Below, piece by piece: positions 1 to 64,000 of a stretch of 64,000 nucleotides of DNA. A program made the translations under genes and the position numbers. This DNA is from Hyphomicrobiales bacterium (GTDB lineage: Bacteria; Pseudomonadota; Alphaproteobacteria; Rhizobiales; Rhizobiaceae), in contig UCMW01000009.1 in the NCBI GenBank assembly GCA_900473745.1, positions 62,001 through 126,000 on the forward strand. Reading direction: 5' to 3'. Numbering within the stretch: the first letter of the stretch is position 1; each line of letters starts with the position of its first letter. Under the pieces are notes generated by a model that ran no database searches, was not told the origin of the DNA, and saw only the letters and a program-made list of their open reading frames with translations.

Positions 1-1
1 G

Positions 2-1027
2 ACCGACATTCTTCCCGAAGATGCCAAATCTGCCTGGACGAGCCTGAACAAGGGAGAGATGCCCGATCCGAAAGCGCTGGCGGAACTGGTCGGCTTCTAT
101 CCAACGTTGGAACAAATGACCGAGGATGCGCCGGTGGCGGGTGTGCTGGGTTTCGGCTTCGCACTGATCGTCTTCACCAGTGTCATAGGTGTGCTTCTCG
201 CCTACAGGATCGTAGCGCCCCTGAGCCGCCTCACCGCCGCCGCCGAACAGATCCGACGGGGCGATTTTCAGGTGGAGGTCGAGCCTGGAGCCACGAAGGA
301 GGTCGAAACACTTGCAACGACGATCAATCGCATGGCCAGCGAGTTGCTGGCGCTGGAAACACGCCTGAAATTCAACTCACGCGCCGTCGCACATGAACTG
401 CGGACCCCGCTCACCGTCCTCCAAGGCAATCTGCAGGCGATGGCCGACGGCGTGCTCGAGGCGAGCGAAGAGCGCGTCCGGGCGCTACTGTTGCAGACAC
501 AGAGCATGTCCGGCGTCGTCGACCAGCTCAACACGCTGTCTCTGGCAGGCACCGCCAACTTCGTGACGGCGGCAACGACGACGGATCTGGCTTTCCACGT
601 TTCCGATACGGTGAGCCTGTTTCAGACCTCTGCAGGAACCGCTGTCGACTGCCGGATGAACCTTCTGCCTGCGCCTGCGAAGATCGACCCTCCCCGCTTT
701 CGGCAAGCTCTCCTCGCTCTACTTGAAAACTCGCGCCGATACGCGGGAGAGTTCGGTCCAATCGAGGTGCGCACGGGCGTGGATGAAGTCGGGCGGTCGT
801 TCATCTCTGTCAGCGACAGTGGGCCGGGATTGCCTTCGTCTGTACAGCACTCGTCCTTCGACATGTTCTGGCGAGGCGAAGCGATGAACGGCCGCGGCCT
901 GGGCGGTTCCGGCTTGGGTCTGACGGTGGTGAAGGCCATTGCGGAAGGACATGGGGCGAGGCTGGAAGTCGGGAACAATGCGGACGCGGGCGCCTTCGCC
1001 AAGATCATCTTCGAGGCCGTCGGCTGA
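2..1027 (+). CDS. Sensor histidine kinase, 5' end outside window
   Basis: The frame is open to the window edge, so the N-terminal sensor part is missing; the first in-window ATG (59) is internal. Numbered from that ATG, a membrane segment (about 25-48) is followed by a HAMP linker, a HisKA domain with the phospho-acceptor box HELRTPL (about 115), and a HATPase domain with an N-box-like LLENSRRYA and glycine boxes DSGPGLP and GGSGLGLTVVK. It should autophosphorylate and pass phosphate to a response regulator, which is not in the window. It converges with ccmH, with about 100 bp between. The input signal cannot be read from what remains. Confidence 0.9.
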   Translation, partial: TDILPEDAKSAWTSLNKGEMPDPKALAELVGFYPTLEQMTEDAPVAGVLGFGFALIVFTSVIGVLLAYRIVAPLSRLTAAAEQIRRGDFQVEVEPGATKEVETLATTINRMASELLALETRLKFNSRAVAHELRTPLTVLQGNLQAMADGVLEASEERVRALLLQTQSMSGVVDQLNTLSLAGTANFVTAATTTDLAFHVSDTVSLFQTSAGTAVDCRMNLLPAPAKIDPPRFRQALLALLENSRRYAGEFGPIEVRTGVDEVGRSFISVSDSGPGLPSSVQHSSFDMFWRGEAMNGRGLGGSGLGLTVVKAIAEGHGARLEVGNNADAGAFAKIIFEAVG

Positions 1028-1127
1028 GCCGGGTCAGGACGTTCGAAAGACAGTCTCGGCTCGGTACAGCACGGCACGTCCATCGCCACGGACCAGGTCC
1101 CAGCACGAAGCCTCCCGACCTGCCTGA

Positions 1128-1727
1128 TCACTCCCGATCCAGCAACTTCCCCAACCGCGCTTCCTCTTCAGCCGAAAGCTTCGCCACCGGCTGAACGGAC
1201 CGCCTGCGCGTGTAGACCACAGCCACGATGAGACCAATGATCGCGAGCGCCGCCGGGGCACCCCAGAGCGCGATCGTGCGCATGCTGAGTCGCGGCTTCA
1301 ACAGCACGAATTCCCCATAGCGCGACACGACATAATCAAGCACCTGCTCATCGCTATCACCCCCCACCAGCCGCTCGCGCACCACCACCCGCAGGTCGCG
1401 GGCAAGTTCAGCGTTGGAATCGTCGATCGACTGGTTCTGGCAGACCATGCAGCGCAGCTCGGCCGACAGCGCCCGCGCCCGCTGTTCGAGCGCGGGGTCG
1501 GCAAGCACCTCGTCGGGGTTCACGGCAAAGGCGTGGATGGGGGTGAGTAGAAGGGCGAGGAGGAGCAGAAGGCGCTGGAGTGTCAGACGTCGTAGCCCCT
1601 CATCCGGCTGCCGCCACCTTCTCCCCGCAAGCGGGGAGAAGGCCGAAGCCACAAGCGCCTGTCGTCCCCTCTCCCCGCTTGCGGGGAGAGGGTCAGGGTG
1701 AGGGGCAATCTTCTGAAACCACGCCAT
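1128..1727 (-). CDS. ccmH: Cytochrome c maturation protein CcmH/CycL
   Basis: Thiol-disulfide component of the periplasmic machinery that keeps apocytochrome c CxxCH cysteines reduced for heme attachment. The mature part shows the family motif [13 protein letters not shown], with the redox CxxC, and a C-terminal membrane segment followed by RRR. The ATG at 1727 overlaps the ccmF stop as ATGA, which supports this start and translational coupling. Oddly, about 50 residues, including [13 protein letters not shown], precede the hydrophobic signal segment [19 protein letters not shown]. They are encoded by a RIME-like palindromic repeat that seems to have landed between the start codon and the signal peptide. 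Family members usually begin right at the signal peptide. Confidence 0.9.
1593..1707. repeat. RIME-like double-palindrome element inside the 5' end of ccmH
   Basis: Two near-perfect palindromes, CTTCTCCCCGC/GCGGGGAGAAG (about 1618-1641) and CCTCTCCCCGC/GCGGGGAGAGG (about 1667-1691), are separated by about 25 bp. They are flanked by CCCCTCATCCGGC on one side and AGGGTGAGGGGC on the other. This is the architecture of the rhizobial intergenic mosaic elements (RIME). Here the element lies within the translated 5' end of ccmH, in frame. Confidence 0.8.
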
Positions 1728-3715
1728 CACTCCGCAGCCTCCAGCGAGGGCTTCGCCGCCACCTTCGCGCGCTTCGGCGCTCCGACGCGCAGCCTGCGGT
1801 CCGACAGCGAGACGATACCGCCCGCCATCATTACGATCGTGCCGTACCAGATGCAGAGGATCCAGGGCTTCCACCAGACCCGCACGACAATCCCGCCATC
1901 CGCCATCGGGTCACCCAGCGAAACATAGAGCTGGCTGAAGCCGAAGGTGACGATGCCGGCTTCCGTCGTCGGCATCTGGCGGGCCGTGTAGAGCCGCTTG
2001 GAGGACCAGACATCGGCCACTTCGACACCACCCTCGCGGATGGTGAAATGCCCCTGGTCCTCGGTGTAGTTCGGTCCGGTCGCGGCGCGAATGCCGTCGA
2101 ATGTGATGACATAACCGCCGGCCTCCGCCGTCATGCCCGGCTTCATCTCGACCACGGTTTCCGTCTCGAAGGTGGTGACGGCCACGACGCCGAGTACGGT
2201 CACACCCATGCCGAAATGCGCCAGTGCCGTCCCAAATGCCGACCGCGGCAGGCCCTTAAGGCGGCTCCAGGCGGTCGACAGCGGATGCTTGCCGAAGCCG
2301 GCGCGGTACCAGAGATCGGACAGCGCGCCACCCATGACGAAGAAGGCGAGCGCAAGGCCAGCCACCGCCATGACAGGGCCGCCATTTTGCGCGTACCAGA
2401 GGCCAAGTCCGAGAACGAGCGAGAGTGCCGCCGCCACGTAGAGACGCTGAAGCGCACCGAGCAGATCGCCGCGCTTCCACGCAAGGAATGGCCCGAAGGG
2501 CACCGCCAGCAGAAGCGGGATCATCAGAAGCCCGAAGGTGATGTTGAAAAAGGGCGGACCGACCGAGATCTTTTCACCCGTAAGCGTCTCGAGCAGCAAT
2601 GGATAGAGCGTGCCGATCAGCACCGAAGCCGTGGACACCGTCAGGATCAGGTTGTTGAGGACCAGCGCACCCTCACGCGAGATCGGCTGGAACAGGCCGC
2701 CGGCCTTGAGCATCGGCGCGCGCAGCGCAAAGAGGGTGAAGGCCCCGCCGATGAAGATGACGAGAATGCCGAGAATGAAGACACCGCGCGTCGGGTCGGT
2801 GGCAAAGGCATGCACAGAGGTCAGCACGCCCGAGCGCACCAGGAAGGTGCCGAGCAGCGACAGCGAGAAGGCGATGATGGCGAGCAGCACCGTCCAGATC
2901 TTCAAGGCATCGCGCTTTTCCATGACCAGCGCCGAATGCAGCAGCGCAGTGCCGGCGAGCCAAGGCATGAAGGAGGCGTTTTCGACCGGATCCCAGAACC
3001 ACCAGCCACCCCAGCCGAGCTCGTAATAGGCCCAGTAGGAGCCCATCGAGATGCCAGCCGTCAGGAACACCCAGGCCGCCAGCGTCCAGGGCCGCACCCA
3101 GCGCGCCCAGGCGGCATCGATGCGGCCGTCCATCAGGGCGGCAATCGCGAAGGAGAAACAGACGGAGAAGCCGACATAGCCGAGATAGAGCAGCGGCGGA
3201 TGGATCGCGAGACCGACATCCTGCAGCACCGGGTTGAGGTCCTGGCCCTCCGCCGGGATCGGCGACAGGCGGATGAAGGGATTGGAGGTCAGGAGGATGA
3301 AGAGCGTGAAGGCCGTGGTGATCCAGGCCTGGACCGACAGCACATTGGCCTTCAACCGATCCGGCAGGTTGCTGCCGAAGAACGCCACCATGGCGCTGAA
3401 CAGAGTCAAGATCAGCACCCAAAGCAGCATCGAGCCCTCATGGTTTCCCCAGACGCCAGAGACCTTGTAAATCATGGGCTTGAGGGAGTGCGAATTCTGA
3501 AAAACGTTCTGCACGGAGAAGTCGGAAACCACGTAGCCGTAGGTTAGAACCGCAAAGGAAAAGGCGACGAGCAGGAAGAGGGCATAGGTGCCTGTGGTTG
3601 CCACCGCCATCATGGCCGCGTCTCCGCGCCGCGCGCCGATCACGGGCAGAACGGAGACGACGAGACAGGTGGCGAGTGCCAGCACCAGGGCATAATGGCC
3701 AAGCTCGATGATCAT
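1727..3715 (-). CDS. ccmF: Heme lyase subunit CcmF/CycK
   Basis: A 662-residue polytopic inner-membrane protein that, with CcmH and CcmI, transfers heme from holo-CcmE to apocytochrome c. The tryptophan-rich WWD motif [15 protein letters not shown] (about residues 230-245) and many hydrophobic helices are clear, and the length fits the family. Its start overlaps the ccmE stop by 4 bp and its stop overlaps the ccmH start, so the four genes form one tightly coupled cycHJKL-type operon. A 655-aa plus-strand frame over the same bases is an antisense shadow. Confidence 0.97.
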
Positions 3716-4164
3716 TGGATCTCTTCCTTGCCGCTGAGTTCCACCCCTTGCGCCTTCAGACGGTCGGCCACATCCTTCGGCATATAGGTCTCATCATGCT
3801 TGGCGAGCACGGTATCGGCAACAAAGACCTTGCCTGCGCCTTCAAAGCGACCTTCCGCCACCACTCCCTGCCCCTCACGGAACAGGTCGGGCAGGATGCC
3901 GGTATAGGTGACCGGCAGTTCGCTCAGCGTATCCGTGACGGTGAAGGTGATCGTCGAGCCCTCGCCCCGCACCACCGAGCCCGTCTCCACCAGTCCACCC
4001 AAACGGATTCTCGTGCCCGGCTGCAAGTCGGCCTTGGCGAGATCACCCGGTACATAGAAGTAAGCGATCGACTGGCCGAAGGCGAACATCACCAAAAGCA
4101 CAGCGGTCAGAATGAAACCCATGCCGCCTGCAATCACAGCCAGACGTTTCTGTTTGCGGGTCAT
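3712..4164 (-). CDS. ccmE: Periplasmic heme chaperone CcmE/CycJ
   Basis: A 150-residue heme chaperone with one N-terminal membrane anchor (about 8-30, after the basic MTRKQKR) and an OB-fold domain. The heme-binding histidine is seen in [10 protein letters not shown] (H123, with the conserved Tyr at 127). In this pathway heme is bound covalently to the His and then handed to CcmF. The gene overlaps both neighbours by 4 bp (ATGA junctions). Confidence 0.97.
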
Positions 4165-5372
4165 TGGCTCACCTCTTCGACATCAAGGCCGAGTTCCTTC
4201 GCCATGGCGATCAGCTGCTGCCCCTCGGCGCCCGCAGCCGGGAAGGCCTTGAGACCATCCTTCAACGCAGCTTCCGCCCGGGCCTGATCCTTGAGCATTA
4301 CGTAGGAGCGGACTAGACGCATCCAGCCTTCGAAATTGTTGGGATCTTCCTTCAGCCGCGCATCGAGGCTCGCGACCATGCCGCGGATCATCTCGCCGCG
4401 ATCGGCCTCCGACATCTGCTGAGCATTGGCAATGTCATCTGCGGAGGGGGTGCCCGGTGCTGCCGGTGCCGTCGACTGTGCCGAAACGGCCGGCGCATTG
4501 GCCAGCGGAACACCGGTGCTGTTGGCCGCAATGTGCTGGTTGACCAGCTGCATCCAGGGCGCCGTCGGCGGCGAAGCCTTGGCGATATCCTGGAAGGCGG
4601 CGAGCGCCTCCGCCCGGCGACCGGACTGTTCGAGCGCCAGCGCCAGGTAGAAATCGGCACGCGGATTGTTCGGCTCGATCTTCAACGCCGCCTGGAAGGC
4701 CATCTGCGCATCAGCAGTAACGATCCCGTCACTGCGTAGAACAAGCGTTTCACCAAGCCCGTTCATGCGCTCGGCATCGGGGCCGAGAATACGGATCGCA
4801 TTGCGATAGGCGAGTTCGGCATCATCAAGTCGGCCGATGCGGAAATAGACGGGCGCCAGCACGTTCCAGCCATTGCCGTCGCCGGGATTGCTCGCGAGAT
4901 GCTGCTCGACCTTGGCAACCAGCAGATCGACATCATCACCCGGATTTTCGATACGCGCCGCGAGCGGCGAATCCGGCGTGCCCGGGCTCCCGATTTCGAG
5001 ATAGCCGGCAAGCCCGATGACCGGAAGACAGAGGAGAATGAAGGCCTGGGAGAAGGTATAGCGCCGGCGCCCACCAGACCGGGCCGCGGAGGCTTCCGAT
5101 GGTTCGGCCTCCCCCCCGCCGGTCTTCGCCCGCCCCGCGATCGCCAGCAGACGGCGGCCGATTTCGGCGCGCGCATAATCGGCGTCATCAGCCGAAATCA
5201 GGCCTGCCGACTTGTCCCGCTCCAGTTCGCGCAACTGGTCGCGGTAAACGGCCGCCTCGCCCTCGTCATAGAGGGACGCACGGGCAGAAGCCCGCATCAG
5301 GGGAGAGAGCAGAACGACGGCAACGACGACCGTCAGCAGGGCGGAGATGATCCAGAACAACATGAAACTCAA
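4161..5372 (-). CDS. ccmI: Cytochrome c maturation protein CcmI/CycH
   Basis: First gene of the operon, 403 residues. Two N-terminal membrane helices flank a cytoplasmic stretch with LYRDQL-like features ([19 protein letters not shown]), the typical CcmI N-domain. A periplasmic TPR region follows (for example [21 protein letters not shown]). CcmI presents apocytochrome c to the CcmF/H heme ligation complex. The C-terminal third after a low-complexity Ala/Pro linker (about 280-315) is a second TPR-like part, as in rhizobial CycH. Confidence 0.95.
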
Positions 5373-5474
5373 TTACGGCAAGGACGGGTGCATTCCAACA
5401 GTCAAACACCCCCTGACGGAAAGTTGAGGCGTTTGGCCGCAAGAATTCTCTAGGTCTCCATAACCCGCCCGGCC

Positions 5475-5488
5475 TTGACCCAAGTCAA
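5475..5488. promoter_or_regulatory. FNR/FixK-like box upstream of ccmIEFH
   Basis: TTGACCCAAGTCAA is a perfect TTGAC-N4-GTCAA inverted repeat, fitting the FNR/FixK-type consensus TTGAY-N4-RTCAA. It lies 103 bp upstream of the ccmI start. If it acts at -41.5, the start point would be near 5440 with a weak -10 (TAGAGA) near 5447-5452. Oxygen-responsive control of cytochrome c maturation would make sense, but this is an inference from one site. Confidence 0.5.
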
Positions 5489-5560
5489 GTGGGAAGAGTG
5501 ACCTTGCCCATCACTTGAAGATCAAGTTTGGGCTTCGGTGTCATGCTGGGGCAGGTGACC

Positions 5561-5974
5561 TCAGCTCAGCGGCGTCCACGTCCCGTTCGAATTGCGGCAG
5601 GCCGCCCCGCGCGCCTGCAATTCACGACCCGCGCTCACCACCTTGTGGGTGAACTGCCGGCAATTCTGCTTGCCGACCTGATAGGGCGCTGCCGCGACCA
5701 CTTCTCCGCGCACATTTGAACCTGCCCAGGCCACAGGCTGGCCGCCGGGGGCGGCTTCCAGCGCGCGATATTCGGCTTCCAGCGCCCGCTGCATTTCGCT
5801 GCGCGACAACTCGACGCCCGCACGGGAGACGATGCCGCCTTGCAGCGCGGCGATATAGACCGCGGAGTTTGCCTTGGCGGTGGCCGTGCGGCCGCCGCCC
5901 GAGGTGGTGCAGCCCACAAGGGCGAGCGACACGAGGCCCGTGGCTGCCAGTATCCCGAAGCGCATCACACCCAT
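5561..5974 (-). CDS. 17-kDa surface antigen-like lipoprotein
   Basis: Small predicted outer-membrane lipoprotein of about 137 residues. A signal peptide ends in the lipobox LALVGC with the acylated Cys. The C-terminal half (YRALEAAPGGQPVAW through NCRQFTHKV to NGTWTPLS) resembles the rickettsial/brucella 17-kDa common-antigen-type domain. The ATG at 5974 or 5965 is preferred because both begin just before the signal peptide; a TTG at 6010 would add an unsuitable N-terminus. Its function is unknown; structural or envelope roles are usual for the family. It sits between feuQ and the ccm operon on the same strand. Confidence 0.75.
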   Translation of the reverse strand: MGVMRFGILAATGLVSLALVGCTTSGGGRTATAKANSAVYIAALQGGIVSRAGVELSRSEMQRALEAEYRALEAAPGGQPVAWAGSNVRGEVVAAAPYQVGKQNCRQFTHKVVSAGRELQARGAACRNSNGTWTPLS

Positions 5975-6096
5975 CAGACCGATCCAAGTCCCGTCGATTG
6001 TCATTGCCAAACGGCGTCCGCCACGCTTTTGCGCACCCTGCCGTCAGCCGGCCGAATGCCGTCTTATACACCTATGTAATTTCACAGGAAAATCAA

Positions 6097-7491
6097 TCAC
6101 GCAGTGTCCTTGGTCACAGCCGGTAGGATCAACTGCGCGCGAAGTCCACCGATCCCTGCCCGAGAGAGCCCGAATGTGCCCTGATATTCCCCGGAAATCT
6201 CCTTGACGATCGACAGGCCGAGCCCCGTTCCGGGCTTGCTTTCGTCGAGCCTTCGCCCGCGTTTCAGCGCCTCGCCGATCTGCTCGGGTGCCAAGCCCGG
6301 CCCGTCGTCCTCGACCACGACCTCGATCCAGCCGCGCCGCCCGTCCGTCAGGTCGTCCTCCCGCGTCGTCATGACCGCACGGGTCACCACCTTGGTCCGA
6401 GCGAAGCGGGCGGCGTTTTCCAAGAGGTTGCCGACGACTTCCTCGACATCCTGCTGTTCCATGGCAAAGGTCAGATCCGGCGCCACATCGAGTTCGAAGG
6501 CCACTTCCGTGTTCAGCTTGCGCATGACACGAACGAGACGCTCCAGAACCGGCTGGGCCTCGGTGCGGGCGAGCACGCTGTCGCGCTGGGCGGCGATGCG
6601 GGCGCGATTGAGGTAGGAACTCACCTGCGCCTGCATGGCCTCGGCCTGGGAGGCAATGACTTCGGCATGGTTCTTGTCGAGCGTACGGCCCTCGTTGAGC
6701 AAGACGGCGATCGGCGTCTTCAACGAATGAGCGAGATTGCCCACCTGCATGCGCGCGCGCTCGACGATGCGCCGGTTGCTGTCGATCAGCGCATTGATCT
6801 CGTTGGCGAGCGGCAGGATCTCGCTCGGGAATTCGCCCTCGATGCGTTCGGCCTCGCCGCGGCGGATGCGCTCCAGCGCCCGGCGGGCGCGGTCGAGCGG
6901 TTTCAGGCCGTAGAGAATGGCCAGGCCGTTGACGATCAGCCCACCGATGCCGACCACGGCCAGCGCCGTGTAGAGCCGGCTGGTGAAGAAGGTGATCTCG
7001 TCCTCGATGACCTGCAGATTGCCGGATACGCGAAAGCGGGCCGCACGGCCCTGATCGTCGAGCACGACCTCGGTCTCGGCCACACGGATCTGGTTGCCGA
7101 CCTCGTCGGTCATCTCGTAATAGCGCTCGTAATTCTGGTCGAAGGGCGTGACCTCGACGTCGGGCACGGCGAGATTGGCAACGCCGAGCGAAGCAGACGC
7201 CAGCGGTGCGGTCGCATAATTGCCGAGCGGCTCAACCAGCCAGTACCAGCCGGTCGCGGGCTGGGAAAACCTGAGGTCACCGAGTGCTGGCGAGCCGGCA
7301 AGGCTGTCGCCGTCGCCGATCGAAACGGAATTGACGACATTGTAGAGCTGGGCACGCAGGAGATTGTTGAAGCCGCGTTCCACGCCCTGACGATAAAGGG
7401 CGGATATCGCCACCGCGATCGTCACCAGACCGAGTGCCGACCAGAGGGTGGCAAGCAGCAGGACGCGCGCGGTGAGCGAGCGGATCCTCAT
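6097..7491 (-). CDS. feuQ: Sensor histidine kinase, FeuQ-like
   Basis: A 464-residue membrane kinase with TM helices at about 10-30 and 175-197 enclosing a periplasmic sensor domain of about 145 residues. A HAMP domain follows, then a HisKA box in which LAHSLKTPIAVL (His near 255) replaces the usual HELRTP, as in PhoQ-type kinases. HATPase boxes are VGNLLENAARFA, DDGPGLAP and GTGLGLSIVKEI. It overlaps feuP by 4 bp. In Sinorhizobium FeuQ partners FeuP in osmotic/periplasmic control, including cyclic glucan export; that role is carried over from homology and context. Confidence 0.85.
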   Translation of the reverse strand: MRIRSLTARVLLLATLWSALGLVTIAVAISALYRQGVERGFNNLLRAQLYNVVNSVSIGDGDSLAGSPALGDLRFSQPATGWYWLVEPLGNYATAPLASASLGVANLAVPDVEVTPFDQNYERYYEMTDEVGNQIRVAETEVVLDDQGRAARFRVSGNLQVIEDEITFFTSRLYTALAVVGIGGLIVNGLAILYGLKPLDRARRALERIRRGEAERIEGEFPSEILPLANEINALIDSNRRIVERARMQVGNLAHSLKTPIAVLLNEGRTLDKNHAEVIASQAEAMQAQVSSYLNRARIAAQRDSVLARTEAQPVLERLVRVMRKLNTEVAFELDVAPDLTFAMEQQDVEEVVGNLLENAARFARTKVVTRAVMTTREDDLTDGRRGWIEVVVEDDGPGLAPEQIGEALKRGRRLDESKPGTGLGLSIVKEISGEYQGTFGLSRAGIGGLRAQLILPAVTKDTA

Positions 7492-8153
7492 TTCGCCGGG
7501 GCTTGCATTCGATAGCCGAGGCCGCGCACCGTCTCGATCATGTCGACGCCGAGCTTCTTGCGCAGACGGCCGACAAAGACCTCGATCGTGTTGGAATCAC
7601 GATCGAAATCCTGGTCGTAGAGATGTTCGACCAGTTCGGTGCGAGAGACCACCTCGCCCATGTGATGCATGAGATAGGACAAGAGCCGGTATTCATGCGA
7701 GGTCAGCTTCAGAGTCAGGCCGTCAACGGTGGCCTTGGAGCTCTTGGTGTCGAGCCGCACCGGACCGCAGACGATTTCCGACGAGGCATGACCGGCCGCA
7801 CGGCGGATCAGCGCGCGAATGCGGGCCAGCACTTCCTCGACATGGAAGGGTTTCGTCACATAGTCGTCGGCACCGGCATCGATGCCTGCCACCTTGTCCG
7901 ACCAGCGGTCGCGGGCCGTCAGGATCAGCACCGGCATGACCCGGCTCGCGGCGCGCCACTTCTCCAGAACTGTAATGCCGTCCATTTCGGGGAGGCCGAT
8001 GTCGAGGATGACGGCGTCGTAGGGTTCGGTGTCGCCGAGGAAATGCCCCTCCTCACCATCGAAGGCCTTGTCGACGACATAACCCGCTTCCTGCAGGGCC
8101 TCGACGAGCTGGCGGTTCAGATTGACATCGTCTTCGACGACAAGAATGCGCAT
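7488..8153 (-). CDS. feuP: OmpR-family response regulator, FeuP-like
   Basis: A 221-residue regulator. The receiver domain shows acidic VVEDD, the phospho-acceptor D51 in AVILDIGLPEMDG, the conserved LTAR and KPFHVEE. A winged-helix DNA-binding domain follows (LTSHEYRLLSYLMHHMGEVVSRTEL). The ATG at 8153 is chosen because MRILVVEDD starts the receiver and GAGGGG lies just upstream; a longer frame to 8246 is unlikely. It is co-transcribed with the overlapping kinase gene and preceded by the feuN-like gene. Confidence 0.9.
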   Translation of the reverse strand: MRILVVEDDVNLNRQLVEALQEAGYVVDKAFDGEEGHFLGDTEPYDAVILDIGLPEMDGITVLEKWRAASRVMPVLILTARDRWSDKVAGIDAGADDYVTKPFHVEEVLARIRALIRRAAGHASSEIVCGPVRLDTKSSKATVDGLTLKLTSHEYRLLSYLMHHMGEVVSRTELVEHLYDQDFDRDSNTIEVFVGRLRKKLGVDMIETVRGLGYRMQAPAK

Positions 8154-8199
8154 GCGGTTAACCCCTCGGTGCGGAGAGCTCTTCAGTCCCTGCGGCCGC

Positions 8200-8439
8200 T
8201 CACTCGGCGACCCGCATGGTGACCTTGCGCGGCCGCTCGCTGCCATTGCCGGGAACGAGCACGACGATCACGCATTCACCGCCCGATTCGCGTACGGAAA
8301 GCAACTGTCCGCCAACCTCGGCCACGACGCGTGCCGCCGCCGCCCGGCAATCCGCTGCCACGGCATCGCTCCCGCCCGCCGGCAAAGCCGCCACGGTCAT
8401 GGCCAGCGCCAGGCCCGCGTATTTCATGAAAGATGCCAT
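8200..8439 (-). CDS. feuN: Small secreted protein in the FeuN position
   Basis: A 79-residue protein with a signal peptide (MKYAGLALAMTVAALPAGG) and a mature part of about 55 residues with two cysteines (ADC, GGEC). The ATG at 8439 has AAGAAGAAG upstream. In Sinorhizobium meliloti the gene just upstream of feuP encodes FeuN, a small periplasmic protein that restrains FeuPQ signalling. Size, export signal and position match, so the symbol rests on synteny. Sequence-level orthology needs an alignment. Confidence 0.65.
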   Translation of the reverse strand: MASFMKYAGLALAMTVAALPAGGSDAVAADCRAAAARVVAEVGGQLLSVRESGGECVIVVLVPGNGSERPRKVTMRVAE

Positions 8440-8654
8440 TGCTGCTTCTTCTTGGATGACGTCCACTTCGGCAAATTATGTACCGCAAGGCGTCTGAATG
8501 GCAAATGAATGCTCGGCAATCTTGTGGGGATGGCTGGTGAGCGCCGGGAAGATAAGTCCGGTGACAGCGATCTTCATTTCTTCATGTCCCATTGGATTTT
8601 GGCCTTCGAATACCAAGGGAGCACGGAAGAAATGAGGCTGCCTCACTGATTCCC
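8440..8654. other. Gap between feuN and the GTA cluster end
   Basis: No convincing gene. A short minus-strand frame beginning MKIAVTGLIF (ending 8476) has no good ribosome-binding site. The feuNPQ promoter should lie here, but no strong -35/-10 pair was seen. Confidence 0.4.
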
Positions 8655-8864
8655 TCACCCACCGACCCCCTTCGTCGCCGTCAGCCGTCCGTATAGCGCC
8701 AACAACCCGCCCACCGTGCCGGCAAGCGTGGTCAATGCGTCCGCGATTTCCGCCTGTTCGGCCCCGCCCACCTCCAGCCCGGCTCGACCGAGCAGCGGGG
8801 CTGCAATCGCGATCAGCGCGCCCCAGACGGTCTTCGACTGGTACCAGGGTTTCACATCCAGCAT
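8655..8864 (-). CDS. Holin-like small membrane protein at the GTA 3' end
   Basis: A 69-residue protein starting MLDVKPWYQSKTVWGALIAI. GAGGAG eight bases upstream of the ATG at 8864 fixes the start; a longer frame merely reads through g15 sequence. It has one hydrophobic segment after KTVWG (about 12-26) and a second after GTVGG, with an acidic stretch between. The YQSKTVWG start and size are common in small phage proteins beside endolysins, so holin is a reasonable guess. It lies 23 bp after the g15 stop on the same strand, as the last gene of the GTA cluster. Confidence 0.6.
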   Translation of the reverse strand: MLDVKPWYQSKTVWGALIAIAAPLLGRAGLEVGGAEQAEIADALTTLAGTVGGLLALYGRLTATKGVGG

Positions 8865-8887
8865 GTTTTTCTCCTCTTCGTTGTTCA

Positions 8888-9412
8888 TCATCGGACATCC
8901 AACTCCGCCTCGAGCGGCAGGCCTGCCGCCAACCGCCCAAGCTGACGCACGCGAATGCCAAGCGTCGCCTGCGCCTCGCCGAAATCGGCCAGTTCGTCGG
9001 CCGCCGGATAGGTAAAGCCCGCCACGCCGACCTCGACCAAACGCAGCACGGCACTCCCGTCCAAAATCTCCAGTCGATAGCGCTCCTCCGCCTCGTCGAG
9101 CGGCACCTCGCCTTCGGCCCAGGCATCGGCCTCGATGCGGCTGCGCCGGATCCACGAAATCCGCAGATCTCCCGAACCGAGCCGCACCGCCCGCGCATGC
9201 ACCGGCGAAAGCGGCGTCTCTGCCCGCAGGCCTCCGTCGAAGACAAACGGCCCCGACAGCTCGGTCACCAGGCCCATCGGCTCCAGGATCCAGTTCTGCG
9301 CCGCCCCGCGCTCGGCATTTGCCAAGCCTAGCGCCCGCACCGCCGCGTCCAGCAGCACGACATCCGCCCCGACACCAGCGCCAGCCGCCGTCGCGTCCTC
9401 GGTCCCGCCCAC
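8888..9412 (-). pseudogene. C-terminal part of GTA gp15, separated by a frameshift
   Basis: This frame reads VGGTEDATAAGAGVGADVV and continues for about 174 residues with typical gp15 C-terminal sequence (NWILEPMG, LRISWIRRSRI). It has no start codon or ribosome site of its own. The upstream frame carries the matching LSGLLRG just before the junction. Joining the two requires one extra G in the run at 9407-9414. See the g15 entry. Confidence 0.75.
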
Positions 9413-12400
9413 CCGCGCAACAGCCCGGACAGACGCCATCGCCCTGCCGCCACTTCTTCCGCCTCGGCAAAACCAATCACCTCCCAGCCGCCATTCAGCG
9501 CCCGAATCGCAAGCCGGTTTGCCCCCGACAGCACCGCCGTCCGGCTGGCGGATGCGAAGGCTCCGCCCAGCAGCTCGACCACCACGGCGTTGGCGGGATC
9601 GAAACGCCCGACAGGACCCGGCGAGAGCGGCTCCACCAGCCGCCCCATCGTCGCCGGCCGGTCCAGCGTCAGCCGCAGCCGATAGCCCTCCGCCTCCGGC
9701 GAACTCGACACGGCAAGCCTGCGCCAGGGCCGGCCGAAAGCCGCCACGCTCGCATCACCCTGATGGCTCACCGCCTCCAGCCTCGGCAGATCGAGAAAGC
9801 TGACGACCGGCGCAAAACCCTCCGCCCCGCCTCCGTCAGGCACCCGTCCCGGCGCGACCACCGTCACCGGCGCCGAGACCTTGCCGGCAAAGGCGCGCAA
9901 CGTCAGTCGTCGCTCGAAGCCGTCCTCGATCGCCTGCACGAGGAAGCGCCCTTCCGGCCCGTCGGGAAACCGCAGCACATCGCCGGGCTCGACCGCAATC
10001 TCGCCCGGCCCCAAGGCCAGTTGTAGCGTCCGCCGCGCCAGCCGGTTGTCACGCAGCCAGCCTTCGGCAGCGGCCAGTGCGGTCTCCTCCGGCATGGCCG
10101 CGGGCACATCACGCGCAAGCTGCCTCTCGGTCGCCGCCTCCACCTTGCGCGAGCGCACGCTCGCCTCGACATAGTCTGCCGCCGGATCGTAAAACGTCAC
10201 CAAGGCTTCCGAGGCGAAGTCGCTGTCATGGCCGCGCGTCTCGCTCCAGAGCGGCTGGTCGGGCAGATCCGCCAGCACCGTAATCTCGCGGGCCGGCAGG
10301 CTCGCCGTCGGTCGCGTCCGAAATTTCAGCCGCCCGCCATCCTCGATCACATCGATCTGGAACAGCTCGATCAGCGGCTCGATCAGGTCACGCGCCGAGG
10401 TCAGATCCCCCTTCACATAGCCGCCAAGATCGCCCGCCACTTCCGACACGTCGAAATCCTCAAAGCCGTGATCCCGAAGGATCGCGGCGATGGTGTCGGC
10501 CAGCGTCGCCGTGCCCAGCCGTCCGTTCAGCCAATGCCCCGTGCGCCAGTTCAGCCCGTCCGCCCAGAGGCTCACATTCTGCGGAAAAGCCGGATAGGGC
10601 CGCGCATCCCAGGTCCAGACATAGATGCCCTCGGGATCGACCATGCCCTCCGGGACATCCCCGCTCTGCCAGTGATCGAGATGCGCCTCGAGAAACCGCC
10701 GCTGCTGGCTGTCGCTGCGCGCACCCACTGAGAAATGCGGCCGGCCGCTCTCCGCCGATTTTGCGTCAACGAAGACATTCGGCTGGTTCGCCCCCTTGTC
10801 GACCGCGCCGCAGCCGAGTTCGGTGAACCAGAAGGGTTTCATTTCCGGCATCCAGCCCGTCGGGCTTGCCTGCTCCACGCCGCCGATCCGGTCGTAATGC
10901 CGGTTGCCCCACCAGCTTTCGAGATCCTTGAAGCGATAGACCCAGGGCTTGCCATAAGCGCCATCGGTGATCGGTGTCCGCACCCGCGCCTGCCGGTCAG
11001 GATCGCTGGCATAGAACCAATCGAACCCCTCGCCCGCTGTCAGCATCCGGCCGAAGCTCCCGGCATCGTCTACCCCTGAAAACCCGTCGGGGCTTGCCCC
11101 CTCCAGATCGTCGTCGCGCCAGTCGGCCAGCGGCATGTAATCGTCGATGCCGACAGCTGAAACATGCGGACTGGCCCAGAATGGATCGAGATGGAAGAAC
11201 ACATCGCCCGATCCATCGGCGGGCTGATGGCCGAAATATTCGCTCCAGTCCGCCCCATAGGAAATCGCCGTTGCGCCACCCAGAATGCCGCGCACTTCGC
11301 CGGCCAGCGCCACCAGCGCCTCGACGAAGGGAAAGGCATTCGCCCCATCGCGCAGCGTCGTCAGCCCCTTGAGTTCAGACCCCAGCAGAAACCCATCCAC
11401 CCCGCCGGCGGATGCTGCCAGCGTCGCATAGTGCCGGATGAACCGCCGGTAGCCCTCGCTGCGCGTGACGAATGCCGAGACCTGCGCCCGTGCCGCAGCC
11501 GTCTTGTCGGCACTCGCCGGATAGGCCGTGATCCGCCCCCGCCAGGGATAGGCCGCCTGTTCCGACCCGCCATAGGGATCGGGCAGCCCGTTTCCGTCCG
11601 AAATATCCATCAGAACAAAGGGATAGAGCGTCACCTTCAAGCCGCGCGCCTTCAGGTCCCTGATGGCCTCGATGACGCTTTGATCGCTTGGCGATCCGCC
11701 ATAGGCCGGTCCACCCGCATGGCGCGAGACCACATAGGCATCCTCGCGCGAAAAGCCCGCCACGCTCCAGGGCCGGCTCTCCTCGCGGCGAAAGCCCACC
11801 TCGACGCCCGGCAACACTCGACAACTGCCTGCCCTCAGATCGGTGCCGAACCAGGCAACGACCAGCGCCACGTTTTCGAGATTGGGGCACAATGCCTGCA
11901 ACTCGTCCAGCGAGGCCTGCCAGTCGGTCGAAGTGACAAGCGTGTTGAGGTTCAGCCAGCGCTTTTCCCCCTCGCGCGGCGCGTCCGACACCCTTGAGGT
12001 CGCATAGCCATGCTCGGTCGCGCCCGGGATGATCGTCACCGCCCGGATCTTCTCCTCGAGCGCCCCGACTGCTCGGATCACCTCGAATTGCAAAAGGGGA
12101 ATGCGATTGCCAAAATCATCGAGCGGCAGCCGCTCGAAGACCACATAGGCCAGTCCGCGATAGGCCGGCGCCCGGCCGCTGCCCTGCTTCGCCGCAATCA
12201 GCGGATCGGCCGGCTGGCTTTCCGTGCCGCGATAAACCCGCATCTCGATTTCGGTCGTGTCGAGTTCCCGCCCATCGGCCCAGACGCGGCGCACACCCGC
12301 GATCGGTCCTTCGCAAAGCCCGAGCGCCAGATTGGCATAGTAGCGATAGGTCGTCGTGCGCGTGCCGCCGGAGGACTTTCCGCCCGTCCGCTCGGTCACC

Positions 12401-12666
12401 GTCTCCTCTACGAAGCGCGTCGCCCAGATCAGCGTGCCGCCGAGCCTTGCCGTGCCATAGAGTCTCGGGATCGCCGTGCCCTCGCTCGCGCCGGCAAGCC
12501 TTGCCGAAGACAGACGCGCCCCGTTCACCTCCCGGGTGCCACCCAAGAGGCTACGATCGATGACGCTGCCAGCCAGCGCCCCTGCCGCCCGCCCGATGAT
12601 CGCGCCGACAGGCCCGAAAACCGATCCAAGTGCAGCCCCCGCCGCCTGCAGTACAATCGTCGCCAT
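9328..12666 (-). CDS. GTA host-specificity/megatron protein gp15 (frameshifted)
   Basis: Largest GTA gene, counterpart of RcGTA g15 (tail-tip/megatron protein). It starts MATIVLQAAGAALGSVFGP at 12666, two bases after the g14 stop, with GGAGAGGG upstream. The N-terminal Gly-rich hydrophobic part is followed by a large GTA TIM-barrel-like region (about 400-720, with FWFTELGCGAVDKGANQPN) and phage-tail-type repeats. The frame stays typical to LSGLLRG near 9412, then runs about 28 residues of unrelated Arg-rich sequence to the stop at 9328. The missing C-terminus is in another frame (8888-9412). Together they give about 1,259 residues, the family size. Either a real frameshift mutation, a sequencing error in a G run, or, less likely, recoding. 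Confidence 0.88.
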   Translation of the reverse strand: MATIVLQAAGAALGSVFGPVGAIIGRAAGALAGSVIDRSLLGGTREVNGARLSSARLAGASEGTAIPRLYGTARLGGTLIWATRFVEETVTERTGGKSSGGTRTTTYRYYANLALGLCEGPIAGVRRVWADGRELDTTEIEMRVYRGTESQPADPLIAAKQGSGRAPAYRGLAYVVFERLPLDDFGNRIPLLQFEVIRAVGALEEKIRAVTIIPGATEHGYATSRVSDAPREGEKRWLNLNTLVTSTDWQASLDELQALCPNLENVALVVAWFGTDLRAGSCRVLPGVEVGFRREESRPWSVAGFSREDAYVVSRHAGGPAYGGSPSDQSVIEAIRDLKARGLKVTLYPFVLMDISDGNGLPDPYGGSEQAAYPWRGRITAYPASADKTAAARAQVSAFVTRSEGYRRFIRHYATLAASAGGVDGFLLGSELKGLTTLRDGANAFPFVEALVALAGEVRGILGGATAISYGADWSEYFGHQPADGSGDVFFHLDPFWASPHVSAVGIDDYMPLADWRDDDLEGASPDGFSGVDDAGSFGRMLTAGEGFDWFYASDPDRQARVRTPITDGAYGKPWVYRFKDLESWWGNRHYDRIGGVEQASPTGWMPEMKPFWFTELGCGAVDKGANQPNVFVDAKSAESGRPHFSVGARSDSQQRRFLEAHLDHWQSGDVPEGMVDPEGIYVWTWDARPYPAFPQNVSLWADGLNWRTGHWLNGRLGTATLADTIAAILRDHGFEDFDVSEVAGDLGGYVKGDLTSARDLIEPLIELFQIDVIEDGGRLKFRTRPTASLPAREITVLADLPDQPLWSETRGHDSDFASEALVTFYDPAADYVEASVRSRKVEAATERQLARDVPAAMPEETALAAAEGWLRDNRLARRTLQLALGPGEIAVEPGDVLRFPDGPEGRFLVQAIEDGFERRLTLRAFAGKVSAPVTVVAPGRVPDGGGAEGFAPVVSFLDLPRLEAVSHQGDASVAAFGRPWRRLAVSSSPEAEGYRLRLTLDRPATMGRLVEPLSPGPVGRFDPANAVVVELLGGAFASASRTAVLSGANRLAIRALNGGWEVIGFAEAEEVAAGRWRLSGLLRGWAGPRTRRRLALVSGRMSCCWTRRCGR

Positions 12667-12668
12667 CC

Positions 12669-13178
12669 TCAGACCCTCTCCGGAAATCGATAGATGCCGG
12701 CAATCCTGCGTCGCCATCCCGGCACCAACGCCGAAAGCGTCACCGCCGATTGCTCATAGGCATGGATGAAGGCATCGGGTGGTGGTCGACGCGGGTCATT
12801 GCGCCCGCAATCGTCCTCGTCGTCACGCCCATAGCCACCATCCTCGCGAGGCAAACACGCCAGGATCCCTGCATGTTTGGCTGCCAGATGCGGTCGGAAC
12901 CGAAACAGCACCAGATCGCCCGGCAAGCTCTCTTCGAACGACGCCACGCCTGAGAAATGCCGCTCCGCCGCCGCCAGCAGCCGCTCCTCGCCCGACCGCT
13001 CCGCCCAATCAGGCGCATAGGCCGGCACCGCTTCAGGCTCTTGCCCATAAAGCTCCCGCCAGATCCCGCGCACGAGCCCGAGACAATCGCAGCCCACCCC
13101 CTTCAGCGCCCCCTGATGCCGATAGGGCGTGCCGATCCAGGTCCCGGCAATCGCCTGGACGCGCGCGTTGACGGACAT
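12669..13178 (-). CDS. GTA NlpC/P60 cell-wall peptidase gp14
   Basis: About 169 residues, RcGTA g14 type, presumed to cleave peptidoglycan peptides during cell entry. The catalytic Cys is in GVGCDCLGLVRG (about 29-40) and the His in AKHAGIL. The ATG at 13178 (MSVNARVQAIAGTWIG) has AGGGGAG upstream. An Asp/Arg-rich insert (REDGGYGRDDEDDCGRNDP) sits between the catalytic His and the final YEQSAV motif; it makes the protein longer than the roughly 145 residues I would expect. Confidence 0.88.
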   Translation of the reverse strand: MSVNARVQAIAGTWIGTPYRHQGALKGVGCDCLGLVRGIWRELYGQEPEAVPAYAPDWAERSGEERLLAAAERHFSGVASFEESLPGDLVLFRFRPHLAAKHAGILACLPREDGGYGRDDEDDCGRNDPRRPPPDAFIHAYEQSAVTLSALVPGWRRRIAGIYRFPERV

Positions 13179-13299
13179 GGACGCGCTCCCCTGCAACGAT
13201 GATGATGGAAGAGAGCTCGGAAGGATTAGGACTCAGCTCAGCTGATTGGCGCGAGGGCTATGCCCTGCAGAAACCATGGCGGATGAAGAAACGCCGCCC

Positions 13300-14196
13300 T
13301 CACTCATACAGGACCCCGCCATCATGGGTGCTGTCACCGCTCACATAGGAATAAGCGAAGTCGCTCCCCGGCATGTGCGGGGAACCTCGAAAATTCAACA
13401 CATTGCCAAACTTCGTTCGACAGGTGGAAAAGCTCTTGTCGCAGCCGACCGTCAGCGTCACCGCGTCCCCCGGCGTCGGCCTCGCCTCCAGCGGCAACCA
13501 GAGCCGCAGCGTCACCAGACCACCCGCCCCCACCCCGCTCTCCTCGATCGCCAGACGCTTGCCGGACAACAGCCCCTCGTCGAAGCGCAGATGCCCCAGC
13601 CGAAAATGCCCCTCCGTCAAAGCCGGCAGCCCCGACACCGTCAGCCGGTCGGCCGAAAGCACTTCGACGACCAAACCGGTAAGCCTGCGGTTCGCCACTC
13701 CCATATCCACCCGGCATCTTGTATCGCCGAGATCCGCATCGCAGCGGCGGTTGTAGATCCGCCCTTCCGGCTGCTGCAGGCGATGGGCAAAACTCCTGAG
13801 TTCGGCCGAGAAACCCGGCCCTGCACGGCTGACCTCGCCGATCTCCTGCACCGAAATCAGCGCATGCTGCTCTTCCGCCGCCTGCCAGTTGACGAGGAAG
13901 AGCTCGACGCGTGCTCCGTCATAGCGACCGGCGCTCAGATCCGCCTCGGTGATCGCGGCGCTCGAAAAACCGCCGCGCACTTCCGTGCCGGGTGCCGAAA
14001 GCCCGCTTGCGACGCTCGCCTCGGTCGCCACAAAGCCGGTGCCCGCCTCGAACTGCGTGCCGTCGAAGATCAGCGTCTGGTCGTGCTCGGTGAAGCCGAG
14101 CCTGAAACCATCGCGGCAGGTCACCCGCCAGGCGCGGCAGAGCGTCGTTTCGCCCGTGGCGACATGCGCGGCCAGCGCTTCCGGGAGCCGTCTCAT
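13300..14196 (-). CDS. GTA baseplate hub-type protein gp13 (DUF2163)
   Basis: 298 residues of the DUF2163/phage BR0599 family, RcGTA g13. The C-terminal hallmark is GCDKSFSTCRTKFGN followed by NFRGSPHMPGSD. A second cysteine pair lies upstream in RRCDADLGDTRC; the four cysteines look like a metal or Fe-S site. The gene starts with a 4-bp overlap on g12 (ATGA). About 100 bp without a gene separates it from g14. Confidence 0.92.
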   Translation of the reverse strand: MRRLPEALAAHVATGETTLCRAWRVTCRDGFRLGFTEHDQTLIFDGTQFEAGTGFVATEASVASGLSAPGTEVRGGFSSAAITEADLSAGRYDGARVELFLVNWQAAEEQHALISVQEIGEVSRAGPGFSAELRSFAHRLQQPEGRIYNRRCDADLGDTRCRVDMGVANRRLTGLVVEVLSADRLTVSGLPALTEGHFRLGHLRFDEGLLSGKRLAIEESGVGAGGLVTLRLWLPLEARPTPGDAVTLTVGCDKSFSTCRTKFGNVLNFRGSPHMPGSDFAYSYVSGDSTHDGGVLYE

Positions 14197-14825
14197 GGCA
14201 TCACCTCGATCAACGGAATAGAGGGAATACGCCCGGCCCGGAAAGCTTCGAGATCGATCTCGATCCGGTCGGTGTCGAACCGCACCGGCACATCATAGTC
14301 GAAGCCGGCGCGGATCTCGGTGCCCTCCGGCGGTACATGGCCAACGGTAAACGTCACCATCCCGGTCGCCATATCGATGGAAAATCCCTCCGTCACCTCG
14401 GTTCCATCCATCGCGATCCGCACCGACCCTGCCACCGGCTTGACCACAGGTCGCCGCTCGATCGCCGCTCCGTCGCCATAGGACTTCACGAGCTGGAAGG
14501 TCGCGGTCTCTCCGTCGCCGGTCCCGATCCACTGATCGAGCGCCGTCACCGCATCGCCCGGCCGCGCAGACGAACAATCCACCGGATCGCGAAAGCGGAA
14601 CCCATGCAACTGCCCACCGCGCGCCTCGAAGAATTCCAGCACCGCATAAAGATCCGCCACCGACCGAACCGCAGTCCCGACATCATAGCGCCGCCTGGAA
14701 AACCGCCAGCGCCGATTGCGCGCCTCGCGCCCGTTGGAGAGCGACACAATATCCGTCTGCCGCCCCGGACCGCCGCTCGTCGTCAGCGACAGCCGCAGCG
14801 GAAAACGCTGTTCATGAAAGGCCAT
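14193..14825 (-). CDS. GTA distal tail protein gp12 (DUF2460)
   Basis: 210 residues matching the DUF2460 family (RcGTA g12, distal tail component). It begins MAFHEQRFPLRLSL at 14825 with CGGAG upstream; the frame extends to 14846 but the extension has no support. Conserved stretches are RNRRWRFSRRRYDVG and FEARGGQLHGFRFRDPVD, followed near the end by GFDYDVPVRFDTDRIEIDL. It overlaps g13 by 4 bp. Confidence 0.92.
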   Translation of the reverse strand: MAFHEQRFPLRLSLTTSGGPGRQTDIVSLSNGREARNRRWRFSRRRYDVGTAVRSVADLYAVLEFFEARGGQLHGFRFRDPVDCSSARPGDAVTALDQWIGTGDGETATFQLVKSYGDGAAIERRPVVKPVAGSVRIAMDGTEVTEGFSIDMATGMVTFTVGHVPPEGTEIRAGFDYDVPVRFDTDRIEIDLEAFRAGRIPSIPLIEVMP

Positions 14826-14846
14826 GGCGGGCTCCGTTGAATGCAT

Positions 14847-15123
14847 TTATGAACATGAGATCCTTCGAGGACCTCTCAAGCGGGCACCTCAGCATGAGGG
14901 CGTCGGTCTGCCGGCTTGTAGCGCCACAGGCGCTCTCTCAGTCTTCCCGCTGGAGGGTAGAAGGTGGCCAAAAGGGCTCGGAGGCAACGTGGTCCACCGG
15001 GGATAAGGGGTTGGCGAAACGCGATGGATTCGCCCTCATCCTAGGGCGTCCGTGCACGGCGTGGGCGTCGAAGGATACCAATCACCGACCGCCTACGACC
15101 TGCCACCTGCCACCTGCCGCCCC
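14847..15123. repeat. Intergenic palindromic element between g11 and g12
   Basis: No gene. The first half (about 14855-14910) carries a rhizobial repeat of the type CCTTCGAGG...CCTCAGCATGAGGGCG; a related copy occurs near 20160-20215. The remainder includes a short reiteration, CTGCCACCTGCCACCTGCC (15101-15119), a possible slippage site. Confidence 0.55.
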
Positions 15124-15732
15124 TCACAGCCCCCGCCGCCCGCGCCCGACCGAACGCGCCAGCATGGCCGTGATCTGCCCCTCGCTGCGGGCGAAACTCG
15201 CGGCATCGCTCGCCGTCACCTGGAAGTGAATGACCGTGGCCGCGCCTGGCCCATCCGCCGCCACACCGAGCGCCCCGTCTGCGCCGCGCTTCAAGGGCAG
15301 GATCGCCTCCGCCCCCGCCTCGCCCATGAGACCGGTCCCGCCGGCCATTGGAAAATAGGTCGGCGCCGCCACCACGCCGCCATCGGCAAAGGGCATGACC
15401 CGCCCCGGCACGCCGCCGCCAGCAAACGCCGTCATGTCTGCGCCGAACGCCGATCCAAGCCCAGAGGTCAACCCGCCGATCAAGTTCCCCGCCGCGTCGC
15501 CGAGCAGGGTTTCCAGCGGCTTTAGCCCCGCTGACAAGGCAATGTCGGTCAGCCGCGACCCCACGCTGCGCAACACCTCCTCCAGCCCCTTGCCGCCGGT
15601 CGCTGCGCCGCGCAATGCCGAAGTCAGCGCCCGGCCGAAACTCGCCGAGCGGCTTTCGAGATCGTCGAGCACGGCGAGTGCCTGGGAACCGTCGAGGTCG
15701 ACGGAAAGTGCGAGTGTGTCGTCATCGGTCAT
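15124..15732 (-). CDS. GTA short tape-measure-like protein gp11
   Basis: 202 residues, RcGTA g11. The frame starts MTDDDTLALSVDLDGSQ with AGGAAAGGA upstream at 15732. It has a hydrophobic Gly/Ala-rich centre (NLIGGLTSGLGSAFGADMT) and the tail-tape-measure C-terminal signature GEAGAEAILPLKRGADG. It is far shorter than phage tape-measure proteins but normal for GTA. A gap of about 150 bp precedes it. Confidence 0.9.
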   Translation of the reverse strand: MTDDDTLALSVDLDGSQALAVLDDLESRSASFGRALTSALRGAATGGKGLEEVLRSVGSRLTDIALSAGLKPLETLLGDAAGNLIGGLTSGLGSAFGADMTAFAGGGVPGRVMPFADGGVVAAPTYFPMAGGTGLMGEAGAEAILPLKRGADGALGVAADGPGAATVIHFQVTASDAASFARSEGQITAMLARSVGRGRRGL

Positions 15733-15881
15733 ACGGATTTCCTTTCCTGAAAAATGCGGGTCGGTCTCGGAGGGCGAGGCCACCCATCGAGATACAAACC
15801 AACCTCTCGGGACCCTGCTGAGGAAGTACTCCGCGCGATCAAGTTCCGGGGAATCTGGCTGTCGCGTGCGTGGTTTTGCCC

Positions 15882-16085
15882 TCAATCCGGAAACCGCGTC
15901 ATCAAGGCCTCGACCTCACGCCGCGACAGCCCGGCCGGATGACCGAACGCCCCAGCCATGGCCGAAAACTCTGGCAGGCTCAGCCGCCAGAACACGTCAG
16001 GCAAAAGCCGCAGGCGGGAGAGACCCAGCGTCATCGCCGTTTCCCAGGGAAACGGCCGCACATCTCGCCCGCCTGCGGCCCTCAA
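15882..16085 (-). CDS. GTA tail assembly chaperone-like gp10.1
   Basis: 67 residues of the small rcc01693-type family (RcGTA g10.1). The conserved core LLPDVFWRLSLPEFSAMAGAF is followed by LSRREVEALMTRFPD. The start overlaps the g10 stop as ATGA, suggesting coupled translation. An internal ATG (MTLGLSRL) is an alternative start. In long-tailed phages the equivalent pair of chaperones is made by frameshifting; here the two are separate overlapping frames. Confidence 0.85.
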   Translation of the reverse strand: MRAAGGRDVRPFPWETAMTLGLSRLRLLPDVFWRLSLPEFSAMAGAFGHPAGLSRREVEALMTRFPD

Positions 16086-16480
16086 GGGGAAGCGAGAGCC
16101 TCCCCGCGCGTCTCATGTCCGGCGGCGACACCAAAGGTCACCGCCAGCAATTCGCCCACCACACTCGCCGCACCCGCCACGCCGCCCTCGACCGCCATCT
16201 CCGCCACATCGGCATCCGACAGCCGGTTGCCACCACCACGCAGGCCGCAGGCGAGAATGCGCGTGAGATCAGCACTCTTGAGCCGGCCGCTCGAAAACCG
16301 TGTCGCCAAGTCGGCCAGGCTGTCGGCCCCGAAGGCCGTTTCCAGTTCGGCGAGTGCACCCAGCGTCAGGCAGAGAATGCGCCGCTCGCCATCGATGACC
16401 GCCTCCACCTCGCCGCGATGGCGGTTGGCACGATGGACCGACACCGGTTCGGCCCGATGATGTCCGCAATAGTCCCGCAT
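16082..16480 (-). CDS. GTA gp10, tail assembly chaperone family
   Basis: 132 residues. The core NRHRGEVEAVIDGERRILCL followed by TLGALAELETAFGADSLADL is the GTA-gp10 signature. It starts 7 bp after the g9 stop with GAGG upstream. The family normally begins near RANRHRGEV, so a GTG about 12 codons in is an alternative start. Position between major tail protein and gp10.1 supports a role in tail-tube assembly. Confidence 0.9.
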   Translation of the reverse strand: MRDYCGHHRAEPVSVHRANRHRGEVEAVIDGERRILCLTLGALAELETAFGADSLADLATRFSSGRLKSADLTRILACGLRGGGNRLSDADVAEMAVEGGVAGAASVVGELLAVTFGVAAGHETRGEALASP

Positions 16481-16487
16481 GGCCGCC

Positions 16488-16895
16488 TCACAGCGCTGCG
16501 AAGGAAACGGCGCCAGCCGATTCCAGCGCGATCTCGAAGGTCACCTCGCCGTCGTGATTGCCGGCATAGTCGAGCGCCGTCACCTGGAACGGCGCCGTCA
16601 CCGTGCCGAAATCCGGGATCACGACCTGATAGTTCAGGATCGAGCCGGCAAAGAAGGCAGCCCTTACGAGCGCATCCGAAGCCGCATCCTTGAACAGTCC
16701 CGAACCGGTCAGCCCGGCACGCCTGACACCCGCTCCCTCCAACAATTCCCGCCAGCGCCCGGCGCTCTCGCTATCGGTCACATCGACGGTCTGCGCATTG
16801 AAGGCCAGCCGCCTCGCCCTCAAGCCCGCCACCGTGACGAACCCCGCCCCGTCTTCGACCTTCAGCAACAGGTCCTTGCCCTTCTGCGCGCCCAT
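16488..16895 (-). CDS. GTA major tail protein gp9
   Basis: 135 residues, RcGTA g9, the tail-tube subunit. It starts MGAQKGKDLLLKVEDG at 16895, with AAGGAGAG upstream. Conserved stretches are NAQTVDVTDSESAGRWRELL and TALDYAGNHDGEVTFEIALES. It is the first gene of the tail block; the 270 bp upstream are a palindromic repeat and the start of the divergent MFS gene, so the tail block may depend on its own promoter or on read-through. Confidence 0.93.
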   Translation of the reverse strand: MGAQKGKDLLLKVEDGAGFVTVAGLRARRLAFNAQTVDVTDSESAGRWRELLEGAGVRRAGLTGSGLFKDAASDALVRAAFFAGSILNYQVVIPDFGTVTAPFQVTALDYAGNHDGEVTFEIALESAGAVSFAAL

Positions 16896-16954
16896 GGCGT
16901 CTCTCCTTCGATGATGTGATTGTTGAATGGTTAGGAGGCGAGACACATGAGGGG

Positions 16955-17048
16955 TCCCATCTCCCCCCTTGCGGGGGAGAACGGAAAATCGAAGGGTTAG
17001 GCGAGCGCAAGCCGCCTAAACTTCTGATTTTCCAAGAGAGGGGCATCG
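16955..17048. repeat. MITE-like palindromic element upstream of g9
   Basis: Contains CTCCCCCCTTGCGGGGGAG, then a long hairpin with arms AATCGAAGGGTTAGGCG and CGCCTAAACTTCTGATT around an AGCGCAAGC loop, ending GAGAGGGGC. Same family as the elements near 18361, 24761, 28249, 29934 and 33053. Confidence 0.8.
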
Positions 17049-17166
17049 TTGCATGGGCGAGGCCCCCGCCCCAACACCACACATCCCAAGATTTCACCCT
17101 ATCGCCCGCGCCACAACCGGCCTAGAAGAAACCCCCGCCGCCAGCAATATCCCCCTTGAGTCCGCC

Positions 17167-18405
17167 ATGAACATGCCCCGCACCATCCTCGTCGCCGCCC
17201 TTGCGGTCTCGCAGATCCTCGGCTGGGGCACGACCTATGAAATGCCGGCAGTGTTCGGCCGCGCCATGGCTGCCGATCTCGGCATCGCCAATGAGACCGC
17301 CTTTGCCGGGCTGACCGTGATGATGCTGACCATGGCCTTTCTCGGCCCCTGGACCGGTCGGATGATCGCCCGCCACGGCGCCTCCAGGATCCTCGCCATG
17401 GGCTCGGTCCTGATGGCGTCAGGCCTCGCCATGCTGGCCCTCTCCACCGGCCTTCTCACTTATGCCCTCGCCTGGCTCATCCTGGGCGTCGGGGGTTCCT
17501 TTGCGCTCACCGTGCCGGCCTTCGCCGCCGTCGTCGAACGCGAGGGGCGCGATTCCCGTCGCGCCATCGGCATTCTGATGATCTTTACCGGCCTCTCCTC
17601 GGCCGTCTGCTGGCCGCTGCTGACGCTCGCCGGTGAAGCCTTCGGCTGGCGCGGCGCGCTTTTTACCGCCGCCGGTGTGCAGCTCGTCATCGCGCTGCCC
17701 GTGCATCTCGGCATAGGCCGCATCGCGATCGCCCGCTCGGCCGAAGACCGCGCCGCCGACGCGATCGAGCCCATCGAGCTCAGCCGCCGCATGGCGACCG
17801 TCGCCTTCCTGCTGATCGCGCTCTCGACCTCGCTCGCCAGCCTCATGACCTTCGGACTGTCGCCACAGCTCTTGCATATCCTCGAACTGTCAGGCGCCAC
17901 CCCGGCGCTCGCGCTGCAGCTCGGATCGCTGCGCGCCGTCTTCGGCATCGCCGCCCGCGCCTTCGATCTCGTGCTCGGCAAACACACCTCGCCGATCACA
18001 ACGGGGCTCGCCGGCATGGCCATGCTCACGGGCTCGACCCTGCTTCTGATCTTCTCCTCGGGCACGCCGTCCAGCCTGCTCCTCTTCACCGCACTCTACG
18101 GCTTCGGCTCCGGCGTCACCACGCTTGCGCGCGCCACCCTGCCGCTTTCCTTCTTCTCCGCCAGCCGCTTCGCCCATCAGTCGGCGCGCCTGTCACTGCC
18201 GCAAAACCTCGCCAATGCAACTGCCCCCGTCCTGATGACAGCCGTCATCGACCGCGCCGGCATCAATGCGGGCCTGCTGCTCGCCACCCTCTTCGCCGCC
18301 ACGGGTTTCGCGGCGATCGTGGCGCTTGCGGTGATTGCAAGGCGGGGAAAGGTTGGTGGTCCTCTCTCCCCCCTTGCGGGGGAGAACGGAAAATCGAAGG
18401 ATTAG
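17167..18405 (+). CDS. MFS transporter inserted within the GTA cluster
   Basis: 412 residues with about 12 predicted membrane helices. It begins MNMPRTILVAALAVSQILGWGTTYEMPAVFG and has the loop 2-3 motif GRMIARHGASRILAMGS typical of the major facilitator superfamily. Substrate unknown. The ATG at 17167 is preferred over 17053, which would place repeat sequence in the protein. It lies opposite to the GTA genes, between g8 and g9. The last residues (PLSPLAGENGKSKD) are encoded by the flanking palindromic repeat, so the native C-terminus was probably replaced by readthrough into the element. Confidence 0.88.
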   Translation: MNMPRTILVAALAVSQILGWGTTYEMPAVFGRAMAADLGIANETAFAGLTVMMLTMAFLGPWTGRMIARHGASRILAMGSVLMASGLAMLALSTGLLTYALAWLILGVGGSFALTVPAFAAVVEREGRDSRRAIGILMIFTGLSSAVCWPLLTLAGEAFGWRGALFTAAGVQLVIALPVHLGIGRIAIARSAEDRAADAIEPIELSRRMATVAFLLIALSTSLASLMTFGLSPQLLHILELSGATPALALQLGSLRAVFGIAARAFDLVLGKHTSPITTGLAGMAMLTGSTLLLIFSSGTPSSLLLFTALYGFGSGVTTLARATLPLSFFSASRFAHQSARLSLPQNLANATAPVLMTAVIDRAGINAGLLLATLFAATGFAAIVALAVIARRGKVGGPLSPLAGENGKSKD

Positions 18406-18562
18406 GCGAGCGCAAGCCGCCTAAACTTCAGATTTTCCAAGAGAGGGGCTCAGGTTCGGTGGGCGAAAACCTCAACAAGCCCCCCACTTGCGAAATCTGA
18501 GGTTTGGCCCTGACCGGGCCAATTCCTCGATTTCGCTTTCTCCCCAGCAAGGAGGGAGATGA
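18355..18562. repeat. Paired palindromic elements between the MFS gene and g8
   Basis: Two oppositely oriented units. The left one has CTCCCCCCTTGCGGGGGAG and the AATCGAAGGATTAGGCG/CGCCTAAACTTCAGATT hairpin. The right one has CGAAATCTGAGGTTTGGCC/GGCCAATTCCTCGATTTCG. The left unit supplies the last codons and stop of the MFS gene. Confidence 0.8.
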
Positions 18563-18568
18563 CCCCCC

Positions 18569-18967
18569 TCACTCCACCACCGCGCGAAAACCCGCCTCCG
18601 CCACGAACAGTCCCGCCTTGACCTCGCGCCGACTGACCGTGCGGCGATGCCGAAAATTCACCAGCCGGAACCCGTCCAGCCCCTCCGGCAATCCGCCAGC
18701 CACCCTTCGAACCTCCGCCACCAACCCTTCCGCTTCGCGCCGAGACACCGCACTCCACGCCTCCAGCGTCAGCAGGATTTCACTACCTTCCGCCTCGCCG
18801 GTCGAAAAATCCCGTGCCTCGGCGGCCCCCACAACCAACGCCGGAAAGCGCTGCGGTCGGACCGTCCGATCGCTGATCCCCTGCGGCCCCAGCGCCACCA
18901 TCAGCGCCGCATCCGCCTTCACCGCCTGTTGAAGCACCACCAGCAAGGCATTGACTGCATTCGTCAT
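18569..18967 (-). CDS. GTA tail terminator-like protein gp8 (DUF3168)
   Basis: 132 residues of the DUF3168 family (RcGTA g8). Recognisable parts are LLVVLQQAVKADAALMVALG, then RPQRFPALVVG and EILLTLEAWS, ending FRHRRTVSRREVKAGLFVAE. The start overlaps the preceding small frame by 4 bp. Confidence 0.9.
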   Translation of the reverse strand: MTNAVNALLVVLQQAVKADAALMVALGPQGISDRTVRPQRFPALVVGAAEARDFSTGEAEGSEILLTLEAWSAVSRREAEGLVAEVRRVAGGLPEGLDGFRLVNFRHRRTVSRREVKAGLFVAEAGFRAVVE

Positions 18968-19158
18968 CTCAGTACTCCCTGTTCCCTGGGCGGCGTTGGC
19001 GCATTGCTCTGCCTGTCCGCGTCCGCCCGCTCGGCGGCGCCCATCGACAGCCCGTCCAGACGCAGCGCCATCCGATCCGCCAGTGCCCTCCGCAGCATCT
19101 CGGCAAGCCGCACACCCGTCGCCTCAAGCGCGGTTTTGTTGTGTGCACCGCCTGTCAT
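18964..19158 (-). CDS. 64-aa GTA-cluster protein between g7 and g8
   Basis: A short frame, MTGGAHNKTALEATGVRLAE..., of 64 residues. Its ATG overlaps the g7 stop (ATGA at 19155-19158) and its stop overlaps the g8 start (18964-18967), so it is coupled at both ends. The first half looks helical (RLAEMLRRALADRMALRL) and the end is polar. I know no counterpart in the standard RcGTA list. The double overlap argues it is translated. Confidence 0.65.
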   Translation of the reverse strand: MTGGAHNKTALEATGVRLAEMLRRALADRMALRLDGLSMGAAERADADRQSNAPTPPREQGVLR

Positions 19159-19496
19159 CCCGTCACCTCGCGGCAGAGCGCCACCTGGAACCGCCCCGTC
19201 TCGTCCGGATCGCGCACCGCCTCGATCTCGAAGATCCGCGCCCCTTTCAGAAACCGCTGTCCTGCCACGAGATCGCGCCGCGCCCTCACCGTCACATGAT
19301 GCGTCACGGTCGACACGAGCCCCGGCCCCTTTTCCGCTTCGGCAAATCCGCGCGGCTCGATCAGCGCCCAAACGCGGGCCAGATCGACGAAACCCGTCAC
19401 CGCTCCGCCCTGGCCGTCCTCAATCCCCTCCCGCCGTTGCAGCACCAGCCGCGCCGTCAACCGCCCGGCATCGATCTCCATCAGCGCCATGGTCAC
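19155..19496 (-). CDS. GTA head closure/stopper protein gp7
   Basis: 113 residues of the phage head-tail adaptor family (SPP1 gp16-like; RcGTA g7). Signature pieces are LTARLVLQRREGIEDGQGG, VWALIEPRGF and GRFQVALCREV. It starts by overlapping the g6 stop; MALMEIDAGRL two codons later is an alternative start. Confidence 0.9.
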   Translation of the reverse strand: MTMALMEIDAGRLTARLVLQRREGIEDGQGGAVTGFVDLARVWALIEPRGFAEAEKGPGLVSTVTHHVTVRARRDLVAGQRFLKGARIFEIEAVRDPDETGRFQVALCREVTG

Positions 19497-20062
19497 AGCC
19501 CCCGCCGGCAGAAGGGCGCAATCAGCCGGTCATAACCCGGCGGCATTACCGCCGGCTGGGCGTCCGGCGCCACGACGCCTCGCACTGCAAACATCGCCGC
19601 CACATGCAGAAGCATGGCCCGCTTCAACGTCTGCGGCACATCCGCGCCGCTCTCGCCGAAGCCGGCCGAAAACTCCACCTCGATACCATTCATCGACCGC
19701 CCGGGCTCCGGCAGCGCGCGCAGCCAGAGCCTTGCCGGCCGCGCTTCGCCATCCAGCAGGTGCCCATCGAGATCGACCACCTGCGGCTCACCCTCGCCAT
19801 CGTAAACCGTCACCGAAGCGACCGTCCGGACCGGACCACGCGCGATCGTGACGATCCCATCTGCCGGCCGGTCGTCGAGGCAGAGCCGAAAATTCCTTTC
19901 CGCCAGCACCAGCCCCGTCTCCCGCTCCAGATGCTCGCGCGCAACGATGGCGAGGGCCAGGAGAAGCTCATCTTCCTCGTCCGTATCGAGCCGCAAATGC
20001 GCCCTGATCTCGACAAGTGTCAGCGGCTCCACCGTGGGTGGAGTGAGTTCGATGATGGTCAT
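19493..20062 (-). CDS. GTA head-tail connector gp6
   Basis: 189 residues of the phiE125 gp8/HK97 gp6-type connector family (RcGTA g6). The start TVEPLTLVEIRAHLRLDTDEEDE and the C-terminal FSAGFGESGADVPQTLKRAM are typical. It begins the g6-g7-64aa-g8 block, in which every junction is a 4-bp overlap. The 370 bp upstream are palindromic repeats. Confidence 0.92.
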   Translation of the reverse strand: MTIIELTPPTVEPLTLVEIRAHLRLDTDEEDELLLALAIVAREHLERETGLVLAERNFRLCLDDRPADGIVTIARGPVRTVASVTVYDGEGEPQVVDLDGHLLDGEARPARLWLRALPEPGRSMNGIEVEFSAGFGESGADVPQTLKRAMLLHVAAMFAVRGVVAPDAQPAVMPPGYDRLIAPFCRRGL

Positions 20063-20083
20063 GGGAGTTCCTTAGAACTTGAA

Positions 20084-20429
20084 CTGCAGGTGCCACCTCA
20101 CCCTGAGGTACCAGGCCGCGCCTGGCCTCGAAGGGCGAGGCCACAGGTGGATCAGCAGCGGTATGCTTCGAGGCCCTCGCAAGGCGAGGGCACCTCAGCA
20201 TGAGGGAGACGAAGTGCTCGCGGGGGGCCCACCTCCCCCCATGTGGGGGAGGACGAGGGGATCGGTTCCGTTGGCACGAGATGACAGGCCCTTGGCGACC
20301 CTCCACCGAAGGATCCCGTTCTCAGTGCTACCATCACCGATCCCCTCACCAACAAAATCTGAGGTTTAGCCCTGAGCGGGCTAATCCCTCGATTTTGTAT
20401 CCTCTCCCACAAAGGGGAGAGGGGGAGGG
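20084..20429. repeat. Cluster of palindromic repeats between capsid and g6
   Basis: Three kinds of element in tandem: a CACCCTGAGGTACCAGGC...CCTCAGCATGAGGGAG type (20096-20213), a CTCCCCCCATGTGGGGGAG hairpin ending GAGGGGATCGGTTCCGTTGG (20233-20276), and a MITE-like unit starting CACCGATCCCCTCACC with the AAATCTGAGGTTTAGCCC/GGGCTAATCCCTCGATTTTG hairpin (20335-20429). The last runs up to the capsid stop codon. Confidence 0.8.
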
Positions 20430-21770
20430 TCACACCCCAAACTTCACCAGCTTGATCGCCTCGAAGTCCTGCACGCCGCCGCCGACACGCTTCGTCGTGT
20501 AGAACAGCACATAGGGCTTGGCCGAATAGGGATCGCGCAGCACCCGCACACCCACCCGATCCACCACCAGATAACCCGCGCGGAAATCACCGAAGGCGAT
20601 GGCCGTCGCATTGGCCGCGATCTCCGGCATGTCCTCGGATTCGGCAACCGGAAAACCCATGAGCGAAGCGGGATCGCCGGCGCGGGCCGGCGGCGCCCAG
20701 AGATAGTTGCCGTCGGCGTCCTTCAGCTTGCGCACCGCGCCCTGGCTGCGGCGGCTCATGACGAAGGTGCCGTTCTGCCGGTGTCCGGCCTTCAGTGCAT
20801 AGACCACGTTGATCAGCACGTCGGACGCGCCGCTTGCCGCGAAAGCCCCCGCCGCTCCCGTCGGGATGGTGCCGATCTTGCCCCATTCCCAGGCCCCGTC
20901 GTCGACCTGGTCATAGGCGAGGAACCCCTTCGGCTTCAGCACCCCGTCACCTGAGACGAAGGCCTCGCCCTCCTGTTCGGCAAAGGCGATGTCGACTTCG
21001 GCCGCGATCCAGGCCTCGATGTCGACGGCCGAATCGTCGAGCAGCGCTTGCGTCGCCGCCGGCATGGCGTAGAGCTCCATGGTCGGGAAGGCGAGTTCCG
21101 ACAGTTCCGGCGTGCCGGTCTGGGTTCGCGCCGCCGTCTCCGCCACCCAGCCGGAGGCAAAGCCCGTCGCCGCAAACGGCTTCTTCAGAACCGAGCCAGA
21201 CACCTGTCGCACCGTCGCCAGCGACCGGATCGGCGAGATCACACGCAGTCTGCGGCCGATCTCCTCGTCCACCTGCGGCGGCACGAGATAGCCGCCATCG
21301 CCGGACACGCCCGCCGAGAGCGCCTTCTGGTCGAGATCGCGCAGGGCCTGATCGTCGCCGCGTCTGACATAGGCCTCGAAGGCCGCTTTGTGTTCGGTAA
21401 GCGCTGTCTCGTCCCGGCCGGCGCGCGCCAGCGGCGGTCGCCGCTTCTTCAGCACCAGTTCGTCGATCAGCCGGCTCTGGTCGTCGATCGCCTTGTTGAT
21501 CCGCTCCACCTTGTCGCGGGTCACCACGTCGCTCGTCAGCTTCTCCTCGATCTCGCCCAGCCGCTCGTCGTTGGCCTCCTTGAACGCCTCGAAGGCCGTC
21601 ATGAATTCGGCGAAGGCCGATGTCACCGTATCGGGTGCCGCCTTCACCTCCGGCGCGAGTTTGGCCCCCCTGCCGCTTGCGGGCCTGCCGCCCTTCGGGC
21701 CGGGCACCACATGACCCACCTCGCCCGTCCTGCCCTCACCTGCCGTCATCGCGTCTTCCATGTCGCTCAT
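20430..21770 (-). CDS. GTA HK97-type major capsid protein gp5
   Basis: 446 residues. The N-terminal 115 residues are charged and helical (FMTAFEAFKEANDERLGEIEEKL), the delta/scaffold domain removed by the protease. The HK97 fold region follows, with SAGVSGDGGYLVPPQVDEEI and AFVSGDGVLKPKGFL. It ends in a P-domain strand, YVLFYTTKRVGGGVQDFEAI. Its start overlaps the g4 stop by 4 bp. Multiple copies build the small GTA capsid. Confidence 0.95.
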   Translation of the reverse strand: MSDMEDAMTAGEGRTGEVGHVVPGPKGGRPASGRGAKLAPEVKAAPDTVTSAFAEFMTAFEAFKEANDERLGEIEEKLTSDVVTRDKVERINKAIDDQSRLIDELVLKKRRPPLARAGRDETALTEHKAAFEAYVRRGDDQALRDLDQKALSAGVSGDGGYLVPPQVDEEIGRRLRVISPIRSLATVRQVSGSVLKKPFAATGFASGWVAETAARTQTGTPELSELAFPTMELYAMPAATQALLDDSAVDIEAWIAAEVDIAFAEQEGEAFVSGDGVLKPKGFLAYDQVDDGAWEWGKIGTIPTGAAGAFAASGASDVLINVVYALKAGHRQNGTFVMSRRSQGAVRKLKDADGNYLWAPPARAGDPASLMGFPVAESEDMPEIAANATAIAFGDFRAGYLVVDRVGVRVLRDPYSAKPYVLFYTTKRVGGGVQDFEAIKLVKFGV

Positions 21771-22342
21771 CCTTTCGTGAAGTGATTGTTCGCCATCGAC
21801 CGTGCCGCCCGGCGCATCAGCCGGACAAGTTCGGTTTCCCTGTCGCGGTAGAACCGCTGATGCTTGACATTGGAGACCCTGGCGGTCGGCAGCATGGGAA
21901 AGGTCACCACCGAGATCTCCCAGAGATCCGCCTCGAGGATGCGGCGAACGCCGGTCTTGCGGTCGCTCCTCGCCTTGACCGCGCGAAAGCCGATCGACAG
22001 CCCGTCGAGCGCGCCCGCCTTCATCAGGGCATGCACCTCTCGAGCACGTGCCACGTCGGTCGCGAGCTTGCCCTCGACATAAAGCCCCCGCTCGTCCTCG
22101 CGGATATCAGTCCAGCGGCCGATCACCTCGGCCGGATCATGCTGGTAGAGCATGCGCACACCGCCCGCCCCGCGCTTTGTCAGCGATGCGGCAAAGGCCC
22201 CGGGCTCGATCGCATCGCGCCCGAGATCGACCTCGCCGAACAGGCTCGCATAGCCTGAAAACCGACCGTCGCCGGCCACCCCCTTCAGCGTCAGCCCGGC
22301 ATAACAAAACCGCGGCGCCCCGGCCGTTTCCATAGCCTGCAT
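21767..22342 (-). CDS. GTA prohead protease gp4 (HK97 family)
   Basis: 191 residues, starting MQAMETAGAPRFCYAGL at 22342 with GAGGAG upstream. Prohead-protease landmarks are FSGYASLFGEVDLGRDAIEP, the catalytic His in VRMLYQHDPAEVIGRW and Ser in LDGLSIGFRAVKAR. It matures the capsid by removing the gp5 N-domain. The extended frame to 22381 is not supported. Confidence 0.93.
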   Translation of the reverse strand: MQAMETAGAPRFCYAGLTLKGVAGDGRFSGYASLFGEVDLGRDAIEPGAFAASLTKRGAGGVRMLYQHDPAEVIGRWTDIREDERGLYVEGKLATDVARAREVHALMKAGALDGLSIGFRAVKARSDRKTGVRRILEADLWEISVVTFPMLPTARVSNVKHQRFYRDRETELVRLMRRAARSMANNHFTKG

Positions 22343-22375
22343 GGCTCGTCTCCTCGTGATGTTGATTGTGCTGGC

Positions 22376-22530
22376 ACCCACCTCCCCCTTGAGGGGGGAG
22401 GTCGCCGCAAAGCGGCGGGTGGGGGTGATCCTGGCAGCGGTTCACACGCTGAAACGCAGACTGAGGCGCCACCGCATCACCCCACCCCGGAGCTGCGCTC
22501 CGACCCTCCCCCTCAAGGGGAGGGTCCACC
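22376..22530. repeat. Palindromic element pair between g4 and the DUF6107 gene
   Basis: CCTCCCCCTTGAGGGGGGAGG (with CGCCGCAAAGCGGCG beside it) at the left and ACCCCGGAGCTGCGCTCCGACCC with CTCCCCCTCAAGGGGAG at the right, about 60 bp apart. The right part overlaps the last codons of the DUF6107 gene. Confidence 0.7.
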
Positions 22531-22842
22531 CACCTTGTCCCCCGCCCGCCCCGTCAGCCGCACCAGCAGACCCAGCCCCCACCAGGCGGTGAACGACGCG
22601 AGCGTCGCCCCCGCCAGCATGACTTCCGCCGGCGACAGGCGCCCTTCGATCCCGAGCCGAGAGGCACCCCAGACACCCGTCGGCCCGCCGAAAATCAGCC
22701 CGCAGGCGAGACCGGTCAGAAAGCGCACGGCCGCCTCGCGGCGATGTTTGGGAAGCAAGTAGACCAGCGAGATCGCGGAGCCCGCGACGGCACCGATAAA
22801 CCGCGCGGACGTCACCCCGCCGTCATGGCCGAAATCAGTCAT
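22513..22842 (-). CDS. Small membrane protein in GTA cluster (DUF6107-like)
   Basis: 109 residues with two to three hydrophobic segments (about 14-31, 42-60, 75-95) and the start MTDFGHDGGVTSARFIGAVAG. I believe it matches the DUF6107 family found beside rhizobial GTA genes; identity with RcGTA g3.5 is possible but not shown. It lies directly before g4, after the AlkB/PAP2 interruption. The final residues are encoded by a palindromic repeat. Confidence 0.65.
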   Translation of the reverse strand: MTDFGHDGGVTSARFIGAVAGSAISLVYLLPKHRREAAVRFLTGLACGLIFGGPTGVWGASRLGIEGRLSPAEVMLAGATLASFTAWWGLGLLVRLTGRAGDKVGGPSP

Positions 22843-23182
22843 TTGTTCATCTTTCGCTATTAGCTTCTGGATGTGCGCCGGCCGGTACGATCCCGCCCAA
22901 AAGGCCGCGGCCGGCGCAGCTTCTTTTCCCGGGCGCCATCGCCCGGCCTCTTCACATTCCAGATGAAGTGACGCCGGATTCGCGAGTCGGAAGAACCGCT
23001 TCGCAGGCTGTCCTCAGAAAGTGATTCCGGCTGTTCGGCGAGCCCGGAAATGACGTTTCGGCTGCTCCCGATCCGGCTCGCCCGCCGTTGCCATCCATCA
23101 AACTTCAGATCCCTGCAGAGTTTTCATCACCGCTTCACACAAGGTCGCTCTAGTGCGCCCGGGTGAACTTCGGGGGAAATTC
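22843..23182. other. 340-bp divergent intergenic region
   Basis: No gene. It lies between divergent starts and must hold the promoters of the PAP2 gene and the g4 block. One hairpin, CCGGGCG/CGCCCGG around 22939-22956, has no T run. No clear -35/-10 pair was seen. Confidence 0.4.
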
Positions 23183-24046
23183 ATGGCCTATGTTTCGGAC
23201 CTTTCACGCGCGCCGCGCGGCACCGTCCAGGAAAAACCGCTGCTTCTGGCGCTCCTCGTGACGCTGACGCTCTCTGCCGTCTTCGTCACGTTCCCGCAGA
23301 TCGACATCGCGCTCAGCCGGCTCTTCTATGTCGAGGGCGAAGGCTTTCCGGCGGGCCGGATCACAGCGCTCAACACCTTTCGCGCCTTCGGACAATATTT
23401 CCCGCTGACACTGACGATCGTGCTCGTCTTCGGCCTTGTGCTCAAGCTGGTCTACCCGTCACGCCCGTCGCTTTTTCCGCCGCGCTTCACGCTCTATTTC
23501 GCCAGCCTCTTTCTTCTCGGCCCGGCGCTCATGGTGAACGGCATTTTCAAGCCCTTCTTCGATCGCCCTCGCCCGCGCAGCATCGTCGAATTCGGCGGCC
23601 AGGATCTGTTCGTGCATGCCTGGGGCCTCGGCGGCGATGTCTTCGACGACCGCTCCTTCGTCTCCGGCGAGGCCGCCGTCGTCGTCTGCCTCATCCCGCT
23701 CGCCTTCTTCGTGCCGATCGTCTGGCGCCGCTGTGTCTTCGTCCTGCTCAGCCTGTTTGCCGCCTTGACCGCCCTCAACCGCATCGCTTTCGGCGCGCAT
23801 TTCCTCTCCGACGTGCTGATCGCCGCCGGCCTGATGGCGACCCTGTCGATCGCGCTCGCCTACGTCTTCTACGGCCGCACCGGCGCAAAAGCCTGCGACA
23901 TCAAGCTCGAAGCCGCCATGACCGACCTCGGCCACAGGCTGCACGCCGGGCGTCGAACCGCGATCGCTTCGATCAGCCGCCGTCTGGCTGTCGCGCCACT
24001 GTTGCTCTCGCCGGCGCCGTCAACGGGCAGCGACGGCAAGGACTGA
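23183..24046 (+). CDS. PAP2-family membrane phosphatase
   Basis: 287 residues with about six membrane helices. The ATG at 23183 has CGGGGGAA five bases upstream, better than a GTG at 23153. PAP2 motifs are KPFFDRPRPR (motif 1), SFVSGEA (motif 2, Glu in place of the usual His of PSGH) and NRIAFGAHFLSDV (motif 3, with the catalytic His). Members act on lipid phosphates, including lipid A 1-phosphate (LpxE) and undecaprenyl diphosphate. Which applies here is open. It is opposite in orientation to the GTA genes it interrupts. Confidence 0.85.
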   Translation: MAYVSDLSRAPRGTVQEKPLLLALLVTLTLSAVFVTFPQIDIALSRLFYVEGEGFPAGRITALNTFRAFGQYFPLTLTIVLVFGLVLKLVYPSRPSLFPPRFTLYFASLFLLGPALMVNGIFKPFFDRPRPRSIVEFGGQDLFVHAWGLGGDVFDDRSFVSGEAAVVVCLIPLAFFVPIVWRRCVFVLLSLFAALTALNRIAFGAHFLSDVLIAAGLMATLSIALAYVFYGRTGAKACDIKLEAAMTDLGHRLHAGRRTAIASISRRLAVAPLLLSPAPSTGSDGKD

Positions 24047-24112
24047 ATGGTCTGAGATTGTCTTGCTGGATGGCATCACTCTGTCCCGGATCGAAAGGTC
24101 CGGGACCGGCCA

Positions 24113-24682
24113 TCAAAACCGCATGGTCCGGAACGTCAGCGACACCCGCCGTCCACGCATCGCCCGCACGCCGTCGATCGCATCAGACTGCCGCGCCAAG
24201 ATCGCATGCGTCCAGTTGCTCCGCGCCGGTCCGGCGAGCACCAGCAACGAGCGCGGCGGCAACATCACCGCCCGTATCTCTCCGGTTTCAAGGCAAGCAA
24301 ACCGCATCTCGCAGCCAGAGAGCAGACTGAGCGAAGCCACCACGTCGCCGAAACACGGCTCGCAATCCACATGCGCACTGATCCCCTGACCGGGGAGATA
24401 TTCGTTGGCGATCACCTGGTCCGGCACGGCGGCAAAAAGCCCCTCCGCCACCATCCGCTCCGCCAATCCCTGCAGCGTCTCCGGCAGCGGCCCGATCCGG
24501 CTGTCCCGCGTGGCGCTCCTCGCCCGGTAGTCATAACGATAGCCGAAATGCCGCACCCGCCGGCGGAGCTCGCCACTCCACTCACCGGCGTCGAGCAAGG
24601 CGACGAGCGCCGTCTCGTGCGCAGGGGTGATCCAGTCGGGTATGAGACCGGCGCCGGGTGGGACGTGGGGCTGGGTATCCAT
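24113..24682 (-). CDS. AlkB-like 2-oxoglutarate/Fe(II) dioxygenase
   Basis: 189 residues. Iron ligands are HVDCEPCFGD (HxD) and the His of SNWTHAIL; the 2-oxoglutarate-binding Arg is in RRVSLTFR at the C-terminus. NEYLPGQGISAHVD is the typical strand before the HxD. AlkB proteins oxidatively remove alkyl groups from nucleic acid bases. The ATG at 24682 (MDTQPHVPPGAG) is chosen because the longer frame runs through repeat-derived sequence. It sits between portal and g4, on the GTA strand, where standard GTA clusters have no such gene. Confidence 0.85.
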   Translation of the reverse strand: MDTQPHVPPGAGLIPDWITPAHETALVALLDAGEWSGELRRRVRHFGYRYDYRARSATRDSRIGPLPETLQGLAERMVAEGLFAAVPDQVIANEYLPGQGISAHVDCEPCFGDVVASLSLLSGCEMRFACLETGEIRAVMLPPRSLLVLAGPARSNWTHAILARQSDAIDGVRAMRGRRVSLTFRTMRF

Positions 24683-24760
24683 AGGCGGGTGTCCGTATCT
24701 GTCTAGCGAGCATCCTAGTGCGGACATCTGTAACTGGCATCCGTGTGATGCTGGGGGAAT

Positions 24761-24986
24761 TGCCAACGGAACCGATCCCCTCACTTGCGAAATCTGAAGT
24801 TTAGGCGGCTTGCGCTCGCCTAAGCCTTCGATTTCGCTTTCTCCCCCACAGTGGGGGGGAGAGGGAGCGGAAGGCCAGCGGCGCCGTCCCCTCTCCCCTT
24901 TGTGGGAGAGGATACAAAATCGAGGGCTTAGCCCAATCAGGGCTAAACCTCAGATTTTGTTGGTGAGGGGATCGGTGCTTTTGGCA
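24761..24986. repeat. MITE-like composite element with terminal inverted repeats
   Basis: Starts TGCCAACGGAACCGATCCCC and ends GGGGATCGGTGCTTTTGGCA, terminal inverted repeats of about 25 bp. Inside are two facing units: AAATCTGAAGTTTAGGCGG/CGCCTAAGCCTTCGATTT with CTCCCCCACAGTGGGGGGAG, then CTCTCCCCTTTGTGGGAGAG with AAAATCGAGGGCTTAGCCC/GGGCTAAACCTCAGATTTT. It abuts the portal stop codon. Confidence 0.85.
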
Positions 24987-24994
24987 CAACCCCC

Positions 24995-26158
24995 TCAATA
25001 CCCCACCGCCTCCCGCTTCTCCTCATCCGTCAAAAACCCAGCCGCGCCAACTCTCGCCCAGAGCGCATCGCGCTCGGCGGCCAGCCCCGCCACCGTGTCG
25101 AGATCCGGCACCAGCCGCAGCCCCTCACCCGTCAGCTCACCCAGAAACACCGAGAGCGAAGCCCCCGTCCGCGTCACCAGCGGCAGCACGGTCAGCCGAT
25201 AGAAGGCGCGGTTGGCTTCCTGATAATTGGCATAGGTATTGTCGCCGGGAATGCCGAGCAGCATGGGCGGCACGCCGAAGGCGAGTGCTATATCCCGGGC
25301 CGCCCCATTCTTCGCCTCGACAAAATCCATGTCCTTGGGTGAGAGCCCCATCGACTTCCAGTCGAGCCCGCCCTCGAGCAGCAGCGGTCGCCCGGCCCGC
25401 ATCGGCCCCGAATAGCCCTCGTCGAGTTCCACCTTCAGCCGCTGATACTGGTCGGCCGTGAGATTGCCGCCCTCCTTCGGCTGATAGACCAGAGCGCCCG
25501 AAGGCCTTGCCGAATTGTCCAAGAGCGCCTTGTTCCAGCGCCCCGCCGCGTTGTGCAGATCGAGCGCCACCTGCGCTGCCGCGAGCGGCGCAAAACCCTC
25601 GTGGTCGTCGAGCGGATGAAAGAGTTTCAGATGCAGGAGCCCATCCAGCGCAATCCGTCGCGCGCTCGTTCCGGCGCGATAGTCATAAGCCGAGGGCCAG
25701 CCGTCGGCACCTGTCACCACGCTCACCCGGTCGGGCCGAAGCAGATGCAGCTCCGCCGCCCCACCGGCCCCCACGGCCACCGCCTCGACATAGGCATTGC
25801 CCGAGAGCAGCAGCTGGCCATAGAGCGCTTCCAAGAAATCCGCCCCGGTCATCGCCCCGTTCGGTCGCGCCAGCAGCGCCAGCGCCGGATGCTCCGGCCG
25901 CTCATTCTCGCGCTGATAGGCGAGAAGACCGATGCTGGCCGCCGCTTCCGAGACCAAACGCACGCAGCGATGCGCCACCGGGTTCTTCATGAAGCCTTCC
26001 CGCGAAAGCGCCGCATAGGACCTTCCCGTCCACCGCGCCTCGCCCTCGCCCGCTATCAGCGCCAGCGCCGTTCCGGGGCGTGGATGCAGCGCCTTTTCGT
26101 CAGGCGCGGGGTTGCGATCCGGGGTTTGCACCCAGGGCAAACGGAAGGGGAGTTTCAT
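24995..26158 (-). CDS. GTA portal protein gp3 (HK97 family)
   Basis: 387 residues, starting MKLPFRLPWVQTPDR at 26158 with CGGAGGAA upstream. Portal features include VAHRCVRLVSEAAASIGLL, YGQLLLSGNAYVEAV, RPSGALVYQPKEGG and the late signature FGVPPMLLGIPGDNTYANYQEANRAFYR. It forms the DNA entry ring. Upstream lies the Doc toxin pair; downstream a composite palindromic element. Confidence 0.95.
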   Translation of the reverse strand: MKLPFRLPWVQTPDRNPAPDEKALHPRPGTALALIAGEGEARWTGRSYAALSREGFMKNPVAHRCVRLVSEAAASIGLLAYQRENERPEHPALALLARPNGAMTGADFLEALYGQLLLSGNAYVEAVAVGAGGAAELHLLRPDRVSVVTGADGWPSAYDYRAGTSARRIALDGLLHLKLFHPLDDHEGFAPLAAAQVALDLHNAAGRWNKALLDNSARPSGALVYQPKEGGNLTADQYQRLKVELDEGYSGPMRAGRPLLLEGGLDWKSMGLSPKDMDFVEAKNGAARDIALAFGVPPMLLGIPGDNTYANYQEANRAFYRLTVLPLVTRTGASLSVFLGELTGEGLRLVPDLDTVAGLAAERDALWARVGAAGFLTDEEKREAVGY

Positions 26159-26241
26159 GGGGTTCCTCCGAAGAAGCAACGATCCTGAGCCGGATCGGCG
26201 CAGTTCTCGTCAAAGCCGTATTTTCGCGCTACAGTGCAGCA

Positions 26242-26433
26242 ATGAGCTCAAACGCGAAACACACACAGGCTGGCAATCGACAGAGCCGGGATGGCGACGG
26301 TGGCGCGGTCCGAACGTCTGAAGGCTTGGCCGTGAAGACGGCGAAGCCGGTGTCTGCAACGCCGGATCTCGACGATTTCGTCGCCGATTTGCTCGTCACC
26401 GACAAGATCATTCTGGATCATCTGGCCAAGTGA
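26242..26433 (+). CDS. Antitoxin of a Doc/Fic toxin-antitoxin pair
   Basis: 63 residues, starting MSSNAKHTQAGNRQSRDGDG. The C-terminal half (VSATPDLDDFVADLLVTDKIILDHLAK) is the likely toxin-neutralising helix; the N-terminal half is polar. It ends 4 bp before the toxin start. No palindromic operator was seen within 80 bp upstream. It is divergent from the portal gene. Confidence 0.6.
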   Translation: MSSNAKHTQAGNRQSRDGDGGAVRTSEGLAVKTAKPVSATPDLDDFVADLLVTDKIILDHLAK

Positions 26434-26437
26434 GCGC

Positions 26438-26842
26438 ATGAGCGAGCCTCGGTGGATTGCAATCGATGACGTGATTGCGATCAACAAACGCCTGCTTCGC
26501 AGCACGTCGGAAAACCACTTCCTGCGTGATCGGTCCGCCCTTGAAGGCGCAGTTCATCGTCCACGTTTCCAGGCGGAGTACCGCGACATCTCATCCCTCT
26601 CTTGGCTTGCCAGTTGCCTGGTCCAGTCCATTGGAAAGGCACATGCCTTCGAGCAGGGCAACAAGCGGACAGCCTGGCTCGCGGGACGCTATTTCATCAC
26701 CGTCAACGGTTATTGGTTGATCCTTGATGCGGAGCGTCAGGAAAGCCTGAAACATGTGATCGAGGACCTGATCGTCGGCGATCATGAACCTTCATTGCTC
26801 GCGGACCAATTAGAGCCTTTGCTCAACCTGATCCGATCGTAG
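26438..26842 (+). CDS. Doc-like Fic-domain toxin (death on curing)
   Basis: 134 residues. The Fic motif is HAFEQGNKRTAW (H-x-F-x-x-G-N-K-R), as in Doc, which phosphorylates EF-Tu to stop translation. N-terminal WIAIDDVIAINKRLL and C-terminal LLADQLEPLLNLI fit the family. It is paired with the small upstream antitoxin. The stop codon nearly touches that of the convergent Dabb gene. Confidence 0.85.
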   Translation: MSEPRWIAIDDVIAINKRLLRSTSENHFLRDRSALEGAVHRPRFQAEYRDISSLSWLASCLVQSIGKAHAFEQGNKRTAWLAGRYFITVNGYWLILDAERQESLKHVIEDLIVGDHEPSLLADQLEPLLNLIRS

Positions 26843-26843
26843 C

Positions 26844-27149
26844 TCACACCCGCGCCGTCACCGCATCTCCCACCACATAATCCGCCGCAAACCGCTCCTC
26901 GCGCAGCGGCTTTACCCTGCGGATACTCTCTTCATAAAGAGGATGCGCCTTGTAGGCGGCCAGCGCCTCTTCGTCGGCAAACTCGCCATAGACCACGAGG
27001 TCGATGCCCCGGTGAAAACCATCCGTCTTCACGTTCGTGCCGATCTCCAGCCGCGTTGCACTCGAGATCTCGGTGAGGATCGACAGCCCTGCCCTCACCG
27101 CCTCGAGATTCTCGGGGCTGACCGTGAAGAAGACGATGTGGCGGATCAT
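26844..27149 (-). CDS. Dabb-domain stress-responsive protein
   Basis: 101 residues, starting MIRHIVFFTVSPENLEAV. The A/B-barrel dimer family shows IRHIVFF at the first strand, FHRGIDLVVYGEFADEEALAAYKAHPLY and a C-terminal YVVGDAV. Enzymatic role unknown. The ATG at 27149 is set by the family start; the longer frame to 27257 is not supported. It is another non-GTA gene between g2 and g3. Confidence 0.85.
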   Translation of the reverse strand: MIRHIVFFTVSPENLEAVRAGLSILTEISSATRLEIGTNVKTDGFHRGIDLVVYGEFADEEALAAYKAHPLYEESIRRVKPLREERFAADYVVGDAVTARV

Positions 27150-27225
27150 GGGGCACCTATCAGACCTGTTGCAGCGCAAAAGCCGATAGCATCGCTCTGC
27201 CCGTCGCTCAATGCGCCCCATGAGC

Positions 27226-27846
27226 TCACACCATGAGGCCCGCCCGGATCGCCGCATCGAATATCCTCGCCGTCACCGCGATCTTCTTCGCCCGGTCCGT
27301 GCCGTTGACGATCTTTCGCGCTCCGGTCCAGTCGGCCTTGCTGCCTGCGAAGACATCGGCAAGCCTCACGCCCGAAAACAGCCCCTCGGTCATACCGACC
27401 ACCAGGATGGTTGCCGCCACATCGAGCCTGAGCGCCAGATCCGGTTCCGCCACGAGGTCGAGCCCTGTCACCCGGCTCATCTTCTGGTAATTCTCGCGAT
27501 GGGTGATCTGCACCAGGCCGCGACCATAATAGCTCCGGCCGGCCGCATCGCGCCGCCAATAGGGCGTCCGCACGGTGGGCAGCTTGCCTGCCCGCCAGGC
27601 CCGTTCCAGCCGCGCAAAGGCCTCGTCATCAGTCGCCGCGAAGGTCTCGCGCACCGCCTGCATGGTTCCGCCGGTCTCGTGATGCGCGGTCGCCAGCATA
27701 TAGGCCAGCCAGCGCGGATCGGCCCAGCCGCGGGCGGAAAAGCGCGTCAGCACCGCCTCCACGCCCTCCACCTGCCCCTGAGACAGCCGCCCGCCGAACA
27801 CGGCATTGCGCAGCCCCGCGAAGACGATTCGCCGGTCAATCCGCAT
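27226..27846 (-). CDS. GH19 chitinase-like endolysin
   Basis: 206 residues of the glycoside hydrolase 19-like lysozyme/endolysin type. LAYMLATAHHETGGTMQAVRE holds the catalytic Glu region, and YYGRGLVQITHRENYQKM is the family signature. ADVFAGSKADWTGARKIVNG is also conserved. No signal peptide. The ATG at 27846 has GAGGA upstream. It probably cuts the glycan strand of peptidoglycan; beside GTA genes it could serve cell lysis, with the holin-like protein at the far end as partner, but the two are not adjacent. Confidence 0.8.
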   Translation of the reverse strand: MRIDRRIVFAGLRNAVFGGRLSQGQVEGVEAVLTRFSARGWADPRWLAYMLATAHHETGGTMQAVRETFAATDDEAFARLERAWRAGKLPTVRTPYWRRDAAGRSYYGRGLVQITHRENYQKMSRVTGLDLVAEPDLALRLDVAATILVVGMTEGLFSGVRLADVFAGSKADWTGARKIVNGTDRAKKIAVTARIFDAAIRAGLMV

Positions 27847-27927
27847 GGTCAAATCCTCGATGTCGGGAAGGACGCGGCCGCCGTCGCGCGCTCGGGCACG
27901 GCCACCTCGAAAAAAACTTCGGAATTA

Positions 27928-27954
27928 AAACGATTGAAGAAATTTCAATCGTTT
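27928..27954. promoter_or_regulatory. Perfect 11-bp inverted repeat upstream of a 41-aa gene
   Basis: AAACGATTGAA and TTCAATCGTTT are separated by 5 bases (GAAAT) in an AT-rich patch between divergent genes. It could be an operator, or a stem-loop if transcribed. It does not match a factor I can name. Confidence 0.5.
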
Positions 27955-28055
27955 AGAGCTCTGTCCGTTCACATTTACAAAGGTTTAACACTGTGGAACT
28001 TTCCGCTCATGCAGACGTTCTGGAAGCCGATACTTCCAGCATGAGGAGGGAAGAC

Positions 28056-28181
28056 ATGCAGACCACGATTTCGACCAAGACCGCAGCCCCGGCCACCATC
28101 CCGGCCCATGTCCTGCAGCGGCTCGAAAACGAATGGCGCCAGGTCCGCCAGCCGGCCCAGCCGTCGACTTCGGCGAAGTAA
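28056..28181 (+). CDS. 41-aa conserved-looking small protein
   Basis: MQTTISTKTAAPATIPAHVLQ... ends RQPAQPSTSAK: a Thr/Ala/Pro-rich start, a helical, charged centre (LQRLENEWRQVRQ) and a polar end. A near-ideal AGGAGGG lies 6 bases upstream and a strong intrinsic terminator 26 bp after the stop, so this is a complete single-gene unit. No signal peptide or membrane segment. Function unknown. It is on the opposite strand from the GTA genes, between g2 and the endolysin gene. Confidence 0.65.
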   Translation: MQTTISTKTAAPATIPAHVLQRLENEWRQVRQPAQPSTSAK

Positions 28182-28206
28182 ACCGATCCACCGCATTGCC
28201 TTATGA

Positions 28207-28236
28207 AGCCGGTGCCCGAAAGGGCGCCGGTTTTTT
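28207..28236 (+). terminator. Intrinsic terminator after the 41-aa gene
   Basis: CCGGTGCCC/GGGCGCCGG stem with a GAAA loop (one G-T pair), followed by TTTTTT. Confidence 0.85.
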
Positions 28237-28248
28237 CGTTTCGGCGAT

Positions 28249-28402
28249 TGCCGACTGAACTGATCCCCTCACTTGCGAAATTTGCCGCAACCGCGCGCTC
28301 CCTCTCCCCCATGTGGGGGAGAAAGCGAAATCGAAGGCTTGAGGTCAGCGCAAGCCGCCTAAACTTCAGATTTCGCAAGTGAGGGGATCGGTTCAGTTGG
28401 CA
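28249..28402. repeat. MITE-like element with long terminal inverted repeats
   Basis: Left end TGCCGACTGAACTGATCCCC and right end GGGGATCGGTTCAGTTGGCA pair over about 35 bp, continuing into CTCACTTGCGAAAT/ATTTCGCAAGTGAG. The interior holds CTCCCCCATGTGGGGGAG and one arm set of the CGAAGGCTT/CGCCTAAACTTC hairpin. The shortest complete example of the family here (154 bp). Confidence 0.85.
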
Positions 28403-28405
28403 CAA

Positions 28406-29899
28406 TCACATCCCCCTGATCCGCGGCTCCCCGCCGCCCTCCAGCATCAGCGCCGTCAGCGCCCAGACCAGCGCATCGAGCCGATCCGGCGAGCGCCCAT
28501 TCGACAAGCCGTCACTCCCGAAATCACACATCTGGTCCTCAAGCTCGACAAACCGCCCCGCATGAACCACCCGCCCCTGCTCGTACAAGGCCGCCACCGG
28601 CTCGGCGCGCAGGAACTTGCCGCGCGTCGCCCGAACCGTCGTCACCGGCAGCCGCGCCTCGATACCTTCGAGCACCGCACGCACCATGTCGCCGCCCTGG
28701 TTGACCTCGGCCACGACCCGATCCGCCTCGAACCGCCTGTAGGCAGCGACCACAGACCGCGCCCAGCCGGCCGGGCCCACTCCGTCGACCGAACAATCCG
28801 CCAGCACCACCGCCTGGCCATTCTCCTTCAATCCGGCAACAACAATGCCGCAACAGGCGGACACACCGCCCGCCGGCGGATCGACCGCGACCACGATGCG
28901 GCTCAGCGGTTCCGACAGCTTCACGACAATCTCGTCGATCCGCGCACGTTTCCACAAGGCGTCCGGCCGGTCCTCGATCAGCTCGCCGTCGAGCTCCTGC
29001 CGACCCAGCCGCGTGCCCCCGTACCGCGCCTGAAGCGCACCCAAAAAACCCGGCGCCAGATGCGCGGCATTCGCCGCCGTCGCCATTTTCGTCAGCCTGG
29101 TCGCCTCGTCCGCCATCAGCCGTTTCAACAGCGGCAACGGCCGCGGCGTCGTCGTCACCACCTGGCGCGGATCATCGCCCAGACGCAGCGCGAACTGCAG
29201 CATGTCAAAAGTCTCGTCGGCGTGTTTCCATTTGGCGAGTTCGTCGCACCAGGCGAGATGAAACTGCGGCCCGCGCAGGCTCTCGGGATCTTCCGAGGAA
29301 AAGATCTGCGCGATCGCCCCGTTCGGCCAGACCAGCCGTCTCCGCGAAATCTCGACCACCGGCCGCATGCGCCGCGCGATCCGGGACAGCCCCGAGGCCC
29401 CGTCGATCATCACCTCGCGGGCATCGCCCAGCGTTTCGGCCACCAGCGCGATCCTGAGATCCGTCCGCTTTCCGGCCGCCTGAACCTTTGCCTGCACCCA
29501 TTCGGCGCCGGCCCGCGTCTTGCCCGATCCGCGCCCGCCCAGGATCAGCCAGTTGCGCCAGTCTCCATCGGGCGGCATCTGCTCGGGCCGTGCCAGAAGT
29601 CGCCAGTCACGGGCGAGGAAGGCGAGATCGGAGGGCGTCAGGCTGGATAAGTCGGCAGCCGCGAGACCAGAGAGGTCGGCGAAACCGGCCGGGACATCCT
29701 GGCCGCCACCGTCCACCGCCAGCGCCCGCTTCTGTAGCGTCATATGGTCGACCAGGCCCGCAAGGCCTGCGCTTGCCCGGCGGAATTCTTTCGCAATGGT
29801 CTGAACGTCATCGGCCAGACCGCCGGCCAGACCGGATGCCGCCTCTATTCCCTTCGCCTGCCGATCCCGCTCCAGCCTCCCCAGGGATTTGGGCGTCAT
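28406..29899 (-). CDS. GTA large terminase gp2
   Basis: 497 residues, starting MTPKSLGRLERDRQ at 29899 with GAGGAG upstream. The ATPase domain shows Walker A GGRGSGKT (121-128), LAWCDELAKWKH (Walker B region) and TTTPRP coupling motif. The nuclease domain acids are in IVVAVDPPAGG, VVAEVNQGG and SPDRLDALVWAL. It packages DNA by headful in GTA. The first 80 residues, before LTPSDLAFLARDW, form an extension with no known motif. Confidence 0.95.
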   Translation of the reverse strand: MTPKSLGRLERDRQAKGIEAASGLAGGLADDVQTIAKEFRRASAGLAGLVDHMTLQKRALAVDGGGQDVPAGFADLSGLAAADLSSLTPSDLAFLARDWRLLARPEQMPPDGDWRNWLILGGRGSGKTRAGAEWVQAKVQAAGKRTDLRIALVAETLGDAREVMIDGASGLSRIARRMRPVVEISRRRLVWPNGAIAQIFSSEDPESLRGPQFHLAWCDELAKWKHADETFDMLQFALRLGDDPRQVVTTTPRPLPLLKRLMADEATRLTKMATAANAAHLAPGFLGALQARYGGTRLGRQELDGELIEDRPDALWKRARIDEIVVKLSEPLSRIVVAVDPPAGGVSACCGIVVAGLKENGQAVVLADCSVDGVGPAGWARSVVAAYRRFEADRVVAEVNQGGDMVRAVLEGIEARLPVTTVRATRGKFLRAEPVAALYEQGRVVHAGRFVELEDQMCDFGSDGLSNGRSPDRLDALVWALTALMLEGGGEPRIRGM

Positions 29900-29933
29900 C
29901 GGAAGTCTCCTCGAAGCATCCGTTCGCCGTAGT

Positions 29934-30156
29934 ACCAACGGAACCGCCCCCCCTCACTTGCGAAATCTGAAGTTTAGACGGCTTGCGCTCGCCTAAGCCT
30001 TCGATTTCGCTTTCTCCCCCACATGGCGGGAGAGGGAGCGCGAGATTGGCGGCAACGCCCCCTCTCCCCTTTGTGGGAGAGGTTGAAAAATCGAGGGCTT
30101 AGCCCGATCAGGGCAAAACATCAGATTTTGTTGGTGAGGGGATCCGTTGCGTTGCC
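29934..30156. repeat. MITE-like composite element upstream of g2
   Basis: Two facing units within terminal repeats ACCAACGGAACCG... and ...GGGGATCCGTTGCGTTG. Unit 1 has AAATCTGAAGTTTAGACGG/CGCCTAAGCCTTCGATTT and CTCCCCCACATGGCGGGAG. Unit 2 has CTCTCCCCTTTGTGGGAGAG and AAAATCGAGGGCTTAGCCC/GGGCAAAACATCAGATTTT. It separates g1 from g2 and would have to be read through for co-transcription. Confidence 0.85.
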
Positions 30157-30201
30157 GGTCCATCGACATGGCCCAGCATTGAGAAACCACCTGGTTTTCC
30201 C

Positions 30202-30669
30202 TCACGGCGGCCCCCGCCCCCCGGCCAGCCCCGAAACCTCCGTCTTCCGCGCCGCCAACGCCTGTTCCAGTCGCTCGGCCACCGCACGTTCGACGCGGGC
30301 CGCAATCAGCGCCTCGACCTCACCGCGCAAGACGTCCGGGTCGCGCGCCTCCAACTGCCGCTCCTCGGCATCGAGCCGATCACGCTCCAGCTGGCGCAAC
30401 AGCGCGTCGATCTTTTCCAGCGTGCGCACGATCAGCGCAATCGCATCGGTCGCGGCCTTGATATCGGCGCGCGCCTGCTTGGCCAGCCCCTCGTCGGCCC
30501 CGTCGAGGAGGCTCTCGGCCCCGGCCCGCAGGCGTCTGAAGAGGTCGAACTGGGCGCGCATCTCGGTGGTGAATTCAAAGAGCAGCGTCTCCAGATCCCC
30601 CGCCCCTGCCGCCTTCACCTCGATGATATCAGGCAGCGCCTCGGTCACCTGCGGATCCTCTTCCAGCAT
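30202..30669 (-). CDS. GTA gp1, probable small terminase (TerS-like)
   Basis: 155 residues, starting MLEEDPQVTEALPDIIEV with CGGAGGG seven bases upstream. It is almost entirely charged helix or coiled coil (FDLFRRLRAGAESLLDGADEG, LEKIDALLRQLERDRLDAEERQ, VEALIAARVERAVAERLEQALAARK). RcGTA g1 is a coiled-coil small terminase in the same first position. Sequence alone would not prove the role; position and helix pattern support it. Confidence 0.7.
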   Translation of the reverse strand: MLEEDPQVTEALPDIIEVKAAGAGDLETLLFEFTTEMRAQFDLFRRLRAGAESLLDGADEGLAKQARADIKAATDAIALIVRTLEKIDALLRQLERDRLDAEERQLEARDPDVLRGEVEALIAARVERAVAERLEQALAARKTEVSGLAGGRGPP

Positions 30670-30684
30670 GGCACCCTCCGAAAC

Positions 30685-30710
30685 GAAAAAAGGCCCGCAT
30701 GGCGGACCTT
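30685..30710 (-). terminator. Intrinsic terminator in the g1 leader (possible attenuator)
   Basis: On the minus strand AAGGTCCGC-CAT-GCGGGCCTT forms a 9-bp stem (one G-T pair) followed by T residues. It ends 16 bases before the g1 ATG and lies downstream of the only clear promoter, so it would stop transcription before the GTA genes unless overcome. Confidence 0.75.
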
Positions 30711-30770
30711 CGAAAAACCTTGCCGGACCCGCTTCAGGCCCCGCGGCCACAGCTTTCCGATCATGCAACA

Positions 30771-30799
30771 AACCTATCCGACGACCGTCACGGTGTCAA
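30771..30799 (-). promoter_or_regulatory. Sigma-70-type promoter of the GTA cluster
   Basis: On the minus strand TTGACA (30799-30794), 17 bp spacer, TAGGTT (30776-30771). The predicted start is near 30764, giving a leader of about 95 nt to g1 that contains the terminator at 30685-30710. Confidence 0.7.
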
Positions 30800-30928
30800 G
30801 GATTATTTTCCTATTTTTCGGTGTGCGGTGGGTCAGGGGGTGTGGTGTGCCACTGAGATCTGATATCACCAATGAATGATCTATCTATCGGATGTCTGTC
30901 TGCCTACAAAACTTGAGAATGGTGAACC

Positions 30929-31630
30929 GTGGTACTCGTATGTTATTTGGATGACAGTGGTGACAAACGGGATCCATTGGCAACAATCGCCGGTTATCTA
31001 ACTCCGTCTCAAAATTGGCTACAGTTTGAGAGGGAAGCTAAAGAACTCTTCCGGGCAATTGATCTCGAATATCTACACACGGTCGATCTACACCAACGAA
31101 AAAATGAATTCAAAGAATGGACCAGAGACCAAACTTTAGAATTCTGCAAAACATTTCACCGTATTCTTTCTCGCCATGTTGCCGTTGGCTTCGAGTGCTC
31201 TATTGACAAATATGAGTTTGAGAGGCGCAAGACATTTTATCAGGTCGGGCATCAAACATCCGCGTTGGCGATGGGATTTACAATCGTCGTAGATCGCATC
31301 CTTAAACATGATGGTGTCGCCTCTGTGTTAGGCGAGCCAGGAGTTGATATTTCGTTCGTGGTTGAAAGCGGTCACGCGAATAACGCTAACGTTTTGGCAA
31401 CGTTCAGCGCTTTTCAGAAGAAAAATCCCAGCTTGTTTAATTCTCTGAATTTCGAGGATAAAAAGGACAGAATTGCTCTTCAGGCAGCTGACTTTCTGGC
31501 CTATTTCTCACGTCGTCTCAGGCTGAAAAAGAGATCAGATACAAGATACGACGCTGAGTTGCAGTTCTTCCGCGAAGCGACAGAAGGAATGCAGATTAAT
31601 CATTTCTTGGCTGTTGATTTCGAAGCTTAG
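30929..31630 (+). CDS. DUF3800 protein, AT-rich, probably acquired
   Basis: 233 residues with the DUF3800 start VLVCYLDDSGDKRD and the C-terminal DKKDRIALQAADFLAYFSRR, which together look like an RNase H-like fold with acidic residues. Base composition and codon use are clearly more AT-rich than every neighbour (for example TTT, AAA, TTA codons), pointing to horizontal transfer. GTG start at 30929; ribosome site weak. The gene sits immediately upstream of, and divergent from, the GTA promoter. Members turn up in phages and defence islands; no function is assigned here. Confidence 0.8.
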   Translation: MVLVCYLDDSGDKRDPLATIAGYLTPSQNWLQFEREAKELFRAIDLEYLHTVDLHQRKNEFKEWTRDQTLEFCKTFHRILSRHVAVGFECSIDKYEFERRKTFYQVGHQTSALAMGFTIVVDRILKHDGVASVLGEPGVDISFVVESGHANNANVLATFSAFQKKNPSLFNSLNFEDKKDRIALQAADFLAYFSRRLRLKKRSDTRYDAELQFFREATEGMQINHFLAVDFEA

Positions 31631-31648
31631 TTAGCTCGTGCAGCCCCC

Positions 31649-31990
31649 TCATCCCGCCTTCGACCTGTTCCGTCCCGCACTCTTCGCCTCATACAGCGCC
31701 AGATCCGCCCGGGTCACCAGGTCGCGCGGATCGCGCAGGCCGCTCTCCCTCGGGCCGTCGAGGCGGGCGAGATGCGGGCTGGAAAGCTCGCGGACCATGC
31801 GCACCAGCCGGTCGGCGAGAAAGGCCCCGCCGGTCTCGGTTTCCACGGCAAAGAGCAGGGTGAATTCCTCTCCGTCATAGCGCGCGGCAAAACCGTCATG
31901 GCGGGCGGCAAAGGCCTGCAGTGCCGAGGCGATCCGGCGCAGCATCCGGCAGAAAAGATCGACCGCCGCGGTCCCGCCACTGGCAGGCGC
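31649..31990 (-). pseudogene. Truncated diguanylate cyclase (GGDEF) remnant
   Basis: Only the C-terminal half of a GGDEF domain remains: LRRIASALQAFAARHDGFAA, then RYDGEEFTLLFAVE (signature degenerated to DGEEF) and DLVTRADLALYEAKSAGRNR. The upstream DxDxFKxxND half and any sensor domain are absent; preceding sequence loses similarity near 31960 and runs into the next remnant. It is unlikely to be active. Confidence 0.7.
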
Positions 31991-32003
31991 GCGTGGCGCC
32001 TTC

Positions 32004-32273
32004 TCAGGCTTCCGGCCCGCCGAACTGCTCCCAGGCGGTCATGGCGTCGCCCGCACACATCAGCGAGGGACCGCCGCCCATGTAGACGGCGAGGCCAAGG
32101 CTCTCCTCGCACTCGGCCTTGCTGCAACCGAGCTTGATCAGCGCTTCCGTGTGGAAACCGATGCAGCCGTCGCAGCGGGCGGAGATCGCAATGCCCAGCG
32201 CGACCAGTTCCTTCATCTTCGTCGACACGGGAGACAGCAGGCAGCAGAGAGTTGTCTCTGTCCGCCCTGTCAC
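32004..32273 (-). pseudogene. 5'-truncated carboxymuconolactone decarboxylase/AhpD-like gene
   Basis: The core KMKELVALGIAISARCDGCIGFH with the redox CxxCxxxH and AVYMGGGPSLMCAGDAM is intact. The usual N-terminal 40 or so residues are replaced by about 15 unrelated ones from a GTG at 32273 with no ribosome site. AhpD-like proteins reduce peroxiredoxins; this copy may be dead or partly folded. With the adjacent GGDEF remnant it suggests a deletion-prone junction. Confidence 0.65.
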
Positions 32274-32299
32274 GACGTTACCGGCTGCAGGCTATTGCC

Positions 32300-32503
32300 T
32301 CACACCTCCCGCACCGGCGTGTAACCCGCCTCGCGGATCGCCTGTTCGGCGAGAGCCGCATCGCCCTCGACAAAGGCCTTGCGGGCAGCGAGATCGATCG
32401 TCACCGCGCGTCCCGGCAGGACCTCCGTCAGCGCCTTCACCACGGTCTTTTCGCAATGGCCGCAGGTCATGTCCTCGATCTTGAAGACGGTTTGTCCGAT
32501 CAT
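32300..32503 (-). CDS. copZ: Copper chaperone CopZ-like, single HMA domain
   Basis: 67 residues. MTCGHCEKTVVKAL carries the metal-binding CxxC, and AIREAGYTPV closes the ferredoxin-like HMA fold. The ATG at 32503 has AAAGGAAAG upstream; the frame start at 32548 lies in the upstream gap. It would carry Cu(I) to the CopA ATPase or to CueR, both encoded just upstream on the same strand. Confidence 0.88.
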   Translation of the reverse strand: MIGQTVFKIEDMTCGHCEKTVVKALTEVLPGRAVTIDLAARKAFVEGDAALAEQAIREAGYTPVREV

Positions 32504-32575
32504 GATGGTCTTTCCTTTGCCGCGCGTCGCACATCTCGTCGTCTGCAAATTGTCATCAGTCCCACGGGGGCAAGG

Positions 32576-33025
32576 TCAATCCCCGCAGCAGTCCTCGTCT
32601 GCCGGTTTCCCGGCGGTGTTTTGCCGCACCGGTCGCCCTTCGAGATCGGCCAGGATCGGGCAATTCGGCCGGTCGTTTCCCTGGCAGCGGTCGGCGAGAT
32701 GGAAAAGCGTATCCCGCATCGCCTGCATTTCGGCGATTTTCGCCTCCAGCTCCTCGACATGATGAAGCGCCAGGGCCTTCACCTCGGCGCTTGCCCGCGC
32801 CTTGTCGTCCCAAAGCTTCAAAAGCCGCTCCGTCTCCTCCAGCGAAAAGCCGAGGCTGCGCGACCGGCGCACGAAACGCAGCCGGTTGACGCTGTCCGCG
32901 TCATAAACCCGGTAATTGGAAGCCGTGCGCCCCGCCGGCGCAATCAGCCCGATCTCCTCGTAATAGCGGATCATCTTGGCCGAAACGCCCGAGGCATGCG
33001 AGGCTTCACCGATGTTCATCGTCAT
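32576..33025 (-). CDS. cueR: MerR-family copper regulator CueR
   Basis: 149 residues. N-terminal MerR helix-turn-helix (MNIGEASHASGVSAKMIRYYEEIGLI), SNYRVYDADSVNRLRFVRRS, then a dimerisation helix. The metal loop CQGNDRPNCPIL has the two cysteines of Cu(I)/Ag(I) sensors. An extra C-terminal tail ends DEDCCGD. A matching dyad promoter lies upstream of copA. Confidence 0.9.
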   Translation of the reverse strand: MTMNIGEASHASGVSAKMIRYYEEIGLIAPAGRTASNYRVYDADSVNRLRFVRRSRSLGFSLEETERLLKLWDDKARASAEVKALALHHVEELEAKIAEMQAMRDTLFHLADRCQGNDRPNCPILADLEGRPVRQNTAGKPADEDCCGD

Positions 33026-33049
33026 GGTCTCGTTCTCCAGGTTTCACCT

Positions 33050-33245
33050 TACCTCCCCCCTTGCGGGGGAGGATGGAAAATCGAAGCTTTAGGCCAGCGC
33101 AAGCGGCCTAAACTTCAGATTTTCCCGGAGAGGGGAAAGGTTCCGCTTGCACCGTCCTCACCGTGCCCCCTCTTGCAAAATCTGAGGTTTAGCCCTGACC
33201 GGGCTAAGCCCTCGATTTTGCTTTCTCCCCCGCAAGGGGGGAGAC
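33050..33245. repeat. Paired palindromic elements between cueR and copA
   Basis: Left unit: CTCCCCCCTTGCGGGGGAGG with AATCGAAGCTTTAGGCC/GGCCTAAACTTCAGATT. Right unit in opposite orientation: AAAATCTGAGGTTTAGCCC/GGGCTAAGCCCTCGATTTT with CTCCCCCGCAAGGGGGGAG. The right unit overlaps the last codons of copA. Confidence 0.8.
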
Positions 33246-35978
33246 GGTTTCCGTCACCCTCGCCTTCTTCAACCGCAGCGCATTGGTCAGCACGAAGACG
33301 CTGGACAGCCCCATGGCCGCCGCCCCCAGCATCGGCGAGAAGGTCACGCCGAAGAGCGGATAGAGCAGCCCTGCCGCAACCGGGATCAGCGCCACATTGT
33401 AACCGAAGGCCCAGAACAGGTTCTGGCGAATATTGCCCATCACCCGGTCCGACAATTCGATCGCATGCAAGGCGCCCATCAGGTCGCCGTTGACCAGCAC
33501 GACATCGGCGCTTTCGATCGCCACATCCGTGCCCGTGCCGATGGCGATCCCGGCATCGGCGGTCGCCAGCGCCGGCGCGTCGTTGATGCCGTCGCCGACA
33601 AAGGCGACGCGCGCAGCTTTCGCCTGCAGGTCCCTGATCGCGCTCACCTTTCCCTCGGGCAGCACCTCCGCCACGACCGCATCGATACCGGCCTTCTTGG
33701 CCACGGCGTGTGCCGTACGCGCGTTGTCGCCGGTCACCATCATGACCTTCAGCCCGCGGGCTTTGAGTGCCCCGATCGCCCGCGCACTCGTCGCCTTGAT
33801 CGGATCGGCCACCGCAATGGCCGCCGCGAGTTTTCCGTCGATCGCGACATAGAGCGGGCTTGCGCCTTCGTCGGCGAGACGGGTGACGGCGGCCTGGAGG
33901 CTGGCGGCGTCAGCCCCTCCCCCCTGTGGGGAGGGGTTGCGGAGGGGTTTTTCCTCCAGCGATGAGGGTAGAACAAAGTCCCCCTCTGCCCCCTGAGCCT
34001 GCCGAAGGGCGGGCATCTCCCCCACAAGGGGGGAGAGACCTTGTGGCATCACCCCAAGCTTCACCATGAACCTATCAGCGCCTGCCGCAACCTGCCGCCC
34101 CTCGACCAAGCCGGTGACGCCAAAACCCGCCACGGCCTCGACCTGATCGACAGCAGCAAGCGCGATCCCCCGCGCCTCGGCAGCCCGGACGATCGCATCG
34201 GCCAGCGGATGTTCCGAACGCGCCTCGAGGCTCGCGGTGAGCCTCAACACCTCACTCTCCTCAAAACCCTCCGCCGTGACGATTTCCGTCACCTCGGGCT
34301 TGCCGGCCGTGATCGTGCCGGTCTTGTCCATCAACACCCAGTCGATCTGCGAAAGGCTCTGCAGCGCCTCGCCCTTGCGGAAGAGCACGCCGAATTCGGC
34401 CGCCCTCCCGGTGCCGACCATGATCGAAGTCGGCGTGGCGAGCCCCATGGCGCAGGGGCAGGCAATGATCAGAACGGCGACGGCCGCCACGAGCCCGTGA
34501 GTATAGGCGGGTTCGGGGCCGAGGATCAGCCAGACGAGGAAGGTAACGGCGGCAATCGCGATGACCGCCGGCACGAACCAGGCCGTGACTTCATCCACCA
34601 GTTTCTGGATCGGCAGCTTCGCCCCTTGCGCCTCCTGGACCATGCGGATGATGCGCGACAGCATCATGTCGGCACCGATGCCCGTAGCCTCGAAGCGGAA
34701 GGAGCCGGAGCCGTTGACCGTGCCGCCGATGACGGTGGCGCCTTCGCCCTTTTCGACCGGGATGGGTTCCCCCGAAATCATCGCCTCGTCGACGGCGCTC
34801 GCCCCATCGATCACCCGTCCGTCGACTGGTATGCGCTCGCCAGGCCTGATCACGACGACATCCCCAAGCCTGACGTCCGACAGCGGCACGTCACGCGTCG
34901 TCCCGTCCCGTTCCACCCGCGCGGTCTTCGCCTGAAGCCCGGCCAGCTTGCGGATCGCGGCCCCGGTGCGGCCCTTGGCCCGTGCTTCCAGCAACCGCCC
35001 GAGCAGGATCAGCGAGACGATGACGGTCGCGGCTTCATAATAGACGTGCCGCGCCTCCACCGGCAGCAGGCCGGGCGCAAAGGTCGTCACCAGCGAATAC
35101 AGATAGGCCGCCCCGGTGCCGATCGCGACGAGCGCATTCATGTCGGGGGCAAGCCGGAAGAGTGCCGGAACGCCCTTGACATAGAACCGCCGGCCGGGGC
35201 CGAGGAGCACTGCCGTCGCCAGGGCAAACTGCAAGAGATACAGCGTGTTGCCGGGTAAGATTTCCATCAGCACATGATGCAGCGGCGGATAAATATGAGC
35301 GCCCATTTCCAGGACGAAAAGCGGCAGGGTGAGCACCAGCGCGATCCGGAAATCGCGTCTCAGTCCGGCAATTTCCTTCTCGCGCCGTGCCTCACGGCTA
35401 TCGCCCGCCGAACCGGGGGAATGTCCGGAAGCGGGTGCCGCACCGGCGGCAGATCCGGGCGCGGCGGGAGCCGATGCTTCGCCGCCGATGCTTTCGTCGC
35501 CCGCTATAGCTGATGCGCCATCCACGCCCGAAAGCCTGACAGCATAACCCACCTTGGCGACGGCGGCGGTCAGCGCCGGCACGGCGGAGGCCCCGCCGAG
35601 CACCGTCACAATCGCTTCCCCCGTTGCCAGATTGACGCTCGCCGTCTCGACCGACGGCACCGACTTCAGCGCCTTCTCGACGCGCGAGACACAGGATGCG
35701 CAGGTCATGTCCTCGACCTCCAGCACCAGCGTCTCGGCCCTGGCCTCGTAGCCGGCCTCACCGATCGCGGCGAGCAGAGCCTCGGCGGAAAAGCCCTCGC
35801 CCGGCGTCACGCTCAAGGTCTCGGTCGCAAAATTCACCGCGCTCTCGACGACGCCGGGAACGGCCGCTGCGGCCTTTTCCACCCGGCGCACACAGGAGGC
35901 GCAGGTCATGCCCTCGACGGGCAGAAGGATCGGTTCGACTGTCTTCTTGGCCGCATCGGGCCTGGATTGCATGTTCAT
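33204..35978 (-). CDS. copA: Cu(I)-exporting P1B-type ATPase CopA
   Basis: About 924 residues. Two N-terminal HMA domains (both MTCASC), eight expected membrane helices, the CPC transport site in [11 protein letters not shown] (about 507), phosphorylation DKTGTIT (about 551), SEHPLA and [20 protein letters not shown] (about 796). The ATG at 35978, rather than 35996, is preferred: the CueR-type promoter predicts transcription from about 35992, and GAGG lies 8 bases upstream. Two oddities: about 43 residues (645-688, including [19 protein letters not shown]) come from a repeat inserted in frame in the nucleotide-binding domain, and the C-terminus [12 protein letters not shown] is encoded by another. 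Confidence 0.93.
33913..34041. repeat. Palindromic element inserted in frame within copA
   Basis: CCCCTCCCCCCTGTGGGGAG with GGGGTTGCGGAGGGG at one end and CATCTCCCCCACAAGGGGGGAGAG at the other, about 130 bp in all. The centre has CTGAGCCTGCCGAAGGGCGGG. The reading frame passes through without a stop, adding about 43 residues to the N-domain. Confidence 0.8.
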
Positions 35979-35998
35979 GGCGGTCGCCTCTGCCATGA

Positions 35999-36029
35999 TA
36001 GATGGACCTTCCCATCATGGGAGGGTCAA
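35999..36029 (-). promoter_or_regulatory. CueR-type promoter/operator of copA
   Basis: The dyad at 36006-36026 reads ACCTTCCCAT-C-ATGGGAGGGT on the plus strand (one mismatch between half-sites). It overlaps a -35 of TTGACC on the minus strand and occupies a long (19-20 bp) spacer before CATCTA/ATCTAT, the lay-out of MerR/CueR promoters. The likely regulator gene is the adjacent cueR. Confidence 0.75.
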
Positions 36030-36062
36030 GGGGTGAGCTGAAGATTTTCGGCCAAGCCGCCG

Positions 36063-36347
36063 TCAGAGCGATTCCGGCCAGACCAGAGCGCCGTGGAGCA
36101 CGCGCAGGATCCGTATTCGGTCTGGAAGGACGAGATAGGCGGCAATGTAAGGCGTGCCGGTCACCACAAGCTCCCTAGTGCCGGAAACCCTTCCGGGCCG
36201 TCCGAGATTGGGAAAATCGCGTAGCTGCTGCACGGCGGCCTCGACCCTCTCGTCGACCCGAATGGCCGCCGCCGGGTTCTCCGCTTCGATGAAATCAAAC
36301 ATCGCCATGCGGTCAGCTACGGCCAGAGCTGACCATGTCAGCCTCAC
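36063..36347 (-). CDS. ParE/RelE-family toxin
   Basis: 94 residues of the RelE/ParE plasmid-stabilisation type: MRLTWSALAVADRMAMFDFI, RDFPNLGRPGRVSGTRELVV and YLVLPDRIRILRVLHGA, ending WPESL. ParE members poison gyrase and RelE members cut mRNA; the GRxG...YRV-like pattern fits ParE better. Its start overlaps the antitoxin stop by 4 bp. Confidence 0.85.
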   Translation of the reverse strand: MRLTWSALAVADRMAMFDFIEAENPAAAIRVDERVEAAVQQLRDFPNLGRPGRVSGTRELVVTGTPYIAAYLVLPDRIRILRVLHGALVWPESL

Positions 36348-36643
36348 CGGCTGACATCCTTTGCAGCAGCCGCCGCCCTGCGCGCCGCAAAAGTCTCGGC
36401 CACGGCATCGTCTTCGACATCCTCGCGCGCATCATCGAGCGCCTCGCGCACCTTGGCGCGAAACCAGGCGTCGTGGACGGCAGGGTCGGACAGAAGTTCG
36501 ATCGGCAGCGCACCTTCCTGTGCGGTGCGGGTGAGCAGGATCCGGACCGCATCCGACACCGTAAGGCCCATGCGCTCCAGGACGAGAGCTGCACGGTCGC
36601 GGATCTCAGGGTCGATGCGTGTCTGGACGAGTGCGTTGGTCAT
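36344..36643 (-). CDS. RelB/DinJ-type antitoxin
   Basis: 99 residues. The N-terminus MTNALVQTRIDPEIRDRAALVLERMGLTVSDAVRILLTRTAQEG is the ribbon-helix-helix region of RelB/DinJ antitoxins. The acidic helical C-terminus (LDDAREDVEDD) would wrap the toxin. Antitoxin-first order with a 4-bp overlap. Confidence 0.85.
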   Translation of the reverse strand: MTNALVQTRIDPEIRDRAALVLERMGLTVSDAVRILLTRTAQEGALPIELLSDPAVHDAWFRAKVREALDDAREDVEDDAVAETFAARRAAAAAKDVSR

Positions 36644-36699
36644 GTCTGGCTCCGTTGGCGCAAGTGTAGTTCAATTGAATGACGGCTACAATGGCGCAG

Positions 36700-36752
36700 A
36701 CCACCCTCCCCTCGAGAGGGAGGGGCGGAGCGAAGCTCCGGGGTGGATTGAT
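36700..36752. repeat. Palindromic repeat, CGGAGCGAAGCTCCG type
   Basis: CCCTCCCCTCGAGAGGGAGGG followed by GCGGAGCGAAGCTCCG and GGGTGG. Related to the right half of the element at 22486-22530. No gene was found in the rest of 36644-36909. Confidence 0.7.
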
Positions 36753-36909
36753 CGCGCCGGATTTGCCTCAGCCTGATGATGCTGGACGGCAAATGGATCA
36801 CCTCAACCCGCCGCTTGGCGGTGACCGTATCCGCCTGCTGTCCCAACGACAACTTGCAGCAAGCCAGCAGGCGACTTAGGCATGACCAGAGACATACGGA
36901 GGAGACGAC

Positions 36910-37431
36910 ATGACATTCAGCTTCAATCTCCGCGAAACGCAGCCCGACGAGATCTTGCAGATGCCCGGCCTCTATGGTGCTGCCTTTCCCAACGAAGATC
37001 TCGTGCCGCTGGTCGAAGCGCTGCTTGCCGAGCCTGCCGTTCTTTCCCTCTCGGCCGTCATCGGGGAGACGCTAGTCGGACACGCGCTCTTCACGCGCGG
37101 CCGGCTGGAAGGTGCGACCGAACGCGTCGCTCTTCTCGGGCCACTCGCCGTGCATCCGGAGCACCAGCGCAAGGGGATCGGCCAAGGGCTGATCGGCGAA
37201 TGCCTCGCGCGCCTGCAAGCCGAGGGCGTGGCGCAAGTCCAGGTGCTCGGCGACCCCTCCTACTACTGCCGCTCCGGCTTCCGGCCGGCAAGCCGCGTCG
37301 TCACGCCCTATCCGCTTCCCGCGGAATGGGCCGAGGCCTGGCAATGGCAGCGGCTGGATGGCAGCGAGACGGATCTCGACGGGCGGCTGATTTTGCCTGC
37401 GCCGTGGATGCGGGCGGAGCTTTGGAGGTGA
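36910..37431 (+). CDS. GNAT-family N-acetyltransferase
   Basis: 173 residues. Acetyl-CoA-binding motif A is LLGPLAVHPEHQRKGIGQGLIGECL, and the later VLGDPSYYCRSGFRPA is the pattern of the YhbS-like subgroup. Substrate unknown. The ATG at 36910 follows GGAGACGAC. It stands alone between two toxin-antitoxin pairs. Confidence 0.9.
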   Translation: MTFSFNLRETQPDEILQMPGLYGAAFPNEDLVPLVEALLAEPAVLSLSAVIGETLVGHALFTRGRLEGATERVALLGPLAVHPEHQRKGIGQGLIGECLARLQAEGVAQVQVLGDPSYYCRSGFRPASRVVTPYPLPAEWAEAWQWQRLDGSETDLDGRLILPAPWMRAELWR

Positions 37432-37487
37432 TCGCCGGCCCATATGCTCACATTTGGTCGGTACAGATTGCCAAAAGTTGGCCACCG

Positions 37488-37501
37488 TGTTACATGTAAC
37501 A
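37488..37501. promoter_or_regulatory. 14-bp palindrome, likely mazEF operator
   Basis: TGTTACATGTAACA is a perfect palindrome ending 20 bp before the GTG of the mazE-like gene. Type II toxin-antitoxin pairs usually repress themselves through such sites. Confidence 0.6.
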
Positions 37502-37521
37502 GCCTTTCTTGGAGCTTTGCT

Positions 37522-37752
37522 GTGGCCACATCCGTGAGGCGTCGCGTGCAAAAGCGGCGCGAAAACCTGCGGGCGCTTGGATTGCGCCCTGTTCAGATCT
37601 GGCTTCCCGACACGCGCGGCGCGGGGTTTGCCGAAGAGTGTGCACGGCAGGCGAAACTGACCGCTGAGTCGGACCAGGCGGATCGAGACCTCAACGTTTT
37701 CCTGGATGAGGCCCTGACCGATCTCGACGATCTGCTACCGCAGGAGCCGTAG
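37522..37752 (+). CDS. MazE-like antitoxin (DUF3018-type)
   Basis: 76 residues, starting with GTG at 37522 (VATSVRRRVQKRREN) with GGAG seven bases upstream. The segment RRENLRALGLRPVQIWLPDTR is typical of the DUF3018 antitoxin group, and the acidic end (DLNVFLDEALTDLDDLL) is the toxin-binding part. A longer frame from 37444 would run through the palindromic operator. It ends 2 bp before the toxin start. Confidence 0.85.
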   Translation: MATSVRRRVQKRRENLRALGLRPVQIWLPDTRGAGFAEECARQAKLTAESDQADRDLNVFLDEALTDLDDLLPQEP

Positions 37753-37754
37753 GC

Positions 37755-38078
37755 GTGAGACGCGGAGATATCGTCACCGTGGCCGTGTCAGGCGATTTCG
37801 GCAAGTCGCGCCCCGCAATCATCGTCCAGAACGACAGCTTTGCAGACACTGGAACTCTGACCGTGCTTCTTGTGACGAGCACAGCCATCGAGGCGCCGCT
37901 CTTGCGCGTGCAAGTGCAACCTGACGCGGAGAACGGCCTCGTTCAGCCGTCTTGGATTATGATAGACAAGGCCATGTCGGTGAAGCGCGAGCGTGTCGGA
38001 CGGGTGATCGGCCGTATCCGCGAGGAAACGATGCTGACGGCAACGCGGAATCTCGCCGTATTTCTCGGCATCGGGTGA
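37755..38078 (+). CDS. MazF/PemK-family endoribonuclease toxin
   Basis: 107 residues. RRGDIVTVAVSGDFGKSRPAIIVQND is the PemK/MazF start with the conserved RP; QPSWIMIDKAMSVKRERVG and GRIREETM follow. These toxins cleave mRNA at short sequences. GTG start directly behind the antitoxin stop. Confidence 0.9.
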   Translation: MRRGDIVTVAVSGDFGKSRPAIIVQNDSFADTGTLTVLLVTSTAIEAPLLRVQVQPDAENGLVQPSWIMIDKAMSVKRERVGRVIGRIREETMLTATRNLAVFLGIG

Positions 38079-38097
38079 CAACCAGTCGCCAAATTTC

Positions 38098-38562
38098 CTA
38101 CCGCCGCTCCTCGCCGACCCGCATCGGCCAATCCACCACATAATTCTCTAGATCCTCGACATCGAGGCCCTCTTCCGAGATTGTGCGGCCGCGGGCGGAA
38201 ATCCCGGCCTGATGCACCGTCTCCGCACTGCCCGAGACCAGCGGGTGCCACCAGTAGAGGTTGAGGCCCTCGTCGATCAGGCGGTAGCCGCAGGTCGGCG
38301 GCAGCCATTGGATTTCGCGCAGTCCCTGAAGCGTCAGCTGGATGCAGTCGGGCACGGTCGCCTGGCGGTTCTCGTAGTCGGAGCAGCGACAGCTGTCGCC
38401 GTCGAGCAGGCGGCAGGCGACCGAGGTGAAGACCACCTCGCCGGTATCCCAGTCCTCGAGCTTGTTGAGACAACAGAGGCCACAGCCGTCGCAGAGGCTC
38501 TCCCATTCGGCATTGCTCATCTCGGCGAGCGTCTTGGTTTTCCAGAAGGGTTCTTCGGTCAT
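38098..38562 (-). CDS. YcgN/UPF0260 cysteine-cluster protein
   Basis: 154 residues. [29 protein letters not shown] and VPDCIQL give the cysteine cluster of the YkgJ/YcgN family, thought to bind metal or Fe-[21 protein letters not shown] is the family C-terminal signature. The ATG at 38562 ([15 protein letters not shown]) fits the family start. Function unknown. Confidence 0.88.
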
Positions 38563-38789
38563 CGTCTCGTTCAACTGACTGTCGTTTCGCAGACGCACAT
38601 CCGGCACCTGCCGGCGGATCTCTGCCCATGATCATGTGGCCGTCCGGCCAGGGCCGGTGGCAGGCTTGCAACGCCCCGGCCCAAAAGCTCAGGGCCGACC
38701 GCGCCGGGTTCACCATGGCCCGCGAAACCGCTTGTCCTTTCGCGGCAAATCGCCCATCACTCAGATAAGACGACCTGCCCGCAATCCGC

Positions 38790-41120
38790 ATGGGTCCTGA
38801 TCCTTATCGGCGGGCGCGTCAAGCAGCGGACAACAAGTTTTCGGGAAAAGCCACGGTGGCCGACAGCGACAAGCCTGACGATCTGGAGCCCATGGAGCGC
38901 CTCGGCGGTGCCGATCAGGACGTTGGGGCGGACCGGGGGGCGGACCGCGGCGAGCCTGCCGGCAAGCGGGAAGCCGCGCCGAGGCTCAAGCGCCACATCT
39001 TCCTGAAGATCGACAGCTGGCTGGATTCCACACTCTGGAATGCCGGCTATGACCTGACCGAGGCCTGGGAAGAAATCACCATCTTCTTCCGCCGCTTCCG
39101 CGTCCGGGGCCTGAAGAAGTTCGGCTTCGAGCTCGCCGGCGAAGCCATGACGCTCGGCACGGCCGGCATGGTGCTGCTCTTGGCGCTCGCCCAGCCCGCC
39201 TTCGAGGAAACCAAGCAGGACTGGCACAATCACGACAATTTCGCCGTCACCTTCCTCGATCGCTACGGCAATACGATCGGCCATCGCGGCATCATCCACG
39301 AGAATTCCGTGCCGGTCGACGAGTTGCCGGATCATCTGATCAAGGCGGTGCTCGCGACCGAAGACCGGCGCTTCTTCGAGCATTTCGGCATCGATTTCGT
39401 TGGCCTCGCCCGCGCCATGAGCGAAAATGCCAAGGCCGGCGAAGTGGTCCAGGGCGGCTCGACGCTGACGCAGCAGCTCGCCAAGAACCTCTTCCTCACC
39501 AATGAGCGTTCCATCGAGCGCAAGATCAAGGAAGCCTATCTCGCGCTCTGGCTGGAGGCGAACCTCTCCAAGAAGGAGATCCTGGCGCTTTATCTTGACC
39601 GCGCCTATATGGGCGGCGGCACGTTCGGGGCGGCGGCGGCCTCGCAATTCTACTTCGGCAAGACGCTGACGGAAGTGACGCTGGCGGAAGCTGCCATGCT
39701 GGCCGGCCTGTTCAAGGCGCCGGCGAAATATGCACCGCATGTCAACCTGCCGGCGGCACGTGCGCGCGCCAATGACGTGTTGAGCAACATGGTGCAGAGC
39801 GGGCTGATGACCGAGGGCCAGGTGGTCGCTGCACGGCGCAACCCGGCCTCCGTCATCGACCGCAACGAGAAGGAAGCGCCGGACTTCTTCCTCGACTGGG
39901 CCTTCGAGGAGGTGCAGCGGATCGCCGCGAAGTTCAAGGATCACACGCTCGTCGTGCGCACCACGATCGATCTCGGCCTGCAGCAGGCCGCAGAAGAGGC
40001 CGTCGCCTCGTCGCTGCGCGAATATGGCGAAAGCTACAATGTCCGGCAGGGTGCCGTCGTCATGATCGAGAATGGCGGCGCTGTGCGCGCCATGGTCGGC
40101 GGGCGCGACTATGGCGAAAGCCAGTTCAACCGTGCAACACGGGCGCTGCGCCAGCCGGGCTCGTCCTTCAAGATGTATACCTATGCGCTGGCGATGGAGA
40201 ACGGCTATACGCCGCAGACCGTGGTGGTCGACGGGCCCATTTCCTGGGGCAATTGGAGCCCGCAAAACTATGGCCGTAGCTATTCCGGCCGGGTGACCAT
40301 GGAAACGGCGCTGGCCAAATCGATCAACACGATCCCCGTGCGGCTCGCCAAGGAAAAGTTCGGCATCGATGCCATCATCCAGACCACCAAGGCCTTAGGT
40401 GTCGAGACACCGATCAAGAAGGATGTGACGATCCCGCTGGGCACGGCGGAAGTGACCGTGATGGACCAGGCGACGGCCTATGCCGTGCTTCCGGCCGGCG
40501 GCAAGGCGTCGCGGCGCCATGGCATTGCGCAGATCAGCAATTATGCCGGCGACGTGCTCTACGACTTCGACCGCGACGCGGCACCGGCCGCCCAGATCCT
40601 GAGCGAACAGGCCGCGTCCTACATGAACCAGATGATGACGAAGATCCCGTATATCGGGACGGCGCGGCGCGCGGCCGTCGACGGCGTTCTGACCGGGGGC
40701 AAGACCGGCACCACCCAGGCTTATCGCGATGCCTGGTTCGTCGGCTATACCGGCAATTACACGGCGGCCGTCTGGTTCGGTAATGACGACTATACCTCGA
40801 CCAACAACATGACCGGCGGCTCCCTTCCGGCCATGACCTTCAAGAAGCTGATGGATTATGCCCATCAGGGCATCGACCTGAAGGCCATTCCCGGCGTTGA
40901 CCAGCCCATGCCGGAAAAGGAAGCCCAACCTGAAGTCGCCGATGCCGCCAATCCGGATGCGCTGCCGCCCATGGTGCGGCCGCGTTCGCTGTCGGCCCAG
41001 TCGACACGGCTGATCCGTGACCTCGCCGCCCGGCTGAAGGCGGCGGATGCACTTTCCGCACCCGCCGGCACGGCGCAGGCGGCGGCCGAGCCTGCCACCA
41101 CCGGCGCAACCACACGTTAA
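38790..41120 (+). CDS. Class A penicillin-binding protein (PBP1-type)
   Basis: 776 residues, bifunctional peptidoglycan synthase. A polar N-terminus of about 110 residues precedes one membrane helix (about 120-140). The glycosyltransferase GT51 domain has ATEDRRFFEHFGID and GGSTLTQQLAKNLFL. The transpeptidase domain has SxxK in RQPGSSFKMY (about 458), SxN in KSINT and KTGTT. The C-terminal 60 residues are Ala/Pro-rich. It polymerises and cross-links the wall at the periplasmic face. A 502-aa antisense frame over it is a shadow. Confidence 0.93.
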   Translation: MGPDPYRRARQAADNKFSGKATVADSDKPDDLEPMERLGGADQDVGADRGADRGEPAGKREAAPRLKRHIFLKIDSWLDSTLWNAGYDLTEAWEEITIFFRRFRVRGLKKFGFELAGEAMTLGTAGMVLLLALAQPAFEETKQDWHNHDNFAVTFLDRYGNTIGHRGIIHENSVPVDELPDHLIKAVLATEDRRFFEHFGIDFVGLARAMSENAKAGEVVQGGSTLTQQLAKNLFLTNERSIERKIKEAYLALWLEANLSKKEILALYLDRAYMGGGTFGAAAASQFYFGKTLTEVTLAEAAMLAGLFKAPAKYAPHVNLPAARARANDVLSNMVQSGLMTEGQVVAARRNPASVIDRNEKEAPDFFLDWAFEEVQRIAAKFKDHTLVVRTTIDLGLQQAAEEAVASSLREYGESYNVRQGAVVMIENGGAVRAMVGGRDYGESQFNRATRALRQPGSSFKMYTYALAMENGYTPQTVVVDGPISWGNWSPQNYGRSYSGRVTMETALAKSINTIPVRLAKEKFGIDAIIQTTKALGVETPIKKDVTIPLGTAEVTVMDQATAYAVLPAGGKASRRHGIAQISNYAGDVLYDFDRDAAPAAQILSEQAASYMNQMMTKIPYIGTARRAAVDGVLTGGKTGTTQAYRDAWFVGYTGNYTAAVWFGNDDYTSTNNMTGGSLPAMTFKKLMDYAHQGIDLKAIPGVDQPMPEKEAQPEVADAANPDALPPMVRPRSLSAQSTRLIRDLAARLKAADALSAPAGTAQAAAEPATTGATTR

Positions 41121-41421
41121 GACAATTGCAGGTTTATCGTACGCCAAGGGCGCGACCTGCCGTGTGCGGCATCCACCTTGCTGATTCGGCCTCAAAGCGG
41201 CTCGTCCACAGCCCCACCTCTAACACCATCCTGAATTGAAACGGAGTTCGATCTCCGGAGGGGCGAAGTCGGCCCGCCCTTTACCTTCGGTTAACCATAC
41301 TGTTTGTGTTCATCCCTGATTTCTCGTATTGGCACAGAGCCTTCACCCCAAATTAAGGGGGCCGAAGCTAGGATCACGGCGTTTTCCAAGGTGACTTTTT
41401 TCAATCGGTGATTGGACATCC
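41121..41421. other. 300-bp intergenic region before the diguanylate cyclase
   Basis: No gene. It contains TTAACCAT at 41291-41298, which equals a CtrA half-site, and a more AT-rich stretch at 41300-41410 that likely holds the promoter of the next gene. No terminator was evident after the PBP gene. Confidence 0.35.
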
Positions 41422-42612
41422 ATGATGAGATGGCTCGGACTTCCCGCAAGGCCCCGCATGACCGCGGACGAATCTCTGGCCTTTCTCGAAGATCGTGCGC
41501 CCCTTCGCAGCCGGATGCTGCGCGCGGCGGTGATGTGCGTGTTGTGCTTCTACCTTGCCTGTTTCCTGTTCGATCTGTGGTTGCTGGGTGACGTCACGTT
41601 TCTGTCGGCTACGCTGCGCTTCGGCGTGATGCTGCCGATCGCGATCGCCCTGCTTTTCTACATCAATGGCCGCCACCCGATCGAACGCAAGGAAATCGCC
41701 GCCATCCTGGTCGCCCTGCTCGCCAATATCTCGTGGTGCGTGATCCTAGTGTCGAGTTCGAGCCCCGGCGTGCTCACCTATTATTATGCCGCTGCGAGCT
41801 TCCAGATGGCGATCACGATTGCCGCGGCCTCCCCTTTCCGTCCCGCGCTGCGCGCCAGCCTCTTCACCTTCTGCCTCAATTATTCGTTCATCTGGTTCCT
41901 GGAGGGCTCGACGCCGGCCTATGTGATCCAGCATCTGGCCGTCTACATGCCGACCGTGATCATGACGCTCTTCGTCTCCTATCAGCTCGAAGTGGAGGCG
42001 ATGACCAGCCATCTGCAGATGCAGGAAAACGAAGCGCTGAAGCGGGAATTGTCGCGCCAGAACAAGGACCTTGCGCGGCTCTCGGTCACCGACCCCTTGA
42101 CCCGGCTCGCCAATCGGCGCGGAACCGAGATGGAACTGACGCGGCTCCGGACCGAGGTGCCGCAGCAGGCCAGACGCGTCGTGCTGCTCGTCGCCGATGT
42201 CGATCACTTCAAGGCCTATAACGACGCCTATGGCCACGGGGCCGGCGACGACTGCCTGAAACGCGTGGCGCGCGCCATGCGCCGCTCGCTGCCGATCGAG
42301 GCGCATCTCGCCCGCCACGGCGGCGAGGAATTCCTCGCCATCTTCGCCGGCGCCGACACCGACATGGCGCCCGCGCTCGCCGAAAGCCTGCGCCGCGCCG
42401 TGCGCCAGCTCGGCATCGCCCATGCCTTCACCGGCGACCGCAACAAACATGTGACGATCAGCGTCGGTGCCGCCTGTGGCGCGATCGAGACCGACGGCGA
42501 CTTCGACCGGCTACTGGATATCGCCGACCGCGCCCTCTACGCCGCCAAGGCCGACGGCCGCAACAGCTGGCGCGTCAGCATGGCCGAAGACGCGGAGCGC
42601 GTGGTGGCGTGA
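41422..42612 (+). CDS. Membrane-bound diguanylate cyclase (GGDEF)
   Basis: 396 residues. Five to six membrane helices (about 30-190) form the sensor part, a short coiled linker (QMQENEALKRELSRQNKDLARL) follows, then a GGDEF domain with VADVDHFKAYNDAYGHGAGD and active-site RHGGEEF (about 299-305). It should make c-di-GMP. The inhibitory RxxD five residues before GGEEF is absent, so product feedback at a classical I-site is unlikely. Confidence 0.9.
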   Translation: MMRWLGLPARPRMTADESLAFLEDRAPLRSRMLRAAVMCVLCFYLACFLFDLWLLGDVTFLSATLRFGVMLPIAIALLFYINGRHPIERKEIAAILVALLANISWCVILVSSSSPGVLTYYYAAASFQMAITIAAASPFRPALRASLFTFCLNYSFIWFLEGSTPAYVIQHLAVYMPTVIMTLFVSYQLEVEAMTSHLQMQENEALKRELSRQNKDLARLSVTDPLTRLANRRGTEMELTRLRTEVPQQARRVVLLVADVDHFKAYNDAYGHGAGDDCLKRVARAMRRSLPIEAHLARHGGEEFLAIFAGADTDMAPALAESLRRAVRQLGIAHAFTGDRNKHVTISVGAACGAIETDGDFDRLLDIADRALYAAKADGRNSWRVSMAEDAERVVA

Positions 42613-42775
42613 GCGGCTGATATCTTGCCGGGATCGAGGTCGCAGCTAAGATGACTTCAGCTTTGTTGGGTGACCCTCGGGCGTCGGCGGTTCCTGCTGT
42701 CAGATCGTTGCGGTTTGCGGGATGGCGGAGTTCGGCCCATTGCGGACTCTCAATCGCGCATGCAATGTACAGTGC

Positions 42776-43174
42776 ATGATGATCGAAATCACCTTGCCCG
42801 CAGACATTGGGGCCCTCTGCAAAACCTGCGAAACCACATGTGAAAAGGAATGCTGCGGCATCCGCGCGTTCAACTTTTCACCCTTCAACATCATCTATCA
42901 CCTTACCAAGATTGACGGGTTCATTCGTGATAGTGATGTCGCCGAAATCCGGACGAAAATCGCTGATATTTCAAAGCAGGTCGGCAATCTGGACCGGCAC
43001 GCTGACAAGGTAGTGATTGCGGAGCTGAACGCCATCTTTACTGTGGATCAGGTGATGTCCCTGTTCGATCTCATTGCGACAGCTCTTTCTCAAGGCTGCG
43101 CGATATATTCAATTCACGAGAAACAGATTGAGCAGAACGAGCAGAAATTTTCGTGCATCATCGGTCGGCCGTAG
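42776..43174 (+). CDS. Cysteine-motif protein (DUF6331-like)
   Basis: About 132 residues, starting MMIEITLPADIGALCKTCE. The motif CKTCETTCEKECCGIRAFNFSP has six cysteines closely spaced, as in the DUF6331 family, and could bind metal. The rest is helical. The ribosome site is poor and the start could be at 42722 or 42779. Composition is somewhat more AT-rich than the neighbours. Function unknown. Confidence 0.6.
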   Translation: MMIEITLPADIGALCKTCETTCEKECCGIRAFNFSPFNIIYHLTKIDGFIRDSDVAEIRTKIADISKQVGNLDRHADKVVIAELNAIFTVDQVMSLFDLIATALSQGCAIYSIHEKQIEQNEQKFSCIIGRP

Positions 43175-43299
43175 TGTCCGCTCTTGGCGCAAAGCGGAAG
43201 CCGCCTGTCACCTCGCCCATTGACGGCAATTGGGTTCTTCACGGATAACCGCTTTCCGAAAGCGGCCAGTTTGGTCCGCTGGTGTCATAGGAGCCGCTG

Positions 43300-43881
43300 T
43301 TGCAGAGTCTGAAAAATGGACGGTGGCTCAATGAGCCCACAAAGGCAGAGGCTTCGGAGGTCGAACTTTCCGTCACGACCGACGCAAACACGGATTTTTG
43401 GCGGCAGACGCATTATGGCTTTGTCCGCGACAGCGGCCACTTCTACGCCTTCGAGGTCGACGGCGATTTCACCGCCCAGGTACGAGTCCAGGCGCATTTC
43501 GAACATCTCTATGATCAGGCTGGCCTCATGGTCAGGCTCGACGAAAGACGGTGGGTCAAGACCGGGATCGAGTTCTCGGATGGATATGGCTTGCTCGGCA
43601 GTGTGCTGACGAATAACGTCTCCGATTGGGCGACGGGGCGATATGAAGGCGACCCATCGGATTTCTGGATCAGAGTGACCGTCCAGAGGGGCGTTCTGCG
43701 GATACAGGCATCCGGCGATGCACAGACCTGGCCTCTGGTCCGCCTCTGCCCGTTTCCCAAGATGGATCGATATCTCGTCGGCCCCATGTGCTGCACGCCA
43801 GAGCGTTCGGGTTTGGAGGTAAGGTTCCGCGAGTGGCAACTGGGGCCGGCCTTGGGCAAAGACCTCCACGACTTGTCATAG
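43300..43881 (+). CDS. DUF1349 (concanavalin-like) protein
   Basis: 193 residues of the DUF1349 beta-sandwich family: WLNEPTKAEASEVELSVTT, DFWRQTHYGFVRDSGHFY, YDQAGLMVRLDERRWVKTG and CCTPERSGLEVRFREW. TTG start at 43300, supported by AGGAG about 7 bases upstream and by the family's usual start. Probably cytoplasmic, as no signal peptide is seen. Function uncertain. Confidence 0.85.
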   Translation: MQSLKNGRWLNEPTKAEASEVELSVTTDANTDFWRQTHYGFVRDSGHFYAFEVDGDFTAQVRVQAHFEHLYDQAGLMVRLDERRWVKTGIEFSDGYGLLGSVLTNNVSDWATGRYEGDPSDFWIRVTVQRGVLRIQASGDAQTWPLVRLCPFPKMDRYLVGPMCCTPERSGLEVRFREWQLGPALGKDLHDLS

Positions 43882-44028
43882 CCGCCAACGTACCGATTTA
43901 CGAAAGCGCTCAATCTCAACGCTTTGCCACCGCCGGCAGGATCGGCGTCTACAGCAGGCAGGATTTGATATCTGAGCGCAGCCGCCCCTCTGCCCTGCCG
44001 GGCTTATCCACGGCCGGGTGAGGAAACA

Positions 44029-44817
44029 TCACCCCTTGCTTTCCCCATCCCTCGTCCCGATCGGATAGAGATACAGTTTCGTCTTGCGGCCGTCCTGAAG
44101 TTCCCAGATCTCGTCCGGATCGACATCCGGCACGGAGAAACTGTTGGAGACGAAGAGGCTGCCGGGTTTCATCTCCGTCTTGAGCTTCTGCCAGAGGGCT
44201 GCCATCGGGGCGGGCGAGAGGAAGGCGTAGACCACGTCCTCCCGCGAGACATCCGTCTTCCAGAGGTCGCCGCGGCGGATCTCGCCCCGGCCGGTCAGGG
44301 TTGAGAGCAGCTGTGCTGCCAGATAGACGGCGGGCGCATTTTCCACGCCGCGGGCGATGCGTCCCTCGCCATCGAGCGCCCGGACGACGCCGCCCAGCCC
44401 ACAGCCGAGATCGAGCATGCGCGTCGCTCCGCGGTCGCGCATGAGGTCCTTCAGCACGGAGGTCGTCTCGGTGTTGGTGAGATAGAGGGGTATGCCGCCG
44501 CGGGTCGTGTTGGAAAAGACGAGTGCCAGCAGAAGGAAGGCGAGGCCGAAGGGCCAGGCGGGCAGATTGCCGATGAGGAGCGCCGAGCCCATGGCGAGCG
44601 GGAAGAGGAAGGCAATGAGGAGCCACCAGCGGGCGAGCCCCAGGATCCGCGTGATGCCGGCGGCAACCAGCCCCTGCAGGAGGAGCGCGAGCCCGATCAG
44701 AGGCAGTCGTTCGATCGAGGTCGAGAGCGGCGCCGTGACGACCGCCACGACCGGCAGTCCCACGACCTGCGCCAGAAGCGCGCCCAGGATCGGCGTCTTG
44801 CGAAAGAGTACGAGCAT
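44029..44817 (-). CDS. Membrane-anchored class I SAM methyltransferase
   Basis: 262 residues. The N-terminal 105 residues hold three to four hydrophobic segments; a Rossmann-like SAM domain follows with motif I RMLDLGCGLGG (about 134-144), GVENAP and a late FVSNSFSVPD. The methyl acceptor is unknown. The ATG at 44817 (MLVLFRKTPIL) is favoured over 44850. Alone on its strand. Confidence 0.75.
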   Translation of the reverse strand: MLVLFRKTPILGALLAQVVGLPVVAVVTAPLSTSIERLPLIGLALLLQGLVAAGITRILGLARWWLLIAFLFPLAMGSALLIGNLPAWPFGLAFLLLALVFSNTTRGGIPLYLTNTETTSVLKDLMRDRGATRMLDLGCGLGGVVRALDGEGRIARGVENAPAVYLAAQLLSTLTGRGEIRRGDLWKTDVSREDVVYAFLSPAPMAALWQKLKTEMKPGSLFVSNSFSVPDVDPDEIWELQDGRKTKLYLYPIGTRDGESKG

Positions 44818-45005
44818 CGGGTCTCCGGCAGAATTGCAATTGTACGACACTGGCAGGGGGTGGCACGATTCTCAAGGCTGGTCATAGCCTTCCCCTTGGG
44901 GGAGGTCACGTGGCCTTGCACAGTCCTGCCACGGCTGGCATCGTCTGATGCTGAAGCTTGCCGGGCAAGGATGTGCCGGCGGGGTGGCCGATGTGAGGAA
45001 GATGC

Positions 45006-45686
45006 ATGGATTTCATGAGGTTGTTGAAGTCGCTGGAGGAACTGCTCTACGAGCTGGTGTCCTGGCTGGTCTTCTATCCCCTCACCTTCTGGCGGGCGCT
45101 GACCCGGCCGCTCAGCATGATGCGGTATGCCGATCTCGAACTCGACGATCAGATCGACGAGCAATATGACGATACGGTGAGCCCGCCGCTCTTCCTGCTG
45201 ATCACGCTGCTCTTGTCGCAGGCGCTATCCGGCGCCTTTCCCGTCGATCCCAGCTTCGCGCCCGAGACCAAGCTCGCGAGTTCGACTGCCAACCTGCTGA
45301 TTGCGCGCGGTGTCGTCTTCGGGATCTTTCCCATGGCCATGGCGGTGACACTTCTCGTGGCCAGAAACATCCGCGTGACGCGGCGTACCCTTCGACCGCC
45401 CTTCTTCAGCCAGTGCTACGTGGCGGCACCCTTCGTCTTCCTCATCGGCTTGACCGTGGATTTCCTGATCATGCCGCGCGAGCAGGGCCTCGTCTTCGGC
45501 CTGTTGGCCCTGGCCGCGGCGATCCTGTGGTATGGCCAGGCGCAGATCCGCTGGTTTCGTCAGGACCTGACGATCGGCACGGGCAAGGCCATAGGCCTTT
45601 TCTTCATTGCCTTCCTGCTGGCCGTGATCTGCTCGCTGGTCGTGGCAATTGCGGCGACCTATCTTCTGCCGCGCTGGAACGCCTGA
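45006..45686 (+). CDS. Polytopic membrane protein, function unknown
   Basis: 226 residues with about five hydrophobic segments (around 60-75, 98-118, 135-152, 160-175, 195-218). It begins MDFMRLLKSLEELLYELVSW, amphipathic. An acidic stretch, LELDDQIDEQYDDTVSPP, precedes the first helix, which is reminiscent of Yip1-type permease-like proteins. No transporter motif is recognisable. Confidence 0.6.
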   Translation: MDFMRLLKSLEELLYELVSWLVFYPLTFWRALTRPLSMMRYADLELDDQIDEQYDDTVSPPLFLLITLLLSQALSGAFPVDPSFAPETKLASSTANLLIARGVVFGIFPMAMAVTLLVARNIRVTRRTLRPPFFSQCYVAAPFVFLIGLTVDFLIMPREQGLVFGLLALAAAILWYGQAQIRWFRQDLTIGTGKAIGLFFIAFLLAVICSLVVAIAATYLLPRWNA

Positions 45687-45698
45687 GATCTTTCCGGA

Positions 45699-46028
45699 TC
45701 AGTGGCTGGCGGCATCGCCAGCGCGGGGTGCGCCTTCGCCGAGCACCCGGTCGATCTCGGTTTCCAGCATCGTCCTTTCGCCGAGTTCGACTTCGCCGAA
45801 CCCCTGAATGGCCGCATGAGACCAGAGGATCCGCCCCGACAGGAGCGGCGCATCGACCGTCGAGATGACGTAGCCGTTCATCGCGACATCGAACGAGACG
45901 AAATGCCGACCGCGGATCTCGGTCTGCGCAAAGTTGGCGATTTCCATGCGCTTCTTGGGCAAGAGTTCACCTTCTGGCGGCGCGACGGTCGCACCCCGGG
46001 GATCGAGGGGGTTTTCTATATTCCTCAT
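45699..46028 (-). CDS. Hypothetical protein, 109 aa
   Basis: Starts MRNIENPLDPRGATVAPPEG with AGGAGG nine bases upstream, so translation is likely. No signal peptide, membrane helix or known motif; the middle (GRHFVSFDVAMNGYVISTVD) looks like beta strands and the end is acidic to neutral helix. Convergent with the preceding membrane-protein gene. Function unknown. Confidence 0.6.
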   Translation of the reverse strand: MRNIENPLDPRGATVAPPEGELLPKKRMEIANFAQTEIRGRHFVSFDVAMNGYVISTVDAPLLSGRILWSHAAIQGFGEVELGERTMLETEIDRVLGEGAPRAGDAASH

Positions 46029-46093
46029 ATATAAAAACCTCCTGATTCGTAGGGCTTTTTTTCAGTCTATGCCCTGCAAAGTTCATCGACACC

Positions 46094-46127
46094 GGCGGGC
46101 GCCTTCCGCGCGGGAAAGGCGCCCGCC
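46094..46127 (-). terminator. Strong GC hairpin after the epimerase gene
   Basis: GGCGGGCGCCTT and AAGGCGCCCGCC are perfect 12-bp arms around a 10-base loop, starting 16 bp after the epimerase stop. There is no T run, so it may act with Rho or protect the mRNA end. Confidence 0.5.
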
Positions 46128-46142
46128 TGCCGGTCCAATCCC

Positions 46143-47036
46143 TCAGACGTCTACGTAGTTGCGCCAGTCGTGCTCTTCCTTGAAGCCGAGGACATCGCGG
46201 ATCTTGGCGTTGGAGAGCGGGGCTGCGAAGCCGTCGAGATCGCCCGTGATCGGCGTGTTGGGTGCCCATTTGGCCAGGAATTCGCGGGTGGGCACGGTCG
46301 CCGTGATCGTGTCATTGACGGCATTGAAGACCTGGAAGCCCAGCCCGTCCTTCGCTACGCAGAGATCGACGATCTGGCCGAGATCGCGGGCATCAATGTA
46401 AGACCAGGCATTGCGCTTGCGGCAAGGCGGATCGGCGAGATAGCCTGGAAATGCCGCGTAGTCTTCGGGGGCGATGACATTGCCGATGCGCAGTGCATAG
46501 ACATCGATGCCGTAGCGCATGGCGAAGGCACGGGCCGTCTTTTCATTCACCACCTTGGAGAGGCCATAGCTGTCCATCGGGTCGGTGTCGTAGTCTTCGG
46601 TGAGCGGAAACGCGTGGTAGTCCTTGTCGCCTTCGGCAAAGCAGACGCCATAGGTGGTTTCCGACGAGGCGATGATCACCTTCCTGATGCCGAGCTTGGC
46701 GGCGGCCTCGATGACATTGTAGGTCGAGACGGTGTTTTCCGCGAAGGTCTTGTTGTCGGGATGCATGAGGATGCGCGGGACGGCGGCGAAATGCACGACG
46801 GCATCGACCGGCTTCGGGCCGCCCGCCTCTTCGTAACCGTCATAGCCGAAGTGGCAGGAGAGCGCGTTGAAGACTTCGCCCGGATCGGTGACGTCAGTCA
46901 GAAGCGTGTGCACGCCCGGCACATCGAGCACGGAACGGTCGACGTTGAGGACCTTGTGGCCTTTGTCCAAGAGATAAGGCACGACATGGCGCCCCGCCTT
47001 GCCGCTGCCGCCGGTAAATACGATCCGCTTGCCCAT
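46143..47036 (-). CDS. NAD(P)-dependent epimerase/dehydratase
   Basis: 297 residues of the extended SDR family. Cofactor loop RIVFTGGSGKAGRHV (GxxGxxG), catalytic YGLSKVVNEK (YxxxK) and SSETTYG supplying the Ser/Thr region. The ATG at 47036 has an ideal AGGAGG upstream. Substrate probably a nucleotide sugar or related compound; no more can be said from the sequence. Confidence 0.9.
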   Translation of the reverse strand: MGKRIVFTGGSGKAGRHVVPYLLDKGHKVLNVDRSVLDVPGVHTLLTDVTDPGEVFNALSCHFGYDGYEEAGGPKPVDAVVHFAAVPRILMHPDNKTFAENTVSTYNVIEAAAKLGIRKVIIASSETTYGVCFAEGDKDYHAFPLTEDYDTDPMDSYGLSKVVNEKTARAFAMRYGIDVYALRIGNVIAPEDYAAFPGYLADPPCRKRNAWSYIDARDLGQIVDLCVAKDGLGFQVFNAVNDTITATVPTREFLAKWAPNTPITGDLDGFAAPLSNAKIRDVLGFKEEHDWRNYVDV

Positions 47037-47182
47037 GGTGATCCTCCTCGAGATTGGGTTGTCTGACGACCAGATAGCGCGAACGCGACCAAAGGGTAAG
47101 AGGGGGTTTACGCCGCGAGTTCCAAGGAACCCAAGCCGCTCGTCCCGTGTTTCTTCCGGCACACCCAAACCAGGAGAGACGC

Positions 47183-47659
47183 GTGAAACTCGATGATTTT
47201 GCAGACAGAGAGCCCAGGTTGATCCTGGAGGAGTTCTTTTCCGGCCCGCTGCGCGGCTGGGGCGTGACCATTGGCCGGCTCGGCGGCTTCCAGAACCGCT
47301 TCACCATCGACGCCCGCGGCCACTTCGATGCCACCGCCAATGTGCTCACGCTGAAGGAAGACTATTTCTTTGACGACGGCCATTCCGACACGCTCTCCTG
47401 GACAATCCTGAAGCGCAGTGAAAGCCGCTACGAAGGCCGCGAAACACTGATCGACGGGGTGGCCGAGGGCGACCAGGCAGGATCGGCCTTCCGCTGGCAA
47501 TATGCCCGCGACGTTCCTCAAGCCGACGGATCGAAGATCCGGTTCGGCTTCGACGACTGGTTCATCCTGCATGACGAAAAGCATATGAGCGTCCATGCCT
47601 CGCTGACCAAGCTCGGGCTGGAAGTGGCGACGCTGGAGGCGTTTTACGAGCGGGTTTGA
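47183..47659 (+). CDS. DUF3833 family protein
   Basis: 158 residues, starting VKLDDFADREPRLILEEFFSG from the GTG at 47183, which has AGGAG upstream. Family stretches are GPLRGWGVTIGRLGGFQNRF, LKEDYFFDDGHSDTLSW and FDDWFILHDEKHMSVHASLTKLG. Lipocalin-like beta content; some relatives are lipoproteins, but no lipobox is present here. Function unknown. Confidence 0.8.
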   Translation: MKLDDFADREPRLILEEFFSGPLRGWGVTIGRLGGFQNRFTIDARGHFDATANVLTLKEDYFFDDGHSDTLSWTILKRSESRYEGRETLIDGVAEGDQAGSAFRWQYARDVPQADGSKIRFGFDDWFILHDEKHMSVHASLTKLGLEVATLEAFYERV

Positions 47660-47748
47660 GGCGAAAGACGGTCAAGGGATGGGCCAAGCCGACCTTGACG
47701 GCTTCGCGCCCCCTCCCCATTTCCGATCGACACCGCAGGAGGAAAACG

Positions 47749-48126
47749 ATGGGACTGTTCGACGGAATTCTGGGCCATGGATCGAGCGTCGATCCGGGCG
47801 ATCTCGCCAAACGGCTCGACGGCGTCTTGATCGACGGCGAGCAGGTTTCGCTCGCTTTCAAGGTGATCCGAGACATCTTCGTCTTCACCGACAAGCGCCT
47901 GATCCTGATCGACGTGCAGGGCATTACCGGCTCGAAAGTGGACTACATGTCCGTGCCCTATCGGGCGATCACCCGCTTTTCCGTGGAAACTGCCGGCACT
48001 TTCGATCTCGACAGCGAATTGAAGATCTGGGTGTCGGGTGCGCATGATCCGGTGACGAAGACCTTGAAGAAGGGCACGGACGTGCGCGGGATACAAAGGG
48101 CGCTGGCGGCGGGCGTGTTAAAGTAA
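47749..48126 (+). CDS. Bacterial PH-domain protein
   Basis: 125 residues, starting MGLFDGILGHGSSVD with AGGAGG nine bases upstream. The pattern GEQVSLAFKVIRDIFVFTDKRLILID followed by SVPYRAITRFSVETAG is the bacterial PH (YvbH-like) domain. Soluble, probably oligomeric. Role unknown. Confidence 0.85.
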   Translation: MGLFDGILGHGSSVDPGDLAKRLDGVLIDGEQVSLAFKVIRDIFVFTDKRLILIDVQGITGSKVDYMSVPYRAITRFSVETAGTFDLDSELKIWVSGAHDPVTKTLKKGTDVRGIQRALAAGVLK

Positions 48127-48180
48127 GTCCAACCATGACGTGGGCATTGGCACAACCCAACGGATGGGTTACAATCCGTT

Positions 48181-48420
48181 ATGGTCGTTGTCCATCGCGC
48201 TTTCGGCTTCCGCTTCGTGATCTACACGCAGGATCATGAGCCTGCACATATTCACGTCACCGGGGCCGGACAGGCGAAGATCAACCTGCTTGGCCGAGAC
48301 GGTCGACCGGAACTGGTCTACAGCATCGGGATTACACGGGCCGACCTAAGACGCATCATGAGTGAAGTTGCGACCGAACATGCCCGGTTGATGACGGAAT
48401 GGGAGCGGATCCATGGCTGA
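48181..48420 (+). CDS. DUF4160 protein of a TA-like pair
   Basis: 79 residues. FRFVIYTQDHEPAHIHVTGAGQAKINL is the DUF4160 signature (with PxHIH). It overlaps the DUF2442 gene by 8 bp. Such DUF4160-DUF2442 pairs recur on mobile and chromosomal DNA and are regarded as candidate toxin-antitoxin systems; that activity is not proven here. Confidence 0.8.
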   Translation: MVVVHRAFGFRFVIYTQDHEPAHIHVTGAGQAKINLLGRDGRPELVYSIGITRADLRRIMSEVATEHARLMTEWERIHG

Positions 48421-48826
48421 TCTCGACGAAAGGCAATTTGATGCCGCAGAAGCACGTGGGCGCGCCATGCTCGAGACCGAGCCGCGGGCCGTCGGCGCAC
48501 GATATGAGGCAAAATCGGGCCGTGTCGTACTCGAACTCTCCAACGGCTGCCTCTACGCATTCCCGACCGCTCTCGTGGAGGATCTAGAGGGGGCGACAGT
48601 GGCCGATCTCGGCTCAGTGGAGATAGACGGCCTCGGTTTCAATCTGCATTTTCCGGCGCTAGATGTGGATCTTCAAGTGCCGGCCCTGATCGCCGGCGTT
48701 TTTGGCACAAAGGCCTGGATGACCCGGGAATTGGCGCGGCGCGCAGGACAGGTGACGTCCGAAGCGAAGGCAGCTGCCGCACGAGCCAACGGCGCCAAGG
48801 GCGGGCGGCCCCGGCGGGCAAGCTGA
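48413..48826 (+). CDS. DUF2442 protein, partner of DUF4160
   Basis: 137 residues. SGRVVLELSNGCLYAFPTALVEDL and VEIDGLGFNLHFPALDVDLQVPALI form the DUF2442 core. The C-terminal tail is basic and Ala-rich (AKAAAARANGAKGGRPRRAS), which could contact DNA. Translation is coupled by overlap with the upstream gene. Confidence 0.8.
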   Translation: MADLDERQFDAAEARGRAMLETEPRAVGARYEAKSGRVVLELSNGCLYAFPTALVEDLEGATVADLGSVEIDGLGFNLHFPALDVDLQVPALIAGVFGTKAWMTRELARRAGQVTSEAKAAAARANGAKGGRPRRAS

Positions 48827-48956
48827 CGACCGAGGAGGGATCGGCGATTGTTCATCTCCCCCTCCCCCAAACTTCCCTCACCCCCGAATCAGTGATACCC
48901 CTCGGGCTCTGTCGCCTGGCGCCCTTGCGCCTGTTCCTCAAGGTTTCGTCCCGCCC

Positions 48957-49541
48957 GTGTTTCGTGTTCCGCTCATCGTTGCCATCGCTCTCGCCATCGC
49001 CTTTGGCGGCGGGATCCTGTCGGCGCTTTCGATGCTGAATGCCTCGGTCGGTTTCGGGGCGATCGAGGTGGCGGGATGGCGGGCGTTTCCCGCGGCGCAG
49101 ACAGCATCTGCCGATCCCTACGCCAAGGCGCATCGCGCCAAGGGTGGGCGGCTGCTCTACGGGTCAGCGGAGGGGCTGCAATTCACGGCGTTTCGCGATG
49201 CCGAAGGACTGACGCTGACGGGCACCTGTTCCTACCGGATGAGCGGACGCACGCCGACAACGCGGATCTGGACCCTTCATGCGGCGGATGCCGACGGCAC
49301 GCCGCTCAATGCCGGCGTGGACCTGCCGGTGGCGAAGAATTCGCAGACGGTTCTGAGACGCCGCGACGGGTCCTTCGACATCGTGATTTCGCGCACGGGG
49401 AAAGCCGGCAACTGGCTCGCCATTCCCGACACGGGCGCCTTCCAGCTGGTGCTGACGCTGCTCGATACACCGGCTGCCGCCTCAACGGGGCTTTCGGGGC
49501 TGTCCATGCCGGTGATCGAGCAGATCGGGTGCGGCCAATGA
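48957..49541 (+). CDS. DUF1214 domain protein
   Basis: 194 residues with an N-terminal hydrophobic segment (VPLIVAIALAIAFGGGILSAL) and the DUF1214 end region (DGSFDIVISRTGKAGNWLAIP followed by FQLVLTLLDTP). The GTG/ATG region at 48957 suits the signal. Its stop overlaps the next start (ATGA), so the pair is co-translated. DUF1214 and DUF1254 normally occur together, here split into two exported proteins. Confidence 0.85.
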   Translation: MFRVPLIVAIALAIAFGGGILSALSMLNASVGFGAIEVAGWRAFPAAQTASADPYAKAHRAKGGRLLYGSAEGLQFTAFRDAEGLTLTGTCSYRMSGRTPTTRIWTLHAADADGTPLNAGVDLPVAKNSQTVLRRRDGSFDIVISRTGKAGNWLAIPDTGAFQLVLTLLDTPAAASTGLSGLSMPVIEQIGCGQ

Positions 49542-50089
49542 ACAAGCTTCTCTATGCCGTCATCACCGGCATCTTCGGCGCCATCCTCCTGCATATCATC
49601 ATCATTCTCGGCGTGCCGCATTTCACCGGCCGGGACGCCTATACGCGCGTGACGTCGGAAGGCGTGCCCTTTGTCTTCCATGCCCTTTCGGCAACGCCGG
49701 ACAGTGTGGGTCTTTCGAGTATCGATCCTTACCTGCGCGTCGCCGTCTGCCATTTCGACATCGAGCGGCAGCCGCTCTCGCTGGTGGCGCTGGGTGGCGG
49801 CGTCGATTTCTGGTCGGTCGCGATCTATGACAGGGATGCCAACGAAGTCTTTTCGATGAACGACCGCACATCAGTCGCGGGCGATCTCGACGTTCTGGTG
49901 GCCACGCCCGTGCAGGTCGCACAGCTCAGGAAAACGCCGATTGCAGCACTCGCCGAGACGATCCTCGTCGAACATCCGGGCACGGAGGGATATGTGGTGC
50001 TGCGGGTTCTTGCGCCGCAGGCGAGCTACGAGCCGGAGGCCAAGGCTTTTCTCGCCGAAGCCGAATGCCTGCCGTTCACGGGGCGCTGA
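49538..50089 (+). CDS. DUF1254 domain protein
   Basis: 183 residues, starting MNKLLYAVITGIFGAILLHIIIILG, a signal or anchor helix. The core YLRVAVCHFDIERQPLSLVA and VDFWSVAIYDRDANEVFSMNDR is the DUF1254 part. It overlaps the DUF1214 gene by 4 bp. The longer frame starting at 49076 is not used. Function unknown. Confidence 0.85.
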   Translation: MNKLLYAVITGIFGAILLHIIIILGVPHFTGRDAYTRVTSEGVPFVFHALSATPDSVGLSSIDPYLRVAVCHFDIERQPLSLVALGGGVDFWSVAIYDRDANEVFSMNDRTSVAGDLDVLVATPVQVAQLRKTPIAALAETILVEHPGTEGYVVLRVLAPQASYEPEAKAFLAEAECLPFTGR

Positions 50090-50101
50090 GGCGGCCGGAA
50101 G

Positions 50102-51031
50102 TCAGTGCAGCGGCGCGTCCGCGAGCACGCTGCCGAGCCGGATGACCATCTTGCGATCGAAGAATTGCGGCCTTGCGAACATCCAGTCCAGCGCCTGTGT
50201 CGACGACCAGGGTCGCTTGTAGGGGCGGACCGAGGTCAGCGCCTCGAAGACATCGCAGACGGTGGAAAGCCGCACCGGCACGCTCAGATCGTTCTGCTTC
50301 AGACCCAGTGGATAGCCCGAACCGTCCAGCGCCTCGTGATGCAGGCGGCAGATGTCGAGCACGACGGACGGCAGTTCCGGATAGGTCTTAAGCAGGCGGT
50401 AGCCGGCCTCGGGATGATTGCGGATGACGTGACGTTCCGCTTCCGTGAGCTTGCCGGGCTTGGTCAGGATCTCGCTTGGAATGAGCAGCTTGCCAATGTC
50501 GTGCAGCATGCCGGCGACGCCAAGGATACCGGTGGTTTCCTCGTCCATCTCGAGGGAGCGGGCGAGAAGCGTCATCATGCCGCTGACGGCCATCGAATGC
50601 ATGTAGGTCGTCTCGTCCTTGCTCTTCAGACGCGTGACTTCCAGCGCGATGACCGTGCTGTCGGACCAGATGCCGGCATTGTCCTCGGCCGCCTGCGAGA
50701 GACCGGTCATGTCGAGGGAACCGCCGGCCACCAGGTCGCCGAGGCTCGCCTTCAGCGCTTTTGCCGATTGGGAAACTTCCTGTCGGACAGCTTCGACGCG
50801 CACCGGATCGGCGGCCCGCCTGGTCGTCGCCGCCTGAGGCTGTCTTCCGTCCGGATCGAGGCCAAGGCGAATATTGATCGACACTTCGGTGGCGGACGTC
50901 GCCAGGATGGCGGTGAGGTCGGCATCGGTCTTGACGAGGAAACGGCGTCGGGCGAATTCCCGGCTGGGACAGGCGACGCTTTCAACATACATGCCCTTAC
51001 GGATGCGGTCCTTGGCAATCTTCACCAGCAT
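50102..51031 (-). CDS. HD-GYP domain c-di-GMP phosphodiesterase
   Basis: 309 residues. N-terminal DUF3391-like region (MLVKIAKDRIRKGMYVESVAC), then an HD-GYP domain with GMLHDIGKLLIP (HD, about 177), RNHPEAGYRLL, HHEALDGSGYPLG and the GYP-type end. It should hydrolyse c-di-GMP. The start is uncertain: ATG 51031 begins the DUF3391 core but has no close ribosome site; ATG 51097 would add 22 residues. Confidence 0.88.
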   Translation of the reverse strand: MLVKIAKDRIRKGMYVESVACPSREFARRRFLVKTDADLTAILATSATEVSINIRLGLDPDGRQPQAATTRRAADPVRVEAVRQEVSQSAKALKASLGDLVAGGSLDMTGLSQAAEDNAGIWSDSTVIALEVTRLKSKDETTYMHSMAVSGMMTLLARSLEMDEETTGILGVAGMLHDIGKLLIPSEILTKPGKLTEAERHVIRNHPEAGYRLLKTYPELPSVVLDICRLHHEALDGSGYPLGLKQNDLSVPVRLSTVCDVFEALTSVRPYKRPWSSTQALDWMFARPQFFDRKMVIRLGSVLADAPLH

Positions 51032-51276
51032 TGAATTTAACCATGGCTCCACGTGAGACAGGACCAGAAACGGGGCCTGAAGGCGATGCACCGACATACT
51101 GCAATTTCGTAGTTTATTTTATGTTATAAAAGTAATTGATACTCCGTGAACAGCGACAGGCTCGTCGACAAACTGCACACAATATCATGAGGACGATCGG
51201 TCTTCCCGGTGAACAGGAACATGGCTGAACCTTCACCCGGAATACCCGATCGGCTAAAGGCGGCAGGAACAGCGTC

Positions 51277-51489
51277 TCAACAGGGACGGCGACCGGGGCC
51301 AAAGACGGGGCCCTGTGGGGCGGGCAAGGCCGGCAGCGTCGGCAGTTCCACCCGCGGCCAGATGGCATTGGGGTCCAGCCGCTCGTAGCGGATGCCGGTG
51401 AAGAAGAGGATTTGCGCCTTTTCTCCAAGCGCGCGTGTCGAACGGCGCGAGAGGTTCAGCCGGTCCGAAATCCTGATGATATCCGCCAT
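51277..51489 (-). CDS. Small protein, 70 aa, unknown
   Basis: MADIIRISDRLNLSRRSTRALGEKA... with an excellent AAGGAG seven bases upstream. The N-terminal half is basic; the C-terminal half is Pro-rich (LPTLPALPAPQGP). No hydrophobic segment. Function unknown. It is divergent from the DUF2336 gene across a 320-bp region. Confidence 0.6.
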   Translation of the reverse strand: MADIIRISDRLNLSRRSTRALGEKAQILFFTGIRYERLDPNAIWPRVELPTLPALPAPQGPVFGPGRRPC

Positions 51490-51811
51490 GCTCGTCTCCT
51501 TTCGAGAAGAAAGATCGAGAGGGTCGAGAAAATCATCTCGCCCTGCCCTCCTGCTAAGAGGGCCGGCACATCCGGTTCATGCTGCGGAAAGTCTCACACA
51601 CACCGGGATCATCTGCGCCTTTCTCAGACGCGTGCCCCTGTCGCGGTTCACCCCACGGCCGGGGTACGCATATGCCTAATATCGGAAACATGCGGCGAAT
51701 CATCTGCTATGACCATCCGCCTGTCCACAGGAAGCCATAGGTTAGTTAACAGCTTGCTAACAAATTCGTTCTATTCTCACACACATCTGTATTGCGTTGG
51801 AGTGGTGTGTC
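51490..51811. other. Divergent promoter region, 320 bp
   Basis: No gene. It includes the CtrA-like motif at 51746-51760 and an AT-rich segment (51735-51795) that probably contains the promoter of the DUF2336 gene. Confidence 0.4.
51746..51760. promoter_or_regulatory. CtrA-like site upstream of the DUF2336 gene
   Basis: TTAACAGCTTGCTAA: TTAA-N7-CTAA, one mismatch from the alphaproteobacterial CtrA consensus TTAA-N7-TTAA. It lies 52 bp before the GTG start. Short motif, so chance is possible. Confidence 0.35.
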
Positions 51812-52990
51812 GTGAGCGAACAGTTCAGGGAGCTTGAAAGGCCGGCCGGCGCGCGGAACAAGGATGTCGTTCTGATGGCCACGGTGACGAGTTTCCAGGC
51901 GCTCTCCTTCCCCGGCAAGTCGGAACTCCGACAATTTGCCGAACTGTTCCAGCCGCTCTTTGCCGGATCTTCGATGGAGGCCCGCCGCGAAGCTGTCGCT
52001 GCCCTTTCGCAGAGCCCGAGCCTGCCGCTCTCTGTCGCCGCCTTCATCGCCAGCCAGCCGATTGCGATCGCCGCTCCCTTCCTCGCCGCCTCACCGGCGC
52101 TGTCGGACGACATGCTGATCATGATCGCCCGCACGCAAGGCGCCGATCATGCGCGTGCCATCGTCAAGCGCGAACGGCTGTCGCCGACGGTGATCGACGC
52201 GCTGGTATCCCTGCGCCACGCGCTGCCGCCGCGGCCGGAGAAGTCGGAGATCGGAACCGCAACGGCCAAGCCGCAGGAGGCGGCCGAGCCGACGAGTTTC
52301 GACAGGGTGATGGCGGATCTCACCATGGCCGATCTGCCGGGTGCGACGACCAATTCTGTGACCGTCAGCGAGACGGCGAACGTTCCGGCAGAGACGAGCA
52401 CGACCGAGGCGACCCCGACAGATCGGGCGCGCGAAGAAATGCTGCGCCAGACGATCAAGCGCATGGCCTATCAGCAGCGCCCGGCAACCAGCGATCGGCT
52501 CGGCCGCCGCCAGGCAACGCCGCTGCAGACGGCGCTTCTGGTCCGCTTCGCGCGGTCGCATGACGGCAGCCTTTTCGCCACCACGCTTGCCGATCTTCTC
52601 TCGTCCAGCCGGTGGCTCGCCGAGCGCATCCTGCTCGACATTTCCGGCCGGCAGCTCGCCACTACGCTTGCGGGCGTGGCGATGGACGCCCGCGAGGCGA
52701 TCTTCGTGCTCGAACACATCTATCCGCACCTCGCCCGCCGTGAAAACGGCGCGAGCCGGGCGGAAAACCTGTTCTTTGGTCTCGACCCCGACGAGGCGGA
52801 AGCCCGGATCGACAGCTGGATCCGCGCCGACCGCTACACCTTTGCCGGCGAGGAATTGCCGGTTGAACCGCGCGACAAGGTGACGGCTTCCCCGGTGACC
52901 CCGCTCACCGCGGCCAACCAGGCCTCTGCCAAGCGCCAGCCTGTGGGAGACGAACACGGGCGGCAGGTGCTCAGGGCGCGCAAGCGGTAG
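51812..52990 (+). CDS. DUF2336 protein
   Basis: 392 residues, starting from GTG (VSEQFRELERPAG) with GGAG about ten bases upstream. DUF2336 features are HEAT-like helical repeats: LRQFAELFQPLFAGSSMEAR, AAFIASQPIAIAAPFLAASPALSDDMLIMIAR and a second block LADLLSSSRWLAERILLDISGR. Low-complexity Thr/Glu-rich linker at about 165-215. Cytoplasmic; function unknown. Confidence 0.85.
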   Translation: MSEQFRELERPAGARNKDVVLMATVTSFQALSFPGKSELRQFAELFQPLFAGSSMEARREAVAALSQSPSLPLSVAAFIASQPIAIAAPFLAASPALSDDMLIMIARTQGADHARAIVKRERLSPTVIDALVSLRHALPPRPEKSEIGTATAKPQEAAEPTSFDRVMADLTMADLPGATTNSVTVSETANVPAETSTTEATPTDRAREEMLRQTIKRMAYQQRPATSDRLGRRQATPLQTALLVRFARSHDGSLFATTLADLLSSSRWLAERILLDISGRQLATTLAGVAMDAREAIFVLEHIYPHLARRENGASRAENLFFGLDPDEAEARIDSWIRADRYTFAGEELPVEPRDKVTASPVTPLTAANQASAKRQPVGDEHGRQVLRARKR

Positions 52991-53127
52991 GGCCTATCTG
53001 AAGAGTTAGGTGTAAGCAGGGATCGGGAGACGGTCGCGCGGGCGGTGGCCTTCGGGCGGCTTTCGGGGTCAGTGGACCCTACCCCGGCGCTCTGCGCCGC
53101 CCCCTCGACGGGAGGGTGCAGTGCCGC

Positions 53128-53475
53128 TCAGCCTGCTACGTCTGTCAGAGTGAGATAGGTTCCGAGATCTTCCACCTCGATCTCGACCAGCCAGAGGTCA
53201 CTGTCGAACTTCCGCTCGCGGGCGATCAGGGCCTCGACCGCCTCCGGATCTGCGCGATGCAGCCGCGGCTCGAAGATACGGTCGTCACGCGTCTCGTCAT
53301 CGATCATGGCCTGGGGTGCCGGACCATAGAGCGTCTCAAACCCATCCCGGAACCGCTGGCGCACGAAGATGGCACCCGAGGCGTCCGAACCCTTGTGCAC
53401 GACCGCTGCATAACCGCCGTCGGAGAAGACGCGGCGCGTGAGTGCAGAGACGAAGATGTCGGATCGGATGCGCAT
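53128..53475 (-). CDS. DUF1491 protein
   Basis: 115 residues, starting MRIRSDIFVSALTRRVFSDGGYAAVVHKGSD, the DUF1491 signature; then GAIFVRQR and IEVEDLGTYLTL at the end. Soluble, no known activity. The 137 bp upstream of its stop side (52991-53127) hold a decayed CCCCGGCGCTCTGCGCCG repeat. Confidence 0.85.
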   Translation of the reverse strand: MRIRSDIFVSALTRRVFSDGGYAAVVHKGSDASGAIFVRQRFRDGFETLYGPAPQAMIDDETRDDRIFEPRLHRADPEAVEALIARERKFDSDLWLVEIEVEDLGTYLTLTDVAG

Positions 53476-53548
53476 CAAGGGGTCTTAGGGGAATGTGGGG
53501 GTGGCGTCGAGGGTGAGGTGCCACGGTGCCTAACGAATGCCGTCCAGG

Positions 53549-53857
53549 CTAGACGGCGGCCTTATATGGCGCCACGACGATTTCGGACGACCGGCGCCGC
53601 GCCACTGCGATGTCGAAGCTGTTCTGCATGCGCATCAGCGTCTCCATCGATACTCCGAAGGCCTTCTCGATGCGAAGTGCCATCTCGGATGACAGGCTCG
53701 CGCGCTGGTTCAGCAGTGCCGACAGAGCAGCACGGGTGACGCCCAGAACAGCTGCGGCCGAAGTTACATTGAGGCCCAAGGGCTCGATGATCTCATGGCG
53801 GATAAAATCACCCGGATGGGCCGGCGACTTCATTCGTAATCCAAGATCCCTATCCAT
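53549..53857 (-). CDS. HigA-family antitoxin
   Basis: 102 residues. PAHPGDFIRHEIIEPLGLNVTSAAAVLGVTRAALSALLNQRASLSSEMALRIEKAFG is the HTH_XRE domain of HigA. Antitoxin and probable operon repressor. It follows the toxin gene by 11 bp, the toxin-first order of higBA. Confidence 0.92.
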   Translation of the reverse strand: MDRDLGLRMKSPAHPGDFIRHEIIEPLGLNVTSAAAVLGVTRAALSALLNQRASLSSEMALRIEKAFGVSMETLMRMQNSFDIAVARRRSSEIVVAPYKAAV

Positions 53858-53868
53858 GGTTGCTCCTT

Positions 53869-54159
53869 CTAGTGATAATCTTCGTAGTCGAGTTCGATGA
53901 TCTCGATTGAATCCCGATCGATGCGAAAAGTCAGGCGCCAGTTCTTGGTGACGAACAGGCTCCAGGTGCCCTTGCGATCACCTGTCAAACGGTGCGCTTT
54001 CCAGGTCGGTATCGAATGGAGCTCGTCCTCTGCTTGCATGTCCTGCAGAAAGGAGATCATGCGCCGGAGCTTGGGGACCACGACAGGCTGCAAGCCCGAC
54101 TCATCGTCGGACTCGATCAATCGCCGCAATCCCTTGTGCAGTACCGATCGAATTTTCAT
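53869..54159 (-). CDS. HigB-family toxin
   Basis: 96 residues of the HigB/RelE-like type: GLRRLIESDDESGLQPVVVPKLRRMISFLQDM, LHSIPTWKAHRLTGDRKGTWSLFVTKNWRLTFR, then IEIIELDYEDYH. HigB toxins cleave mRNA on the ribosome. First gene of the pair with higA. Confidence 0.92.
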   Translation of the reverse strand: MKIRSVLHKGLRRLIESDDESGLQPVVVPKLRRMISFLQDMQAEDELHSIPTWKAHRLTGDRKGTWSLFVTKNWRLTFRIDRDSIEIIELDYEDYH

Positions 54160-54201
54160 GGAAAAAGATAGACATGTCGGCGTAAAGCGTCAAGCGACAC
54201 C

Positions 54202-55665
54202 CTACACCTTCACCGCCAGCCTCAGCCCGCCCCAGTGGCGCCCTGCGACGAAGATCGGGGCGGAGATGTCCTTCATCAGGACGAAATTGCCGCCGCCCAT
54301 GTCGCGGCGGTAGGTCTGGACGAGGAAGGGTGCGGTGGAGCGGCCGGCGGCGAGGCCGACGCGGTCGTTGAAGATGCGGCGGTTGCGGCAGTTGGCGGTG
54401 TTCCAGACGGTATCGCCGGGGCGCTGCGGGGCGGAGAATTTCTTGTTGTGGGTGGGCAGATAGCCGTTTTCATCGACCGGGGCGCAAAAGCCGATACGTT
54501 CGGAGGAGCATGCGATTGGCTCCAGGATGCCTGGCAGGACCTGGTCGGTGAATTCGGTGAAGCCGGTCGTCATCTGCACCGGATCGGTGCCAGGGATCGG
54601 ACGGTAGTTGCGGTCGAAGAGGTCGGACTGGCGGATGCGGCCGCTGTCCACGGCCTGCTGGAAGACCTGCGAGATGCGGGCGGCGACATCGACGGCAGTG
54701 TCGATCCAGTCGCTGTCGGCGGTGCGGATGCCGGCGCTCGCGGTCAGCTGAATCAGGGTTTCCGACAAGGCCACGACCTTGTCGACGCGACCGGCGGTCT
54801 GCTGCAGGTGATGGTCGGACTGGCGGACCTCCGCCGACATGTCGCTCAATGTCGCGACGAATTCCGAACACTGGCGATCGACCTGGTCGGTCGTCCGGGC
54901 CATGGCGGAGGAGCCGTCGAGAATACGGGTGATGACCTGCTCCATGGCGGAGAAGGATGCGTTCATTGCCTGGGACGTCTCGCGCACGTCGCGGGCGCTC
55001 GCCGTCGCGCCTCGGCCGGCCTCGGTGAGGCTGACGATCTTCACACGGATCTGATTGAGGGTTTCCTGGATGGCACCAGTGGCCTGAGATGTCTGCAGCG
55101 CCAGAGCGCGGACTTCTGCCGCGACCACGGCGAAGCCTTTGCCGGCCTCGCCTGCGCGGGCGGCCTCAATGGCGGCGTTCAGGGCGAGAAGATTGGTCTG
55201 GCGGGCGATCGTGCCGATCTCTTCGGCAACCTTGTCGACTTCGGCGAGCGACACGGAAAAAGAGCCGATTTCGCTGCCGATCACCTCTGACGTGGAGACC
55301 ATGTGGTCTATCTTGTCGACGGCACCGGTCAGTCGGGTGGCGCTGTCGGTCAGCATGCGACGGGCGTCGCCGGCCGTCTGGTCGGTCTCGCGAAGGGTGT
55401 TTGCGACGTCCCTGTTGGTCTCGGCGATGGAGAGCGCGGTGCGCGTGATGCCATCGAAGGTGACGGCGTGGCGCTTGGAAATGCCGGCCACGTCCTGGAT
55501 GGCGCCAGCGATGTCGACGAGGTCGACGCCGAGGGTCGAGGCCTCTTCGGCCAAGCGCTGGACGATGCCCCGCAGGGTGGCGGCGTCGGCCTCCGGTCGC
55601 GGTGCCGCAAGCGGCTCGCCGGAACGCGGGTCGTCGTCTCGATGCGCGATCATCGCAGCTGTCAT
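54202..55665 (-). CDS. Soluble methyl-accepting chemotaxis-type protein
   Basis: 487 residues without membrane segments. The signalling domain is N-terminal, with the hairpin tip [37 protein letters not shown] (about 155-190). A C-terminal sensing domain (about 345-487) contains [30 protein letters not shown] and a final [18 protein letters not shown]. Domain order is thus reversed relative to transmembrane receptors. GGAGGAGG stands before the ATG at 55665. Probably signals to a CheA in a cytoplasmic cluster. Confidence 0.88.
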
Positions 55666-55816
55666 GGTTCATCCTCCTCCAATCGGAGAAGGATAGCGCT
55701 GGTATGATTAATGATGGGTTGCTTTAGCTATTGTGAAAATTCGCCTAGACGAAAGGCCTATCAGTTTTGACGCAGTCCGGACGCAAAACCGCTGACGCAC
55801 TTTTGCTGGACGTGCT

Positions 55817-56833
55817 CTAGAGGGCGCCGATGGCCTTCAGCTTCCTCAGGACGGCGGCGCTCGGCTCGCCGGTTTCCGGAAGCTGGTAATGGCGCTCGAA
55901 GCGACGGATGGCGGTGCGGGTATCGTCGCCGGGAATGCCGTCGATGGTGATGTTCTTGTAGGCCATGTTTGAGAGGCCACGCTGGATTTCCATGACGAGA
56001 CCGGGATCGAAATTGGCCTGCTGCACCGGCGGCGGCGCGGCCGGTTCGACGGCCTTTGGCGGCAGGGCCTGGACCGGCACGACCGGGCGGCGTGGGGCGG
56101 TGACGAGCTTCGTTTCGGCACTGCGGATCGCGGCGGCGACCGGGTCCTCGCCGGAGGCATCGCTCTCCATGACGGGGCGTTGCGCGGGGACGGCGGCGGT
56201 GACACCGCGGTCCAGAGTGAGGGCCGCGAGCAGTTCCGGGGTGACGAGGCCGTTCGCCTCCATGCCGACGGTCTTCTGGAAGACCGCGATCGCGGTTTCG
56301 GTGCGCGGGCCGATGACGCCGTCCGCCTCGCCGTCATAGAGACCGCGGCGCAGGAGTTCCGCCTGAACCCGACGGATCAGAGCACCTGTTTCTTCGGCAT
56401 TGGCTGGCAGGCCGACAGGGAGCGCTGCGGCGGGGGGCGTCGGGGCCGCATCTTCAACCGCAGCCGTCTCGACCGGGGTGCCGTCGCCAGTCGTCTTCTC
56501 CCGCTCGATGCGGAAGGTGGTGACGGTTTCGGGATCCTGCTCGCTGAGCAGCGGGGCGCGCGGCACGCCGGCAAGTGCGGTGAAGTCCTCGGCATTGCGT
56601 GTGCGCAGAAAAGGCGATGGATGCTGGCCGGGCTGATACCAGAGCGCATTGGCAGCGATGGTGCCGAAGATCAGCGAGAAGCAGAAGACGCCGCCGACAG
56701 CGCGCGGATAGCGACCCGCGAGGCGCACCAGCGCGCCCCCGCCCTTGGAAAGAACGAGGAGAGCCGCATTGCCCGCCTTTTTCTTCTCAGGCGATTTTCG
56801 CTTCCGCTTCGTCATGCTCCGGCGCTTTCCCAC
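55817..56833 (-). CDS. Membrane-anchored peptidoglycan-binding protein
   Basis: 338 residues (GTG 56833 after AGGA; ATG 56815 also possible). A basic N-terminus precedes one membrane helix (about 44-65). Two PG_binding_1-type repeats lie in the periplasmic part: LIRRVQAELLRRGLYDGEADGVIGPRTETAIAVFQ (about 150-185) and VMEIQRGLSNMAYKNITIDGIPGDDTRTAIRRFE (about 280-315). The start lies inside the 3' end of the kinase gene, so the two are translationally linked. Confidence 0.85.
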   Translation of the reverse strand: MGKRRSMTKRKRKSPEKKKAGNAALLVLSKGGGALVRLAGRYPRAVGGVFCFSLIFGTIAANALWYQPGQHPSPFLRTRNAEDFTALAGVPRAPLLSEQDPETVTTFRIEREKTTGDGTPVETAAVEDAAPTPPAAALPVGLPANAEETGALIRRVQAELLRRGLYDGEADGVIGPRTETAIAVFQKTVGMEANGLVTPELLAALTLDRGVTAAVPAQRPVMESDASGEDPVAAAIRSAETKLVTAPRRPVVPVQALPPKAVEPAAPPPVQQANFDPGLVMEIQRGLSNMAYKNITIDGIPGDDTRTAIRRFERHYQLPETGEPSAAVLRKLKAIGAL

Positions 56834-58355
56834 CCGTCCTGTTTTCGTTTCCCGCGGCAGCCAGACGCGGCGGGAATTCGATCATGTTCGTCTCGTCCAC
56901 GGACCTGGCGCCCGAGCCGTCGACCGGCAGCGTCACCATGACCACGGTGCCCTCGCCCGGTCGGCTTTCGATCCGGAACGTGCCGCCATGCAGGGCCGTC
57001 AATCCCTTTACCAGCGAAAGCCCCAGGCCGGAACCCTCGTAGTTGCGATTGAGATCGTTCTGCACTTGTGTAAACGGGCGGCCGATCAGCGCCATCTTTT
57101 CCGGTGCGATGCCGATGCCCGTGTCGCTGACGCTCACGGTCACCTCGTTGCCGGTCCTCAAGGCATCAATGGTGACGGCGCCGCCGGCATCGGTGAACTT
57201 GATGGCATTGCCGAGCAGGTTGATGACGATCTGGCGCAGCGCGCGGCCGTCGGCCGTGATGTCGCCCAAGCCCCTCGGCAGGCGGCTGGTGAGCTTCAGA
57301 CCCTTGGTCTGGGCCTGCAGTGACAACATACGCTCGCACTCCGTCAACGAGGCGGCGAGATCGACATTCTCGAGCACGAGTTCGTAGCGGCCGGCCTCGA
57401 TCTTCGACATGTCGAGCATGGTGTTGACGACCGAGAGCAGATGGGCGCCGGACTGGCGGATCAGCTGGACATATTCGCGCTGGCGATCGTTTTCGAGCTT
57501 GCCGAAGTATTCGCCGATGAGGATGTCGGAAAAGCCGAGGATGGCATTGAGCGGCGTGCGCATCTCATGACTGACTGCAGCCAGAAATCGGCTCTTGATC
57601 TCGTGGGCAGCGCTCGCCTCTTCTTCCTTGCGGGCAACGGCATCGCGTATCGCCATCTCGCCTGCGATGTCGAGCATCTGGGCGCGAACCGCAGCGAGCG
57701 ATCCATCATCGGCGCGCACGGCGGTCATGTCGAGGCGAACATTGAGGAACTGGGCCTGGTCGAGGCCGATCACCGGGCGGTCGAGGCGCAGATCGGTCAC
57801 GACGACATCGGCGCCGAGGCGCAATTCGTCGAGCGCCTGGACGAAGGCCAGCCGGTCGGAGACATGCACCTGCTCGACGAAAGGCCGCGACAGGGGTTCG
57901 CGCAGAAAGGAAAGGAACATCTGCCGGTCGCGACCACCGGCGTTCAGCACGATGCCGGCCGGATCGAGGGTCAGGAAGAGGCCCGGGCAGAAATCGTAAG
58001 GGTCGGCGGCGAACTGCTCGACGGCCGGCAAGCGGGCTTCGGCGCTTACGGCCCCGAGGCGGCGACCGGAGACGAGAGCGACGGCAGCGATGAGATAGAG
58101 CGAGGTCACCAGCGCGAAGCCGATCGGCAGGCCGGTGGCGGTGCCGAGGAACAGGGTGAGCCCAACGGGAACGGCGACGAAGGCCGGCGACAGGGCGAGC
58201 GTCAGCTTGCGCAGCGCGACGATCTCGGCGCGTTCTGCGGGGCGGCCGGCAGCATGACGCGACAGAAGCCGGGCAATGAGCCCGTCCATCGTCCCCGTCA
58301 GTGCATCCGACAATTTACGCAATACAACCACGCCAGAAATCCGCGACCGGTTCAT
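56787..58355 (-). CDS. Membrane histidine kinase linked to a wall-binding protein
   Basis: 522 residues. Two membrane helices (about 55-92), a PAS-like region (FLTLDPAGIVLNAGG), then HisKA with AVSHEMRTPLNAILGFSDIL (His about 266) and HATPase boxes LLGNAIKFTD, DTGIGI and GSGLGLSLVKGL. The HisKA sequence resembles the DivJ/PleC/PdhS cell-cycle kinases, but this is only a resemblance. GAGGATAA precedes the ATG. The overlap with the peptidoglycan-binding gene suggests a shared envelope role. Confidence 0.85.
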   Translation of the reverse strand: MNRSRISGVVVLRKLSDALTGTMDGLIARLLSRHAAGRPAERAEIVALRKLTLALSPAFVAVPVGLTLFLGTATGLPIGFALVTSLYLIAAVALVSGRRLGAVSAEARLPAVEQFAADPYDFCPGLFLTLDPAGIVLNAGGRDRQMFLSFLREPLSRPFVEQVHVSDRLAFVQALDELRLGADVVVTDLRLDRPVIGLDQAQFLNVRLDMTAVRADDGSLAAVRAQMLDIAGEMAIRDAVARKEEEASAAHEIKSRFLAAVSHEMRTPLNAILGFSDILIGEYFGKLENDRQREYVQLIRQSGAHLLSVVNTMLDMSKIEAGRYELVLENVDLAASLTECERMLSLQAQTKGLKLTSRLPRGLGDITADGRALRQIVINLLGNAIKFTDAGGAVTIDALRTGNEVTVSVSDTGIGIAPEKMALIGRPFTQVQNDLNRNYEGSGLGLSLVKGLTALHGGTFRIESRPGEGTVVMVTLPVDGSGARSVDETNMIEFPPRLAAAGNENRTGGKAPEHDEAEAKIA

Positions 58356-58477
58356 CTGATTTATCCTCGGACGATAGGCCGGACGCGCTTAAGGAATAGA
58401 TAAGGCAGAGGCTCAGAACGGGCCTTCCCGGGTCGATCTGACCCGAAACAGGACAGGCGGATGAGGCTTTCCGAAAC

Positions 58478-58485
58478 ATGGTTAA
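58478..58485 (-). promoter_or_regulatory. CtrA half-site-like motif upstream of the kinase
   Basis: TTAACCAT on the minus strand, about 125 bp before the kinase start. An eight-base motif, so weak evidence on its own; the flanking 58356-58790 region is otherwise without a gene. Confidence 0.25.
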
Positions 58486-58790
58486 CGGGGCGTAAGCGCT
58501 GAAATCATTCAACTTTTCGAATGGGCGTTAAGATTTGTGTCGGCCCGCTGCCGCGAGAAGCGGTGGATTGTCGGGCGACCGCCACATTTATGCTTAACGG
58601 CATTGGCTAAACTTTTAGGCAAGTGTCCCGATACGGAGAGATCACTCAAATTTTAGTCGAATTCGCATCAAAACCGACCGGGTTTCGAAAAGCGATTTTC
58701 GCGAATCAAACCTAGGGTCGCATTCACGAGTTCGGGGAAATACCCGGACCGTTCCGGCAAAGACCGGGCAACAGGGATTTGGTGAAGACC

Positions 58791-59255
58791 ATGTGGGTTC
58801 TGATCAAGGGTAGTATCTACTGCACCGCGACGCTGGTTGCACTGTCCTTCCTCGCGGCACCGCCGGCCGAGGAGAGAGACGGCGCCGGCTTCGACATGGG
58901 TGCGGCCGTGGCCGCTGCGAGCGGTGCCTATGAGTATGTGACCTCGCTGTGCGTCGAGAAGCCCGAAGTCTGCGAGAAGGGCGCCGCGACCTTCCAGGCG
59001 CTCGGCCAGCGGGCCCGCGAAGGCGCACTCGTCGCCTATCAACTGCTCGACAAGCAATTCACCGACGATGGCACCACGGCCGTGGCGGACGAAGGCGGAG
59101 CGCCGAAGCGTGGCGTGGTCGAGATCGTCAAACCGGAAGTCGAGACACCAAGCCTTGCCAGCGTCGAAGCCGAGATGCCCGTCATCACCGGCACAGTGAC
59201 GCCGACGGCGCGGCCGAAACACCTGCCGCAGCCCTACCAGCCGCCGAAGCCCTGA
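58791..59255 (+). CDS. DUF5330 protein, exported
   Basis: About 154 residues. MWVLIKGSIYCTATLVALSFLA is an N-terminal signal or anchor; the mature part has two cysteines in TSLCVEKPEVCEKG and a Pro-rich C-terminus (PKHLPQPYQPPKP). The DUF5330 family is typical of Rhizobiales. Start ATG 58791 (GGTGA nearby); GTG 58782 and TTG 58779 are alternatives. Function unknown. Confidence 0.8.
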   Translation: MWVLIKGSIYCTATLVALSFLAAPPAEERDGAGFDMGAAVAAASGAYEYVTSLCVEKPEVCEKGAATFQALGQRAREGALVAYQLLDKQFTDDGTTAVADEGGAPKRGVVEIVKPEVETPSLASVEAEMPVITGTVTPTARPKHLPQPYQPPKP

Positions 59256-59402
59256 CCGGCCGAACGGCGACAATCACGGCCTTGCGGGTAGTGACATAAA
59301 GAATTCGGGGGCGGTTGCCCGCCCCATCTCCCCTTGCAACCGGGCCTGCCATGGACCGGATGCCTGTCTGCCTGTCCCTCACTGAATTCGGCATTTTGCC
59401 GG

Positions 59403-59438
59403 GCCGCGTAGCGCAAGCTACGCGGCTTTTCTTTTTTT
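59403..59438 (+). terminator. Strong intrinsic terminator
   Basis: GCCGCGTAGC-GCAA-GCTACGCGGC perfect 10-bp stem, then TTTTCTTTTTTT. It ends the transcript of the DUF5330 gene 150 bp upstream. Confidence 0.9.
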
Positions 59439-59598
59439 GTCAGATGGGGGGCACGCTGCCGCGCGGTTCCATTTTCCGGCCGTACGACATCGACGGACTT
59501 CTCACTCTGTGTCCCACCGACATGTTTCCTTGCCGCAGGCGGTTCAAATGCGCCGATGTCTGGCCTATATCGGGGCGACTTAACATCGGGTGGGCAGC

Positions 59599-60015
59599 AT
59601 GACGAGCTTGAACGCAATGATCGACGACTTCGGTTTCCTCGACGACTGGGAGGACCGGATGCGTTACGTGATCGAGCTGGGCAAGGCGCTGCCCGATCTG
59701 TCGGATGACGAGAAGACGGCCGAAAACAAGGTTCAGGGCTGTGCGAGCCAGGTCTGGCTGTCGGTCTCTGCCGGCGATGGTGCGGACCCCCAGATGACCT
59801 TTCGAGGCGACAGCGATGCCTTCATCGTGCGCGGTCTCGTGGCCATCGTGCTTGCCGCCTATTCCGGCAAGAAAGCGTCGGAGGTGGTGGCCTTCGATGC
59901 GCTCGACCTGTTCAGACAGCTCGGCCTGCTCGAACATTTGACCGCCCAGCGCGCCAACGGCCTGCGCTCGATGATCCAGCGGATCCGAGAAGAGGCGGCA
60001 CGGCGGCTGGTGTGA
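59599..60015 (+). CDS. sufE: SufE-family cysteine desulfuration protein
   Basis: 138 residues, starting MTSLNAMIDDFGFLDDWEDRM. NKVQGCASQVWLSV holds the catalytic Cys that accepts sulfane sulfur from SufS; LGLLEHLTAQRANGLRSMIQRI is the C-terminal signature. Acts in Fe-S cluster assembly. Stands alone here, after a terminator and before the PIN toxin pair. Confidence 0.93.
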   Translation: MTSLNAMIDDFGFLDDWEDRMRYVIELGKALPDLSDDEKTAENKVQGCASQVWLSVSAGDGADPQMTFRGDSDAFIVRGLVAIVLAAYSGKKASEVVAFDALDLFRQLGLLEHLTAQRANGLRSMIQRIREEAARRLV

Positions 60016-60030
60016 TCGGGACGACTTGAC

Positions 60031-60050
60031 TGATATCACATATGATATCA
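60031..60050. promoter_or_regulatory. Repeated palindrome, likely operator of the PIN toxin pair
   Basis: TGATATCACATATGATATCA holds two copies of the 8-bp palindrome TGATATCA separated by CATA, starting 30 bp before the toxin ATG. Within it TATGAT could serve as a -10. A binding site for the ribbon-helix-helix antitoxin is likely. Confidence 0.55.
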
Positions 60051-60060
60051 CCATCAGCGC

Positions 60061-60495
60061 ATGATCGTTGTCGATGTGAACATCCTCCTGTCAGGTCTGC
60101 GCTCGTCCTTGGGGGCTTCGCATGTTGTGCTGCGCGCGATGGTTACGGGTGATGTCGCGTTCGCGATCTCTCCTGCTGTCGCGCTCGAATATGAAGACGT
60201 GCTGAAAAGACCGGGCATTCTGGGTGCACATTCTTCGATCACCAGCGGCGACATCGACGTCGTTCTCGACGGCTTGCTCAAACAGGCGAAGCTGGTCTCC
60301 CCCAGCTTTCGATATCGCCCTATCCTGGATGACCCGAAAGACGATCTCTACATCGAATGCGCGCTGAGCGCCGGGGCTACCCGCATCGTCAGCAATGACA
60401 AACAGTTTCGCCATCCGGCCGTGTCCGGTTTCGGGATCGTGGCTTGCCGTGCCGCAGATATCGCGACGGAACTCAGAAGGAGACTTCAGACATGA
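60061..60495 (+). CDS. PIN-domain toxin
   Basis: 144 residues. First strand MIVVDVNILLSGLRSS with the first acidic residue, ALEYEDVLKRPGI, then DDPKDDLYIECALSAGATRIVSNDKQF with the remaining PIN acids. Matches the putative toxin component, PIN family; likely an RNase. Toxin comes first, and its stop overlaps the antitoxin start (ATGA). Confidence 0.88.
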   Translation: MIVVDVNILLSGLRSSLGASHVVLRAMVTGDVAFAISPAVALEYEDVLKRPGILGAHSSITSGDIDVVLDGLLKQAKLVSPSFRYRPILDDPKDDLYIECALSAGATRIVSNDKQFRHPAVSGFGIVACRAADIATELRRRLQT

Positions 60496-60731
60496 GCAGT
60501 TATCCGCTCCGCCTGCCAGACCATGTCCTCGAGGAGGCGCGCCGTGCAGCAGCGGAGGACAATGTGTCACTCAACCAGCTGCTTTCCAGCCTGATCGCCG
60601 ACGGAATCGGCCATCGGCGGGCAGTCCTTGCCTTGCGTCGCAGAGCAGAGAGGGGCGATACGGCGGCGGCAGTGTCCGTGCTCGACAAGGTGCCGGCCAA
60701 TGTGCCCGATCCAGGTGATACGCTTGCATGA
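60492..60731 (+). CDS. Ribbon-helix-helix antitoxin of the PIN pair
   Basis: 79 residues, starting MSSYPLRLPDHVLEEARRAAAEDNVSLNQLLSSLIADGI, an RHH/Arc-like or HicB-like DNA-binding N-domain. The remainder (LDKVPANVPDPGDTLA) is the likely toxin contact. Overlap with the toxin gene by 4 bp. Confidence 0.82.
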   Translation: MSSYPLRLPDHVLEEARRAAAEDNVSLNQLLSSLIADGIGHRRAVLALRRRAERGDTAAAVSVLDKVPANVPDPGDTLA

Positions 60732-60745
60732 CGTGGCAAGCCCCC

Positions 60746-61705
60746 TCACCCCATCTTCGGCCGGAAATCCTCGTCTCCCCAATGGCGCGGGCGGGATCTG
60801 GAAGGCGGTGGGGCGTAGTGGCGGGCGAGGGAAAGAAGGGCGGCCCGCAGCATGAGCTTGGCGGATCGGGCAGGCCATTGGCGTTCGCGCTCGACGGTTT
60901 CCAGGCCCTTGCCGAAGCAACAGACATCGAGGGCGACGCCGGAGAGTTCCGGGCCCATGGCTTCGACGGCGCGGGCAATGCGGGTTCGGGCGGCGAGCCT
61001 GTTGTCCGCAAGCTCCACGGCAGGCGGCGGGGCGCCTTTCGCGCGGGCCGAGAGCCGGGGCTCCCAGCTTGCCGTGATGCGGGGCTGAAGGCCGGCGAAA
61101 TCGAAGTCGGCGGCGAGGCGTTCCCCGGCGGAAACGGCATCCTGGGACAGGAAGCTGCGGCCATCCTTCTCCCTCAGGCGCAGAAGTGGAAAGAGCGGCG
61201 ATTGCTGCAGGTTGCGGCGCACGGCCTGACGCCCCGCGGCGGTCACCAGCGTTTCGAGCGCAATCTGACGATGCTGGCTTGAATGGGCCTCGTCGGGCAG
61301 ATCGCAGAGATCGCGACGTAGCCAGGCCGCCGTCTCGGGGGTGGCGATCAAGCCTTCGGGGGAAGATGCGAGCAGACCGTCTGCAATCAGGCGGGCGACG
61401 AGTTCCGGGTCCGGACCTGCCGTTTCAGCCAGCGGGTGATCCACGTCCGACGGGGAGACAGGATCGCCATGGGGTCGGTGTGCAAGCGGACCGGTGAGTG
61501 CGCGGCGGAGGATCTGGCGGATCTGTTTGCGCTCGGCGCGGGAAAGGCTGCCGGGAGGCGCATAAATGGCGGTCGTGCGCGACACTTTTTGGCTGGACGC
61601 ATCTTGCGAAGGAGTATGCATGGCGTCGCTGTCCTTCGCTTGTGCCCGGGCGCGTCCGGACTGACGGATGCCGTGCGGCTGGTCGATGTTCTTCTCCTGC
61701 GTCAT
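60746..61705 (-). CDS. DUF6456 protein
   Basis: 319 residues. The C-terminal half is the DUF6456 domain: SFLSQDAVSAGERLAADFDFAGLQPRITASWEPR and LDVCCFGKGLETVERERQWPARSAKLMLRAALLSLARHY. The N-terminal half resembles a winged-helix region (DPELVARLIADGLL, TPETAAWLRRDL). Probably a DNA-linked regulator. It starts 14 bp after the HTH gene with GGGGAGG upstream, so the two form an operon. Confidence 0.82.
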   Translation of the reverse strand: MTQEKNIDQPHGIRQSGRARAQAKDSDAMHTPSQDASSQKVSRTTAIYAPPGSLSRAERKQIRQILRRALTGPLAHRPHGDPVSPSDVDHPLAETAGPDPELVARLIADGLLASSPEGLIATPETAAWLRRDLCDLPDEAHSSQHRQIALETLVTAAGRQAVRRNLQQSPLFPLLRLREKDGRSFLSQDAVSAGERLAADFDFAGLQPRITASWEPRLSARAKGAPPPAVELADNRLAARTRIARAVEAMGPELSGVALDVCCFGKGLETVERERQWPARSAKLMLRAALLSLARHYAPPPSRSRPRHWGDEDFRPKMG

Positions 61706-61719
61706 GATCTCGCCTCCCC

Positions 61720-62160
61720 TCAGATGCGCCGGCCGGCGAGCAGGTGCACGGCGCTCGCCATGCGCTCGACAATCGCGACGAAGGTGTCATAGGCGCGGTC
61801 GTCGCGGCGGTCTTCCACCATGCGGCAGGCATGGCCGACCGTGGAGCGATCGCGACCGAAGGCTTCCGCCACCTCTCCCATGGGCATGGAATAGGCGACA
61901 TGGCAGACATACATCGCCACCTGGCGCACATGGCTCGTCGCCCGTCGTCCAGGATCCTGGTCGCTTTCGAGACCGGTGGAGCGCAGCAGTTCCTCCGTCA
62001 ACTGGCGCACGATCATGCAGAGAAGACGCCGTTCGGGAGTGAGAGGCCGCAGGCTCGTCCCGTCCGAATGAGAGGCTTCCGTTTCGCCGGCGTCCCATTC
62101 GAGCGGGAGGCCTGCCGGCAAACTTGGCGTTTGGGGTGGAGAGGAAGGATCGACGGTCAC
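61720..62160 (-). CDS. HTH protein with DnaA C-terminal-like domain
   Basis: 146 residues. RQVAMYVCHVAYSMPMGEVAEAFGRDRSTVGHACRMVEDRRDD is the DnaA domain IV-type helix-turn-helix (DRSTV at the recognition helix). No ATPase domain. The N-terminal 45 residues are Pro/Ser-rich. It may bind DnaA-box-like DNA. GTG start at 62160 with GAGGTG upstream. Operon with the DUF6456 gene. Confidence 0.85.
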   Translation of the reverse strand: MTVDPSSPPQTPSLPAGLPLEWDAGETEASHSDGTSLRPLTPERRLLCMIVRQLTEELLRSTGLESDQDPGRRATSHVRQVAMYVCHVAYSMPMGEVAEAFGRDRSTVGHACRMVEDRRDDRAYDTFVAIVERMASAVHLLAGRRI

Positions 62161-62320
62161 GGCGCACCTCGTAATAGGATTTTCTTCCTATCAAAGCTAG
62201 CAGACCTGACCGGTTTTTGAACCCCATGGATTTAGGGGTGTAGACATTTCAAGTTTCCGGCACGAGACTTCTACAACGCCTCATCAGAGGAGGCTGATTA
62301 ATTTCCTATTCACAAATACG

Positions 62321-62346
62321 AAAAAGGCCGGTCGCAGGACCGGCCT
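62321..62346 (-). terminator. Intrinsic terminator after mucR
   Basis: On the minus strand GGCCGGTC-CTGC-GACCGGCC followed by TTTTT, 35 bp after the mucR stop. Confidence 0.9.
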
Positions 62347-62380
62347 CGTCTTCCGCATGCCGCAAGCGGCGGTGCCTGGC

Positions 62381-62809
62381 TTATTTGGCGCGCTTGCGGC
62401 GCTGGCCGAGGCCCATTTCCTTGGCGAGGCGCGAGCGCGCTTCTGCATAGGCCGGGGCGACCATCGGATAGTCGGCCGGCAGGCCCCACTTCTCGCGATA
62501 TTCTTCCGGGGTCATGTTGTAATGGGTCATCAGGTGACGCTTGAGCGACTTGAACTTCTGACCATCCTCGAGGCAGATCAGGTAGTCGTCCTCGATCGAC
62601 TTGCGGATCGGAACCGGAGGCTTCGGCTTTTCGACGACAGCCGGCACCGGGGTTGGTGAAGCTGTGCTGTTCAGAGCCTGATGGACATCGGCGATCAGGG
62701 TTGTCAGGTCGCTGACCTGAACCATGTGGTTGCTGACATAAGCCGAGACGATATCGGCGGTCAGTTCCACCAGCAACTGCTGGCTGGGACCCTGTTGGAC
62801 TTCACTCAT
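62381..62809 (-). CDS. mucR: Ros/MucR zinc-finger transcriptional regulator
   Basis: 142 residues. [39 protein letters not shown] contains the prokaryotic C2H2-type zinc finger, and the N-terminal [19 protein letters not shown] is the oligomerisation region. MucR/Ros act as H-NS-like silencers controlling exopolysaccharide, motility and cell-cycle genes, and repress their own genes. The AT-rich 400 bp upstream fits autoregulation. Confidence 0.93.
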
Positions 62810-63216
62810 TCAAATCTCCTGTTCAATTCCCGCGCGGATCCGCCGTCCGCGCAGACAATAGTTCAAATCCCTCCCGTATCGCCAAGTGGATACGGAAGAT
62901 GAAAGTTCCCCACGAAGATCACCAGATTTCAAGAGACGGCCCCCAAACCGTCCCTCCTGCATCGTCTGTTACGACGAAGATCAGGTCTTTGCGCAGGCCG
63001 ATATCCGAAACTCAACTTCGCATATAAACCGCAAACGCAACAGATCAGCGCTCTCAAAAGTGAATTATCACTCTTACTGCAAATGTCCACCTGATATTTC
63101 AACTAGATTTGACGGGTATAAATCTTTTTTATTCGACGTTAGTTTAGTTTGCACTGCAACCGAAAGCAGCGATTTCATTAGAAACATAAATTCAACCGGC
63201 ATTAACAGCGGCGTAA
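62810..63216. other. AT-rich mucR upstream region
   Basis: No gene. From about 63000 to 63220 the sequence is strikingly AT-rich with many TA steps (for example ATAAATCTTTTTTATTCG), unlike the rest of the window. Candidate MucR-binding silenced region and mucR promoter. Confidence 0.5.
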
Positions 63217-63546
63217 TTATCCCATCATATCGTCACGTACCGATACGGACGACAGTTTGTAGCCGACTTTGTGGGCTGCGCGCGCGAGAAGATGGGCTGA
63301 AATCGGGGCCGTCAGCACGAAAAACACGATGCCCGCCAGCGCCCGTCCGAAGGTCGCGCCATCGGCCGCATGCAGGCCGACTGCGAGCAGGAGCAGGCCG
63401 GACCCGACCGTGCCGGCCTTGGAGGCCGCATGCATGCGGGTGTAGAGATCCGGCAGGCGGTTGACGCCGATCGCGGCAACCAGCGAGAACAGGGCACCGC
63501 CAATCATCAGAACGGCAACGGCGAGAGCAGCGAGAAGCGAGATCAT
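63217..63546 (-). CDS. phaG: Cation/proton antiporter subunit G (PhaG/MnhG)
   Basis: 109 residues with three membrane helices. [32 protein letters not shown] is the MnhG/PhaG signature. Part of the multi-subunit Mrp-type Na+ or K+/H+ antiporter. It starts by overlapping the F subunit stop by 4 bp and is the last gene of the operon. Confidence 0.92.
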
Positions 63547-63974
63547 TTGGTCTCCTTGCCGCGTGGTGCGGCCGGTTTGCTTGCCTTGCGCGGCTTGTCC
63601 GTCTTCTTCGTCTTCACCGGCCTCGACGAGGCGGGTTTGGCCGCAGCCCTGGTCAAAACCGGAGCGGGACCGAACTCAACATCCTCCCCCTCCCCGACAC
63701 GGCCGCGGGCCAGGACGAAGCGGGCGAAGGCGACAGTCGCGAGGAAACCGACAAGGCCGAGCGCGATGGCGATATCGATATAGAGCGTGTAGCCGGTTCT
63801 GAGCGCGATGACGGCGATGAAGCCGATGACGATGCCGATCAGCATGTCGAGCGCGATGATGCGATCAGGCAGGGTCGGGCCGACCACGGCGCGGTAGACG
63901 GTGAGCAACAACGCAACGACCAGGATCGCGATGGCGGTGACGGAAGCGTATTCGACGATGAGTTCAGGGGTCAT
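63543..63974 (-). CDS. phaF: Cation/proton antiporter subunit F (PhaF/MnhF)
   Basis: 143 residues. Three helices and the signature [19 protein letters not shown], then [22 protein letters not shown], are MnhF/PhaF. The C-terminal 45 residues form a long Lys/Pro/Ala-rich tail ([20 protein letters not shown]) not found in typical 90-residue members. Operon with E and G subunits. Confidence 0.92.
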
Positions 63975-64000
63975 CAGGCAAAGGCCTCCATGATCTTCTT
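63974..64000 (-). CDS. phaE: Cation/proton antiporter subunit E, 3' end only
   Basis: The last eight codons (KKIMEAFA, then TGA) of the gene before phaF, cut by the window edge. The stop is adjacent to and overlaps the phaF ATG region. Identity is inferred from operon order and the IMEAF-type ending. Confidence 0.65.

Follow-up and report, generated by a model that had tools for sequence, protein, structure and literature searches.

The window analysed here, a stretch of 64,000 nucleotides from a Hyphomicrobiales bacterium, carries on its minus strand a structural gene cluster of the gene transfer agent (GTA) type, in which Pfam identifies terminase, portal, protease and capsid genes. The cluster opens with g1, which is preceded by a short leader and a promoter, and a gafYZ gene pair lies 30 kb from this promoter in the same window. 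The features to which we refer below are the following:

28406-29938, minus strand: large terminase gene of the GTA cluster (PF03237, PF17289)
30202-30669, minus strand: g1, first gene of the GTA cluster, ATG at 30669, no Pfam match
30686-30711, minus strand: predicted intrinsic terminator of the leader, a 10-pair stem (30711-30689) with six T's (30691-30686), from terminator scan, folding and comparison within the genus
30717-30747, minus strand: first, weaker terminator-like hairpin followed by T's, its structure not conserved, from folding and comparison with relatives
30745-30760, minus strand: conserved initial transcribed block TCGGAAAGCTGTGGCC, from conservation
30760-30765, minus strand: -10-like CATGAT (nAnnnT) at the predicted start, candidate sigma-dependent pause element that contains the ATG of a leader frame, from conservation and the precedent of 21Q (PMC6606751)
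30771-30776, minus strand: -10 element TAGGTT, 17 nt from the -35, from sequence, conserved among relatives
30784-30794, minus strand: palindrome ACCGT-G-ACGGT in the -35/-10 spacer, candidate GafZ-binding element, from conservation and a position like that of ZBE, QBE and ABE (PMC11150451, PMC6606751, PMC7969949)
30794-30799, minus strand: -35 element TTGACA, from sequence, conserved among relatives
30799-30813, minus strand: AGGA-N6-TCCT inverted repeat TAGGAAAATAATCCT abutting the -35, probable RogA-type operator, from window search and conservation in the genus
60746-61705, minus strand: gafZ homologue (DUF6456), 319 aa, candidate anti-terminator
61720-62160, minus strand: gafY homologue (Bac_DnaA_C, DnaA C-terminal domain), 146 aa
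62176-62190, minus strand: second AGGA-N6-TCCT operator TAGGAAGAAAATCCT, before gafYZ, 16 nt ahead of the listed gafY GTG

Several plus-strand genes lie amid the minus-strand GTA genes. Two of them (17053-18405 and 23153-24046) we take to be an MFS transporter and a PAP2 phosphatase, and two small ones between terminase and portal (26080-26842) are presumably a Phd/Doc-type toxin-antitoxin pair (HAFEQGNKRTAW motif). On the other side of g1, a DUF3800 gene (30929-31630, plus strand) separates the GTA promoter from the end of a GGDEF gene (31649-31945, minus strand). This gene looks like an insertion, because in some relatives, such as L003 and L007, the GGDEF gene ends directly upstream of the promoter.

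The promoter lies where a preliminary description of this DNA, made from the letters alone, had placed it, with TTGACA (30799-30794) and TAGGTT (30776-30771) separated by 17 nt on the minus strand. The predicted transcription start, 30764, coincides with the ATG of a 39-codon frame (MIGKLWPRGL...) which that description had also reported and which does exist. Its terminator, too, is found as a hairpin with six T's ending 16 bases ahead of the g1 ATG, except that the stem, given then as 9 bp, comprises 10 pairs, six of them G-C, around a loop of 3. Hairpin and tail fold at -15.4 kcal/mol (z -4.0), a value equalled by 1 of 200 shuffles, and the whole 95-nt leader is unremarkable as a folded RNA (z -1.07). 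With a threshold of -12 kcal/mol or lower, the 64 kb window contains six terminator-like sites on the minus strand and three on the plus strand, and two of these nine stand in tandem within the leader of about 80 nt, their U-tracts starting near 30717 and 30691. A loose terminator scan of 29500-32000 returned four sites, which is the level of shuffled sequence (mean 3.2, sd 1.8), and a sigma-70 promoter scan of the window did not list the GTA promoter, because TAGGTT has only three of the six consensus letters. What makes the predicted promoter and hairpin convincing is comparison with relatives, not consensus scores.

For this comparison the leaders of the genus were retrieved through g1, which was found in 61 of 63 genomes, and not through the promoter, and they therefore give an unbiased view of the upstream DNA. 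The pattern TTGAC-N2-CGT-N-ACG-N-T-N7-TA(G/A) occurs upstream of g1 in 53 of the 61, and a one-letter variant occurs in six more (L005, L008, L058, L032, L035 and L039), so that, at one mismatch or less, 59 of the 61 genomes have the promoter proposed from the single sequence ahead of g1. In the other two (L028 and L061) the contig ends about 500 and 210 nt away. The distance between promoter and g1 match ranges from about 100 to 1000 nt across the genus. The exact start-site block ATGATCGGVRARYTGTGGC is present as a single copy, upstream of g1, in 20 of the 63 genomes. Palindromic intergenic repeats (AATCTGAAGTTTAGGCGGCTTGCG...CGCCTAAGCC) are also seen near the GTA loci of several relatives, upstream of g1 (L004, L010, L011, L012 and L019).

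In order to extend the comparison beyond the genus we took the first 80 (L124-L203) of at least 120 stretches from a contig scan and 30 loci from a family search (L094-L123). A GTA gene match no more than 1.6 kb downstream was the condition for treating a locus as a leader; 78 of the 110 loci qualified, and removal of seven duplicates left 71. A position table was built from these 71, among the matches listed, and from 51 distinct genus leaders (two genus leaders with an identical first stretch were left out); the 71 had been picked by the pattern, whose fixed letters carry no weight in that set. Four parts are conserved in the table: TAGGAAAATAATCC at the -35, CGTGACGGT in the spacer, TAG..TT at the -10, and, at the start site, nAnnnT followed by CGGAAA..TGCGG.

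Of 394 genomes in the family, 216 contain the exact promoter pattern, and these represent 72 of 109 genera; by our own reading of the table, the reversed-pattern control gave 4. Among 318 genomes sampled across the class three carry it, one of them the genome of the window itself, so in its exact form the pattern does not hold for the class as a whole. In viral contigs a slightly longer pattern occurs 43 times, in 41 cases ahead of matches to the GTA proteins of the window, and one contig of the viral collection with GTA genes (L279) carries two copies of the motif (902 and 3561), 2.66 kb apart. Among the matches listed, those with a name belong mostly to Rhizobiales and Sphingomonadales. Matches in unrelated phyla (for example L135, L136, L140, L148, L149, L158 and L199-L201) come without a GTA gene match and look like chance; we discarded them.

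A further conserved element lies at the predicted start itself. Here the first position after the n is A in 54 and the last position T in 53 of 56 genus leaders (a set that excludes L028, L032, L035, L039 and L061), and both letters are present in 53 of the 56 and, outside the genus, in 61 of the 71 leaders among the matches listed. A and T at these positions are the signature of a -10 element. The middle of the hexamer varies (CATGAT, TACGGT, CATAGT, CATCGT, TACAGT), and the whole is shifted by one position in the genus leaders L026 and L027 and, by eye, in a sphingomonad group. Judged from this alignment, the ATG previously read as an initiation codon forms the variable centre of a -10-like element, the T of which may instead belong to a conserved TCGG block. 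Just past the start, the block TCGGAAA-N-CTGYGGC (30745-30760) is conserved to about the same degree as the promoter; a pause element alone does not explain this.

The terminator was then scored by a strict rule within 200 nt of the start. By this rule 33 of 53 genus leaders have one, whereas each of five dinucleotide-shuffled sets gave 2-4 and the opposite strand gave none. A hairpin like that of the preliminary description is conserved in these 33, well over shuffles, and the other 20 fail the strict rule. In five of the latter the hairpin lies beyond 200 nt (L036, L037, L038, L049, L059), in four the stem is kept and the U-tract broken (L006, L007, L009, L017), and in eleven no terminator is found by the strict rule, namely in a clade of eight (L040, L041, L044-L047, L050, L057), in L060, in L021, which has weaker hairpins, and in L034, where a longer hairpin passes a looser rule. 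The clade of eight retains the promoter. Among the 41 genus stems in our table we distinguish 12 versions; none has fewer than seven pairs, and G-C to C-G swaps occur at several of the pairs. These stems were picked by hand (four have poor U-tracts) and each hairpin was folded alone, which favours pairing, so the table shows no more than that pairing persists through 12 different forms of the stem. A MAFFT alignment misaligned the stems and was left out of the analysis. Outside the genus, 21 of the 71 leaders among the matches listed have a terminator within 200 nt (shuffles 1-5, other strand 1), sphingomonad-type loci included (L127, L147, L178, L186). Conservation thus supports terminator-based control in the GTA leader; the predicted promoter module is widespread, and terminators in the leader are common in the genus yet lineage-dependent.

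GafZ is the candidate for a protein that acts on such a leader. In the window gafY adjoins gafZ, the arrangement expected of a GafYZ-controlled GTA, and the two genes are adjacent in 21 of 21 loci examined. Upstream of them lies a 142-aa frame (62381-62809) which we take to be mucR. A mucR or helix-turn-helix gene in this place is part of the synteny described for Hyphomicrobiales (Sherlock and Fogg, PMC9638019). Across the family, 213 of the 316 genomes that have gafZ also have the exact promoter motif, as do 3 of the 78 that lack gafZ; if the count is confined to genomes bearing a GTA terminase, the figures are 206 of 293 and 2 of 11 (Fisher p = 7e-4, not adjusted for kinship). This co-occurrence partly reflects the presence of a GTA, and the exact pattern is absent from 103 of the 316 gafZ genomes.

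A structure model of GafZ (mean pLDDT 72.5, pTM 0.45) had no Foldseek match at E of 0.001 or lower. Entries for sigma region 4 appeared at E 0.4-1.2, with probabilities of 0.87-0.98 and Z about 8, and residues 228-300 of the model match one of them, 6dv9_F, with Z 8.5 and rmsd 2.3 over 71 aligned residues. The predicted resemblance is weak; it fits the published sigma-like helix-turn-helix, and a likeness of this level can be a common arrangement. In the N-terminal part of the model many winged-helix regulators match at similar Z. The likeness to 21Q (6p18_Q; rank 42, Z 7.2, rmsd 8.6) is too poor to be claimed.

The inverted repeat that abuts the -35 suggests a further level of control. Searching the window for this palindrome with up to two mismatches gave three matches, two of which are the GTA palindrome read on both strands (shuffle mean 0.12). 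In the whole genome, with up to one mismatch, it occurs at five places and the reversed control at none: the GTA promoter, gafYZ, a site before a 222-aa S24-domain gene, and two others. The S24-domain gene is located at G000:C12, with AGGATTTTATTCCT about 100 nt ahead of its start, and at a guess its product could be RogA. When TTGAC was attached to the search, the GTA site was found at zero mismatches, and at three mismatches the matches were at chance level (4+4 versus 5+3 in the control). A one-mismatch palindrome of the AGGA-N6-TCCT type is found at L316, around 1501 (G000:C27:231209), in the 3' end of a large gene. That gene looks ATPase-like to us, and a nearby gene we take to be resolvase-like. 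A loose pattern (AGGA-N6-TCC or TAGGA-N6/7-TC) finds a site at most 350 nt upstream of the gafY match in 11 of 21 loci. In Caulobacter, the gafYZ promoter bound by RogA contains GGAA-N4-TTCC inverted repeats, and RogA enrichment is described only at gafYZ and CCNA_02002 (PMC9632790). An operator of this type is present before gafYZ here as well (GGAA-GAAA-ATCC, 62176-62190), one letter off. If the operator on the GTA promoter is RogA's, this promoter would also be directly repressed in the present group, and if so, direct repression together with a consensus -35 would replace the activation by GafY and IHF known from Caulobacter.

The Caulobacter crescentus system provides the closest frame for these elements. 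There, GafZ requires an inverted repeat between -35 and -10 (Tran and Le, PMC11150451), joins the elongating polymerase with NusA, NusE and NusG, and allows read-through of a terminator located after the first gene of the cluster (PMC11150451). Its gtaT cluster resembles ours in having the gafYZ pair, an inverted repeat in the -35/-10 spacer and a terminator early in the cluster (PMC11150451), and also in the GGAA-N4-TTCC-type operator before gafYZ (PMC9632790). However, the terminator follows the first gene there and precedes g1 here; the Caulobacter -35 is degenerate and needs GafY and IHF, whereas a consensus TTGACA is conserved here; and the palindrome differs in sequence from the Caulobacter GafZ element (PMC11150451). 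The RogA-type operator, unlike that of Caulobacter, is here also on the GTA promoter itself (PMC9632790). Between g1 and the terminase no strong hairpin-plus-T site was found on the minus strand, and the GC-rich repeats of Caulobacter have no T-tract.

The same layout is known from antitermination by AlpA, lambda Q and 21Q. AlpA at alpB of Pseudomonas aeruginosa has its binding element between -35 and -10 and bypasses an intrinsic terminator immediately before the first gene, as would be the case here, although here it would be a domesticated phage cluster that is controlled (PMC7969949). The late promoters of lambda Q and 21Q share the spacer element and the -10-like pause element at the start, 21Q requiring both the former and, in the part transcribed first, a -10-like sequence, and 21Q also has a helix-turn-helix like that of sigma region 4 (PMC6606751). 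They differ in that 21Q uses direct repeats where a palindrome is found here, kinship by sequence not being shown, and in the terminator, which here lies about 80 nt from the start (PMC6606751). According to PMC11150451, GafZ has no sequence or structural similarity to known anti-terminators, AlpA included. In Rhodobacter capsulatus the GafZ-like C-terminal half (DUF6456) of GafA likewise binds a fragment with -10, -35 and start, but GafA is a fused protein that recruits through the omega subunit (PMC6363796, PMC9638019), and the word "terminator" is absent from the main texts of these two papers on RcGTA GafA.

A literature search pairing "gene transfer agent" with "intrinsic terminator" found no paper, most subscription journals being outside its scope, and no title or abstract start among the matches listed describes such a GTA promoter in Rhizobiales. 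The preliminary description had suggested a new layer of GTA regulation. This is not entirely so, given the GafZ antitermination reported for Caulobacter (PMC11150451); what is new here is that the terminator lies in the leader, that a -10-like element is present and that an operator sits on a -35 of consensus sequence.

By sequence, the three cis elements of a Q- or AlpA-type promoter are found at this locus: a spacer element, a -10-like element and a terminator before the first gene. We consider it reasonably probable, at roughly 60%, that together they make the GTA promoter a switch of the Q type, controlled by processive antitermination: before GTA particles can be made, a partner protein probably has to carry the polymerase beyond an early stop. 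From the elements, their conservation and the presence of gafYZ we infer the following steps of binding, pausing, termination and read-through. RNA polymerase would start near 30764 from the near-consensus sigma-70 promoter, and a RogA-type repressor on the palindrome at the -35 would block this initiation. Without GafZ, transcripts would end at the leader hairpin about 80 nt on, and this default termination would keep the packaging and capsid genes silent despite any leaky initiation. Once gafYZ is expressed, GafZ would bind the palindrome in the -35/-10 spacer, load onto a polymerase paused at the -10-like start-site element, and allow it to pass the leader terminator and continue into g1 and the rest of the cluster.

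The other ways of using a terminator in a leader rely on the RNA. Attenuation through translation of the leader frame, which the preliminary description had raised as a possible mechanism, would take advantage of the 39-codon frame of the window, and an aligned ATG is indeed present in 28 of the 56 genus leaders and lies one base off in two more. The other 26 have no ATG at all, with ACG (10), ATC (6), ATA (5) or ACA (5) in its place. Where the ATG exists the frame has 7 codons in seven leaders (MIGKLWP followed by a stop, and variants), 11 to 49 in others, and is fused to g1 in three of the 28, for an overall range of 7 to 198 codons; further, leader lengths in the genus differ by numbers that are not multiples of three. 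A conserved translated frame was not found among the 56 leaders, nor were shared regulatory codons among those with the ATG, and there is no convincing alternative structure, so we rejected this reading as hardly credible. Hence, within the earlier proposal of attenuation or antitermination, terminator-based control stands on its conservation and leader translation falls, and protein-mediated antitermination of the GafZ/Q type fits better. A riboswitch or an RNA-binding protein acting on the RNA could likewise use a terminator placed in a leader, and in the 21 closest leaders four pairs (CGGA/TCCG) are possible between the start block and the 5' arm of the terminator. This best alternative amounts to -1.24 kcal/mol and was formed in 1 of 21 single folds, and the 5' arm becomes CTCGGG in other members. 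The search for a conserved antiterminator pairing in these 21 leaders was negative, their first 55 nt show no conserved pairing (consensus energy 0.0), and the terminator is their sole RNA structure of note. Rfam gave five matches in 28000-33000, all under the gathering score and none inside the leader. We therefore discarded the RNA switch too, as a very remote prospect. The lack of an Rfam match in the leader also speaks against a further reading, in which promoter and terminator produce a distinct small RNA, some 80 nt long and conserved at its 5' end, that acts in trans. Small RNA genes are indeed built of a promoter followed by a terminator, and the first 20 nt or so are the most conserved transcribed part; but the middle of the leader is variable and its length changes, and the exact start block, in the 20 of 63 genomes which have it, is single-copy and upstream of g1. 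There is a slim chance that this reading is correct.

Two further explanations leave antitermination aside. GafYZ and a RogA-type repressor might control initiation only, the hairpin being a passive brake or a stabiliser of the 5' end of the RNA. The position of the operator on the -35, the clade of eight genomes that keeps the promoter without the hairpin, and the activation of initiation by GafY and IHF in Caulobacter are all in agreement with this, and we regard it as unlikely but worth serious attention: hairpin and U-tract have been kept through 12 stem versions, far over shuffles in the genus, and simple repression has no role for the spacer palindrome or the -10-like element. Alternatively, the terminator could insulate the cluster from read-through of upstream genes, as the end of a GGDEF gene on the same strand in some relatives (L003, L007) might suggest. 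An insulator would be expected ahead of the promoter, however, the nearest upstream gene is divergent here (30929-31630, plus strand), and promoter and hairpin stay constant while the upstream context changes between genomes, all of which makes this a rather improbable role.

More tentatively, and with the odds against it, the decision to produce GTAs could be taken after initiation across the Rhizobiales: a strong promoter guarded by a repressor would fire by default, and the polymerase would pause at a -10-like element under the palindromic GafZ site and stop in the leader unless GafZ has been loaded. In that case GafZ would represent a further class of Q-like factor, unrelated in sequence and retained in a domesticated phage across hundreds of species, and the terminated leader transcript of about 80 nt, conserved at its 5' end, may itself have a function. 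The elements described here provide a testable map of control elements for the GTAs of rhizobia and their relatives, and can be condensed into a single-line sequence pattern with which GTA promoters are located in genomes. Our results suggest that antitermination, as reported in Caulobacter, is more general among GTAs, and that the GTA promoter itself can be a direct target of repression.
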